The notes under the pieces are model-generated. The model ran no database searches. It was not told the origin of the DNA and saw only the letters and a program-made list of their open reading frames with translations. A DNA stretch of 40,402 bases from an uncultured Acetobacteraceae bacterium (GTDB lineage Bacteria; Pseudomonadota; Alphaproteobacteria; Acetobacterales; Acetobacteraceae). Shown piece after piece: positions 1-40,402 of the stretch. Location: NCBI GenBank assembly GCA_903877125.1, contig CAIRCM010000125.1:1-40402 (forward strand), written 5' to 3'. The stretch's first letter is position 1; each line of letters begins with the position of its first letter. The position numbers and the translations under genes were made by a program.

Positions 1-242
1 GAAGCCGTCCCCACGTCATCCCGGCGCATGCCGGGACCCACGACCATTTCGGCCGGCACCTGCCATGAAGCCGTCCCCACGTCATCCCGGCGCATGCCGG
101 GACCCACGACTATTTCGGCCGGCACCTGCCATGAAGCCGTCCCCACGTCATCCCGGCGCATGCCGGGACCCACGACCATTTCGGCCGGCACCTGCCATGA
201 AGCCGTCCCCACGTCATCCCGGCGCATGCCGGGACCCACGAC
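1..242. repeat. 66-bp tandem REP-like repeat array (about 3.7 copies, truncated by window edge)
   Basis: Units begin at 1, 67, 133 and 199 with an exact 66-bp period; the fourth copy stops at about 242. The copies are identical except for one C-to-T change at 111. Each unit holds a stem-loop with arms CCCGGC/GCCGGG around a GCAT loop inside a 'gtcatcccggc...gccgggaccca' context. That resembles the REP-type intergenic palindromes common in proteobacteria. Because 66 is a multiple of three, the array gives long open frames on both strands; I read these as spurious. The array lies about 115 bp beyond the 3' end of the flanking monooxygenase gene. Its true copy number is unknown because it runs off the window. 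Confidence 0.93.
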
Positions 243-356
243 TGGCGACGCCTCAAACCTATCGCATAGAGGTAACACCGCAGCCGCTCCCAGTTCCTTC
301 TTGCCGGGTCGGTTCGGTAAGGCATCACCAACACCGAACGCCATGAAAGACCATTC

Positions 357-1955
357 TTATGCCAGCGCGAAGCCTTCGTAGCCTTTGGCGGCAACCGCGT
401 CGCACGTCTCCCGATACCGCACCATTCCGCCGGCATAAGGCATGAACACCCGCGGCTTGCCCGGAATGTTCGCCCCCAGATACCAGGAGTGTGTCGCCAT
501 CGGCAGCAGCGTCTTGTGCGCGAGTTCGTTGACCTCGGCGACCCACTTGTCCACCGATTCCGGCCGAGCCTCGATCGTTTCCAAACCCTTCGTCCGCATG
601 TGGCCGATGCAGGCGGAAATCCAGTCCACGTGCTGTTCGATCGCCACCGGCATGTTGCACAGCACCGACGGGCTGCCCGGCCCGGTGACGGTGAACAGAT
701 TGGGGAAGCCCGCGACCTGCAAACCAAGGTAATTACGCGGCCCCTCGCTCCACACGTCTTTCAGCGCCACCCCGCCGCGCCCGACGATGTTCAGCCGCTG
801 CAACGGCCCCGTCATCGCATCGAACCCCGTCGCGAATACGATGATGTCGACTGAATATTCGGCGTCCTCGGTCACGATGCCAGTCTCGCTGATTCGCTGG
901 ATCGGCTTCGATTTGACGTCGACCAACGACACGTTCGCGCGATTGTAAGTCTCGAAATAATCCGTATCGATCGGCGGCCGCTTCGCCGCGTAGGGATGGT
1001 CGATATCCGACAGCAACGCCGCCGTTTTCGGGTCCTTGACGATCGAGCGGATCTTCCGCTTCACGAAATCCGCCGCCGTATCGTTCGCCTCCTTGCTGAT
1101 CAGCATGTCCTGGAAGCTTGCCCGGAATTGCAGCCCGCCGCGTTCCCACGCCGCTTCGTAGATTTTCTCGCGCTCCTCCGGCGGCGTATCGACCGCCTTG
1201 CGGTCCTCGATCTTGAACCCCATCCCGTTCAGCGTCTCATGCGTCGTCGCCCGGATCTCGCGCGCATGGTCCTTCACATATTGCTTGAACGCGGGATCGA
1301 GCGGAACGTTGCGCGCCGGAACCGAGTAGTTCGCCGTACGCTGGAACACTGTCAGATGCTTCGCCTGCGCCGCGATCACCGGCGCCGCCTGGATACCGGT
1401 CGACCCCGTCCCGATCATCCCCACCCGCTTGCCGGTGAAATCCACGCCTTCGTGCGGCCATTGACCCGTGTGATACCAGTCCCCCTTGAAGCTCTCCAAC
1501 CCAGGGAACTTCGGCACATTCGCCGTCGACAGGCAGCCGACCGCCGTCACCAGGAACTTCGCGACGAAGGTTTCCCCGCCTTCGGTGCTGACATGCCACC
1601 GCTTCGAAGCCTCGTCATAGCGGGCCGAGGTCACCCGCGTATTGAACTGGATGTCCTTCTTCAGGTCCAACTTGTCCGCGGCGAAATTCAAATATCGCAT
1701 GATCTCGGCCTGGCCCGGATAACGTTCCGACCATTCCCATTCCTTCATCAGCTCTTCCGAGAAGGTATACCAATACACATGGCTTTCCGAATCGCAGCGC
1801 GCGCCGGGGTAACGGTTCCAATACCACGTCCCCCCCACGCCAGCGCCGGCCTCCACGGCCTTGACGTTCAGGCCCAGCCGGTCGCGCAAACTGTAAAGCT
1901 GGTACATGCCCGCGAAGCCGGCTCCGATCACCAGCGCGTCGAGTTCGGTCGTCAT
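357..1955 (-). CDS. Flavin-containing monooxygenase, Baeyer-Villiger type (BVMO 1)
   Basis: This 532-residue protein is a normal-length class B flavoprotein monooxygenase, expected to insert oxygen next to a ketone using NADPH and FAD. An N-terminal FAD Rossmann motif GAGFAG is at residues 11-16, followed by a GGTWYWNRYPGAR block typical of BVMOs. The BVMO fingerprint FxGxxxHTxxWP is intact as FKGDWYHTGQWP (156-167), and the NADPH Rossmann motif GTGSTG is at 182-187. The ATG at 1955 is preceded by a GAGG-like ribosome site. The gene is divergent from a luciferase-like oxidoreductase across 104 bp. That gap contains TACTGACCGGTAGC, also found with one-base variants upstream of BVMO 2. The substrate (cyclic ketone, aryl ketone, steroid or other) cannot be read from the sequence. 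Confidence 0.92.
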   Translation of the reverse strand: MTTELDALVIGAGFAGMYQLYSLRDRLGLNVKAVEAGAGVGGTWYWNRYPGARCDSESHVYWYTFSEELMKEWEWSERYPGQAEIMRYLNFAADKLDLKKDIQFNTRVTSARYDEASKRWHVSTEGGETFVAKFLVTAVGCLSTANVPKFPGLESFKGDWYHTGQWPHEGVDFTGKRVGMIGTGSTGIQAAPVIAAQAKHLTVFQRTANYSVPARNVPLDPAFKQYVKDHAREIRATTHETLNGMGFKIEDRKAVDTPPEEREKIYEAAWERGGLQFRASFQDMLISKEANDTAADFVKRKIRSIVKDPKTAALLSDIDHPYAAKRPPIDTDYFETYNRANVSLVDVKSKPIQRISETGIVTEDAEYSVDIIVFATGFDAMTGPLQRLNIVGRGGVALKDVWSEGPRNYLGLQVAGFPNLFTVTGPGSPSVLCNMPVAIEQHVDWISACIGHMRTKGLETIEARPESVDKWVAEVNELAHKTLLPMATHSWYLGANIPGKPRVFMPYAGGMVRYRETCDAVAAKGYEGFALA

Positions 1956-2001
1956 TAGCTATCCCTCAGGTGTTGCGTTCCGGCGTGGATAGGACGGCAT
2001 T

Positions 2002-2015
2002 TACTGACCGGTAGC
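2002..2015. promoter_or_regulatory. Possible operator shared by the two BVMO promoters (copy 1)
   Basis: TACTGACCGGTAGC lies in the divergent gap between BVMO 1 and the luciferase-like gene. It matches the upstream region of BVMO 2 at 16963-16976 in 12 of 14 positions (consensus TACTGRCYGGTAGC). The outer TAC...GTA is dyad-symmetric, as in many TetR-type operators. No regulator gene is in the window, so the role is inferred. Confidence 0.4.
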
Positions 2016-2059
2016 AAGGTTGCAGACTGCGCCCACCCGCACTTCGGATAGGCACGAGC

Positions 2060-3136
2060 ATGAAAATCGGCATTCTCTATACCTCCCATCCCGACCCCGC
2101 GACCGAACCCCATCCCCATCACGCCGTCCACGCCCGCACCACCCGCGAAATCCTCGAAGCCGAGGCGCTCGGCTTCGACAGCATCTGGATCGCCGAGCAC
2201 CATTTTTCGAACAAGTACGGGATCATGCCGGATCCGTTCAGCTATCTGTGCTACCTCGCGGCGTTAACCAAACGGATTAAACTATCCGCCGGCGTCATGG
2301 TCGTGCCGCTGCACCATCCCATGCGCATCGTCGAAAACGCCGCCTTCATCGACATACTATCCAATGGCCGCTTCCAACTCGGCCTTGGCTCCGGCTACCG
2401 ACCCTACGAATTCGCCGGCCTCGGCGCCGATTACGAAACCCGCCGCGACATCCAGGAGGAAGCTATTCCCCTGATCCTGAAAGGCTTTCATGAAAAACAG
2501 GTGACCGCGAACGGCGCGCATTTCAAGTTCGATATCCCCGAACCCTACGAAATCTACCCGATCCCCGTGCAATTGCCGCACCCGCCGATCTTCATGGGCG
2601 CCGGCACCGACCGGTCCATGAGCCAGGCGGCGAAATGGGGCTTCGGCCTGATGCAGTCCACGCTGCCCGATCTCGCCACCATCGCCGCCCATATCCAGAC
2701 CTATCGCGCCCACATGGGCGAAGCGGTCGCCCCGTACAACCAAAACCCCGCCTTCGGCGAAGTCGACGTCGCCCGCCTCGTCTACGTCGCCCCCACCGAC
2801 GCCCAGGCGAAAGCCGAAAGTGCCGAAGGCGTTGTCCGCCACGTCAAAAGCTTCGTCAGCAACGGCACCGGTCGATATTTCGGAGAGGTAACCGCCGAAC
2901 GCGACGACAACGCGCTCAGCTACGACAACCTCGTCGACAGCACGATCCTGCACGGTTCCCCCGATACGGTGATCCGCAAGATCGAAGCCTTCCGCGCCGT
3001 CGGGGCCACATCGATCATGCTGCACTATCCCCCCTATTACGGTCCGGAAAAAACCTCCCAGATGCTGCGCCTGTTCGCCAAGGAGGTATTGCCGCACGTC
3101 CAGGCCCTTGAAGCCCCCCGGCTGGCGGCGGCGTAA
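2060..3136 (+). CDS. LLM-class (luciferase-like) flavin-dependent oxidoreductase
   Basis: This 358-residue protein fits the bacterial luciferase-like TIM-barrel family, which uses reduced FMN or F420. The N-terminal strand MKIGILYTSHPDP, a strand ending in WIAEHHF, VMVVPLHHPMRIVE, the phosphate-site region GLGSGYRPYEF and a late GSPDTVIRKIEAF segment are all typical of the family. The ATG at 2060 gives the usual family N-terminus. It is divergent from BVMO 1, and family members often act as monooxygenases or partner other monooxygenases, so the two may serve one oxidative pathway. That is inference; the substrate is not recognisable. Confidence 0.88.
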   Translation: MKIGILYTSHPDPATEPHPHHAVHARTTREILEAEALGFDSIWIAEHHFSNKYGIMPDPFSYLCYLAALTKRIKLSAGVMVVPLHHPMRIVENAAFIDILSNGRFQLGLGSGYRPYEFAGLGADYETRRDIQEEAIPLILKGFHEKQVTANGAHFKFDIPEPYEIYPIPVQLPHPPIFMGAGTDRSMSQAAKWGFGLMQSTLPDLATIAAHIQTYRAHMGEAVAPYNQNPAFGEVDVARLVYVAPTDAQAKAESAEGVVRHVKSFVSNGTGRYFGEVTAERDDNALSYDNLVDSTILHGSPDTVIRKIEAFRAVGATSIMLHYPPYYGPEKTSQMLRLFAKEVLPHVQALEAPRLAAA

Positions 3137-3427
3137 GCCCAGCCACCGGGAGCCGCAAAGCCTGCACGAAGGTTGCTTTCCGTAAACCAATTCCTCGTGT
3201 GTGCCAGGTGGCCTCGGCGGTAACGAAGCGGTCGTCGGGCCCGTGCGTCGTCGCTGGACAGCCTGACAGGCCAAGGCCGTCGCCGACCGCCCCGGACCCG
3301 GTAACGGAAGAAAGACGACCGTCACGACATACAGACTTTCGCATTGCGACTTGCCGGCTGGGCGCCGCGACCTTACGAAGCAGGCCAACGCCTGTCGATT
3401 GGGCCGCACCCCTGTTTGGAGACGTCG

Positions 3428-4927
3428 ATGATCACGCACGATATCAAAGTTTACCCCTCGAAAACAGCGCTGAAACGGGAAGACCAGTTCGCCTGGAAAA
3501 TCGCCGGCGTCGCCGCCGACAAGGTCGCGGTGGAACGCGATGTCGCCGCGATGATCATCAACCGCATCATCGATAACGCAGCGGTGGCGATCGCGTCGGT
3601 CAACCGCTCCTCCGCCACCTCCGCCCGCGGCATGGCCCTGGCGCGCCCCAACAAGGCCGGTGCGACCGTGTTCGGCATGCCGCACGCCAAGCGCGTCAGC
3701 CCCGAATGGGCCGCCTGGGCCAATGGCACGGCGGTGCGTGAGCTGGATATGCACGATACCTTCCTCGCCGCCGACTACTCCCACCCCGGCGACAACATCC
3801 CGCCGGTCCTCGCCGTCGCGCAGACCGTGGGCAAATCCGGCCGCGATCTGATCCGCGGCATCGCCACCGGCTATGAAATCCACATCAACCTCGTGAAGGG
3901 CATCTGCCTGCACGAACACAAGATCGACCACATCGCCCACCTCTGCCCCGCCCAGGCCGCCGGTATCGGCACCCTGCTCGGCCTCAAGCAGGACGTGATC
4001 TATCAGGCGGTGCAGCAGGCGCTCCATGTCAGCGTCACAACCCGCCAGTCCCGCAAGGGCGAAATCAGCTCCTGGAAAGCCTACGCCCCGGCCCATGCCG
4101 GCAAACTCGCGGTGGAAGCCGTCGACCGCGTGATGCGCGGCGAAGGCGCCCCCAGCCCGATCTACGAAGGCGAGGATAGCGTCATCGCCTGGATCCTCGA
4201 CGGTCCGCAGGCCCACTACCAGGTCCCGCTGCCCGCTGCCGGCGAACCCAAACGCGCCATCATGGACAGCTACACGAAAGAGCACAGCGCCGAATATCAG
4301 TCCCAGGCGCTGATCGACCTGGCGTTCCGGATGCGTGAGAAAATCTCGGATTTCGATGCGATCGAAAAGATTGTCATCCACACCAGCCATCACACCCATT
4401 ACGTGATCGGCACCGGCGCGAACGATCCGCAGAAGATGGACCCCAAGGCCAGCCGCGAAACGTTGGACCATTCGATCATGTATATCTTCGCCGTCGCCCT
4501 GCAGGACGGCACCTGGCACCATGTGGACAGTTACGCACCCAAGCGCGCCGGCCGCGCCGATACGGTTCGCCTGTGGCACAAGATCGAAACGACCGAGGAT
4601 CCGGAATGGACGCGCCGCTATCGCGCGACCGACCACAACGAACTCGCCTTCGGCGGCCGGGTCGAAATCTTCATGCGCGATGGCTCGAAGATCGAGGATG
4701 AAATGGCTGTCGCCAATGCTCACCCCCTCGGTGCCAAGCCGTTTGGCCGCGACGATTACATCCACAAGTTCCTCACGATGACCGACGGCATCATTACCAC
4801 GCGCGAATCCAACCGCTTCCTCGAAGCGGTGCAGAACCTCGCCCGTCTGCCCGCCGGCGAACTGCATCAGCTCAATGTGGCATTGCCGGCCGGTGCGCTC
4901 GCCGTCGCCAAGCCCGGCATTCTTTAA
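3428..4927 (+). CDS. prpD: MmgE/PrpD family protein, probable 2-methylcitrate dehydratase
   Basis: This 499-residue protein belongs to the MmgE/PrpD family. It would dehydrate 2-methylcitrate to cis-2-methylaconitate in propionyl-CoA catabolism. Family features are the long helical N-terminal domain, the segment [14 protein letters not shown], the block [20 protein letters not shown], and the lid region [17 protein letters not shown]. The frame extends upstream to 3344, but the ATG at 3428 gives the normal N-terminus and follows a GGAG ribosome site. Methylcitrate synthase starts 16 bp after its stop, which supports prpD over the iminodisuccinate-epimerase or cis-aconitate-decarboxylase relatives. 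No prpB (methylisocitrate lyase) is in the window. Confidence 0.9.
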
Positions 4928-4943
4928 CAGGGAGATCCGATCC

Positions 4944-6104
4944 ATGAGTGGAACCGCAACACCCAATACGCCCGTGCGCGCCAAGCGTGGCGTGGGCCTG
5001 TCCGGCATCACCGCCGGCAATACCGCTTTGTGCACGGTCGGCCGGTCGGGTAACGACCTGAACTACCGTGGCTACGACATCCTCGACATCGCCAACATCT
5101 GCGAGTTCGAGGAAATCGCTTATCTGCTCGTCCATGGCACCCTGCCGACCAAGGCCGAACTCGCCGGCTACAAGGCGAAGCTGAAGTCGATGCGCGGCCT
5201 GCCGATGTCCGTCAAACAGGCGATGGAGGCTCTTCCCGCCGCCTCGCATCCAATGGACGTGATGCGCACCGGCGTGTCCGCGCTGGGCTGCGTGTTGCCG
5301 GAAAAGGACGATCAGAACGTCGCCGGCGCCCGCGATATCGCCGACCGGCTGATGGCCTCCCTTGGTTCGATGCTGCTCTACTGGTTCCATTACGCCCATA
5401 ACGGCAAGCGCATCGACGTCGAAACCGACGACGATTCGATCGGCGGTCATTTCCTGCACCTGCTGCACGGCAAGAAACCCTCGGATGACTTCGTGCGGGC
5501 GATGCACACGTCGCTGATCCTTTACGCCGAGCATGAATTCAATGCGTCCACGTTCACCTGCCGCGTGATCGCCGGCACCGGTGCGGATATGTATTCGTGC
5601 ATCACCGGCGGTATCGGCGCGCTGCGCGGGCCCAAGCATGGCGGCGCCAACGAAGTCGCGTTTGAAATCATGAAACGCTACGACACGCCGGACGCGGCCG
5701 AGGCCGATATCCGTAAACGCGTCGCGAACAAGGAAGTCGTCATTGGCTTCGGCCACGCGGTCTACACGATCGCCGACCCGCGTAACGTCGTGATCAAGGA
5801 AGTCGCGAAATCCCTGTCCCAGGCCGCCGGCGATATGCGGATGTTCGAAATCGCCGACCGGATCGAAGCGACGATGGCCGATGCGAAGAACATGTTCGCC
5901 AACCTCGATTGGTTCAGTGCCATCAGTTACCACATGCTCGGCATCCCCACAGCGATGTTCACGCCCATCTTCGTTATTGCCCGAACCTCCGGCTGGGGCG
6001 CCCATGTCATGGAACAACGTGTTGACAACAAGCTGATTCGCCCAACGGCGAATTACACCGGCCCCGAACCGCGGCACTACGTGCCCATCGAACAGCGCGG
6101 TTAA
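4944..6104 (+). CDS. prpC: 2-methylcitrate synthase (citrate synthase family)
   Basis: A 386-residue type II citrate synthase homologue of the length typical of PrpC; it condenses propionyl-CoA with oxaloacetate. Catalytic residues are His232 in [11 protein letters not shown], His271 in GFGHAVY and Asp322 in ANLDWFSA. The N-terminal [16 protein letters not shown] is characteristic of methylcitrate synthases. The open frame reaches back into prpD, but the ATG at 4944 follows AGGGAG at 4929-4934, which sets the start. It forms an operon with prpD and is closed by a strong intrinsic terminator. Confidence 0.95.
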
Positions 6105-6130
6105 TCTCACCCAAACGACTGTCGATCTTC

Positions 6131-6161
6131 GACCGCGGCAGCAATGCCGCGGTCTTTTTTT
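6131..6161 (+). terminator. Rho-independent terminator after prpC
   Basis: A perfect 10-bp stem GACCGCGGCA/TGCCGCGGTC closes a GCAA tetraloop and is followed directly by seven T residues (6155-6161). It lies 26 bp after the prpC stop. The T tract reads on the plus strand. Confidence 0.93.
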
Positions 6162-6478
6162 CATTTTCGGTGTCTGTTCAGAGCTGGTTTTTGTTGACAG
6201 AACAGGACCGGTCGCGGATTAGCAAAATTAGACGTATGCAATTCGAGTCGTCCGAGTCGCGGCGCGTGCGGTCGAACAACAGCTTAAAGGACGGTCGAAT
6301 GGACCGTGGTCTCTCCCAGGCTGGACAACGCCGGTTCCGTTCCTTGGCGATGGACTGTAAGGAACTGCGTTTCGCGCGAAGCAATCCTGGTGTCGTTGGG
6401 ACAACGTTTCCGTCGCTCCGTGAAAGCAGGGGGGGGCTGGTGCAGAACCGGTCCCATTAAAATAAGGAGTATACTCTC
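6162..6478. other. Non-coding stretch upstream of the histone-like gene
   Basis: This gap has no convincing gene. A perfect -35-like TTGACA is at 6194-6199, with only a weak -10-like GATTAG 17 bp on. If used, it would give the histone-like mRNA a leader of about 250 nt. Frames open here on both strands have no ribosome sites or recognisable sequence. Confidence 0.45.
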
Positions 6479-7042
6479 GTGAGCGCAGACGATTCCACGA
6501 CCGAACAACTGGCCGCACAGCCGTTGGCAATGAAGGCGCCGGCTCGCAAGACGGCGAAAAAGGCCGCCGCGAAAAAACCGGCCGCGAAAAAGGCCGCCGC
6601 GCCGAAAAAGGCAACGGCCAAAGCCGCGGCGCCGAAAAAGGGCCCGGGCCGCCCCAAGAAAGCCGCCGCCAAGGCCGCGCCAAAGAAGGCCGCCGGTAAA
6701 CAGAGCGCGGCCAAAAAAGCCGCTGCCCCGAAGAAAGCCGCCCCGAAGAAGGCAGCTGGGAAAAAGACCGCCGCCAAGGCCGCGCCCAAGAAGACCGCGG
6801 CTAAAAAGGCCGCCACCGCCAAAGCGCCAGCCAAGCGCGGGCCTGGCCGCCCGAAGAAAGCCGTTGCCGCCAAGGCCGCACCAAAGAAAAAGGCAGCCCC
6901 TGCCAAGGCCGCGGCCAAGCGCGGTCCGGGCCGTCCAAAAAAATCCGCTGCCAGTGTAACGAAACGCAGCCCCGGCCGCCCGCGCAAGGTTGCCGCGCCC
7001 GCCCCGGCGCCGGAAACCCCAATCGATACCAGTGCGGAGTAA
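6479..7042 (+). CDS. Histone H1-like, Lys/Ala/Pro-rich AT-hook DNA-binding protein
   Basis: A 187-residue, extremely basic and low-complexity protein built almost wholly of Lys, Ala and Pro. Four AT-hook-like cores are present: GPGRPKK at 55-61, 121-127 and 149-155, and SPGRPRK at 164-170. These would contact the minor groove of AT-rich DNA. The rest resembles eukaryotic H1 tails and bacterial AlgP/HctB-type proteins. The start is GTG at 6479, with AAGGAG at 6464-6469. It is flanked by terminators on both sides and so looks monocistronic. Predicted role is nucleoid compaction or global regulation. Low-complexity sequence makes orthology uncertain. Confidence 0.85.
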   Translation: MSADDSTTEQLAAQPLAMKAPARKTAKKAAAKKPAAKKAAAPKKATAKAAAPKKGPGRPKKAAAKAAPKKAAGKQSAAKKAAAPKKAAPKKAAGKKTAAKAAPKKTAAKKAATAKAPAKRGPGRPKKAVAAKAAPKKKAAPAKAAAKRGPGRPKKSAASVTKRSPGRPRKVAAPAPAPETPIDTSAE

Positions 7043-7064
7043 TTGTATCTGAATGTAACGAGCG

Positions 7065-7086
7065 GGGCGCCCACGGGCGCCCTTTT
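7065..7086 (+). terminator. Probable intrinsic terminator after the histone-like gene
   Basis: Inverted arms GGGCGCCC at 7065-7072 and 7075-7082 are followed by four T residues. The formal loop is only two bases, so the real stem is likely 7 bp. The short T tract makes it weaker than the prpC terminator. Confidence 0.65.
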
Positions 7087-7159
7087 CGATTCCGCCCCGC
7101 CAAGGTTGTCCCCGTCCGCGTTCAGCGCTTAAGTCGCGTCATTGAACGGGAGCGAGTCC

Positions 7160-8293
7160 ATGGGTCCGCTGGCAGGTGTGAAAATCGTCGAGTTCGCGGG
7201 TATCGGTCCGGCCCCCTTGGCCGCGATGATGCTCGCCGACATGGGGGCGACGGTCGTGCGGATCGATCGTCTCACCCCAGGCGATCCCGCGATTACGATG
7301 GGTGAGCAATTCGAATTCACCAAGCGCAGCCGCGCCGCCGTCGCGGTCGATCTGAAAAACCCCGCGAACGTGGCCCTCGTCCTGAAGATGATCGGCGAAT
7401 CCGACGGCTTGATCGAGGGGTTCCGCCCCGGCGTGATGGAACGCCTCGGCCTCGGCCCCGATGTCTGTCTCGCCCGCAACCCGCGCCTCGCGTACGGCCG
7501 CGTCACCGGTTGGGGCCAGCAAGGCCCACTGTCCATGGCCGCCGGCCACGACCTGAATTACATCGCCCTGACCGGCGCCCTGCATGCGATCGGCCGAGCC
7601 GGCGATAAGCCGACGCCGCCGCTGAACCTGGTCGGCGATTACGGCGGCGGCACCCTCTACCTCGTCGTCGGCCTCCTTGCCGCGATCATTTCGGCCCGAG
7701 CGACCGGCAAGGGCCAGGTGATCGATGCCGCGATGGTCGATGGCGCGTTGTCGTTGATGACCCCGATCTATGCCATGAAGGCCGGCGGCCGCCTGCCGCG
7801 CCCGCGCGGATACAATCAACTGGACTCCGGCTCCTACTACTACGAAGTCTACGAATGTTCCGAACCCGGCACCTACATCTCCATCGCCTCGATCGAGGAA
7901 AAATTCCACGCCGAACTCCTGCAACGCCTGGAGATCGATCCGGCCACGATGCCGCCGCAGCGCGATGCCACCCATTGGCCCGCCGTGAAGCAACGCCTCA
8001 CCGCTCTCTTCCGCACCCGCACCCGCTCGGAATGGTGCGCGCTGCTGGAAGGCACCGACGTCTGCTTCGCCCCGGTCCTCTCGATGGATGAGGCGCATAC
8101 CCATCCGCACAACGCCGCCCGCGACGCCTTCATCGATGTCGGCGGCATGCGCCAGCCCGCCCCCGCACCCCGCTTCCAGGGCACCGCGCTCGCTCATCCG
8201 ACCCCACCCGGCGCCACCGACCCGAACCAGGCTCTGACCGCCTGGGGTCTGAACGCGGCCGAGATCGCAGAATTGACAGGAAAGACGCAGTGA
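7160..8293 (+). CDS. Alpha-methylacyl-CoA racemase (CaiB/BaiF family III CoA-transferase fold)
   Basis: A 377-residue protein matching alpha-methylacyl-CoA racemase rather than a true CoA transferase. The segment GHDLNYIALTGALHAIG carries His130, GDYGGG carries Asp160, and ASIEEKF carries Glu246. These match His126, Asp156 and Glu241 of the Mycobacterium tuberculosis enzyme MCR. The ATG at 7160 is preferred over an in-frame TTG at 7142 because GGGAG sits 7 nt before it. The enzyme would epimerise (2R)- to (2S)-methylacyl-CoA so that branched acyl chains can enter beta-oxidation. It overlaps the following SDR gene by 4 nt. Confidence 0.9.
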   Translation: MGPLAGVKIVEFAGIGPAPLAAMMLADMGATVVRIDRLTPGDPAITMGEQFEFTKRSRAAVAVDLKNPANVALVLKMIGESDGLIEGFRPGVMERLGLGPDVCLARNPRLAYGRVTGWGQQGPLSMAAGHDLNYIALTGALHAIGRAGDKPTPPLNLVGDYGGGTLYLVVGLLAAIISARATGKGQVIDAAMVDGALSLMTPIYAMKAGGRLPRPRGYNQLDSGSYYYEVYECSEPGTYISIASIEEKFHAELLQRLEIDPATMPPQRDATHWPAVKQRLTALFRTRTRSEWCALLEGTDVCFAPVLSMDEAHTHPHNAARDAFIDVGGMRQPAPAPRFQGTALAHPTPPGATDPNQALTAWGLNAAEIAELTGKTQ

Positions 8294-9075
8294 CCATGAC
8301 ACTCAACGGACAGGTCGCGCTGGTCACCGGCGCCGGCAGCGGTATCGGCAAGGCCTGCGCCCTCGCTCTCGCGGAAGCCGGCGCAACCATCGTCGCCGCC
8401 GACATCGACCTCGCCGCCGCCGAGACCACCGCGGAAACGATCGCCGCCGGCCAGAAACGCGCGACTGCCGTTCGGGTCGATGTTGGCGAGGTCGACCAGA
8501 TCGACGCCATGGTCAAACACGCCATCGCAACCTATGGCCAGATCGACATCGTCGTGAACAACGCCGGCGTCACCCGCAGTGCCGACATCATGGACCTGAC
8601 CGAGGCCGATTGGGACCGCATCCACCGCGTCAACGCGAAAGGCGTATTCTTCTGTCTGCAACGCGTCGCCAGGGAAATGATCACCCGACGCACCGGGCGG
8701 ATCATCAACATCGCCTCGATCGCGGGCAAGGGCTTCCGCGCCACGTCCAACGCGGCCTACGCGGCGAGCAAGGGCGCGGTGATCAGCCTGACCTATACCG
8801 CCTCGCAGCAACTGGCCAAGCACAACATCAACGTCAACGCGATCTGTCCCGGCGTGACGCTCACGCCGCTGGTCTCGGCGATGCTGATCGAACGGGCGAA
8901 GTCCAAGGGCGTCGATATCGCGGCCGAGGAAGCCGGCTTCGTCAAGGACATCCCGCTCCGCCGCGCCAACACGCCCGAGGATATCGCCGCCATGGCCGTC
9001 TTCCTCGCCTCACCCGGCGCCCGCAACATCACGGGCCAGACCTACAACGTCGACGGCGGCCTGGTCCACGACTGA
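8290..9075 (+). CDS. Short-chain dehydrogenase/reductase (SDR), FabG-like
   Basis: A classical SDR of about 260 residues. The cofactor motif TGAGSGIG lies near the N-terminus, followed by NNAGV. The catalytic set is Ser in INIASIAG and YxxxK in YAASK, and the C-terminus GQTYNVDGGLV is typical. The start may be GTG 8290, in a GTGA overlap with the racemase stop, or ATG 8296. AGGAAAG just upstream fits either. An acidic residue after the second strand (AADIDLA) suggests NAD(H) preference. Coupling to the racemase suggests a 3-hydroxyacyl-CoA or hydroxy-acid dehydrogenase step, but the substrate is not determined. Its stop is only 4 bp from the convergent hpnD stop. Confidence 0.9.
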   Translation: MTMTLNGQVALVTGAGSGIGKACALALAEAGATIVAADIDLAAAETTAETIAAGQKRATAVRVDVGEVDQIDAMVKHAIATYGQIDIVVNNAGVTRSADIMDLTEADWDRIHRVNAKGVFFCLQRVAREMITRRTGRIINIASIAGKGFRATSNAAYAASKGAVISLTYTASQQLAKHNINVNAICPGVTLTPLVSAMLIERAKSKGVDIAAEEAGFVKDIPLRRANTPEDIAAMAVFLASPGARNITGQTYNVDGGLVHD

Positions 9076-9079
9076 GCCG

Positions 9080-9934
9080 CTACCCCAGCCCGTACCGCAC
9101 CAAAATCCAAACCTTCGTCCACGTCCCCAATCCCACGCGCGCCGAGAGATCGCGCCACCCGGCGGTCTCCAGCGCGCGCAGGATCGCCGCATAGGTCGCG
9201 CCCATCAGTCGCGCGGGCTTCATCGCCTTGCGGTCGCACTCGGCCATCGCCGCCCGCGCGTCGGCGAAATACCGGTGCGCCAGCGTCGCCATGCGTCCAC
9301 AGGCAACCGGTAACGCCGCCGACGTCATCACCCCCTCCGGCGTCGGCGGCACCCCGGCCTCCACCAGATATTCCGCCGGCAGATAAACCCGCCCGCGATC
9401 GGCGTCTTCCTTGATGTCCCGCAAGATGTTGGTGAACTGCAACGCCCGCCCAAGGGCGAACGCCACCCGGTCCGCGGCTTCCGACGAATCGCCGAACGCC
9501 CGCACCGACAGTCGCCCGACCGATGCCGCGACGCGGTCGCAATACAGATCCAGCGTCGCCAGATCCGGCGCGACGATCACCGTTTCCGCATCCATCTGCA
9601 TCCCGTCGATCACATCCAGGAAATCCCGCTCCCGCAGCCCGAACGCCGGCACCGCCGCCGCCAGCACCCGCGTCACCGGGTCATGCGCCTCCCCCCGGTA
9701 GAGCCCCGCGATGTGCCCCCGCCACGCCGCCAGTCCCGCCCGCTTTTCCGCGACCGTACCCTCCTCGTCGGCGATATCGTCGACGATGCGGCAGAAGGCA
9801 TAGATCGCGTACATCGCGTTGCGCCGATCCGGCGGCAGCACCGCCATGCCCCGGTAGAACGATGTGCCGGCGGCGCGCACGATCGCCTCCACCGCCGCCA
9901 GATCGGCGGGATCCGCGCCCAGCGGGCTCACCAT
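9080..9934 (-). CDS. hpnD: Presqualene diphosphate synthase HpnD
   Basis: A 284-residue squalene/phytoene synthase family protein. The first aspartate-rich motif VDDIADEEG is at 52-60 and the second reads NILRDIKEDADRGRVYLP. The family pathway condenses two farnesyl diphosphates to presqualene diphosphate, which HpnC and HpnE carry on to squalene for hopanoids. The frame is open far upstream, but the ATG at 9934 overlaps the hpnC stop by 7 nt and gives the normal length. It is the last gene of the hpnABCD block; hpnE does not follow. Confidence 0.93.
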   Translation of the reverse strand: MVSPLGADPADLAAVEAIVRAAGTSFYRGMAVLPPDRRNAMYAIYAFCRIVDDIADEEGTVAEKRAGLAAWRGHIAGLYRGEAHDPVTRVLAAAVPAFGLRERDFLDVIDGMQMDAETVIVAPDLATLDLYCDRVAASVGRLSVRAFGDSSEAADRVAFALGRALQFTNILRDIKEDADRGRVYLPAEYLVEAGVPPTPEGVMTSAALPVACGRMATLAHRYFADARAAMAECDRKAMKPARLMGATYAAILRALETAGWRDLSARVGLGTWTKVWILVRYGLG

Positions 9935-10764
9935 AGATGCCTGATCGAACCGAGCAGGCTGAACACGCCGTCGAGTTTCGACAGTTTGACCCGCCCGGCC
10001 AGGGGATCCCTGACGCCCAGCCGGTGCCGCAACCGCTTGGCCAGGCCGTAGATCACCGCCGTTTCCATCCGCAGCCGCCGGTCCTTCGCGGTCACCGGCA
10101 ATTCCGCCGCCGCCAGAAGCAGCCGGTCGATCCGGTCCAGCAGCGTGAAGAACACGCGCCGCAGGGCAGGGGTCTCCTTGCTGCCGCGCACCTCCTCGAC
10201 CGAGGACCGGAAGTGATCCAGCAGCGCCTGCGGCAGATAGCAGCGATCCAGCTCCAGCAGATCCTTTCGGCAGTCCTGCATATGGTTCAACACCTGAAGC
10301 GCCGTGCAGAGCGCATCGGATGGGGAGTAGCAATCGTGCTTTTCCCGGTGCAGGTCGATCACATACCGCCCCACCGGCACCGCCGAGTAACGGCAGTAAT
10401 TGTACAACTCGTCGATCGTGGCGTAACGGGTCTTCGTCGCATCCCGCCGAAACGCGATCAGCAGGTCTGTCGCATGCACCGACGAAACCCGTGTTGCCGC
10501 CAGACTGTCCCGCAACCGCATCGCACTCGGCGCGCCATCGTGTCGCTTGCCCAGCAGCACCGCTTCCATGATGTCCAGCCGGTCGATCTTTTCCTCGGCC
10601 GAAAGCGTCTTGGAATCCGCGATGTCGTCGGCATTGCGAGCAAAAGAGTAATAGGCATGAATATGCGGGCGATACTTCGCCGCGATCAGCCGCGAACCCA
10701 CCGGGAAATTCTCATCCCCGCGATCCTTGCCCGACCATTGTTCCACATTCACCGAACCGCTCAC
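9928..10764 (-). CDS. hpnC: Hydroxysqualene synthase HpnC
   Basis: A 278-residue squalene/phytoene synthase homologue. The start GENFPVGSRLIAAKYRPH and the motif NADDIADSK (DDIAD at 46-50) are typical of HpnC. The second motif region is altered to DCRKDLLELDRCYLP, as seen in HpnC proteins. It converts presqualene diphosphate to hydroxysqualene. The GTG start at 10764 sits in a GTGA overlap with the hpnB stop, indicating translational coupling. Paired hpnC and hpnD, both distinct from each other, support the three-enzyme HpnCDE route to squalene. Confidence 0.93.
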   Translation of the reverse strand: MSGSVNVEQWSGKDRGDENFPVGSRLIAAKYRPHIHAYYSFARNADDIADSKTLSAEEKIDRLDIMEAVLLGKRHDGAPSAMRLRDSLAATRVSSVHATDLLIAFRRDATKTRYATIDELYNYCRYSAVPVGRYVIDLHREKHDCYSPSDALCTALQVLNHMQDCRKDLLELDRCYLPQALLDHFRSSVEEVRGSKETPALRRVFFTLLDRIDRLLLAAAELPVTAKDRRLRMETAVIYGLAKRLRHRLGVRDPLAGRVKLSKLDGVFSLLGSIRHLW

Positions 10765-11876
10765 GCTTGCGCCCCCTGATACGCTCGTCCCTTCCAGGCG
10801 ACGCCTCTGCCGCGGTAATGGTTTACCGCCGAACCGATCGTCGCGGCCATGTAGAACGTCGCCACCAACGGCAGCAACGGCGCCCAAAGCGGGGAGCGTC
10901 CGAAACGCCGCAACGTCGGCAAATAGGACCCGGCCAGCATCCCCCAACCCGCCAGACCCAGCCAGAACCGCAAGCCCGAACCGAACAGGGCCGCGCAAGG
11001 CGGCACCAGCCAGGTCAGCACCATCCCCGCCGTGGTCGCCAGCAGAATGATCGGCGAAAACCGCAGCTGCACGTAAGCGGTGCGCGTCACCATGCGCCAG
11101 ATATCGGCGATCCCCGGGTAGGGCCGGATCGACCGCGCCAGCGCCGAATGCCCCAGCCAGATGCGTCCGCCGCGTTTCACCGCGTCAGCCAGAGCCACAT
11201 CGTCGATCAGCGCACCCCGCACGGCCTCGATCCCACCAATCCGGACCAACGCGCGCGTCCGGATCAGGATCGTGCCGCCAGCCGCCGCCGCGGTTGCCCG
11301 CAACGGATCGTTTACCCAGGCGAAAGGGTACAACAACTGGAAGAAAAACACGAATGCCGGCACCAGCGCGCGTTCCGCCCACGACTCGCACGCCAATTCG
11401 ACCATCTCCGAAACCATATCCAGATCGCCGCGCTCCGCCCGAGCGACCAGAGTCCCAAGGTGCTCCGGCCGGTGCAGGATGTCGGCGTCGGTCAGCAACA
11501 CCATCGCCGCGTCGCCGGCCCGACCGATGCCCTGCGACACCGCCCAAAGCTTGCCGCTCCATCCCGCCGGCCGTGCCGCGCCGGTCACGACGGTCAAACG
11601 CGGATCGACGATACCGCGCGCGATGTCCCCGGTGCCGTCGGTGCTGTTGTCGTCTACCACGATGACCCGAAACGACCCGGCATAGTCCTGCGCCAGCAGC
11701 GACCGCAGCACCGCCGCGATCGACGCGGCCTCGTCCCGTGCCGGCACCACGATCGCGACATCCGGCCGCGCCGACGGGGCGTGCGGCGTCAAGATCGGCC
11801 CGGCCTGCCAAAAACGGCCATGCCATATCAGCAGATAGACCCAGATCAGGGCCGAGATCGCGGTCAGCGTCGCCAT
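10761..11876 (-). CDS. hpnB: Hopanoid-associated glycosyltransferase HpnB (GT2)
   Basis: A 371-residue membrane-associated family 2 glycosyltransferase. An N-terminal hydrophobic segment is followed by the nucleotide-binding start VAIVVPARDEAASI, then VVDDNSTDGT, the metal-binding TDAD, and a C-terminal membrane region ending in a GRGVAWKGRAY motif characteristic of the HpnB type. The ATG at 11876 is one base after the hpnA stop. Position between hpnA and hpnC supports the assignment. The exact acceptor in hopanoid side-chain biosynthesis is not established by the sequence. Confidence 0.92.
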   Translation of the reverse strand: MATLTAISALIWVYLLIWHGRFWQAGPILTPHAPSARPDVAIVVPARDEAASIAAVLRSLLAQDYAGSFRVIVVDDNSTDGTGDIARGIVDPRLTVVTGAARPAGWSGKLWAVSQGIGRAGDAAMVLLTDADILHRPEHLGTLVARAERGDLDMVSEMVELACESWAERALVPAFVFFFQLLYPFAWVNDPLRATAAAAGGTILIRTRALVRIGGIEAVRGALIDDVALADAVKRGGRIWLGHSALARSIRPYPGIADIWRMVTRTAYVQLRFSPIILLATTAGMVLTWLVPPCAALFGSGLRFWLGLAGWGMLAGSYLPTLRRFGRSPLWAPLLPLVATFYMAATIGSAVNHYRGRGVAWKGRAYQGAQA

Positions 11877-11877
11877 G

Positions 11878-12870
11878 TCAGCCTTTCAGCATCCCATGCG
11901 CCTTGAACCACGCCACCGCATCCTCGACCGCCTGCCGCACCGGGCGCGGCTGGTATCCCAGCTCCGCCGTCGCCTTGGCCGAGGAATAGAACATCTTCTT
12001 CCGTGCCATTTTCAGATGGTCGCGGGTCATCATCGGCGGAACGCCGGTCAGTTGCGCGAACCATTCCATGATCGCCGCCGCCGGCCAGACCACGGCTTCC
12101 GGCAGTTGGATCGTGGGCGGGCGCCGACCGGCGACGTTGGCGACCAGCGCCAGCACATCGCGCAACAGCATGTTCTCCCCGCCCAGAATATACCGCTCCC
12201 CGATCCGGCCTTTTTCGAGCGCCAGAGCATGCCCCTCGGCCACGTCGTCCACGTGCACGATGTTCAGGCCGGTATCGATGAAGGCCGGAACCTTCCCCGC
12301 GGCGGCGTCGCGGATCATTTTGCCCGTCGGCGTCGGCTTGATGTCGCGTGGCCCAACCGGGGCGGCGGGGTTGACGATCACCACCGGCAACCCCTCGCGC
12401 GCGATGATGTCGCGCAGAGCCCGTTCCGCCAGATACTTGGAACGTTTGTAGATGCCGACGAAATCCGATTCCTTCGCCGGCGTGTTCTCGTCCGACAACG
12501 ACCCGTCGCCGACCAGACCCAGCGCGGCGACCGAACTGCAATGCACGATGCGTTCCGCCCCTGCTTCCGCCGCCGCCCGCACCATCCCGACCGCGCCTTC
12601 CACATTGGCGCGCAGCATCTCGTTGGGATCGGGAACCCAGATGCGGTAGTCCGCCGCCACATGCACAACGTAGCGGCACCCCGCGGCCGCCCGTCGGAGC
12701 GACGCCGCGTCCGTCAGATCGCCCACCACAATCTCGGCATCCAGATCGGCGATGTTGCGCCGGTCGCTGCTCGCCCGCGTCAACAGACGCAGCCCGTGCC
12801 CGCGCGTCAGCAGCGTCCGCGCGACGGCGGAGCCGACGAAGCCGGTCGCACCCGTCACCAGCGTGGTCAT
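11878..12870 (-). CDS. hpnA: Hopanoid-associated sugar epimerase HpnA
   Basis: A 330-residue extended SDR. The N-terminal Rossmann motif TGATGFVGS, DLTDAASL, the block VVHVAADYRIW, and the catalytic YKRSKYLAE (YxxxK) are present. The C-terminus matches HpnA-type epimerases. An open frame continues about 1.1 kb upstream, but the ATG at 12870 gives the correct fold start. It is the first gene of hpnABCD, divergent from a solute-binding-like protein across 162 bp that should hold the operon promoter. Confidence 0.93.
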   Translation of the reverse strand: MTTLVTGATGFVGSAVARTLLTRGHGLRLLTRASSDRRNIADLDAEIVVGDLTDAASLRRAAAGCRYVVHVAADYRIWVPDPNEMLRANVEGAVGMVRAAAEAGAERIVHCSSVAALGLVGDGSLSDENTPAKESDFVGIYKRSKYLAERALRDIIAREGLPVVIVNPAAPVGPRDIKPTPTGKMIRDAAAGKVPAFIDTGLNIVHVDDVAEGHALALEKGRIGERYILGGENMLLRDVLALVANVAGRRPPTIQLPEAVVWPAAAIMEWFAQLTGVPPMMTRDHLKMARKKMFYSSAKATAELGYQPRPVRQAVEDAVAWFKAHGMLKG

Positions 12871-13032
12871 GGATTGGTCCCCTGGATCATGGCGCCTCCA
12901 TAGACGAAGCTTCCCGAGCTTGGAATGCGGGGGGGGCCATGGAGGCCGGCCACGCGGAAGGGGCCTTGGCTTGCCGGTTGGGCCGGCTTGCCAATACAAT
13001 CGCTCCCTAACCACCGCACGGGAATGTCCAAA

Positions 13033-13761
13033 ATGTCCGACCTCATCAAATCGCAACTCGCACCGCACGGCGTTTTGCGCGCCGCCATCAACATGGGCAA
13101 TTTCCTGCTGGTGACCGGCAAAACCGCGTCCGGCGACCCGGACGGCGTGTCCCCCGACATGGCCCGTGCCATCGCCGAACGCCTGGGCGTGCCCGTGAGC
13201 TTCGTCCCCTACGCCAAGCCGGCCGACCTCGCGGATGCCGCGGGCACCGACACCTGGGATATCGGCAATATCGGCGCCGAACCGCAGCGTGCCCAGAAGA
13301 TCGCCTTCACCGCCGCCTATGCGGAAATCGAAGCCACCTACCTCGTCCCCGCCGGCTCGCCGATCCAGTCGATCGCCGACGTCGACAAGAAGGGGAACCG
13401 GATTTCCGTGTCCAAGGGCAGCGCCTACGAGCTGTGGCTGGAACGCAATATTCACAATGCCGAGCTGATCCGCGCCGCCGGCGGCCCGCAGGCGTTCGAT
13501 GCCTTCGTGAATGAGAAGATGGACGCCCTGGCCAGCCTGCGCCCCGCGCTGCTCAACGACGTGAAGAAGCTGCCGGGTTCGCGCATCCTCGATGGCCAGT
13601 TCGCCTCCGTGCAGCAGGCCGTTGGCTGCAACAAATCCGCCACCGAAGCAGCCGCGTTCCTCGCGGCCTTCGTCGAGGAAGCGAAGGCTTCCGGCCTCGT
13701 CGCCAGCCTGATCAAGAAGCACGGCGTCGAGGGTCGCTTGACCGTCGCTCCGAAGGCTTGA
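13033..13761 (+). CDS. Family 3 solute-binding-like protein without signal peptide
   Basis: About 242 residues with the fold of amino-acid ABC transporter binding proteins: GVLRAAINMGNFLLV, GVSPDMARAIAERLGV, a WDIGNIGAEPQRAQKIAFT strand-helix region and SKGSAYELWL. Unlike periplasmic members it has no hydrophobic N-terminal signal, so it may act in the cytoplasm or as a ligand sensor. The ATG at 13033 has GGGA nine bases upstream; ATG 13024 is an alternative. No permease or ATPase gene is adjacent. Its stop overlaps the next start (TGATG), so it is co-translated with a GNAT acetyltransferase. The ligand is unknown. Confidence 0.8.
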   Translation: MSDLIKSQLAPHGVLRAAINMGNFLLVTGKTASGDPDGVSPDMARAIAERLGVPVSFVPYAKPADLADAAGTDTWDIGNIGAEPQRAQKIAFTAAYAEIEATYLVPAGSPIQSIADVDKKGNRISVSKGSAYELWLERNIHNAELIRAAGGPQAFDAFVNEKMDALASLRPALLNDVKKLPGSRILDGQFASVQQAVGCNKSATEAAAFLAAFVEEAKASGLVASLIKKHGVEGRLTVAPKA

Positions 13762-14456
13762 TGGCTGGCGCGCACGAACTCGACAATGCGGTCTGGTCAG
13801 CGCTGACCGGACCGCAGGCGCGATTCGCCATCGGGTCCGGTCAGGCGCGCCGGTTCGACCCGCGATACGCGAGCTTCGCCGCGATCGAAAACAATACCGC
13901 CGAGGCCTCCCGCGACCTCGCCGATATCGTCCCGTTCGGTGGCGCCGCCATCCTGTTTCGCCCCACACAGGAACCCGCGCCTGCCGGCTGGGAAGCGCTG
14001 CCCGCCCGCCAACTCGTCCAAATGGTCTCCGAAACCGAATTCCCACTCGGCGACCTGCCGCACGGACCGCCCGTCACGCTCGGCGACGAAGACGACATGC
14101 ACGATCTTGTCGCCCGTACCGAACCCGGGCCTTTCGCACCCCGGACCCCCGATCTAGGCACCTACATCGGCTATCGCGGGGAAACCGGCCTCTTGGCCAT
14201 GGCCGGCGAGCGCCTGAGACTGGCGCACCACGTCGAGATCAGCGCGGTCGCGGTCGATCCTTCCGCCCGCGGTCTGGGCCTCGGCGCCGCCGTCGTCCTG
14301 CACCTTGCCGCCCGCATCCGTGCGGAAGGCAAAACGCCGTTCCTGCATGTCTTCCCCGAGAACCCCGCGATGGCCCTCTACCAGCGCCTGGGCTTCCGCG
14401 AACGCGCCCGGTTCTGGGTTCTGCCAAGGCGGCGCCTGCCCGTCAGCCCCGCCTGA
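13761..14456 (+). CDS. GNAT family N-acetyltransferase (FR47-like)
   Basis: A 231-residue protein whose C-terminal half is a GNAT domain: ISAVAVDPSARGLGLGAAVV is motif A with the acetyl-CoA loop RGLGLG, and NPAMALYQRLGF is motif B. The N-terminal half, roughly 110 residues, resembles the FR47-type extension. The ATG at 13761 shares its A with the TGA of the preceding binding-protein gene. The substrate is unknown; coupling suggests the small molecule bound upstream may be the acceptor, which is speculative. Confidence 0.85.
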   Translation: MAGAHELDNAVWSALTGPQARFAIGSGQARRFDPRYASFAAIENNTAEASRDLADIVPFGGAAILFRPTQEPAPAGWEALPARQLVQMVSETEFPLGDLPHGPPVTLGDEDDMHDLVARTEPGPFAPRTPDLGTYIGYRGETGLLAMAGERLRLAHHVEISAVAVDPSARGLGLGAAVVLHLAARIRAEGKTPFLHVFPENPAMALYQRLGFRERARFWVLPRRRLPVSPA

Positions 14457-14546
14457 GACCACATCGCGCAATCGCCTCTCGCGGTAAAAAAAACCACCCT
14501 CAACCCCACCCCAGCCGAGGGCAGCGCAACCCAAGATAGAAAACCC

Positions 14547-14575
14547 TTGACATCGCGCACCCCGAAGTTCATGAT
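14547..14575 (+). promoter_or_regulatory. Sigma70-like promoter, possibly for a leaderless mRNA
   Basis: A perfect TTGACA at 14547-14552 is followed, after 17 bp, by CATGAT at 14570-14575 (4 of 6 matches to TATAAT). The predicted start of transcription, about 14582, coincides with ATG 14583 of the next gene. No Shine-Dalgarno sequence is seen. Confidence 0.5.
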
Positions 14576-14582
14576 GTGTTCC

Positions 14583-15269
14583 ATGGACACCACCCCCAAC
14601 AACCCGGCCGATCAAGCCGTGCAGGCGAAGCAGACCGCCTCCCAGGTGCTCCTCCACGTCATCGCCCTGCTCATCCAAGCCGGCCGCGAACGCCTCGTCG
14701 CAATCCATGCCCTCACACCCCAGGAAGTCGGCGACACCGGCTGCGCCTTCGGCACCCTCAACCTCGTCATCATCTTCAGACGCCTCCTGCGCGGCATCAA
14801 AACCGCCCTCGCGCTGCACCATCGTGTCGCCGCCAAGGCCGACCGGATCGACAACCCCCTGCGCCTCAGCGCGCCCTCCGTGAGCAAACGCGGCCCCCGC
14901 CCGCCGCGCAAACCCAAGCTGACGGAAGCCGAGGACAACGCTGCCTTGCTCGCCCGCATGCCCACCGATGCCGAAATCGCCGCCATGCTCCGCCATCGCA
15001 CGATCGGCGCGGTCCTCGTCGATATCTGTGCCGACCTCGGCATCGGCCTCGGGCATCCCCTGTGGCAGGAGGTGAAATACCTCATCGTCATCCACGGCGG
15101 CCGGCAGACGCCGGTCATCGCCCGCTCCTTCGATCGCATCCAGGCCGTGCAACGGGAGGTGACCGCCGGCATTGCCCCCGGCTGGCGTTTCTATTGCGCT
15201 AGCGGACCGGACGCCGGGATCGTCGAGGACGGGGCCATCGACACCACCGGCCCACCCCAGCCAGCGTGA
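14583..15269 (+). CDS. Hypothetical protein
   Basis: A protein of 228 residues that I do not recognise. It has an N-terminal helical half, including a VLLHVIALLIQAGRERLVAI stretch that is amphipathic rather than clearly membrane-spanning. A basic central linker (KRGPRPPRKPK) follows, then a C-terminal part with LARMPTDAEIAAMLRHRTIG. The frame is open to 14547 and ATG 14571 is possible, but both overlap the predicted promoter, so ATG 14583 is preferred. Codon use fits the neighbourhood, which supports a real gene. It converges on BVMO 2. Confidence 0.7.
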   Translation: MDTTPNNPADQAVQAKQTASQVLLHVIALLIQAGRERLVAIHALTPQEVGDTGCAFGTLNLVIIFRRLLRGIKTALALHHRVAAKADRIDNPLRLSAPSVSKRGPRPPRKPKLTEAEDNAALLARMPTDAEIAAMLRHRTIGAVLVDICADLGIGLGHPLWQEVKYLIVIHGGRQTPVIARSFDRIQAVQREVTAGIAPGWRFYCASGPDAGIVEDGAIDTTGPPQPA

Positions 15270-15344
15270 CGGCCTGAGCCGAACCGAACGGGACCGCGAT
15301 ACCGCGGCCCCGCGATGCCCGATTCCCCGGAACGGTAAACCGGA

Positions 15345-16949
15345 TCAGGCCAACGCCATTTCCCGATAATCGTGCGAAGCGACCTCATCGCACCGTGCCC
15401 GGTACGCCGGCGCACTGCCGCTGTAGCGGTTGACGATCCGGACCTGCTTGCCCTCCACGTTGGTGTTCACGCCGGTCATCCAGGAGTTGACCTCGAACAG
15501 CAGGTTGCCCTCTCCCAGTTCCTTGACGTGGTCGGTCCAGGTCTTCACCTCGTCCGCGGTTGCCTCGATCCGCGTGATATGGTGGTCCCGGGCATAGCGC
15601 AGCAGGTCGGTCACCCAGTCCACATTGTGCTCGATGCTGCGGGGGATGTTGCCCAGCGCCATATGTGGCCCGATCAGCATCAGCATGTTCGGGAACCCGT
15701 CCACCGTCGTGCCCAGGAACGTCTCCGGCCCATGCTTCCACCGATCCTTCAGCCGGGCACCGTCCACGCCGCGGATATCGATCCTGTCGAAACTGCCGGT
15801 GATCGCGTCGAACCCCGTCGCATAGATGATCATGTCGAATTCGTAATCCGCGTCGCTGGTCTCGATCCCCGTCGGCGTGATGCACGCGATCGGCGTTTCC
15901 GAGATATCGACCAGCTTCACATTGTCCTGATTGTACACCTCGTAATACCGCGTCTCCATCGGCACCCGGCGGGTGCCGAAGCCGTGGTTCTTCGGGATCA
16001 GCTTCTCCGCCGTGACCGGATCCTTCACCCGCTGCCGGATCTTGTTGGCGACGAACGCGCTGATCGCCGCGTTGGCTTCCCGGTCCGTCAGCATGTCGCT
16101 GAAATTGCCCAGCCAGATACCGAAACCCGGTGAGGCGTAGAGCTTCTCCCAAAACGCCTGCCGCTCTTCCTCCGACACATCGAACGTCTTGCGCGGGTCC
16201 GGCGTGTGCAGGAAGCAGGAGAACGTCTCCATGCAGCGCTGGAACATCGCCGGATAATTGGCTCGGATTTCCGCCATTTCCTCCGGCCCGATCTTGCTGT
16301 TCAGCAACGGCGCGCACCAGTTCGGCGTGCGCTGGAACACCGTTAGCGACTTGGCCGTCTTGGCCACCTCCTGAACTGTCTGCACCCCCGTCGCCCCGGT
16401 GCCGATCACCGCCACCCGCTTGCCCACGAAACTGACCGGCTCGTGCGGCCAGCGCGCCGTGTGGCACGATTCCCCCTTGAACGAATCCACCCCCGGAATC
16501 GTCGGCATCGTCGGCGCCGAAAGCGGACCGACCGCGGTGATCAGGAACCGGCAACTGGCTCGGCTGCCATCCTCCAGCGTCACATCCCACGATCGCGTCG
16601 CCTCCTGATACCAGGCCGACTTCACCCGACTGCGAAACTGGATGTCCTTGCGAAGATCGTACTTGTCCGCCACATGATTCAAATACCGCAACGTCTCCGG
16701 CTGCCCCGCGAAGTGCTCGGTCCAGTCCCATTCGTCCAGCAAATCCTTCGAGAACGAGAACTGATACGAATAGCTTTCCGAATCGAAGCGCGCGCCCGGA
16801 TACCGGTTCCAATACCAGGTACCGCCCACCCCCGTCCCAGCCTCGAACACCCGGGCAGTCAGCCCAAGCTCCCGCAACCGGTGGAGCTGATAAAGCCCCG
16901 ACATGCCGGCGCCGATGATGATGACGTCGAAATCAGGCGTGGTGACCAT
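15345..16949 (-). CDS. Flavin-containing monooxygenase, Baeyer-Villiger type (BVMO 2)
   Basis: A 534-residue paralogue of the monooxygenase at the left end. FAD motif GAGMSG is at residues 13-18, GGTWYWNRYPGAR follows, the BVMO fingerprint is intact as FKGESCHTARWP (157-168), and the NADPH motif is GTGATG (183-188). Both paralogues end with a related CDxVAxxxYxxxALA tail. The ATG at 16949 has GGAGAA upstream. The 14-bp motif TACTGGCTGGTAGC lies 13 bp before the start codon. Function is likely oxidation of a ketone to an ester or lactone; the substrate is unknown. Confidence 0.92.
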   Translation of the reverse strand: MVTTPDFDVIIIGAGMSGLYQLHRLRELGLTARVFEAGTGVGGTWYWNRYPGARFDSESYSYQFSFSKDLLDEWDWTEHFAGQPETLRYLNHVADKYDLRKDIQFRSRVKSAWYQEATRSWDVTLEDGSRASCRFLITAVGPLSAPTMPTIPGVDSFKGESCHTARWPHEPVSFVGKRVAVIGTGATGVQTVQEVAKTAKSLTVFQRTPNWCAPLLNSKIGPEEMAEIRANYPAMFQRCMETFSCFLHTPDPRKTFDVSEEERQAFWEKLYASPGFGIWLGNFSDMLTDREANAAISAFVANKIRQRVKDPVTAEKLIPKNHGFGTRRVPMETRYYEVYNQDNVKLVDISETPIACITPTGIETSDADYEFDMIIYATGFDAITGSFDRIDIRGVDGARLKDRWKHGPETFLGTTVDGFPNMLMLIGPHMALGNIPRSIEHNVDWVTDLLRYARDHHITRIEATADEVKTWTDHVKELGEGNLLFEVNSWMTGVNTNVEGKQVRIVNRYSGSAPAYRARCDEVASHDYREMALA

Positions 16950-16962
16950 GAAACGGTTCTCC

Positions 16963-16976
16963 TACTGGCTGGTAGC
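16963..16976. promoter_or_regulatory. Possible operator shared by the two BVMO promoters (copy 2)
   Basis: TACTGGCTGGTAGC matches 12 of 14 bases of the sequence at 2002-2015. Here it is only 13 bp from the start codon, so a bound protein could block the ribosome site or the early transcribed region. The role is inferred. Confidence 0.4.
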
Positions 16977-17038
16977 CCCATCCAGCAGCAAGCGCCCGCC
17001 GCTGGCTTTGACCTGAATCAAGGCTCGCCAGCCCCAAC

Positions 17039-18199
17039 TCAGTCGCACAACTTCAACCGCTTGAGCACCGCGATTTGTCGGGGATCCATCGATGGGTCGG
17101 TGCAAAGCGTCTGTGCCAACTCCCGCGCCGCGGCGTGTTGGCCATTGTCGTTCATGGCCTGCGCCAGCATTGCCCGTACCGTGTCGCCAAACGGTTTGCC
17201 GAACATGTCCGGATGCGTCTGGATCAGCGAGAACGCGGCACGATACTCCTGTTCCGCGCCGATTTTGTCATGTCGAACCTGTAGGGACCGCGCCATGAAC
17301 ATGTGGCTGCGCGGGTCGCTCGGATAGCGCGCGAGCAGAGCCGGCGCCAAATCGCTTTGTTCGGCTTCGGTCCTTGGAAGCGCCGCATTCGGAATCATGC
17401 TGCCGGCGACCCAAAAGGCGGAGTAGTTGGCGACCGTGCCACGTATGCCCAGTCCCATGATGGCGAACGCGATAAGACTGATGCCACCCCCAACCCAGCG
17501 ACCCCGGGGCAGATCCTCGCCATCGCGCCAGCAGGCGGCAATGATCAAAATAACGATCAGACCGGCGATCGCACCGCCAATATGGCTGGAGTAGCTGACG
17601 GATATGCCTTGCGGACGAACGGCGGATGGAACCACCGACAGGATCACCATGACGATGGCACGTCCCTGGGTGAACAGCCGTGCTCGGCTGGTTGGCATGC
17701 GCAGCGAACAGAAGAACAGGGCCGTAAACAGCGCCAGCCCGCCGCCCGACGCACCGACAAGAATGGCATGCGGCGGCATGACGGCCAGCGAAGCCAACGC
17801 CCCGCTCACCGCCCCGATCAGAAAAAGCGCCAGAAACCACCGATGGCCAATGTGCCGTTCGAGGATACAGCCAGCCCACAGAATGCCGATGCCGTTGCCA
17901 ATCAGGTGTTCCCTGTTGGCGTGCAAAAACGCCGCCGTGAGAACGCGGTAATACTCATGCCGGTCCAATACCATCTCGCGTTCGATCCCGCCCAGCGCCA
18001 GCATCGTCGCGGGGGCGATGTTGAAGCGGGCGGTACCCGGCACGATGGTGAAATGGACCTCCAGCGCGAACACAGCGGCGAAGAGAACCAGCAGTCCAAT
18101 CGTGGCCCAGGGGATCGAGCGCGCGTTGTGCCCGACAACGCGTTGCTTTGGCGCGCCGGCACGCTCGTCAGGCAAGAAGAGCGTGCGTTGGCGCCCCAT
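17039..18199 (-). CDS. Rhomboid family intramembrane serine protease with C-terminal extension
   Basis: A 386-residue polytopic membrane protein. Rhomboid signatures are complete: HLIGN (His98 and Asn102, oxyanion region), GASGG with catalytic Ser151, and SSHIGG with catalytic His206, so it should be an active protease cleaving membrane substrates. About 130 residues beyond the last membrane segment form a soluble helical tail (SDPRSHMFMARSLQVRH and onward) that looks TPR-like. The ATG at 18199 lies 7 bp after the SMP-30 stop, so the two are probably cotranscribed. Confidence 0.88.
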   Translation of the reverse strand: MGRQRTLFLPDERAGAPKQRVVGHNARSIPWATIGLLVLFAAVFALEVHFTIVPGTARFNIAPATMLALGGIEREMVLDRHEYYRVLTAAFLHANREHLIGNGIGILWAGCILERHIGHRWFLALFLIGAVSGALASLAVMPPHAILVGASGGGLALFTALFFCSLRMPTSRARLFTQGRAIVMVILSVVPSAVRPQGISVSYSSHIGGAIAGLIVILIIAACWRDGEDLPRGRWVGGGISLIAFAIMGLGIRGTVANYSAFWVAGSMIPNAALPRTEAEQSDLAPALLARYPSDPRSHMFMARSLQVRHDKIGAEQEYRAAFSLIQTHPDMFGKPFGDTVRAMLAQAMNDNGQHAAARELAQTLCTDPSMDPRQIAVLKRLKLCD

Positions 18200-18206
18200 G
18201 TGTCGG

Positions 18207-19130
18207 CTATGCCTCGTGCTTCAGACGCAACCCAGGCTCCGGCCAGTCCATCGCCACCAGCTTGCCTGTGCCCGATAGCGTCATGAACGCCGTCTTCAGG
18301 TCCGGTCCGCCGAAGCAGATATTGGTGCAGAACATATCCGGCATCGGCACCTGCCGGATCAGTCCGCTGCCGTCCGGCGCAATCACGCTGACCGAACCGT
18401 TGACCAGGGTCGCGACGCAGATATTCCCGGCGGCATCGACCTTCAGACTGTCGAACCGCTGGAACCCGCCCAGACCCGCCATGATCCGCCCGCCGTGCGG
18501 AGAAGGGAAGGGGGCTTTCCCCAGCACCCCAGGTGCCAGCACATCCCACGCCCAAAGCCGAGCCGTTTCGGTCTCGGCGACGTAGAGCGTCTTGCCATCC
18601 GGCGACAGTCCGATCCCGTTCGGGGTCAGAATCGGATGCGCCACTTCCACGATCTTCGATCCGTCGGCCAGCGCGTAATACACCCCGCCCCAGTCCCGGT
18701 CCCGCGCCCGGGCCTTGCCCAGATCGGTGAAGTAGAAACCGCCAAGGCCGTCGAACACGATGTCGTTGGGGCCAAGCAGTTTATGCGGCCCGCAATGGTC
18801 GTACAGCACCGTCACCTCGCCGGTTGCCGGGTCCACCCGCTGGATGCAGCCGCCCGTATAGTCGCTGGACGGACCGGCCGGCCGCATCAGGTTCATCTCC
18901 AGCCGCCACGAAAACCCGCCGTTGTTGCAGACATAGATCGCGCCGTCCGGCCCGATCCCCAACCCGTTCGGCCCGCCGCCGGTATAGGCGATCACCTCGG
19001 TGCTGCCGTCCATGCGCACGCGCGTGACGGTCTGACGCTCGATCTCCCCCAGGATGATCGAGCCATCCTTCATCGCGATCGGCCCCTCGGGGAAGCGCAG
19101 GCCGGTGGCGATGGTGCGAAGTTCGCTCAT
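18207..19130 (-). CDS. SMP-30/gluconolactonase/LRE family protein
   Basis: A 307-residue six-bladed beta-propeller hydrolase. Expected metal ligands are visible: Glu15 in LRFPEGP, Asn171 in LTPNGIG and Asp178 in SPDGKTLY; Asn122 in GPNDIVFD is a likely active-site residue. These enzymes hydrolyse lactones such as sugar lactones. A BVMO upstream could produce lactones, so a link is possible but not shown. The frame is open upstream to 19559, but ATG 19130 follows an AGAGGAA ribosome site and gives the family N-terminus. It is divergent from the O-antigen ligase-like gene. Confidence 0.88.
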   Translation of the reverse strand: MSELRTIATGLRFPEGPIAMKDGSIILGEIERQTVTRVRMDGSTEVIAYTGGGPNGLGIGPDGAIYVCNNGGFSWRLEMNLMRPAGPSSDYTGGCIQRVDPATGEVTVLYDHCGPHKLLGPNDIVFDGLGGFYFTDLGKARARDRDWGGVYYALADGSKIVEVAHPILTPNGIGLSPDGKTLYVAETETARLWAWDVLAPGVLGKAPFPSPHGGRIMAGLGGFQRFDSLKVDAAGNICVATLVNGSVSVIAPDGSGLIRQVPMPDMFCTNICFGGPDLKTAFMTLSGTGKLVAMDWPEPGLRLKHEA

Positions 19131-19233
19131 TGGAATGGTTCCTCTCTCGCTTGCTTGGCGGTCAGCGTAACCGATCCGTGAAAAGAGGGAAGGCGTTAAC
19201 GCTTCGGTAACCTTTCCCTGCCAGACTGGCCGC

Positions 19234-20550
19234 ATGCGCCTGTTGGGTTTTTCCGCCGCCGCCTGCGGCCTCGGCCTCGCCTGGACCTCCCCCTTCCTGT
19301 ACGCGCAGGCGGTTGTGCTGGCGGTCGCCGCCGGCGTCGCGTTTCTCGCCTTCCGCCACACCACGCTGTTCTGCGTCCTGTGGCTGCTCATCGCCGGCTG
19401 CTCGCTGGAAATGACCGCCAACGACATGATCGGCCCCGAGGCCTTCCAGCCCGTGATCGCCGCGATCAAGGCCACCCAGATCGGGTTGGCGATCCTGTGC
19501 GCCCTGAGATGGGGCGCGGACGGCGACCCGTGGAACCCCGGTTGGGCCTTCGCCATCATCGCCGTGACCGGTATCGTGCACGGGCTCTATCCCGGACTGA
19601 CCATGGGCGAGAGCCTCCGCTCCCTCATTGGATCGGTCGCCCCCTTCGCCTTTTGCTTCATCCGGCCACCCACCGCCTGGGCTGACGCCATGATCCGCGC
19701 GACCCGATGGTGTGCGCTCGTCGCCGTGGCCGGCGGCGTGATCCTCGCCGTGCTCGGCATCCGTCCGCTCTTCACCGAAAGCGGTGGCATGCGGCTGACC
19801 GGCCTCGGCCATCCGGCCTTCCTCGCGACGGTCTGCATGGCCAGCGTTTACGCCGGCCTCATCCAGTTCTACCGCACCGGCCGCCGAACCGAGTTACCGC
19901 TGCTCGCCGTTAACCTGACGATCCTGCTGCTGACAGGCGCCCGAGCACCTATGGCTTTCGCAACCTTGGTGACCGGTCTGACGCTGGCCGGCGTTTCCGC
20001 CCCCGCCGTCCCAGCCCGCTGGCGTTTCTACGTGCTGGCCGGTGCCGCCGGCCTGGCCACAGGGCTCGCGGCGGTCCTGCTCGCCGGCGGCCTCGGCGAT
20101 ATCCGGCTGTTCAACCTGCTGAGCACCGACGCCACCAACCTCAGCGGCCGAGACATTCTGTGGGAAGCGTTCGCCGCGGTGACCCGCGACTCCCCCTGGG
20201 TTGGCTGGGGCATCGGCGCCGGCAACGTCGTCATCCCGCCGGAAAGCTCGGTCGCCAAGCTTTTGCACACCTGGGCCGCCCACAACGAATACCTCCGCAT
20301 CGAGGTCGAGGGCGGCCAACTCGGCCTGCTCCTGCTGATCGTCATGTTCGCCGGCTGGGTATGGATGCGCAGCCGAGCCCTGCCGGTCCCGACGCGCCGC
20401 ATCATCCGCTTGGTGTTTCTCGCCTTCGCCGGCCACGCCTTCACCGACAACCTGCTGATCTCCACCCCCGCCTGCATCCTGATGACCTTCGCCGCCGCGG
20501 TGTTCGCGCACGCACAAGCGCCCTTGCCCGACACGGACCGGCAGGCGTAG
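19234..20550 (+). CDS. O-antigen ligase/polymerase-like membrane protein (Wzy_C type)
   Basis: A 438-residue polytopic membrane protein with roughly ten hydrophobic segments. Near the C-terminus the motif AAHNEYLRIEVEGGQLGL is the hallmark of O-antigen ligase/Wzy proteins, and SGRDILWEAF with WVGWGIGAGN precedes it. It likely joins or polymerises lipid-linked glycans at the periplasmic face. The ATG at 19234 begins a hydrophobic N-terminus. It leads an operon with a propeller protein (29-bp gap) and a desaturase-like protein. Confidence 0.85.
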   Translation: MRLLGFSAAACGLGLAWTSPFLYAQAVVLAVAAGVAFLAFRHTTLFCVLWLLIAGCSLEMTANDMIGPEAFQPVIAAIKATQIGLAILCALRWGADGDPWNPGWAFAIIAVTGIVHGLYPGLTMGESLRSLIGSVAPFAFCFIRPPTAWADAMIRATRWCALVAVAGGVILAVLGIRPLFTESGGMRLTGLGHPAFLATVCMASVYAGLIQFYRTGRRTELPLLAVNLTILLLTGARAPMAFATLVTGLTLAGVSAPAVPARWRFYVLAGAAGLATGLAAVLLAGGLGDIRLFNLLSTDATNLSGRDILWEAFAAVTRDSPWVGWGIGAGNVVIPPESSVAKLLHTWAAHNEYLRIEVEGGQLGLLLLIVMFAGWVWMRSRALPVPTRRIIRLVFLAFAGHAFTDNLLISTPACILMTFAAAVFAHAQAPLPDTDRQA

Positions 20551-20579
20551 GTAACACCCGGCTTACGGAGAATCCGACG

Positions 20580-21527
20580 ATGCGCAGGGCGTTTTTTCTG
20601 TTGCTCGCGCTGCTGGCAGTGCCAGCGGCCGCCAACGCAACCGGTGTGGCCTTCATCATCGACTCCGGCGCGTCCGCGATCAGCATCGTGGACATGGCCA
20701 CCTTGCACGAAATCCGGCGAATCCCCGCCCTGCGGGAGCCGCATCACCTCGTGCTCAGCCCCGACGGCAAGAGCCTGCTGGTCGGCGATACCGCCGGCAA
20801 TGAGATGCTGTTCCTCGATCCCGCTACCGGCGCCGTCCAAAAACGCATCACCATGGCCGACCCTTACCAACTCGGCTTCAGCCCCGATGCGAAGTTCTTC
20901 ACCGTCGCCGGCCTCGCGCGCAACCAGATCGACGTCTACGATGCCGCGACGATGAAGCTGATCAAACGCTTCCCGGTCAAAACCACCCCCAGCCATATCG
21001 CCTACGCGCCGGACTCCGGCACGGTCTTCGTTTCGCTCCAGGACAGCGACCGTCTCGTCGCGATCGATCTGCGGAAGATGGAAATCAAATGGAATGAACC
21101 GGTCGGCAAGACGCCCGCCGGCGTGCTGTGGCTGAACGGCAAGGTGCTGGTCGCCGACATGGGCACCGACTACGTCGCCCAAGTCGATCCGGCGGACGGG
21201 AGGGTGCTTGCCCACATCACGACCGGCCAGGGCGCGCATAACCTGTTCCTCTCGCCCGACCGCAAAATCCTCTGGGTCAACAACCGCGCCGGCGGAACCA
21301 CCGCGTCGCTGGATCCCACGACGCTGAAAGTCATCCGCACCTACACCATCCCCGGCGGCCCCGACGACATCGACTTCGCGCCGGACGGCAAACTGTGGAT
21401 CACCCGCCGTTGGGCCGCCAAGGTCGCCGTGCTCGACCCCGCCACCGGATCCTATCAGACCATTGACGTCGGCCGCTCACCCCACGGGTTGTGGCTGAAC
21501 CCCAGGGCACCGGCACCCGCGAAGTAA
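20580..21527 (+). CDS. Secreted YncE-like beta-propeller protein
   Basis: A 315-residue protein with a clear signal peptide (basic MRRA, hydrophobic core, cleavage near AAANA). The mature part is a run of propeller repeats with SPDGKSLLVGD, SPDAKFFTVAG, APDSGTVFVS and SPDRKILWVNN strands, as in YncE/40-residue YVTN proteins. It is probably periplasmic. The frame is open far upstream, but ATG 20580 has GGAG nine bases before it and gives the signal peptide. It is the middle gene of a three-gene operon. Function is unknown beyond a binding or scaffold role. Confidence 0.87.
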   Translation: MRRAFFLLLALLAVPAAANATGVAFIIDSGASAISIVDMATLHEIRRIPALREPHHLVLSPDGKSLLVGDTAGNEMLFLDPATGAVQKRITMADPYQLGFSPDAKFFTVAGLARNQIDVYDAATMKLIKRFPVKTTPSHIAYAPDSGTVFVSLQDSDRLVAIDLRKMEIKWNEPVGKTPAGVLWLNGKVLVADMGTDYVAQVDPADGRVLAHITTGQGAHNLFLSPDRKILWVNNRAGGTTASLDPTTLKVIRTYTIPGGPDDIDFAPDGKLWITRRWAAKVAVLDPATGSYQTIDVGRSPHGLWLNPRAPAPAK

Positions 21528-21537
21528 GGAGGCTGGA

Positions 21538-22467
21538 ATGGACGACCCCTTCGGCCTCGCCGCCGGTTGGGTGCAGGAAAACCTGCTGATCCCCGTCCTC
21601 TATCAATTCGGTCTGATGGGCTGGGAGGATATCGCCTTCGGCTGGGCGCTCTTCGCCGTCTACGGAGCGGTCCAGGTGGGTCTCACTTTCGCCCTGTGCT
21701 TGCCGTTGGAGCATTGGCGGCCCGTCGAGCGCTGGCCATCCCAGCAAGCCGTCTGGGTCGACGCGATCTACACCGTCATCTCCCGAGTCGGCGTGCTGCC
21801 GCTGGTGACCTTCGTGCTGTTCTACCGCACACAGGTCGCGGTGAATGGCTACCTCGCCGATCAGGGCTGGGTCCCTCCCACCCTCGAAGGCTTTTTTCCC
21901 TTCCTGCTGGGCCGCCAGGTCTTGACTTTTGTCCTATATGCGATCATATTGGACTTCGCCGATTACTGGCGGCACCGCATTTCGCATCAGTTCCGCTGGT
22001 GGTGGGCGCTGCACTCCCTGCACCACGCGCAGCGGCAGATGACCTTCTGGTCCGACGACCGCAACCACATCCTCGACGACACCATCGCATTCCTCTGGTT
22101 CGGCGTGATCGCGCTGCTGATCGGGGTGCCGCCGCTGCAATTCCCCCTGCTCGTGCTGGTCCTGCGCTTCATCGAGAGTCTGTCGCACGCCAATGTCCGC
22201 CTGTCCTTCGGCTGGCTGGGCGAGCGCCTGCTGATCTCCCCCCGCTTCCACCGCGCCCATCACGGCATCCTGGCGGCGGGGCAAACCAGCTGCAATTACG
22301 GCGCCGTCTTCCCCTGGTGGGACATGCTGCTGGGCACTGCCGACTTCAGCCGCGATTTCCCCCCGACCGGCGACCCCAGCGGGGAGGAAGCGTTGGCGAC
22401 CGGCTCGTACTGGGAACAGCAATGGGCCGGGCTGCGGCGGTTCGGACGGGCTTTGGCAGCGCGTTAG
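21538..22467 (+). CDS. Sterol desaturase/fatty acid hydroxylase superfamily protein
   Basis: A 309-residue integral membrane di-iron enzyme. The three histidine clusters are HRISH, HSLHH (then DDRNHILDD) and HRAHH, which bind two irons. Such enzymes hydroxylate or desaturate sterols, fatty acids or other lipids. A textbook AAGGAGG overlaps the upstream stop codon 5-11 bp before ATG 21538. The gene's TAG stop lies exactly at the left junction of a MITE-like element, but the stop is preserved by the flanking duplication. A lipid modification in the envelope is likely; the substrate is not known. Confidence 0.9.
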   Translation: MDDPFGLAAGWVQENLLIPVLYQFGLMGWEDIAFGWALFAVYGAVQVGLTFALCLPLEHWRPVERWPSQQAVWVDAIYTVISRVGVLPLVTFVLFYRTQVAVNGYLADQGWVPPTLEGFFPFLLGRQVLTFVLYAIILDFADYWRHRISHQFRWWWALHSLHHAQRQMTFWSDDRNHILDDTIAFLWFGVIALLIGVPPLQFPLLVLVLRFIESLSHANVRLSFGWLGERLLISPRFHRAHHGILAAGQTSCNYGAVFPWWDMLLGTADFSRDFPPTGDPSGEEALATGSYWEQQWAGLRRFGRALAAR

Positions 22468-22550
22468 GCAACGCGCAAAAATTACCGCTCCAAGTCGCGG
22501 CGGTCTCGTTACATCGTCATGGCCCGACTCGTTTGATTTTGGGCGTTGCC
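22467..22550 (+). mobile_element. MITE-like palindromic element, copy A (internally deleted, 84 bp)
   Basis: The ends GGCAACGCGCAAAA and TTTTGGGCGTTGCC are 14-bp inverted repeats with one mismatch. Direct repeats TTA (22464-22466 and 22551-22553) flank it. Outside one 38-bp gap it matches copy B with only four substitutions. It carries no coding capacity. Confidence 0.8.
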
Positions 22551-22561
22551 TTAGAGCCCAC

Positions 22562-23896
22562 TCACCCCCGCATCGCAGCCATCCGAACGTCGTTCGCCAC
22601 CGCCTCCGTATCCGCCCCACCCGACCGCCGCACCGCCGCGGCCGCTCGGATTTCCGTCCACTGGTCGTACACCGCCGCGATGTCCGCCTGAGTCACGCCC
22701 GGAAGGTTCAGGATCGACTGCCGGTGGTTGGCCGGCCGTGTCAGATAATCGTCGGGCAGATACCCTTTCTCCCGGCAGGTCAGAAAAAGATCGGTGCCGG
22801 GATAGGGATAAAACACGAAAAACCCGAAATCGGCCGGCTGCAACTCATGATGCAAAGCGATCGTTTCCGCCATTTCGGCCCGCGTTTCCCCCGGCGTGCC
22901 GATGATATAGTTGGCGGTCGGCATGATCCCCGCCTCCTTCGTCCAGCGGAACACGTCGCGGAACCGCTGATTGGTGGCCCAGCGCTTCATGATCTCCCGC
23001 CGCACCCGCTCGCTGCCGCTCTCCACGCCATAGACGATATGGTAACACCCGGCCGCCGCCAGTTCGTGCAGCATCGTTTCGTTAACCGTCTCGACCCGCG
23101 CGTGCAGAGAAAACGGAATCTTGAAATCCCGCTGGTAAACCTTGCAGAACTCGCGCACCCAGGGATGATTGATGGTGAACGTGTCGTCCAGGAAAATGAT
23201 ATAATTCAACGGCCCCTGCGCCCGCAGCTCGGCCAGTTCCGCCAGCACGTTGGCATGACTGCGCCGCCGCCCATAGCTCGTCGTATCGCTGGTCGCGTAC
23301 AGCCGGTCGTACATCCGCGCCGCGCAATAGGTGCAAGGGAACGGACAGCCGCGCTGGGTCGAAAAATGCCGAACCCCCCATCGCTCATCCAGCATGTCCC
23401 GAGCCATGAACGGCACCGAATCCAGCGGCTCGATCGGGTCCCGCAGCTTTGGCCGCACGCCGCCTTTCGCCCAGATGTTACGCACATGCCCGTCATCGAC
23501 CGCGACCCCGGCCTCCAGCGCTTCCACCAGTTCCAGCAGCGCCGCCTCGCCCTCGCCCATGCAGAGATAATCGATCCCGTCGTGCGCCAGCACGTCCTCG
23601 GGCGAGAAGGTCGGATGCAACCCGCCGACGATCACCGGAATATTGCTGATCCGCCGCAAATCCGCCAACAGATCGCGCGCCCGCAGCCACTGCCTGGTCG
23701 TGAGCGAAACGCCGATCAGCCCCGGCTCTTCACGCCGGATATCCTCGGCGATATCGGCAACCCCCCGGTCGACGGGCACCCGCAGGAACGACGCCTCGTG
23801 CCCATGTTTGCGCAAATACGCCGCCAGGAATGCCGGCCCGAGCGCCGCCACTGCCCAACTGCCGTCGGTGTCCAGTTCGAGAAAGAGGACTTTCAT
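22562..23896 (-). CDS. Radical SAM protein with N-terminal cobalamin-binding-like domain
   Basis: A 444-residue class B-type radical SAM protein. Residues 1-140 form a B12-binding-like Rossmann domain (LGPAFLAAYLRKHGHEA, PVIVGGLHPTFSPE, GEGEAALLELVEAL). The iron-sulfur motif CPFPCTYC gives Cys184, Cys188 and Cys191. Further radical SAM features are FLDDTFT and GVESGSERV. The usual DxHxxG cobalamin ligand is not evident, so base-off binding is likely or cobalamin may be absent. Relatives include methylases and the hopanoid enzymes HpnP and HpnJ; a specific assignment is not justified here. The start ATG is at 23896. Confidence 0.87.
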   Translation of the reverse strand: MKVLFLELDTDGSWAVAALGPAFLAAYLRKHGHEASFLRVPVDRGVADIAEDIRREEPGLIGVSLTTRQWLRARDLLADLRRISNIPVIVGGLHPTFSPEDVLAHDGIDYLCMGEGEAALLELVEALEAGVAVDDGHVRNIWAKGGVRPKLRDPIEPLDSVPFMARDMLDERWGVRHFSTQRGCPFPCTYCAARMYDRLYATSDTTSYGRRRSHANVLAELAELRAQGPLNYIIFLDDTFTINHPWVREFCKVYQRDFKIPFSLHARVETVNETMLHELAAAGCYHIVYGVESGSERVRREIMKRWATNQRFRDVFRWTKEAGIMPTANYIIGTPGETRAEMAETIALHHELQPADFGFFVFYPYPGTDLFLTCREKGYLPDDYLTRPANHRQSILNLPGVTQADIAAVYDQWTEIRAAAAVRRSGGADTEAVANDVRMAAMRG

Positions 23897-23956
23897 GCCG
23901 GCAGGGTAGGGGGTGCGTGCCGCCGCCGCAATGACGTTCGCGGTATCGTGAAAGGC

Positions 23957-24634
23957 CTACTTCCCCGGCCGGAACCCCGTCGCCACCACGTATAGCTCGC
24001 TCGACCCCTTCCGGCTCGCTGGCGGCTTGGCATGCTTCACGCTGGCGAAATGCCGCTTCAACGTGTTGAGCATGGTGCCCTCCGAGCCCCCCTGGAACAG
24101 CTTGGCGACGAACGTCCCGCCCTCGGCCAGCACTTCCATCGCGAAATCCAGCGCCAGCTCCGCCAGCCCCATGATGCGCAGATGGTCGGTCGCCGTATGT
24201 CCCGTCGTGTTCGGCGCCATGTCGGACATGACCAGATCGGCCTTGCCGCCAAGCGCACCCGTCAGGATCTCGGGCATCGCCGGATCGTTGAAATCGCCCT
24301 GCAGGATCGTCGCCCCGGCGATCGGGTCGATCGGCAGCAGGTCCAGCGCCAGCACCGAATGCGCCCCACGCTGCACCGCCACCTGCGTCCATCCGCCCGG
24401 CGCCGCGCCCAAGTCCAGGACCCGAGCGCCCTTGCGCAGCAGCTTGAACTTGTCATCGAGTTCGATGAGCTTGAACGCCGCCCGAGACCGGTATCCCTGC
24501 GCCTGCGCGGCGATCACATAGGGGTCGTTCAACTGCCGTTCCAACCACGCGCGCGACGCCGGCGTGCGGTTTTTCGTCTTTTTCACGCGCACGGTCAGGC
24601 CGCGCGGCGAGGACAGGCCAGGTGTCTTGCTCAT
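23957..24634 (-). CDS. rlmE: 23S rRNA (uridine-2552-2'-O)-methyltransferase RlmE
   Basis: A 225-residue FtsJ/RrmJ methyltransferase that 2'-O-methylates U2552 in the ribosomal A loop. The SAM motif DLGAAPGGWTQVA is at 74-86. The K-D-K-E catalytic tetrad is Lys55, Asp138 (SDMAPN), Lys178 (FVAKLFQG) and Glu213 (SSELYVV). The frame extends upstream inside ppx, but ATG 24634 overlaps the ppx stop by 4 nt (ATGA) and gives the usual length. It is cotranscribed with ppx. Confidence 0.95.
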   Translation of the reverse strand: MSKTPGLSSPRGLTVRVKKTKNRTPASRAWLERQLNDPYVIAAQAQGYRSRAAFKLIELDDKFKLLRKGARVLDLGAAPGGWTQVAVQRGAHSVLALDLLPIDPIAGATILQGDFNDPAMPEILTGALGGKADLVMSDMAPNTTGHTATDHLRIMGLAELALDFAMEVLAEGGTFVAKLFQGGSEGTMLNTLKRHFASVKHAKPPASRKGSSELYVVATGFRPGK

Positions 24635-25686
24635 GGGCGGTTCGGATAGCTCTTTCGGGGCCCGGCGCGATCCGCCCGCATCATCCGCAGCAGCATACCC
24701 TCCCGCAGGCCGCGATCCGCCACCACGATCTTGGACGCCGGCCAGACCCGCGTGATCGCCGCGAATACCGCGCAACCCGGAAGCACGAAATCGATCCGTT
24801 CCGGCCCGACGCAGGGGTGCTGCAGCAGACCCTCCCGCCCCAATCCGCGCAGGAAATCCAATGCGTCGGCGGCATCCTCGGCCGACAACGCCAGCCCGTC
24901 GACCGCCGGCCGACGATAACGTTCGAGCTTCAGCACCACGCCGGCGAGCGTCGTCACCGTCCCGCTGGTACCCAGCAACCGCACCCCGCCATTGCTGATC
25001 TCGTGGGAGATGCAGTGCACCCGCTCAAATTTCATCAGCATGGTCTCGACGTCGTCGACCATCGCCTCGAACCCGGCATCGGTGAACCCGGCATTGCCCC
25101 ATCGCTCCGACAGGGTCACGACGCCGATGGGCAGCGAGTCGTAGCCGATCAACTCCGGCTGCCCGCGCGTCAGCCGCACCCACGCCAATTCCGTCGACCC
25201 CCCGCCAATATCGAACAGTAGCGCTCGGCTACCCTCGCCGCAGAGCAAAGGGGAACACGACTCCAGCGCCAGTTCGGCTTCTTCGCGGCTGGTGATCGGT
25301 TGCACGTCGAGGCCGGTTTCCGCCTTGACCCGCTCCAGAAACGCAGCCCCGTTGGAGGCGCGGCGGCACGCCTCGGTCGCAATCGCCCGCAACTTCCGGA
25401 TCGGCCGGCGCGACAGCCGCTCGACGCACGCATGCAGGGCGGTCATGGCGCGATCCATCGCGTCCTGCGACAGGCGGCCGGTGTGATGCAGCCCCTCACC
25501 CAGACGCACGATCCGGGAAAAACTGTCGATCACCCGAAACCCGTCCCCCGCCGGCGCGCCCACCAGCAGACGACAGTTGTTGGTCCCGAGGTCGAGCGCG
25601 GCGAAAGCCCCGCCGGACAACCGGCGCACTTGATCGACCCGCGAGGCGGCGGAGTCGCTTTCTGTAAGGGCCACCTGTTCCAACAT
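24631..25686 (-). CDS. ppx: Ppx/GppA family exopolyphosphatase or pppGpp phosphohydrolase
   Basis: A 351-residue member of the Ppx/GppA phosphatase family. The actin-like ATPase motifs are present: ALDLGTNNCRLLV, the catalytic-region Glu in ATEACRRA, DIGGGSTELAWV, and GTSGTVTTLA. The short length is that of the one- to two-domain group rather than the 500-residue E. coli Ppx. ATG 25686 is preferred over an in-frame ATG at 25722 because it leaves a normal leader before the conserved start. It is divergent from a polyphosphate kinase 2 gene, which supports a polyphosphate role over a purely alarmone role. Confidence 0.88.
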   Translation of the reverse strand: MLEQVALTESDSAASRVDQVRRLSGGAFAALDLGTNNCRLLVGAPAGDGFRVIDSFSRIVRLGEGLHHTGRLSQDAMDRAMTALHACVERLSRRPIRKLRAIATEACRRASNGAAFLERVKAETGLDVQPITSREEAELALESCSPLLCGEGSRALLFDIGGGSTELAWVRLTRGQPELIGYDSLPIGVVTLSERWGNAGFTDAGFEAMVDDVETMLMKFERVHCISHEISNGGVRLLGTSGTVTTLAGVVLKLERYRRPAVDGLALSAEDAADALDFLRGLGREGLLQHPCVGPERIDFVLPGCAVFAAITRVWPASKIVVADRGLREGMLLRMMRADRAGPRKSYPNRP

Positions 25687-25799
25687 GCCCCGATTGTCGT
25701 CCGTCTGCCCCTCGGGGAGCAAGCACCGAATGCAAGGCCCTGTGTTTCAATGGTAATTCAACGCTAGGATGCCACGGACCAACAGCGGTGAAGCGACCC

Positions 25800-26720
25800 A
25801 TGAGCCAGAACAGCGAGTCCGTCCGCCACCTGACCGGTAAAGCGCGGCGCAAACTGGTCGACCGCTACCGGGTGACCGACGGCAAAGGGTTCAAGCTCAA
25901 ACACTGGGATCCCGCGGACACCGGCGGTCATTTGATCGGCAAGCATGAAGCCGAGGCGCTGCTCAACGGCGGTGTGGAGCATCTCTCGGCATTGCAGGAG
26001 CAACTCTTTGCCCAGGACCGCTGGTCGGTGCTGTGCGTCTTCCAGGCAATGGATGCAGCGGGAAAGGACGGCACGATCAAGCACGTGATGTCGGGCGTGA
26101 ACCCCGCCGGCGTCCAGGTCACCAGCTTCAAGGCCCCCAGCGAAGAGGAACTCCGGCACGACTTCCTCTGGCGCACCGCTCGCGCAATGCCCGAACGCGG
26201 GCGGATCGGGATATTCAACCGGAGCCATTATGAGGAGGCGCTGGTGGTCCGCGTCCACCCGGAACTGCTGGAAAAGCAGCGTCTGCCACCGGAATGCGTG
26301 GACAAAAAGATATGGGACAAACGCCTGGCGGAGATCGCGGCTTTCGAACGGTTCCAGGCGGATCAGGGCACGGTGATCCTGAAGTTCTTCCTGCACCTCT
26401 CCAAAGACGAGCAGAAGCGCCGGTTCATGGAACGCCTGGATCAGCCGGAAAAGAACTGGAAGTTCAGCGCCTCCGACCTGCGGGAGCGCGCCTGTTGGGA
26501 CCAATACCAGCAGGCCTACCAGGCCGCCATCGCCGCGACCGCCGCCCCGCACGCACCCTGGTTCATCGTCCCGGCGGACAACAAATGGTTCACCCGCCTG
26601 GTCGTGGTGCGCGCCATCTGCGACACGTTGGCTCGGCTCGACCTGACCCCGCCACCGCTATCGCGGGAAATGACCGAGGCCCTCCATGCCGCGCGCGCGG
26701 CGTTGATCGCGGAGGGGTGA
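25800..26720 (+). CDS. ppk2: Polyphosphate kinase 2 family protein
   Basis: A 306-residue PPK2 nucleotide kinase. Walker A is DAAGKDGT (85-92), Walker B is IGIFNRSHYEE (136-146), and the lid region follows around KQRLPPE. The single domain of this length fits PPK2 class I to III enzymes that phosphorylate nucleoside mono- or diphosphates from polyphosphate; the class cannot be set by eye. ATG 25800 has GGTGA eight bases before it; GTG 25788 is an alternative. It diverges from ppx across 113 bp, giving adjacent polyphosphate-using and polyphosphate-degrading genes. Confidence 0.92.
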   Translation: MSQNSESVRHLTGKARRKLVDRYRVTDGKGFKLKHWDPADTGGHLIGKHEAEALLNGGVEHLSALQEQLFAQDRWSVLCVFQAMDAAGKDGTIKHVMSGVNPAGVQVTSFKAPSEEELRHDFLWRTARAMPERGRIGIFNRSHYEEALVVRVHPELLEKQRLPPECVDKKIWDKRLAEIAAFERFQADQGTVILKFFLHLSKDEQKRRFMERLDQPEKNWKFSASDLRERACWDQYQQAYQAAIAATAAPHAPWFIVPADNKWFTRLVVVRAICDTLARLDLTPPPLSREMTEALHAARAALIAEG

Positions 26721-26750
26721 TGGCCGTAAGCGGACACCCCTGAAATTTTT
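26713..26750 (+). terminator. Probable intrinsic terminator overlapping the ppk2 stop
   Basis: Arms AGGGGTG (26713-26719) and CACCCCT (26735-26741) pair perfectly. An inner CCG-TAAG-CGG hairpin extends the stem, and five T residues follow at 26746-26750. The left arm covers the ppk2 stop codon. Confidence 0.6.
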
Positions 26751-26894
26751 CCTTCTTGACCTTGATCCAGGAAACGCCACCACCAAGTAGTGCCACGGCG
26801 GATGGTTTGGGATGCCCGGTGATCCCCTTGCTCCCCCGTCGATTGGCCGTTGCGGTGCGGGACGACGGCTGGTAAAGGACCGCTCCCCGACGGT

Positions 26895-26971
26895 CGGAGC
26901 GTAGCGCAGTCTGGTAGCGCATCAGTCTGGGGGACTGGGGGTCGTGGGTTCGAATCCCGCCGCTCCGACCA
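26895..26971 (+). tRNA. tRNA-Pro (anticodon GGG)
   Basis: A full cloverleaf of 77 nt with encoded CCA. Acceptor CGGAGCG pairs with CGCTCCG, the discriminator is A, and the D stem is GCGC/GCGC. The anticodon stem TCAGT/ACTGG holds loop CTGGGGG with anticodon GGG at 26929-26931. The T arm is GTGGG-TTCGAAT-CCCGC. The starting CGG is typical of bacterial proline tRNAs. It stands at the left edge of the glycan cluster; such tRNA genes can be integration sites, but no 3'-end duplication was seen. Confidence 0.96.
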
Positions 26972-26986
26972 ATTATCCGCGCGATG

Positions 26987-27748
26987 TCACGATTTGGCGT
27001 GAATGATCTCGAGCCGGGGGAGACCCCAGCACTGTTCACCCATGTCCTGTGCCATCAGACCAAGACCTTCCGTTTCTATTTCCCCCGGTTGCCGCGGCGC
27101 CCATGGTCCCGGGCAGCGTGCCGCCGGGTGTGCCCGGCCATAAAGGAACGGCGGGAAAATCAGGCCGTCGCGATGCAGATCCGCCGCGACCAGCAGGCAG
27201 GTGCCACCAACGCCGTCCAACGGCACCGCGCCGGGTGCGGCACGCATCAGGTCCATATGGGTTTCGGCTGGGCCATACCAGGCGTTGCGGTCGAAGCTCG
27301 GCCCCCCGTGATCCAGCACGCAGTGTGGATGGACGATGGACCGCCCGACCGCCAGCAATTGCTGGATCAAGTCGCGCGGATAGGCGATCACGTCCACATC
27401 CAGCCATAGCACCCAATCCTCGTCGTCCAGTGCCCGGAACAGCAAATGATTCCGTGACCGTGCCAAAACCGCGCGGCGGTCGATCTGGTGCTCGTGGGAC
27501 CATCGGGGCGTGCCCGGCGGCATCCGGTAACCGAATGGCTTTTGCCAAATGCCGACCCGGGCAAACGTCCCGGCGAGTTGCTGGAGGCCGACATTGGCCA
27601 GCGTGAACGTGCCATCTAAGCTGTCGCTTTCCAGCATGCCGATCGATAAGGAGAGGCCGGTCCTGTCCAGTGCGGCGAGATTGCTGAAATACCGGCCGAG
27701 ATGCGCGGCAGCATCTTTCACCGGCGTTAAAATCAGGACTTTCGTCAC
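26987..27748 (-). CDS. Anp1-like glycosyltransferase (GT62-type fold)
   Basis: A 253-residue GT-A-like glycosyltransferase. It begins VTKVLILTPVKDAAAHL, contains SIGMLESDSLDGT, and has the metal-binding DxD in WVLWLDVDVIAYP, followed by GGTCLLVAADLHRDGL. This pattern fits the Anp1/Mnn9 mannosyltransferase family. The frame is open to 27856, but GTG 27748 has AAAGGA about eight bases upstream and begins the conserved first strand. It lies opposite in strand to the rest of the cluster. Donor and acceptor are unknown. Confidence 0.82.
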   Translation of the reverse strand: MTKVLILTPVKDAAAHLGRYFSNLAALDRTGLSLSIGMLESDSLDGTFTLANVGLQQLAGTFARVGIWQKPFGYRMPPGTPRWSHEHQIDRRAVLARSRNHLLFRALDDEDWVLWLDVDVIAYPRDLIQQLLAVGRSIVHPHCVLDHGGPSFDRNAWYGPAETHMDLMRAAPGAVPLDGVGGTCLLVAADLHRDGLIFPPFLYGRAHPAARCPGPWAPRQPGEIETEGLGLMAQDMGEQCWGLPRLEIIHAKS

Positions 27749-27837
27749 CCGTTTCGTCCTTTGGTCCGCGGAAGCCTGCGTATCGTGCCAGAGGACGGAA
27801 CGGCGATAAACACCTTGGGAGCCGCGAGAGACACTAT

Positions 27838-27959
27838 GGCAACGCGCAAAAATCACCGCTCCAAGTCGCGGCGGTCTCGTTACATCGTCATGGCCCGGAC
27901 GAGCCGGCCCATGACGATTTGGGAGTGGTCGGCCGACTCGTTTAAATTTGGGCGCTGCC
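27838..27959 (+). mobile_element. MITE-like palindromic element, copy B (full-length, 122 bp)
   Basis: It starts GGCAACGCGCAAAA and ends in TTTGGGCGCTGCC, giving imperfect terminal inverted repeats. It is flanked by TAT direct repeats (27835-27837 and 27960-27962). A strong internal hairpin pairs TCGTCATGGCCCGG with CCGGCCCATGACGA around ACGAG. It has no coding capacity. The right end abuts the ATG of the next gene, so that gene's start codon belongs partly to the duplicated target. Confidence 0.82.
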
Positions 27960-27960
27960 T

Positions 27961-28650
27961 ATGACCTTCGAAGCCATCGCAACCAGCCTGCGCGAAAAAT
28001 GTGTCGCCATGCCGGTCGATGCCCGGTCCTTCGCCCGTCCGCTCGCCCGCTGCTCCCTCGCTGACTGCCGCGGCATGTGCTGCTACGACGGTGTCTACCT
28101 TGACGCCCCGACCGAGGCCGCGATCGGCGTGATCGCCCAGGCACGTCGGCCGGCATTCCAGGACATGGGCCTCGACCTGCCCGCCACGGTCGTGGTCGAC
28201 GGGTATGTCGGCGGCGTGCTGTGCGGTCGCAAGACCGCGACAAGGCCCTGGACCCCCGACGTCGTGGACTTCCCGGCGCATTTCAACCGGACCTGCTGTG
28301 TGTTCCATCTGGACGACGGGCGATGCGGATTGCAGGTCCTGGCGGTGCGGGACGGACTGCATCCCTGGTACTACAAGCCGCCGTCCTGCTGGCTGTTCCC
28401 GATCACCATTCACAGCGGCACGATCCGGATATTCGACGAAACCAGCGATCCTTCCCGCTACGACGCCTATGCCGGCTTCGTGGCCTACACGCGCTGCGGC
28501 GCAACCTGCCCCACCGGGCAACCGGCCATCGAGGTATTGACCGACGAACTGCGGTATCTCGGGGACATCGTGGGACGGGACCTGGTCGCCGAGGTTGCGG
28601 AACACCCCGCCAACCGTAAAACCCGAGCCGCTTGCAGGAAGATCGGATGA
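27961..28650 (+). CDS. Cysteine-cluster protein (YkgJ-like, putative metal binding)
   Basis: A 229-residue soluble protein with many cysteines in clusters: Cys31, Cys36, Cys40 and Cys41 (CSLADCRGMCC), Cys112-Cys113, Cys122 (DDGRCGLQ), Cys143 (PPSCWLFPI) and Cys179/Cys183. The pattern of CC, then DGRCG, then KPxxCxLFP resembles YkgJ/DUF3109-type zinc- or iron-binding proteins, whose function is poorly known. ATG 27961 is set by the frame but touches the MITE element. ATG 28012 is an alternative just before the first cysteine cluster. The stop overlaps the WcbI-TPR start (ATGA). Confidence 0.75.
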   Translation: MTFEAIATSLREKCVAMPVDARSFARPLARCSLADCRGMCCYDGVYLDAPTEAAIGVIAQARRPAFQDMGLDLPATVVVDGYVGGVLCGRKTATRPWTPDVVDFPAHFNRTCCVFHLDDGRCGLQVLAVRDGLHPWYYKPPSCWLFPITIHSGTIRIFDETSDPSRYDAYAGFVAYTRCGATCPTGQPAIEVLTDELRYLGDIVGRDLVAEVAEHPANRKTRAACRKIG

Positions 28651-30680
28651 AAAGAATCGCCATGATCGGCAATTGCCAGATCGAGGCCATGGCAGGGCTG
28701 TACCAACGGTTCGTGTCGACCAAGACCGGTGATGTCGTTGACTACATTCGATCCTACGAGGATCTGTCCGACGATGATTGCACCGCCATTCAACAGGCGG
28801 ATGTCATTGTGGAGCAGTTGTTCGACCTGAAGCAGAAGGTCGATATCGCCAATATCGACGCAAGCGCGCCGCGGGTCTATGTGCCGTTTGTCACCGCCGG
28901 GTTTCTTTGGCCCTTCGCCGGCAGCCCCCACCCACGCAATCCGAGCCGCCCCGACCTTCTCGCCGGCCCCTATGGCGGCGAAGCATCCGACTCCTATTTG
29001 AACCGTCTTGTTCTGGCCGGTGTGGACCCCGATGAAGCCGTTGACCAGTACCTCCGGCTCGATGTCGCCAAGCATACGAATCTCGACCGCCTTTACGAGC
29101 TCGTCATCGATCGCCAGCGGTCGAGGGATTCAGCGTCCGAGTTCGATAATGTCACGGAAATCGAACGATATTTCCGTGTCGAACCAATTTTCCTCAGCCC
29201 ATATCACCCGAACGCGCGGATCGCTTGCCATCTGGCCGATCAGTTGTTTCAGCGGCTTGGCGTGGACAGGGCCGACATCGATCGCATGCGCCGGGGCACG
29301 ACAATCACCCCCTTTCCCAAGGGTGAACTGCCCATCCATCCAAGCGTTGCTCGGCATTTCGGTCTGGAGTTCGTAAGCCCCGACCGGCGGTATCGCTTCA
29401 TGAACGAAGGCAGCTTTACCTTCGAACAATTCGCACGCCGTTATATGAAGCTGGAGTGGAACGAGCCGCTGGAAGAAGGCCTCTCTCTCTCCCGGCGTGG
29501 AGAGCTTGATGCTGCGGCGGAAAGATTGACCGAAGCGCTCGCCATCGGTCCGAAATCGGCCGCCGCACACCACGGCCTTTGCCACGTTCTGATGCAGCAG
29601 GGGCAATTGGACCGGGCGATAAACGAGGCCCTGTCCGCCGTGCTGCTGGAACCCGACGATGTCGCATATCGTGTGTCCCTGGGGCATGTTTTGCAAAAGG
29701 CGAACGCGCTGGACGAGGCCGAGCACCAGCTGCGCGCCGCCGTCGCCTTGGCCCCGAACGAGCCGCATTATTACATGGTTCTGGCACATCATCTCAGGCA
29801 TTGCCAACGGACTGGCGAGGCGATCGCACTCCTGCGGCAAGCGCTGGAGATCGACCCCTACCTGCCAAACACCTATATCGAATTGGCACATTTTCTGGAG
29901 GCGAACGGCAACCCGTCCGAAGCCGAGGCAACCCTGCGACAGGGGCTCACCCAGGTCGCGAAAGGCCAGGATATTCGAGACTGCCTGGTACAGCTGCTGG
30001 CCCGGCAGAACCGCCAGGATGAGATTTTGCCGCCGGGACCGGTCGCCGTGGCGAAACCCGAAAATGTGGCCCAATCGAGGCCGGATGTCGCCTCTCCCCC
30101 CCGTCTGCCTACCCCGGACCTGCAACCGGCGCCGGCGGTCGAAGAAGCCAGTCCGCGAGGCGCCGACGGTTGGGCCCGGATCGGCCATCGCGCGCTGGAA
30201 CGCGGCGACCTGACCGCCGCGGAACATGCATTCCGACAATCGATCGAGCTCGATCCGATGTTCGTCCATTCCTACGGTCGCCTTGGATACATACTGACCG
30301 AGACCGGGCGTCACGTGGAAGCAATTGCCGCCAGGCAGAGAGCAATCGATATCGATCCCTCCAACCCCCACTGGCACATGCAGCTCGGTCATGGCCTGAT
30401 GTCGGCCGGCGAGTGGGTGGCGGCGGAAAAAGCGATGCGCACCGCGATCACCATGGCACCGCGTATTGCCTCGTTCCATATCGACCTGAGCCACGCGCTC
30501 AGCCGCGCTGGCCGTTTGGACGATGCCATCGCGGCGGCCCGCCAAGGCATCGCGATGGAACCGGCAAACCCGCATTTCAATGCACATTTCGACGATTTGC
30601 TGCGGCAGATGAATATGCTGGGCGTGAATGAAACAGCCTCTCAGGCCCAACGGGGCATATCGGATACCGCGGCGGAATAG
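28647..30680 (+). CDS. WcbI-like polysaccharide biosynthesis domain fused to TPR repeats
   Basis: A 677-residue protein. The first 260 residues fit the WcbI capsule-biosynthesis family: the start MKRIAMIGNCQ holds its hallmark GNCQ, and YVPFVTAGFLWPF with FLSPYHPNARI follow. WcbI of Burkholderia is thought to be a CoA-binding acyltransferase-like enzyme of capsule synthesis. Residues about 275-460 are TPR repeats with consensus DPxxPxxxxxLxxxL, then a Pro-rich linker near 470-520, then a second TPR set to about 665. ATG 28647 overlaps the upstream stop and has AGGAAG before it. The TPRs probably dock partner enzymes. Confidence 0.85.
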   Translation: MKRIAMIGNCQIEAMAGLYQRFVSTKTGDVVDYIRSYEDLSDDDCTAIQQADVIVEQLFDLKQKVDIANIDASAPRVYVPFVTAGFLWPFAGSPHPRNPSRPDLLAGPYGGEASDSYLNRLVLAGVDPDEAVDQYLRLDVAKHTNLDRLYELVIDRQRSRDSASEFDNVTEIERYFRVEPIFLSPYHPNARIACHLADQLFQRLGVDRADIDRMRRGTTITPFPKGELPIHPSVARHFGLEFVSPDRRYRFMNEGSFTFEQFARRYMKLEWNEPLEEGLSLSRRGELDAAAERLTEALAIGPKSAAAHHGLCHVLMQQGQLDRAINEALSAVLLEPDDVAYRVSLGHVLQKANALDEAEHQLRAAVALAPNEPHYYMVLAHHLRHCQRTGEAIALLRQALEIDPYLPNTYIELAHFLEANGNPSEAEATLRQGLTQVAKGQDIRDCLVQLLARQNRQDEILPPGPVAVAKPENVAQSRPDVASPPRLPTPDLQPAPAVEEASPRGADGWARIGHRALERGDLTAAEHAFRQSIELDPMFVHSYGRLGYILTETGRHVEAIAARQRAIDIDPSNPHWHMQLGHGLMSAGEWVAAEKAMRTAITMAPRIASFHIDLSHALSRAGRLDDAIAAARQGIAMEPANPHFNAHFDDLLRQMNMLGVNETASQAQRGISDTAAE

Positions 30681-30795
30681 GACACCGTCCCAGAGGCGAT
30701 ATTCCAAGCCTTTCGCCGGACATGGTAAGGTGTGCGTGCCGGTAACGTAGAGGCCGGGTTGGGCTGATTTCATCTCGCGAACACTGGAAGCACCG

Positions 30796-33700
30796 TTGGA
30801 CATCCAAGCCGCAGATCAGAATGAGTTATTCGAGGCAGCCCGAAACGCCCATGACGCACGTGACTGGCCAAGGGCCGCGCAACTGTGGGAACAGGTGCGC
30901 CGCATCGCCCCCGATCACCCGTTGAGCTACAGCGACGGCGCCGTGGCCCTGCGTGAGACCGGCGATCTGGCGGCTGCGGAACTGGTGATCGGCACCGCCT
31001 TGACCCGGTTTCCGGACTTCCTTGGCGGTTTCATCGTTTGGGCCGATTTGGCGGTTCGACGGCAGGATTGGCCGGAAGCCAATGCCCGTTGGGCGGAATT
31101 GAGGCAGCGCTTCCCCAACGACGGCCATGGCTTTGTCAATGGTTCGTTCGCCCTGCTGCAACTCGGCCGGACCGACGATGCGGATCGGTTGCTGCATGAC
31201 GCGGTGGGCGCCCAACCCAACGCTATCTGGGTGGTGGCAGCCTGGGCCTATTTCGCCCAGCAGCATCTTGATGCCGAGGAAGCCTTGAGTCGTTTCGCCA
31301 CCGTCAGGCGGCTCGTGCCCAATCACCCCGAAGGGTACCTCGGTGCCGCGCGGAGCCTGCGAAACCAACAGCGCTTTCACGAAGCCGAGGCGATGCTGGC
31401 CGGCGCCCTTGCACGGTTCCCCAACGAACTGTCACCGGTCGTTGAATTCGCCGCGGTCGCAGACGCCCGCGGGGACCGGAACGAATCCATCGATCGCTGG
31501 GGGATCGTGCGGGAACGCTTCCCTGACCAGGAGATCGGGTACGTCCAGGCGGCGGAATTGCTGCGTGCGGCTGGCCGCCATGAGGAGACCGAGGCCCTGC
31601 TGGCCGCCGCGATCGAGCGCTTTCCCGGCAATGCCCATATCTGGTTCACCCGCGGCTGGATCGCGAGCGATAAGGGCGACTGGACCGAAGCCGAACGCCG
31701 CTGGGCGGAAGCGCGGGCGCGCTTCCCCGCGATTCAGGCCCCCTATGTGGAGGGTGCACGGGCACTTGAGGCCCTCGGACGGCCCCACGAAGCCGATGCG
31801 TTGATCGTCGATGCGATGGCGCGGTTTCCGGCCGATCGCGGTATTGCGAGCACTTGGGTGGATCTGGCGAGGCGTCGGCACGATTGGGGAGCCCTGGCCG
31901 AGCGTATGAAGGCGGTCCGGCAAAATTTCCCTGACGATCCCGCGATGGTGGTGGATGGCAGCCGTGCCTTGTCCGCCGCGGGGCGGTTCGATGAGGCTGA
32001 CGCCATGTTGGCGGAGGCGATGCAGCGCCACTTCCAGCATGAGGCGGTTATTCGCGCCTGGGCCGAAGTCGCGATGCACCGCCAGATATGGCCTGCCGCC
32101 GCACAGAGATGGGAGACTGCGCGCCAGCACTTCCCCGAGATGCTGGTCGCCTATGTGGAAGGCAGTCGCGCCTTGAATATGGCGGGACGGGTCGCCGAGG
32201 CTGAAGCCTTGATGGACGATGCGGTGACCCGGTTCCCTCACGATGCGTCTGTCCGAATCGCATGGGCAAGCCTAGCCAACGATCGTGCTGACGCCCATCG
32301 CCGTTGGGAAACGGCGCGAAGCCTGTTCCCCGCCGAAGCGACGACGTGGATCGGAAGCGCCAGCGCCCTGGCCGATGCCCATCGCTGGCCCGAGGCAGAT
32401 GCACTGTTCACTCAGGGCCTGGCCGAACTGCCGCATAGCCAGGAGTTGATGTTCCATTGGGCATTGCGCGCCAGACACTCCCCAACAGCGGGACTCGCAC
32501 TGGATCGCTGGCAGCAACTGCGGGACACCTTCCCCGAGTTTGTCCTGGGTTACACGTTCGGGGCCTCGGCCCTGCTGGATGCCGGCCGCGCCGAGGCAGC
32601 CGAAGTTTTGATCGCAGCGGCTTCCGGGCGGTTTCCGAACGACACCGAGGTGGTGCGCATGAGCGCGGAGATCGCGGTCAGGCGTGGGGACCTCGACAGC
32701 GCGGTAGATCGTTTCACCACCGCTGCGCGGCTCAATCCAGGCGATATCGGTGTGGCTCGGCGCTGGATCGATACATTGGACGCCTTGCAGAGACACGATG
32801 AAACCTTGGCCGCGTTGGATACGGTACGGCGGATATGGCCGAGGGACCGGGTGTTTCTGCGCCGCCGCGCTGCACTCGCCATCAAAACAGGTCGTTTCGA
32901 TCAGGTTCGCGAACTCTGGCACTCGATCGTTGCCGACGCGGGACTTGCCGAGGAAGTGGGGTGCGACATTGCCTGGGCTATCTACCAGGAGAGCCCACCC
33001 CCCGATATCGCCCGCGAGGTCGTACTGTTCCTGTTGCGTGAAAAGGATACGGGTGCCCGCGACTGGCTGCCGGTGCTGGCGGACATGATTCAAACCCGTG
33101 GATTGAAGCCGCACCTGGCACATCAGGCCGGTGAGATTATGAATGCGGCGGACGAGCCGGGGGAGGCCGCGACGGTCGACGTTCTCCGCTGCGCCCTGCT
33201 GTACGAATACACAGACGACGACATTCGCCGGTATCTCAGGGACTACGTCGCCCTTGGACGTGTGGCGCTGACCGCCCATCTGTTTTGTCAGAATTACTGG
33301 AAACCCAAGAACGGCATGTTCGAACGCTTCACAGCGGTCTTCGAGGAATATCTTGCCGAAAAACTGCGCGACCCCGAGTGGATCCGGGAAGATAAGGCCG
33401 AGGAATTGCTGGCCTATCTGAATTTTGCCGCGGTTCATTCTGACAAAGCCTATGCCGATCTGGTGCACGCGATGCGGGGCCGGCTGGACTTGGAATCCAT
33501 GCAAACCCATGGGCTGCACACCATCGCGGGTGCGGCGGCGAATATCGCGCGCATGACACGCGTCGACGTATCCACGTCGGTTACGCCAAAGCGCCGTCTA
33601 CGGGTCGCGATATGCGTATCCGGCCAACTCCGCGGGTTCCAGCAGGCTGCCACGACTTGGCGGCATTTGCGCCTGGAAGATCACGACGTGTCGGTGTTCG

Positions 33701-36552
33701 TGCATGTGTGGAAGGAGATCGGGCGCAACTGGCAGCGGATCTGGTCCTTCGCGGCGCCCAATCCCAAACTCTATGACACGTTGGTCGGGCCGTCCGGTTT
33801 GGCAATGCTGCGAGGTCGCTACCCGACCCTGCTGGACGCCGCCCTAGCAGTCGCCGCGGAAAACAACGAAGCCAATGAGGCGATGCTGCGCGATGTCTAC
33901 AATACGCCATTCGTGCGTATCGAGGATGATCGAGCGGAAATGTTCCGTAATAGGCACAATCTGTGGAAGATGCACTACAAGATCGAGCAGGCACACCGCC
34001 TGGCGCTGGAAGATGGGCGTACATTCGATCTGATGATCCGCCTCCGGCCGGACCGGGAATTTCTGCCGGGCGACCCGCCGGACTGGAACGCCATTCACGC
34101 CCACTCCCGAGATCGGAAGGTCGTGTTCACTGACTCACCCTATCTGTTCACAGAGCGGCAAACCTGGCTCGGAGACCAGTTTGCCGTCGGAACACAGGAG
34201 GTTATGGAGGTCTACAGCACGATCTCCTCGGATATGGAAAAATTCGCCATCGCAGGCGCCTTCCCGCCGGATGTGCCCGCTCAGATCAGACCGCATACGA
34301 ACCTGTTTTATCTGACATTCTATCGCGGATTGCTGGGGCGCATGATGCCGGATGTGGCGTTCGGGGCGTTGCTGGATCCGGCCATGTTGTCGGCGGCGAA
34401 CGTGCTGGCGTTGATTCAACGCGACATCGCCGGACGCACCCTGGACGATTTCGATCGGCAGATGATAGCGGCCTGCCAGGCTGCGTTGCCAGCCGCGTCG
34501 CCGCCTGTCGCACCGGTCACCGATCCTGGCGCCAATGCCGGCGCGCCGCACAACGGGATGGAAACGCAACAAGACATCCAAGATCGCGCGTTATACGCGG
34601 AGCAGGCCGGTGACTGGCCAGCGGCGGCTGAAGCCTGGGCTTTCCATCTGTTGAAATTCCCCCCCACATGGGGCGCGTTCGCTGGGCGTGCCAAGGCCCT
34701 CCGCCAAATGGGGCAGATTGAACAGGCTGAGGCAGTGCTTCGCGACGGGGTCGCGCGATTCGATGATGCGACCGGGCTTCTGATGCTCCTGACTGACCTC
34801 CTCGCGGCGTCCGGCCGGCTCTCCGAAGCCTATGATATCGTGACCGAGGCACTCGCCCGGCAACCCGACAAACCCGAGTTGCTGTTTATGGGCATCGAGC
34901 TGGCGGTCAAACTGGAACGTCCAAACGACGCCTTCGCGATCTGGCAACGCATGCCCCCGGATACCGAGGATATGCGGCGCAGAAAGATCGACACCGCCTG
35001 CGACATCCTGCGTTTGGAACCCGCGGATACCGTCATACCGGTCTTGCTGACCTGTTTGGCGACCGAAGCGGATAACGGGGAAGCCGGATGGTGCCCGCGT
35101 TCAGCGCTCTTTCTTCATTCCTTGGTGCTGAATCCGAATGCGCCGATTTCAAGGTATGCGCAATTCTACAATCAAAACCCTCACTTGTTTTCAGACAATC
35201 CGTACAGATTCGCATGGATCGCGGTATTGGGACTGCCTTGCGGCGAACGCGAACAGGACGCCCTGATCCGGGAGATCGTCGAACAGGGAAGATTCGGTCT
35301 GGCATCTTTTGTCAATTCGGTTTTTGTTCTGGAAACGCGCCCGGAATGGCGGGCCGCCGTGCTGACGCGGGTAAGCGCCCATATCCAGGGAATCGTGCAG
35401 GGCAATCAACCGATCGTATCCGACAAGGAAAGTTTGGGGGCGCTGCTTGGCCTCGCGATAACCTCGATGTACCTCCAAGATGTGTTTTGGATTTTCGTGG
35501 AGTGGCTGCGGCGTCGTGAACGAGACAATGTTCTAACGGAACATACGCCGACCTCCGCGAGAGCCATGCTCGGCCGTTATCTGACAGGGGTGTCGCGGGC
35601 CGAACGTCTCAATGGTGGACCGGTACCGATTTCCCGCCCAGGCAGACGTCTGCGGATCGCTCTTTGCATATCCGGCCAATTGCGGGGATTTCGCGCGGCC
35701 TTCCCGACTTGGCGGACCACCGGGATGTTCCAACATGAAACCAGTATCTTTGTGCATACTTGGCGAAGCGTCGGCCTCAACTGGATGCGGTTTTGGGACT
35801 TCCTGCGGTTCACCCACCCAAGTGCCCATGGCGTTCTCGCACGCCAGGGTGGCGCGCGTACCCTGGCGGAGCACTTCCCGACCTTGGCAGCCGCGACAGA
35901 GACCGAATTGGCTACCGGCTCCCATGTCGATGAGGAAACACTTCGGGCATTCTACGGGACAGAGTTTGTGACCCTTGAAGACGACGAGCAGCCGCCATTT
36001 ACCGGGCGCACCAACGACTGGAAGATGCTTTACAAAGTCCAACAGGCTCACGAGCTTGCTTTGTCGAGTGTTCAGGATTTCGACCTGTTCGTGCGTATCC
36101 GCCCCGACATCGGTTTGGATTTCTCACAGGAGATCGATTTCCACGCACTCGCGTTCGAATCGTCGCGCGATCATAAGCTGTTTCTCGACGCCCCGGTCCT
36201 GTTCACAGCCCCGAATGGCTACCTCCAATCAGGCGATCAAATCGCAATCGGAACCAAGGGGCCGATGACGGTCTATGCCAACACCATAGCCTTCGATTCC
36301 GCCGGCGCCTCGTTGCTGGGTGCCCCGCTAGACCCGAAGGCACATGTGACGCTCGGAACCGCGCTGTTCACCCAAGGCGTCATAACGACTGGTTTGGCCG
36401 GAATGAGGGGAAAGCAGTTGCTGAACCAAACGGTCCTGTCACCGCTCGAGATCGCGGCTTTGGCCGAACGGGACGCAGCGAACGCACCCGATACCGATTT
36501 CGCCCGGCAATTCCTTGATGCGTGCCGGCGGGTCGCGGCGCTGGCGCCATGA
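30796..36552 (+). CDS. Giant TPR protein with two glycosyltransferase-like modules
   Basis: A 1918-residue protein. Residues 1 to about 760 form some ten 68-residue supra-repeats, each with an xDWxxAxxRWxxxRxxFP helix pair and a GRxxEAEALLxxAxxRFP pair. A helical stretch follows. The first SGQLRGF module is at about 935-1240 and contains IRLRPD and GDQFAVGT. From Met1255 the layout restarts: TPR-like helices to about 1400, a helical region, and a second SGQLRGF module at about 1618-1918 with VRIRPD and GDQIAIGT. These modules resemble bacterial putative glycosyltransferases of unknown activity. The start is TTG 30796 with GGAAG before it; an in-frame stop at 30748 leaves no ATG or GTG. No signal peptide is seen, so it is probably cytoplasmic. 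Confidence 0.85.
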   Translation: MDIQAADQNELFEAARNAHDARDWPRAAQLWEQVRRIAPDHPLSYSDGAVALRETGDLAAAELVIGTALTRFPDFLGGFIVWADLAVRRQDWPEANARWAELRQRFPNDGHGFVNGSFALLQLGRTDDADRLLHDAVGAQPNAIWVVAAWAYFAQQHLDAEEALSRFATVRRLVPNHPEGYLGAARSLRNQQRFHEAEAMLAGALARFPNELSPVVEFAAVADARGDRNESIDRWGIVRERFPDQEIGYVQAAELLRAAGRHEETEALLAAAIERFPGNAHIWFTRGWIASDKGDWTEAERRWAEARARFPAIQAPYVEGARALEALGRPHEADALIVDAMARFPADRGIASTWVDLARRRHDWGALAERMKAVRQNFPDDPAMVVDGSRALSAAGRFDEADAMLAEAMQRHFQHEAVIRAWAEVAMHRQIWPAAAQRWETARQHFPEMLVAYVEGSRALNMAGRVAEAEALMDDAVTRFPHDASVRIAWASLANDRADAHRRWETARSLFPAEATTWIGSASALADAHRWPEADALFTQGLAELPHSQELMFHWALRARHSPTAGLALDRWQQLRDTFPEFVLGYTFGASALLDAGRAEAAEVLIAAASGRFPNDTEVVRMSAEIAVRRGDLDSAVDRFTTAARLNPGDIGVARRWIDTLDALQRHDETLAALDTVRRIWPRDRVFLRRRAALAIKTGRFDQVRELWHSIVADAGLAEEVGCDIAWAIYQESPPPDIAREVVLFLLREKDTGARDWLPVLADMIQTRGLKPHLAHQAGEIMNAADEPGEAATVDVLRCALLYEYTDDDIRRYLRDYVALGRVALTAHLFCQNYWKPKNGMFERFTAVFEEYLAEKLRDPEWIREDKAEELLAYLNFAAVHSDKAYADLVHAMRGRLDLESMQTHGLHTIAGAAANIARMTRVDVSTSVTPKRRLRVAICVSGQLRGFQQAATTWRHLRLEDHDVSVFVHVWKEIGRNWQRIWSFAAPNPKLYDTLVGPSGLAMLRGRYPTLLDAALAVAAENNEANEAMLRDVYNTPFVRIEDDRAEMFRNRHNLWKMHYKIEQAHRLALEDGRTFDLMIRLRPDREFLPGDPPDWNAIHAHSRDRKVVFTDSPYLFTERQTWLGDQFAVGTQEVMEVYSTISSDMEKFAIAGAFPPDVPAQIRPHTNLFYLTFYRGLLGRMMPDVAFGALLDPAMLSAANVLALIQRDIAGRTLDDFDRQMIAACQAALPAASPPVAPVTDPGANAGAPHNGMETQQDIQDRALYAEQAGDWPAAAEAWAFHLLKFPPTWGAFAGRAKALRQMGQIEQAEAVLRDGVARFDDATGLLMLLTDLLAASGRLSEAYDIVTEALARQPDKPELLFMGIELAVKLERPNDAFAIWQRMPPDTEDMRRRKIDTACDILRLEPADTVIPVLLTCLATEADNGEAGWCPRSALFLHSLVLNPNAPISRYAQFYNQNPHLFSDNPYRFAWIAVLGLPCGEREQDALIREIVEQGRFGLASFVNSVFVLETRPEWRAAVLTRVSAHIQGIVQGNQPIVSDKESLGALLGLAITSMYLQDVFWIFVEWLRRRERDNVLTEHTPTSARAMLGRYLTGVSRAERLNGGPVPISRPGRRLRIALCISGQLRGFRAAFPTWRTTGMFQHETSIFVHTWRSVGLNWMRFWDFLRFTHPSAHGVLARQGGARTLAEHFPTLAAATETELATGSHVDEETLRAFYGTEFVTLEDDEQPPFTGRTNDWKMLYKVQQAHELALSSVQDFDLFVRIRPDIGLDFSQEIDFHALAFESSRDHKLFLDAPVLFTAPNGYLQSGDQIAIGTKGPMTVYANTIAFDSAGASLLGAPLDPKAHVTLGTALFTQGVITTGLAGMRGKQLLNQTVLSPLEIAALAERDAANAPDTDFARQFLDACRRVAALAP

Positions 36553-37658
36553 TGTCGACCATCTTGGAACGGTTTCGGGAATGGCGCGATCGGCGCGCGG
36601 TCTTTCGCGATATGCGACGTGAGAAGCGGAGGGCGGCGCCGTATGAAAGCCAGGAGCAGGCGCGCCTGATCAGTCAAATCCAAAATGCGGCTTTCCGCGA
36701 GGATCGTGACGCCGCGCTCGTTGCCTGGAATGCGCTCTATGCCCTCGCGCCAGACATCGCCATCACGTCGACAGAGGCCATCCGGGCGATGATGTGGCTC
36801 AAGCATTTCCAACAGGTTGACGCGGCTTTGATCGAAGCGCAGGAGCGGTTTCCCAGGCAGGCCGAACTTGCCCGGCTCTATGCGGAATCGGCGCAGCATC
36901 AAGGCCAATGGGAAGTCGCATGTGAACGATGGGCCGAAGTCCGCCGCCTGTATCCAGCGGTCGGTGGCGGATACACCTTTGGTGCTGGCGCGTTGTGCGT
37001 GCTGGGGCATTTCGAGGAAGCCGAAAAGCTTTTGGAATATTGGACGAAAATCGATCCAACGGACATCGTTGGCGCATCTGAATACGCGAAGGTCGCTGAG
37101 CAGCTTGGCAAGCTACCGGCCGCGCTGGACCGGTGGCGGCGGATGCAGGAACTCATTCACGACGTCACCGCCTGGGTCGGGGAGGCAAAAATTCTGCTCA
37201 AATTGGATCGGAGGGAGGAAGCGGTCGCGGTTCTTGAACGTGCTCGGTGGAAATTCGAGGCTAGCCCACTGCCATCCATGGAATTGTGCCTGATCGTCCA
37301 AGCCGAAGGAAATCACGAGGAGACGCTCCGGCAATGGCATAAATTTCGCGACCATTTTCCGGCTTCTCCCGCTGGTTATATCTTTGCTGCCTGGATTTTG
37401 CGCGATCTACAGCGACACGATGAGGCAGAAGCAATCCTTCGATTGTACATCGACCGGGATCTGTCGGAGCCGGAACCCGCGATCGAATACGCGCTACTGG
37501 CACATGGACGAAAGGAATGGGAGGAAGCGGCGCGGCGATGGAAAAACGTGCGTGAGAAGTTCCCCGAACGCCGTGAAGCGTATCAGTGGGGAGCGGACGC
37601 GTTGGATAAGTTGGGGGAACCTGACAAAGCCTCGGAACTGCGTACCTTGGCGCCATGA
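36549..37658 (+). CDS. TPR-repeat protein
   Basis: A 369-residue protein made almost wholly of TPR-like helical pairs after a basic N-terminal segment (EWRDRRAVFRDMRREKRR). Repeats such as QWEVACERWAEVRRLYP and HFEEAEKLLEYWTKIDP follow the same alternating 68-residue plan as the giant protein upstream, so it is a paralogue lacking a catalytic module. ATG 36549 overlaps the upstream TGA (ATGA); ATG 36552 is next. No enzyme domain or membrane segment is seen. It is likely a scaffold or an adaptor for the neighbouring enzymes. Confidence 0.82.
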   Translation: MMSTILERFREWRDRRAVFRDMRREKRRAAPYESQEQARLISQIQNAAFREDRDAALVAWNALYALAPDIAITSTEAIRAMMWLKHFQQVDAALIEAQERFPRQAELARLYAESAQHQGQWEVACERWAEVRRLYPAVGGGYTFGAGALCVLGHFEEAEKLLEYWTKIDPTDIVGASEYAKVAEQLGKLPAALDRWRRMQELIHDVTAWVGEAKILLKLDRREEAVAVLERARWKFEASPLPSMELCLIVQAEGNHEETLRQWHKFRDHFPASPAGYIFAAWILRDLQRHDEAEAILRLYIDRDLSEPEPAIEYALLAHGRKEWEEAARRWKNVREKFPERREAYQWGADALDKLGEPDKASELRTLAP

Positions 37659-37676
37659 TGCAGAGACCTGTAGTTG

Positions 37677-38996
37677 ATGACGACAGCCGATAAGACCGAC
37701 GCGGAAATTGTGTGCGACGCACAAGCCGCACTTGAGCAGGGCGATCTGGATGGGTTGCTCACCAAGTGCGCGATCTTGCGCGAGCGCAACCCCAATAACC
37801 CCATGGCATATACTCTCGCGATCCATGGACTTTTGGGACAAGGCAGGGTCGATGAAGCCGATGCGCTTTTGGCGACTGCCGCGGAACTTTTCCCGCAGGA
37901 TATGAATATCGCGATCCAATATGCACAGAATGCCCACCGGCGGGAGGACTGGGACGTTGCGGAATATCGATGGATGCTGGCGGCCTTGCGCTTTCCGGAC
38001 CAACCCGAAGTACTGATTGGCTTCGCCGATATGCTGACCGGGCAACAGCAATGGACCAAAGCTATCGATTTATGGCGCATTGTTTGTGAACGGGTGACCG
38101 AATTCCCGCCAGCGTTCATCCACCTCAGTGAATGCTTTCGCCATGCCGGGCGTCTATCTGAAGCCGACGCGGCCTTGGCCCGGGGATTGGCCGCATTCCC
38201 CGACGACGCTGCCATCCATACCCGATATGCCGGGTTGGCCGATATCATGCGGGACTGGAATGAATCGGCCAGGCGTTGGAACGCTGTTAAAACCCGGTTT
38301 CCGGAAGTGCCCGAAGCGCCGGTGTGCGAGGCGCTGGCGTTCACCCACCTTTGGCGCTTCGATGACGCCGAGAAGGTTTTGTCCGATGCCATAGCGATCG
38401 CTCCATCGGATCGTATTTTCGAACTGCGTCGCGAACAGGCTTGGCTTGGGTTTCGGAAAAGAGACCCTGATTACGCAAAATCCCGATTTGACGCCATGAT
38501 AAGGGATTATCCAGACCAGGCCGCCGGATATGCGGGCTCCGCCTTGGCGCTGGGTGGTTTTGGCCGGGAGGCAGAAGCCGAAGCGCTGCTGAATCTGGCA
38601 ACGGAACGGCTCCCATACGACCGAGGTTTGGCTTTTCAGCGCATAGAACTTACCATTGCCCTGGCTCGCACGGATATTGCCGCAGCCAAAAGGGCAATGG
38701 GATACCTGGAGGAATTCCGGGTTCGCTTCCCAGACGACCCGGTGGGGTTCGTGCTCGGTGTCCAGTTGCATATGCAGGACAACCAATATGACCCGGCGGT
38801 GGAGCTGTTGACTGCCGCTCTGGAGAAATGGCCGGACAACCCCGAGCTGATGCTTCAATATGCTCGATGCGCGGAATTGCAAGGTCAGGCCGACGCGGCC
38901 GAACAGCGCTATCGCAGGATGACGCTTGCGCTGCCTTTGCATCCGGACGGCTATCTTGGACAAGCCAGGTTACTTGACCAGCTGGGCTCGCGATAG
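37677..38996 (+). CDS. TPR-repeat protein, 5' part of an amber-interrupted gene
   Basis: 439 codons from ATG 37677 to an in-frame TAG at 38994. The product is TPR repeats of the same alternating type (DWDVAEYRWMLAALRFP, DWNESARRWNAVKTRFP, GRLSEADAALARGLAAFP). The final repeat breaks at LLDQLGSR, in mid-helix, and continues in the same frame after the stop as AAEAVLRAAI. Other repeats at this place read GRxxEAEAxL, so the stop replaces a normal sense codon. Thus the gene was probably one 759-codon reading frame. If translated as is, it gives a TPR-only fragment. The ribosome site is weak. Confidence 0.8.
   Translation: MTTADKTDAEIVCDAQAALEQGDLDGLLTKCAILRERNPNNPMAYTLAIHGLLGQGRVDEADALLATAAELFPQDMNIAIQYAQNAHRREDWDVAEYRWMLAALRFPDQPEVLIGFADMLTGQQQWTKAIDLWRIVCERVTEFPPAFIHLSECFRHAGRLSEADAALARGLAAFPDDAAIHTRYAGLADIMRDWNESARRWNAVKTRFPEVPEAPVCEALAFTHLWRFDDAEKVLSDAIAIAPSDRIFELRREQAWLGFRKRDPDYAKSRFDAMIRDYPDQAAGYAGSALALGGFGREAEAEALLNLATERLPYDRGLAFQRIELTIALARTDIAAAKRAMGYLEEFRVRFPDDPVGFVLGVQLHMQDNQYDPAVELLTAALEKWPDNPELMLQYARCAELQGQADAAEQRYRRMTLALPLHPDGYLGQARLLDQLGSR
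38994..38996 (+). other. In-frame TAG (amber) codon interrupting a TPR helix
   Basis: Codons read GGC TCG CGA TAG GCG GCG GAA GCG with no frame change on either side. It could be a real nonsense mutation, a suppressed codon or a sequencing error; CAG, GAG, AAG and TGG are one base away. Confidence 0.85.
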
Positions 38997-39956
38997 GCGG
39001 CGGAAGCGGTATTGCGAGCGGCGATCAGTAAGCTCACTGGTATCAAACCATTGGCTGTTGCATATGCGACAATCGCCGGGAAATACAATGATTGGCCGGC
39101 GGCGGTGCAACGCTGGGCGGATGTTGTCCACCAGTTTCCGAACGATGAAGCGATCGCCCGTGGCCTGTTCGAAGCCCGCCTGGCTTTGATCGGTAGTGAA
39201 ACACCGAGCGAACCCATCGCCCACGCGGCATCGGACCTGCCTCACCAAGCCGAGGCGGGCGAGCAGCCGAGTGTCGTCGAATTGGCCATGCGGTTTGAAA
39301 GCATGGGCGGTGGTGACGGACAAGGGTGTGAATTCGGCATGTTTCAGCGGACGCTCGGTGCCGAGCCGCTGGGATTGTTACGTTGGGCCAGTTTGGAACC
39401 GGCAGATGTCGTGGCGGCCCTGCGTGCACGTTTCGAAGGGGTTGGTGATCCCGAGCAGACGGTGATAGGAAAATTGACGTGGCCCGATCACGAAGAATAT
39501 ACCACAAGTGATGTTAAGTACGGCATGCACATGCATTCGTTTATTAATACGTCCACCATGACAGAACAACAGGCAGTCCAGATGCTGGGTCGAAGATTGA
39601 AATTTCTGACACGGAAATTTATCGAAGATCTTATCTCTGGTGAAAAAATATTTGTGTATCGAAAGATAACGCGTGATTTGGAAGACAGTGAGATCGACGA
39701 GATGCATGCGGCGATGCGATCATACGGGGATAATACCATGCTATACGTTCGCTATGAAGACGGCGATCACCCCAATGGGACCGTCTCGTTCGTCCGGCCC
39801 GGGCTGATGATCGGCTATATAGACCGCTTTGCCTTCTCGCGAGATATGCAACGAACGAGCGCGGCGAATGAATCCTGGTTGAGGATTTGTCAAAATGCAT
39901 ATCGTCTTTGGATGGACCGGGGCGCCGCGGACGCCGGTTTGAAGGCTGTACGATGA
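38997..39956 (+). pseudogene. 3' part of the amber-interrupted gene: last TPRs plus 'CEFG' domain
   Basis: The frame continues from the TAG for about 319 codons; independent initiation would need TTG 39012, which has no good ribosome site. TPR helices (NDWPAAVQRWADVVHQFP) end near codon 80. A distinct domain follows: FESMGGGDGQGCEFGMFQR, then GAEPLGLLRWAS, FIEDLISGEKIFVYRK, and a late LMIGYIDRFAFSRD. I recognise this pattern from DUF1796-like or CEFG-type proteins linked to TPR and glycan genes, some of which are annotated as papain-like peptidases; the activity is unproven. The DNA is much more AT-rich than the upstream genes. It is probably a decayed or read-through module. Confidence 0.7.
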
Positions 39957-40402
39957 CGATATTCTCCTGATAATCGCCCCTGCCGGCCTCGCGCCTGACC
40001 TCCGACGAGGTTTAGGCGCGATGCCAGTGCGGCCAACTGTCAGGTTAATAGGGACTCAGCACGGACGGTGTAGCGGTTTCATTCCAGGCAGCGTGGCCTC
40101 GGCAGTAATTTGGGGATCAAGTGGTATGTTCCGTTGTAGGTCTGATTCTATCGGCGATATCCTGGATTCGCTTTTCCCATACGACCCGGTCCAACTGGTT
40201 TTCAGCCAGTGCGGATAACGTTTGAAGGACTTCCTGTATTCTCGTCAAATCGCCGCCATGTTCTAACCCATCTTATTCACCGTTCTATTCCGCACACACA
40301 AATTATCGTGCCGCGCTTGGCGTAGGCACGCCTTCCCCTCTGCTGGTTTGACCGCGTTTTGGACCATATCTGGCAGGCGCTGGGGGTTGGCTGGCAAGGG
40401 AC
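39957..40402. other. Non-coding right end of the window
   Basis: A strong stem-loop is at 39990-40020: arms CGCGCCT/AGGCGCG and ACCTC/GAGGT close a CGAC loop with one bulge, but no T tract follows. It could be a processing or Rho-linked structure after the TPR gene. On the minus strand, 40117-40272 gives about 50 sense codons (for example LTRIQEVLQTLSALAENQL) with no ATG or GTG, perhaps a gene remnant. A plus-strand frame at 40021-40218 looks spurious. Nothing else is seen. Confidence 0.4.

What the first reader, a model, noticed from the sequence alone, without database searches (positions are those of the whole stretch)
30796..36552. One polypeptide that reads [TPR + glycosyltransferase-like module] twice
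The 1918-residue product holds two related modules of about 300 residues (from about 935 and 1618). Both share LR[VI]A[IL]CxSGQLRGF, FVHxW, NWxRxW, FVxxEDD, WKMxYK, R[IL]RPD and GDQ[FI]A[IV]GT, and both end in DFxRQxxxAC. A second 'protein start' at Met1255 resembles the first N-terminus (AxxAxDWPxAA). This looks like fusion of two tandem paralogous genes. TPR arrays joined to glycosyltransferases occur in known protein glycosylases such as OGT and FlmG, but this fold and arrangement are not one I can name. The RxRPD motif may replace the DxD metal site.
Basis: partly seen in the sequence, partly recalled or inferred. Interest (0 to 1): 0.85.

Follow-up and report, generated by a model that had tools for sequence, protein, structure and literature searches.

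The report
Twin sugar-transferase on a repeat scaffold
One large bacterial protein carries two copies of an uncharacterised domain that looks like a sugar-attaching enzyme, held on long helical scaffolds; close relatives make the two halves as separate neighbouring proteins, so this looks like a real gene fusion, probably serving surface-sugar production.

Summary
Window 30796-36552 encodes 1918 aa with two paralogous ~300-aa modules (39% identical) behind TPR arrays. Neither module matches Pfam or NCBIfam. AlphaFold2 (pLDDT 96) gives a confident GT-A glycosyltransferase fold, not the GT-B fold of FlmG. Fusion is well supported: two same-genus genomes carry the halves as separate adjacent genes, and a tree puts module A with gene 1 and module B with gene 2 of both. 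None of 52 other module-bearing ORFs holds two full modules. Met1255 is not the old start. An R-x-D, invariant in 52 of 52 rows, sits where GT-A enzymes usually carry DxD (placed by strand order only).

The module occurs in several phyla and in viral contigs. Two of three plasmid relatives lie in polysaccharide loci; it is fused to WcbI, a CoA-binding capsule protein, in Rhodopila and Shewanella, and the upstream gene here is WcbI-TPR. Best reading: a two-site glycosyltransferase for a surface polysaccharide. The fold is strongly predicted; activity, acceptor and metal use are inferred. New variant of a known kind.

The parts
30796..36552 (+). Fused gene: TPR - helical region - GT-A module A - linker - TPR - pre-module region - GT-A module B (1918 aa)
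30796..32895 (+). N-terminal TPR array (about residues 1-700)
   Evidence: Pfam TPR families; 54% identical to gene 1 of L042
32896..33570 (+). All-helical region before module A (about residues 701-925), modelled together with the module
   Evidence: pLDDT 94.3, pTM 0.91
33571..34491 (+). Module A (residues 926-1232), predicted GT-A fold
34039..34053 (+). RLRPD of module A (residues 1082-1086), at the DxD position by strand order
34480..34557 (+). Ala/Pro-rich linker (residues 1229-1254) where relatives have a stop codon and a new start
34558..35052 (+). Second, shorter TPR array (residues 1255-1419); matches the middle of gene 2's TPR array in relatives
35053..35622 (+). Region before module B (residues 1420-1609), related to gene 2 of relatives
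35623..36549 (+). Module B (residues 1610-1918), paralogue of module A
36094..36108 (+). RIRPD of module B (residues 1767-1771)
28632..30680 (+). Upstream neighbour: WcbI domain (PF18588, residues 9-212) followed by TPRs, 682 aa
   Evidence: E 3.5e-13, 50.1 bits, cut-off 29.2
36522..37658 (+). Downstream TPR-only ORF (378 aa), overlapping the end of the fused gene
37674..38996 (+). TPR-only ORF (440 aa)
39012..39956 (+). ORF (314 aa) of an uncharacterised family (GCEFGxFQRxxGAEPLxLLRW)

Best explanation
The gene is a true fusion of two adjacent, long-diverged paralogues of one family: TPR array + helical region + a C-terminal GT-A-fold glycosyltransferase domain that Pfam and NCBIfam do not describe. 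Both modules look intact and selected for. The likely working: each module binds a nucleotide-sugar in its Rossmann half (SGQLRG loop after strand 1) and transfers the sugar to a growing cell-surface glycan; the TPR arrays hold the two active sites, and probably partners such as the WcbI-TPR protein encoded just upstream, on one scaffold, so that two successive transfers are made by one chain. The invariant Arg-x-Asp in the DxD position suggests weakened or absent metal dependence. Shown: sequence, orthology, purifying selection, and fusion as far as one draft assembly shows it. Strongly predicted: GT-A fold. Inferred: glycosyl transfer, polysaccharide acceptor, partner binding, metal independence.
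Against: No activity, donor or acceptor is known to me for any member. Of the 10 window ORFs scanned, those further upstream are PPK2, Ppx/GppA, FtsJ, radical SAM and a DUF3109-like one, not a capsule locus. Of the 20 ORFs scanned (18 neighbours, 2 phage relatives of the module), 9 had no Pfam hit (7 of the neighbours) and some hits are unrelated to glycans (citrate transporter, succinyl-CoA-ligase-like). The third plasmid relative is unannotated. WcbI is common in the genus (24 of 33 genomes) against 5 of 33 for the module, so the pairing is not obligatory. Degenerate modules without RPD exist (L038, L039). The module also has a conserved acidic EDD (E118 in 44 of 52 rows) that could bind metal. 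The fused ORF rests on one draft assembly of 231 contigs.
Confidence: 0.6

Rival explanations
1. A TPR-guided protein O-glycosyltransferase, functionally like OGT or FlmG: the TPR arrays bind a protein and the modules glycosylate it.
For: TPR array N-terminal to a glycosyltransferase-fold domain; in FlmG the N-terminal part binds flagellin and both parts are needed (PMC7591256, passages).
Against: Module fold is GT-A, while FlmG's domain is described as GT-B. TPRs are not universal: 7 of 10 relatives scanned have no TPR hit (L055, L060, L063, L065, L066, L083, L087), and L060 is a 333-aa ORF with little beside the module. Two of three plasmid relatives lie in polysaccharide-type loci. No flagellin was recognised among the 10 window ORFs scanned.
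Confidence: 0.15
2. A narrower form of the best explanation: a processive two-site polymerase in which modules A and B add alternating sugars of a repeat, like TPR-bearing multi-domain capsule polymerases.
For: Two diverged modules in one chain, both under purifying selection. Capsule polymerases such as Cps3D join TPR and two transferase domains in one chain (PMC11666461, passages; PMC5974469, passages). Tandem module genes recur (L042, L043, L062, L068 and viral L089-L094).
Against: No sugar specificity known. No TagF-like domain among the 19 Pfam families listed. The separate-gene relatives show that fusion is not needed.
Confidence: 0.3
3. The fused ORF is an assembly or base-calling artefact, and the true state is two genes as in relatives.
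For: Draft genome of 231 contigs; relatives are unfused. No reads were available to me.
Against: The junction is not a simple lost stop: relatives' stop and restart are replaced by a 26-residue Ala/Pro-rich linker, no clear Shine-Dalgarno precedes Met1255 (by eye), and the first 310-350 or so residues of gene 2 have no counterpart.
Confidence: 0.07
4. One module (B, faster evolving) is a non-catalytic accessory domain.
For: Module B is less conserved against its orthologues (56-60% against 74-75%), and degenerate family members exist (L038, L039).
Against: Module B keeps S-G-Q-R, W, M, the R-x-R-x-D and the D of GDQ that are invariant across A5; dN/dS stays low.
Confidence: 0.2

Closest known systems
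Pfam DUF7796 (PF25072) and the phage / giant-virus proteins
   Same: Foldseek E 1e-10 to 3e-10 for the six best, TMq 0.48-0.55; one is named DUF7796 domain-containing (Sylvanvirus). Short viral ORFs of L089-L094 share SGQLR and R-x-D by hhalign (98.5% and 96.4%).
   Different: The window modules themselves give no DUF7796 hit; only 2 of 52 members do, weakly (best 2.6e-4). The short viral ORFs carry no TPR part.
GT6 (blood-group transferases, metal-independent BoGT6a)
   Different: 8-14% identity in the listed rows, no profile match to PDB sequences; RxD instead of NxN; TPR fusion.
GT25-type COLGALT1, LH3
   Same: Top Foldseek hit, GT-A fold.
   Different: No profile-profile similarity to GT25 (PF01755) members of the same bacterial family (0.3% probability).
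TPR-bearing capsule polymerases (Cps1B, Cps3D, Cps7D)
   Same: TPR plus two transferase domains in one polypeptide, polysaccharide synthesis (passages).
   Different: Those carry TagF-like plus GT-A or GT-B domains; here two copies of one GT-A module.
OGT / FlmG
   Same: TPR then glycosyltransferase domain.
   Different: GT-B there (FlmG; OGT recalled), GT-A here.
WcbI
   Same: Encoded upstream as WcbI-TPR and fused to the module in L054 and L083; CoA-binding capsule protein thought to need a partner (PMC4104973, abstract and discussion).
   Different: A separate domain, not part of the fused gene.

Membership tests
GT-A fold glycosyltransferase | GT-A (single Rossmann-like) fold | tested here: met
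GT-A fold glycosyltransferase | DxD metal motif after strand 4 (most families; GT14 and bacterial GT6 lack it) | tested here: inconclusive
   R-P-D, not DxD, at 159-161 of module A after strand 154-158, but placed by strand order only; a second acidic motif, EDD 118-120, follows the preceding strand. Exceptions to DxD per PMC7185993 and PMC3961637 (passages).
GT-A fold glycosyltransferase | Transfers sugar from an activated donor | not testable with these tools
   Needs biochemistry.
DUF7796 (PF25072) | Score over the curated cut-off (27 bits) | tested here: not met
   No hit for either window module, scanned to E 10; 2 of 52 relatives hit weakly. Search of 33 genus genomes gave none, but its 14 controls were silent too.
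GT25 (PF01755) | Sequence-profile similarity | tested here: not met
   hhalign probability 0.3% against 12 GT25 rows, one of them mis-extracted.
GT6 | GT6 sequence family | tested here: inconclusive
   Fold tie only; no GT6 alignment was made.
OGT/FlmG type (TPR + GT-B) | GT-B catalytic domain | tested here: not met
   Module is GT-A; FlmG domain resembles the GT-B superfamily by PMC7591256.
OGT/FlmG type (TPR + GT-B) | N-terminal TPR array | tested here: met
TPR capsule polymerase (TagF-like) | TagF-like domain | tested here: not met
   No such family among the 19 listed to E 1 for the whole protein.
TPR capsule polymerase (TagF-like) | TPR plus two transferase domains in one chain | tested here: met
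   by sequence and predicted fold only.
WcbI (upstream ORF) | PF18588 over its cut-off | tested here: met
   50.1 bits against 29.2.

The most novel reading that the evidence does not exclude
The module founds an undescribed GT-A family that has traded the DxD metal site for an invariant Arg-x-Asp and works without metal; it is the missing partner of WcbI, so that WcbI-TPR and TPR-GT proteins (fused outright in Rhodopila and Shewanella) build and acylate one surface glycan on a shared scaffold; and this window's protein is a one-chain, two-site polymerase born by deletion between two tandem genes.
Probability: 0.15. Interest if true: 0.75.

Novelty: new variant of a known kind. Interest (0 to 1): 0.52.

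Why it matters
It gives a family of GT-A-like domains that Pfam and NCBIfam do not cover, spread over several phyla and into viral contigs, with a testable change at the metal site. Its joining to WcbI offers a concrete candidate for the partner that WcbI was proposed to need for its unshown acetyltransferase function (PMC4104973, discussion). The fused gene with unfused same-genus relatives is a clean natural case of making a possibly bifunctional glycan enzyme.

Tried and rejected
Pfam, NCBIfam and PDB sequence searches found no family for the modules. phrog_13607 (unknown function) matches weakly (E 6.4e-6 for A, 5.2e-4 for B). GT25 homology, suggested by COLGALT1 as top fold hit, failed by profile comparison. 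DUF7796 was sought in 33 genus genomes: none, but its 14 controls were silent too, so this shows nothing. tblastn against annotated phages found nothing for module A or for the viral ORF of L089. Fold searches of the helical region plus module returned matches that cover mainly the glycosyltransferase part, so the helical region's fold is not identified. Papers in the held library: none with DUF7796, with SGQLRG, or with WcbI + glycosyltransferase + tetratricopeptide together.

Caveats on counts: the relatives had to match an SGQLRG or a KMxYK seed pattern, so those motifs are conserved partly by selection; the RPD motif was not a seed. Of 52 module ORFs in L042-L088, L085 and L086 and the weak extra piece in L076 were dropped before alignment A5. 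In the less selected set A3, 14 of 16 rows keep R-x-R-x-D. One search's DNA pattern was badly chosen and found nothing; only the genome facts it printed are used.

Full report
What is there. The frame 30796-36552 (+) is open for 1918 codons from a TTG start. Its G+C by codon position (0.68, 0.47, 0.71) is ordered as in coding DNA. Pfam finds TPR repeats in the N-terminal part and at about 1294-1392, and nothing in the modules. Blastp of the halves gives E=1e-56 from 694-1228 against 1369-1911, so the duplicated unit is about 535-543 residues: a region before the module plus the ~300-residue module. The modules alone are 39% identical.

The modules are the only two of their kind found in their genome. 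In the family sample 17 of 299 genomes have a match, the window's own included, and in the genus 5 of 33, own included; so the trait is patchy. A scan of one genome per species gave 84 pattern matches, of which 47 encode a relative, at 45 loci: Acetobacteraceae and other Alphaproteobacteria (among them Roseovarius, Aminobacter, Neorhizobium, Sphingobium, Methylobacterium), Variovorax, Vibrio, Shewanella, Pseudomonas, Methylovulum, Paenibacillus, a Verrucomicrobiales MAG, a Riflebacteria MAG and a MAG placed in Myxococcota. The viral collection gave 8 loci out of 144 pattern matches.

Fusion. G265, of the same genus, has three adjacent genes of 1244, 1001 and 1081 aa, each with one module at its end. 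G309, same genus (shares sequence with L042 and L044), has gene 1 with its own stop; possible starts of gene 2 overlap that stop or lie two bases after it, and gene 2 runs off the contig. In a maximum-likelihood tree WIN_A joins gene 1 of both (100/99) and WIN_B joins gene 2 of both (100/100); a third gene forms its own pair (99/96; L043 and L044) and has no counterpart found in the window's genome, which is 97.9% complete. So the duplication is older than these genomes and the fusion is newer. At the junction the relatives' stop and restart are replaced by an open Ala/Pro-rich stretch, AALPAASPPVAPVTDPGANAGAPHNG. The residues after Met1255 align with residue 320 onward of L042's gene-2 ORF (46% identity), and residue 33 of that stretch with 385 of G265's (42%). 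The simplest history is loss of gene 1's stop together with the first 310-350 or so codons of gene 2; the direction is inferred, as only two relatives show the long state. None of 52 other module-bearing ORFs in L042-L088 holds two full modules (four run off an end, and L076 has a weak extra fragment); nor do two matches share a frame in the other genomes. Both modules are under purifying selection: dN/dS computed is 0.12-0.14 for A and 0.18-0.27 for B, with dS of 1.5-1.8, so near saturation.

Metal site. GT-A enzymes mostly carry DxD; GT14 and bacterial GT6 have lost it and need no metal (PMC3961637 and PMC7185993, passages). Here R157, R159 and D161 are invariant in 52 of 52 rows, and these letters were not part of the search patterns. 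In a less selected set 14 of 16 rows keep them, and the two that do not (L038, L039) look degenerate. By eye, helix-strand-LRPD here parallels helix-strand-LEDD in the GT25 rows. A second conserved acidic motif, EDD at 118-120 (E118 in 44, D119 in 38, D120 in 36 of 52 rows), is not excluded as a metal ligand. That an Arg neutralises the diphosphate in place of metal is inference.

Role. Three plasmid records have a relative. On Phaeobacter plasmid pP78_d it lies among a capsular biosynthesis protein, sugar transporter, ABC transporter ATPase and permease, UDP-galactopyranose mutase, sulfotransferase, CDP-glycerol glycerophosphotransferase and UDP-glucose/GDP-mannose dehydrogenase. On the Tropicibacter plasmid it lies by a GT2, sulfotransferase, a large glycosyltransferase and UDP-galactopyranose mutase. 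The Variovorax record is unannotated there. Of 18 neighbour ORFs scanned elsewhere, 11 have a Pfam hit: methyltransferases (L048, two), an ABC exporter (L063), nucleotidyltransferase and epimerase (L066), GT2 (L047), sulfotransferase (L065), HAD hydrolases (L065, L071), a citrate transporter (L074) and a succinyl-CoA-ligase-like protein (L071); 7 have none. In the window the gene just upstream is WcbI-TPR. In L054 (Rhodopila) WcbI, TPRs and the module form one protein of 1813 aa, and in L083 (Shewanella) WcbI and the module are joined; L054 is the same record as G318 of the window's genus. WcbI binds CoA, showed no acetyltransferase activity alone and was proposed to need a partner that presents the acceptor (PMC4104973, abstract and discussion). 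The module proteins are candidates for such a partner; this is a guilt-by-association argument, weakened by WcbI being present in 24 of 33 genus genomes.

What the TPRs may do. In capsule polymerases TPR domains mediate oligomerisation (Cps1B; PMC5974469, passages) or are needed for elongation (Cps3D/Cps7D; PMC11666461, passages). FlmG uses its N-terminal TPR part to bind flagellin (PMC7591256, passages), but its catalytic domain resembles GT-B. TPRs are not universal in the family: 7 of 10 relatives scanned have no TPR hit. Given GT-A fold and locus context, a polysaccharide role is favoured over protein glycosylation.

Verdict. It is a new variant of a known kind: TPR-scaffolded glycosyltransferases, here with a GT-A family that Pfam and NCBIfam do not cover, in a doubled form seen only in this genome among those examined.

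Noticed in passing
37674-39956: The TPR ORF 37674-38996 and the ORF 39012-39956 lie in one frame with a single TAG between them; in L032 (G018) the matching regions form one 780-aa ORF. Possible gene splitting or decay.
   Followed up: partly
39012-39956: Uncharacterised family (GCEFGxFQRxxGAEPLxLLRW), no convincing Pfam or PDB match; 31 of 33 genus genomes carry it, up to 12 matches in one. In G311:C632 and G265:C6 it shares one open frame with a WcbI match.
   Followed up: partly
L089-L094: Viral contigs with tandem pairs of ~240-aa ORFs related to the module, without a TPR part; the pairing echoes the tandem genes in bacteria.
   Followed up: partly
L038:6609-7562 and L039:8507-9448: Degenerate modules that lack SGQLRG and RPD, possibly non-catalytic.
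   Followed up: no
L074, L075, L076, L078: Methylovulum miyakonense carries at least four module genes at separate places on one scaffold; TPRs were checked only for L074 and are present.
   Followed up: no
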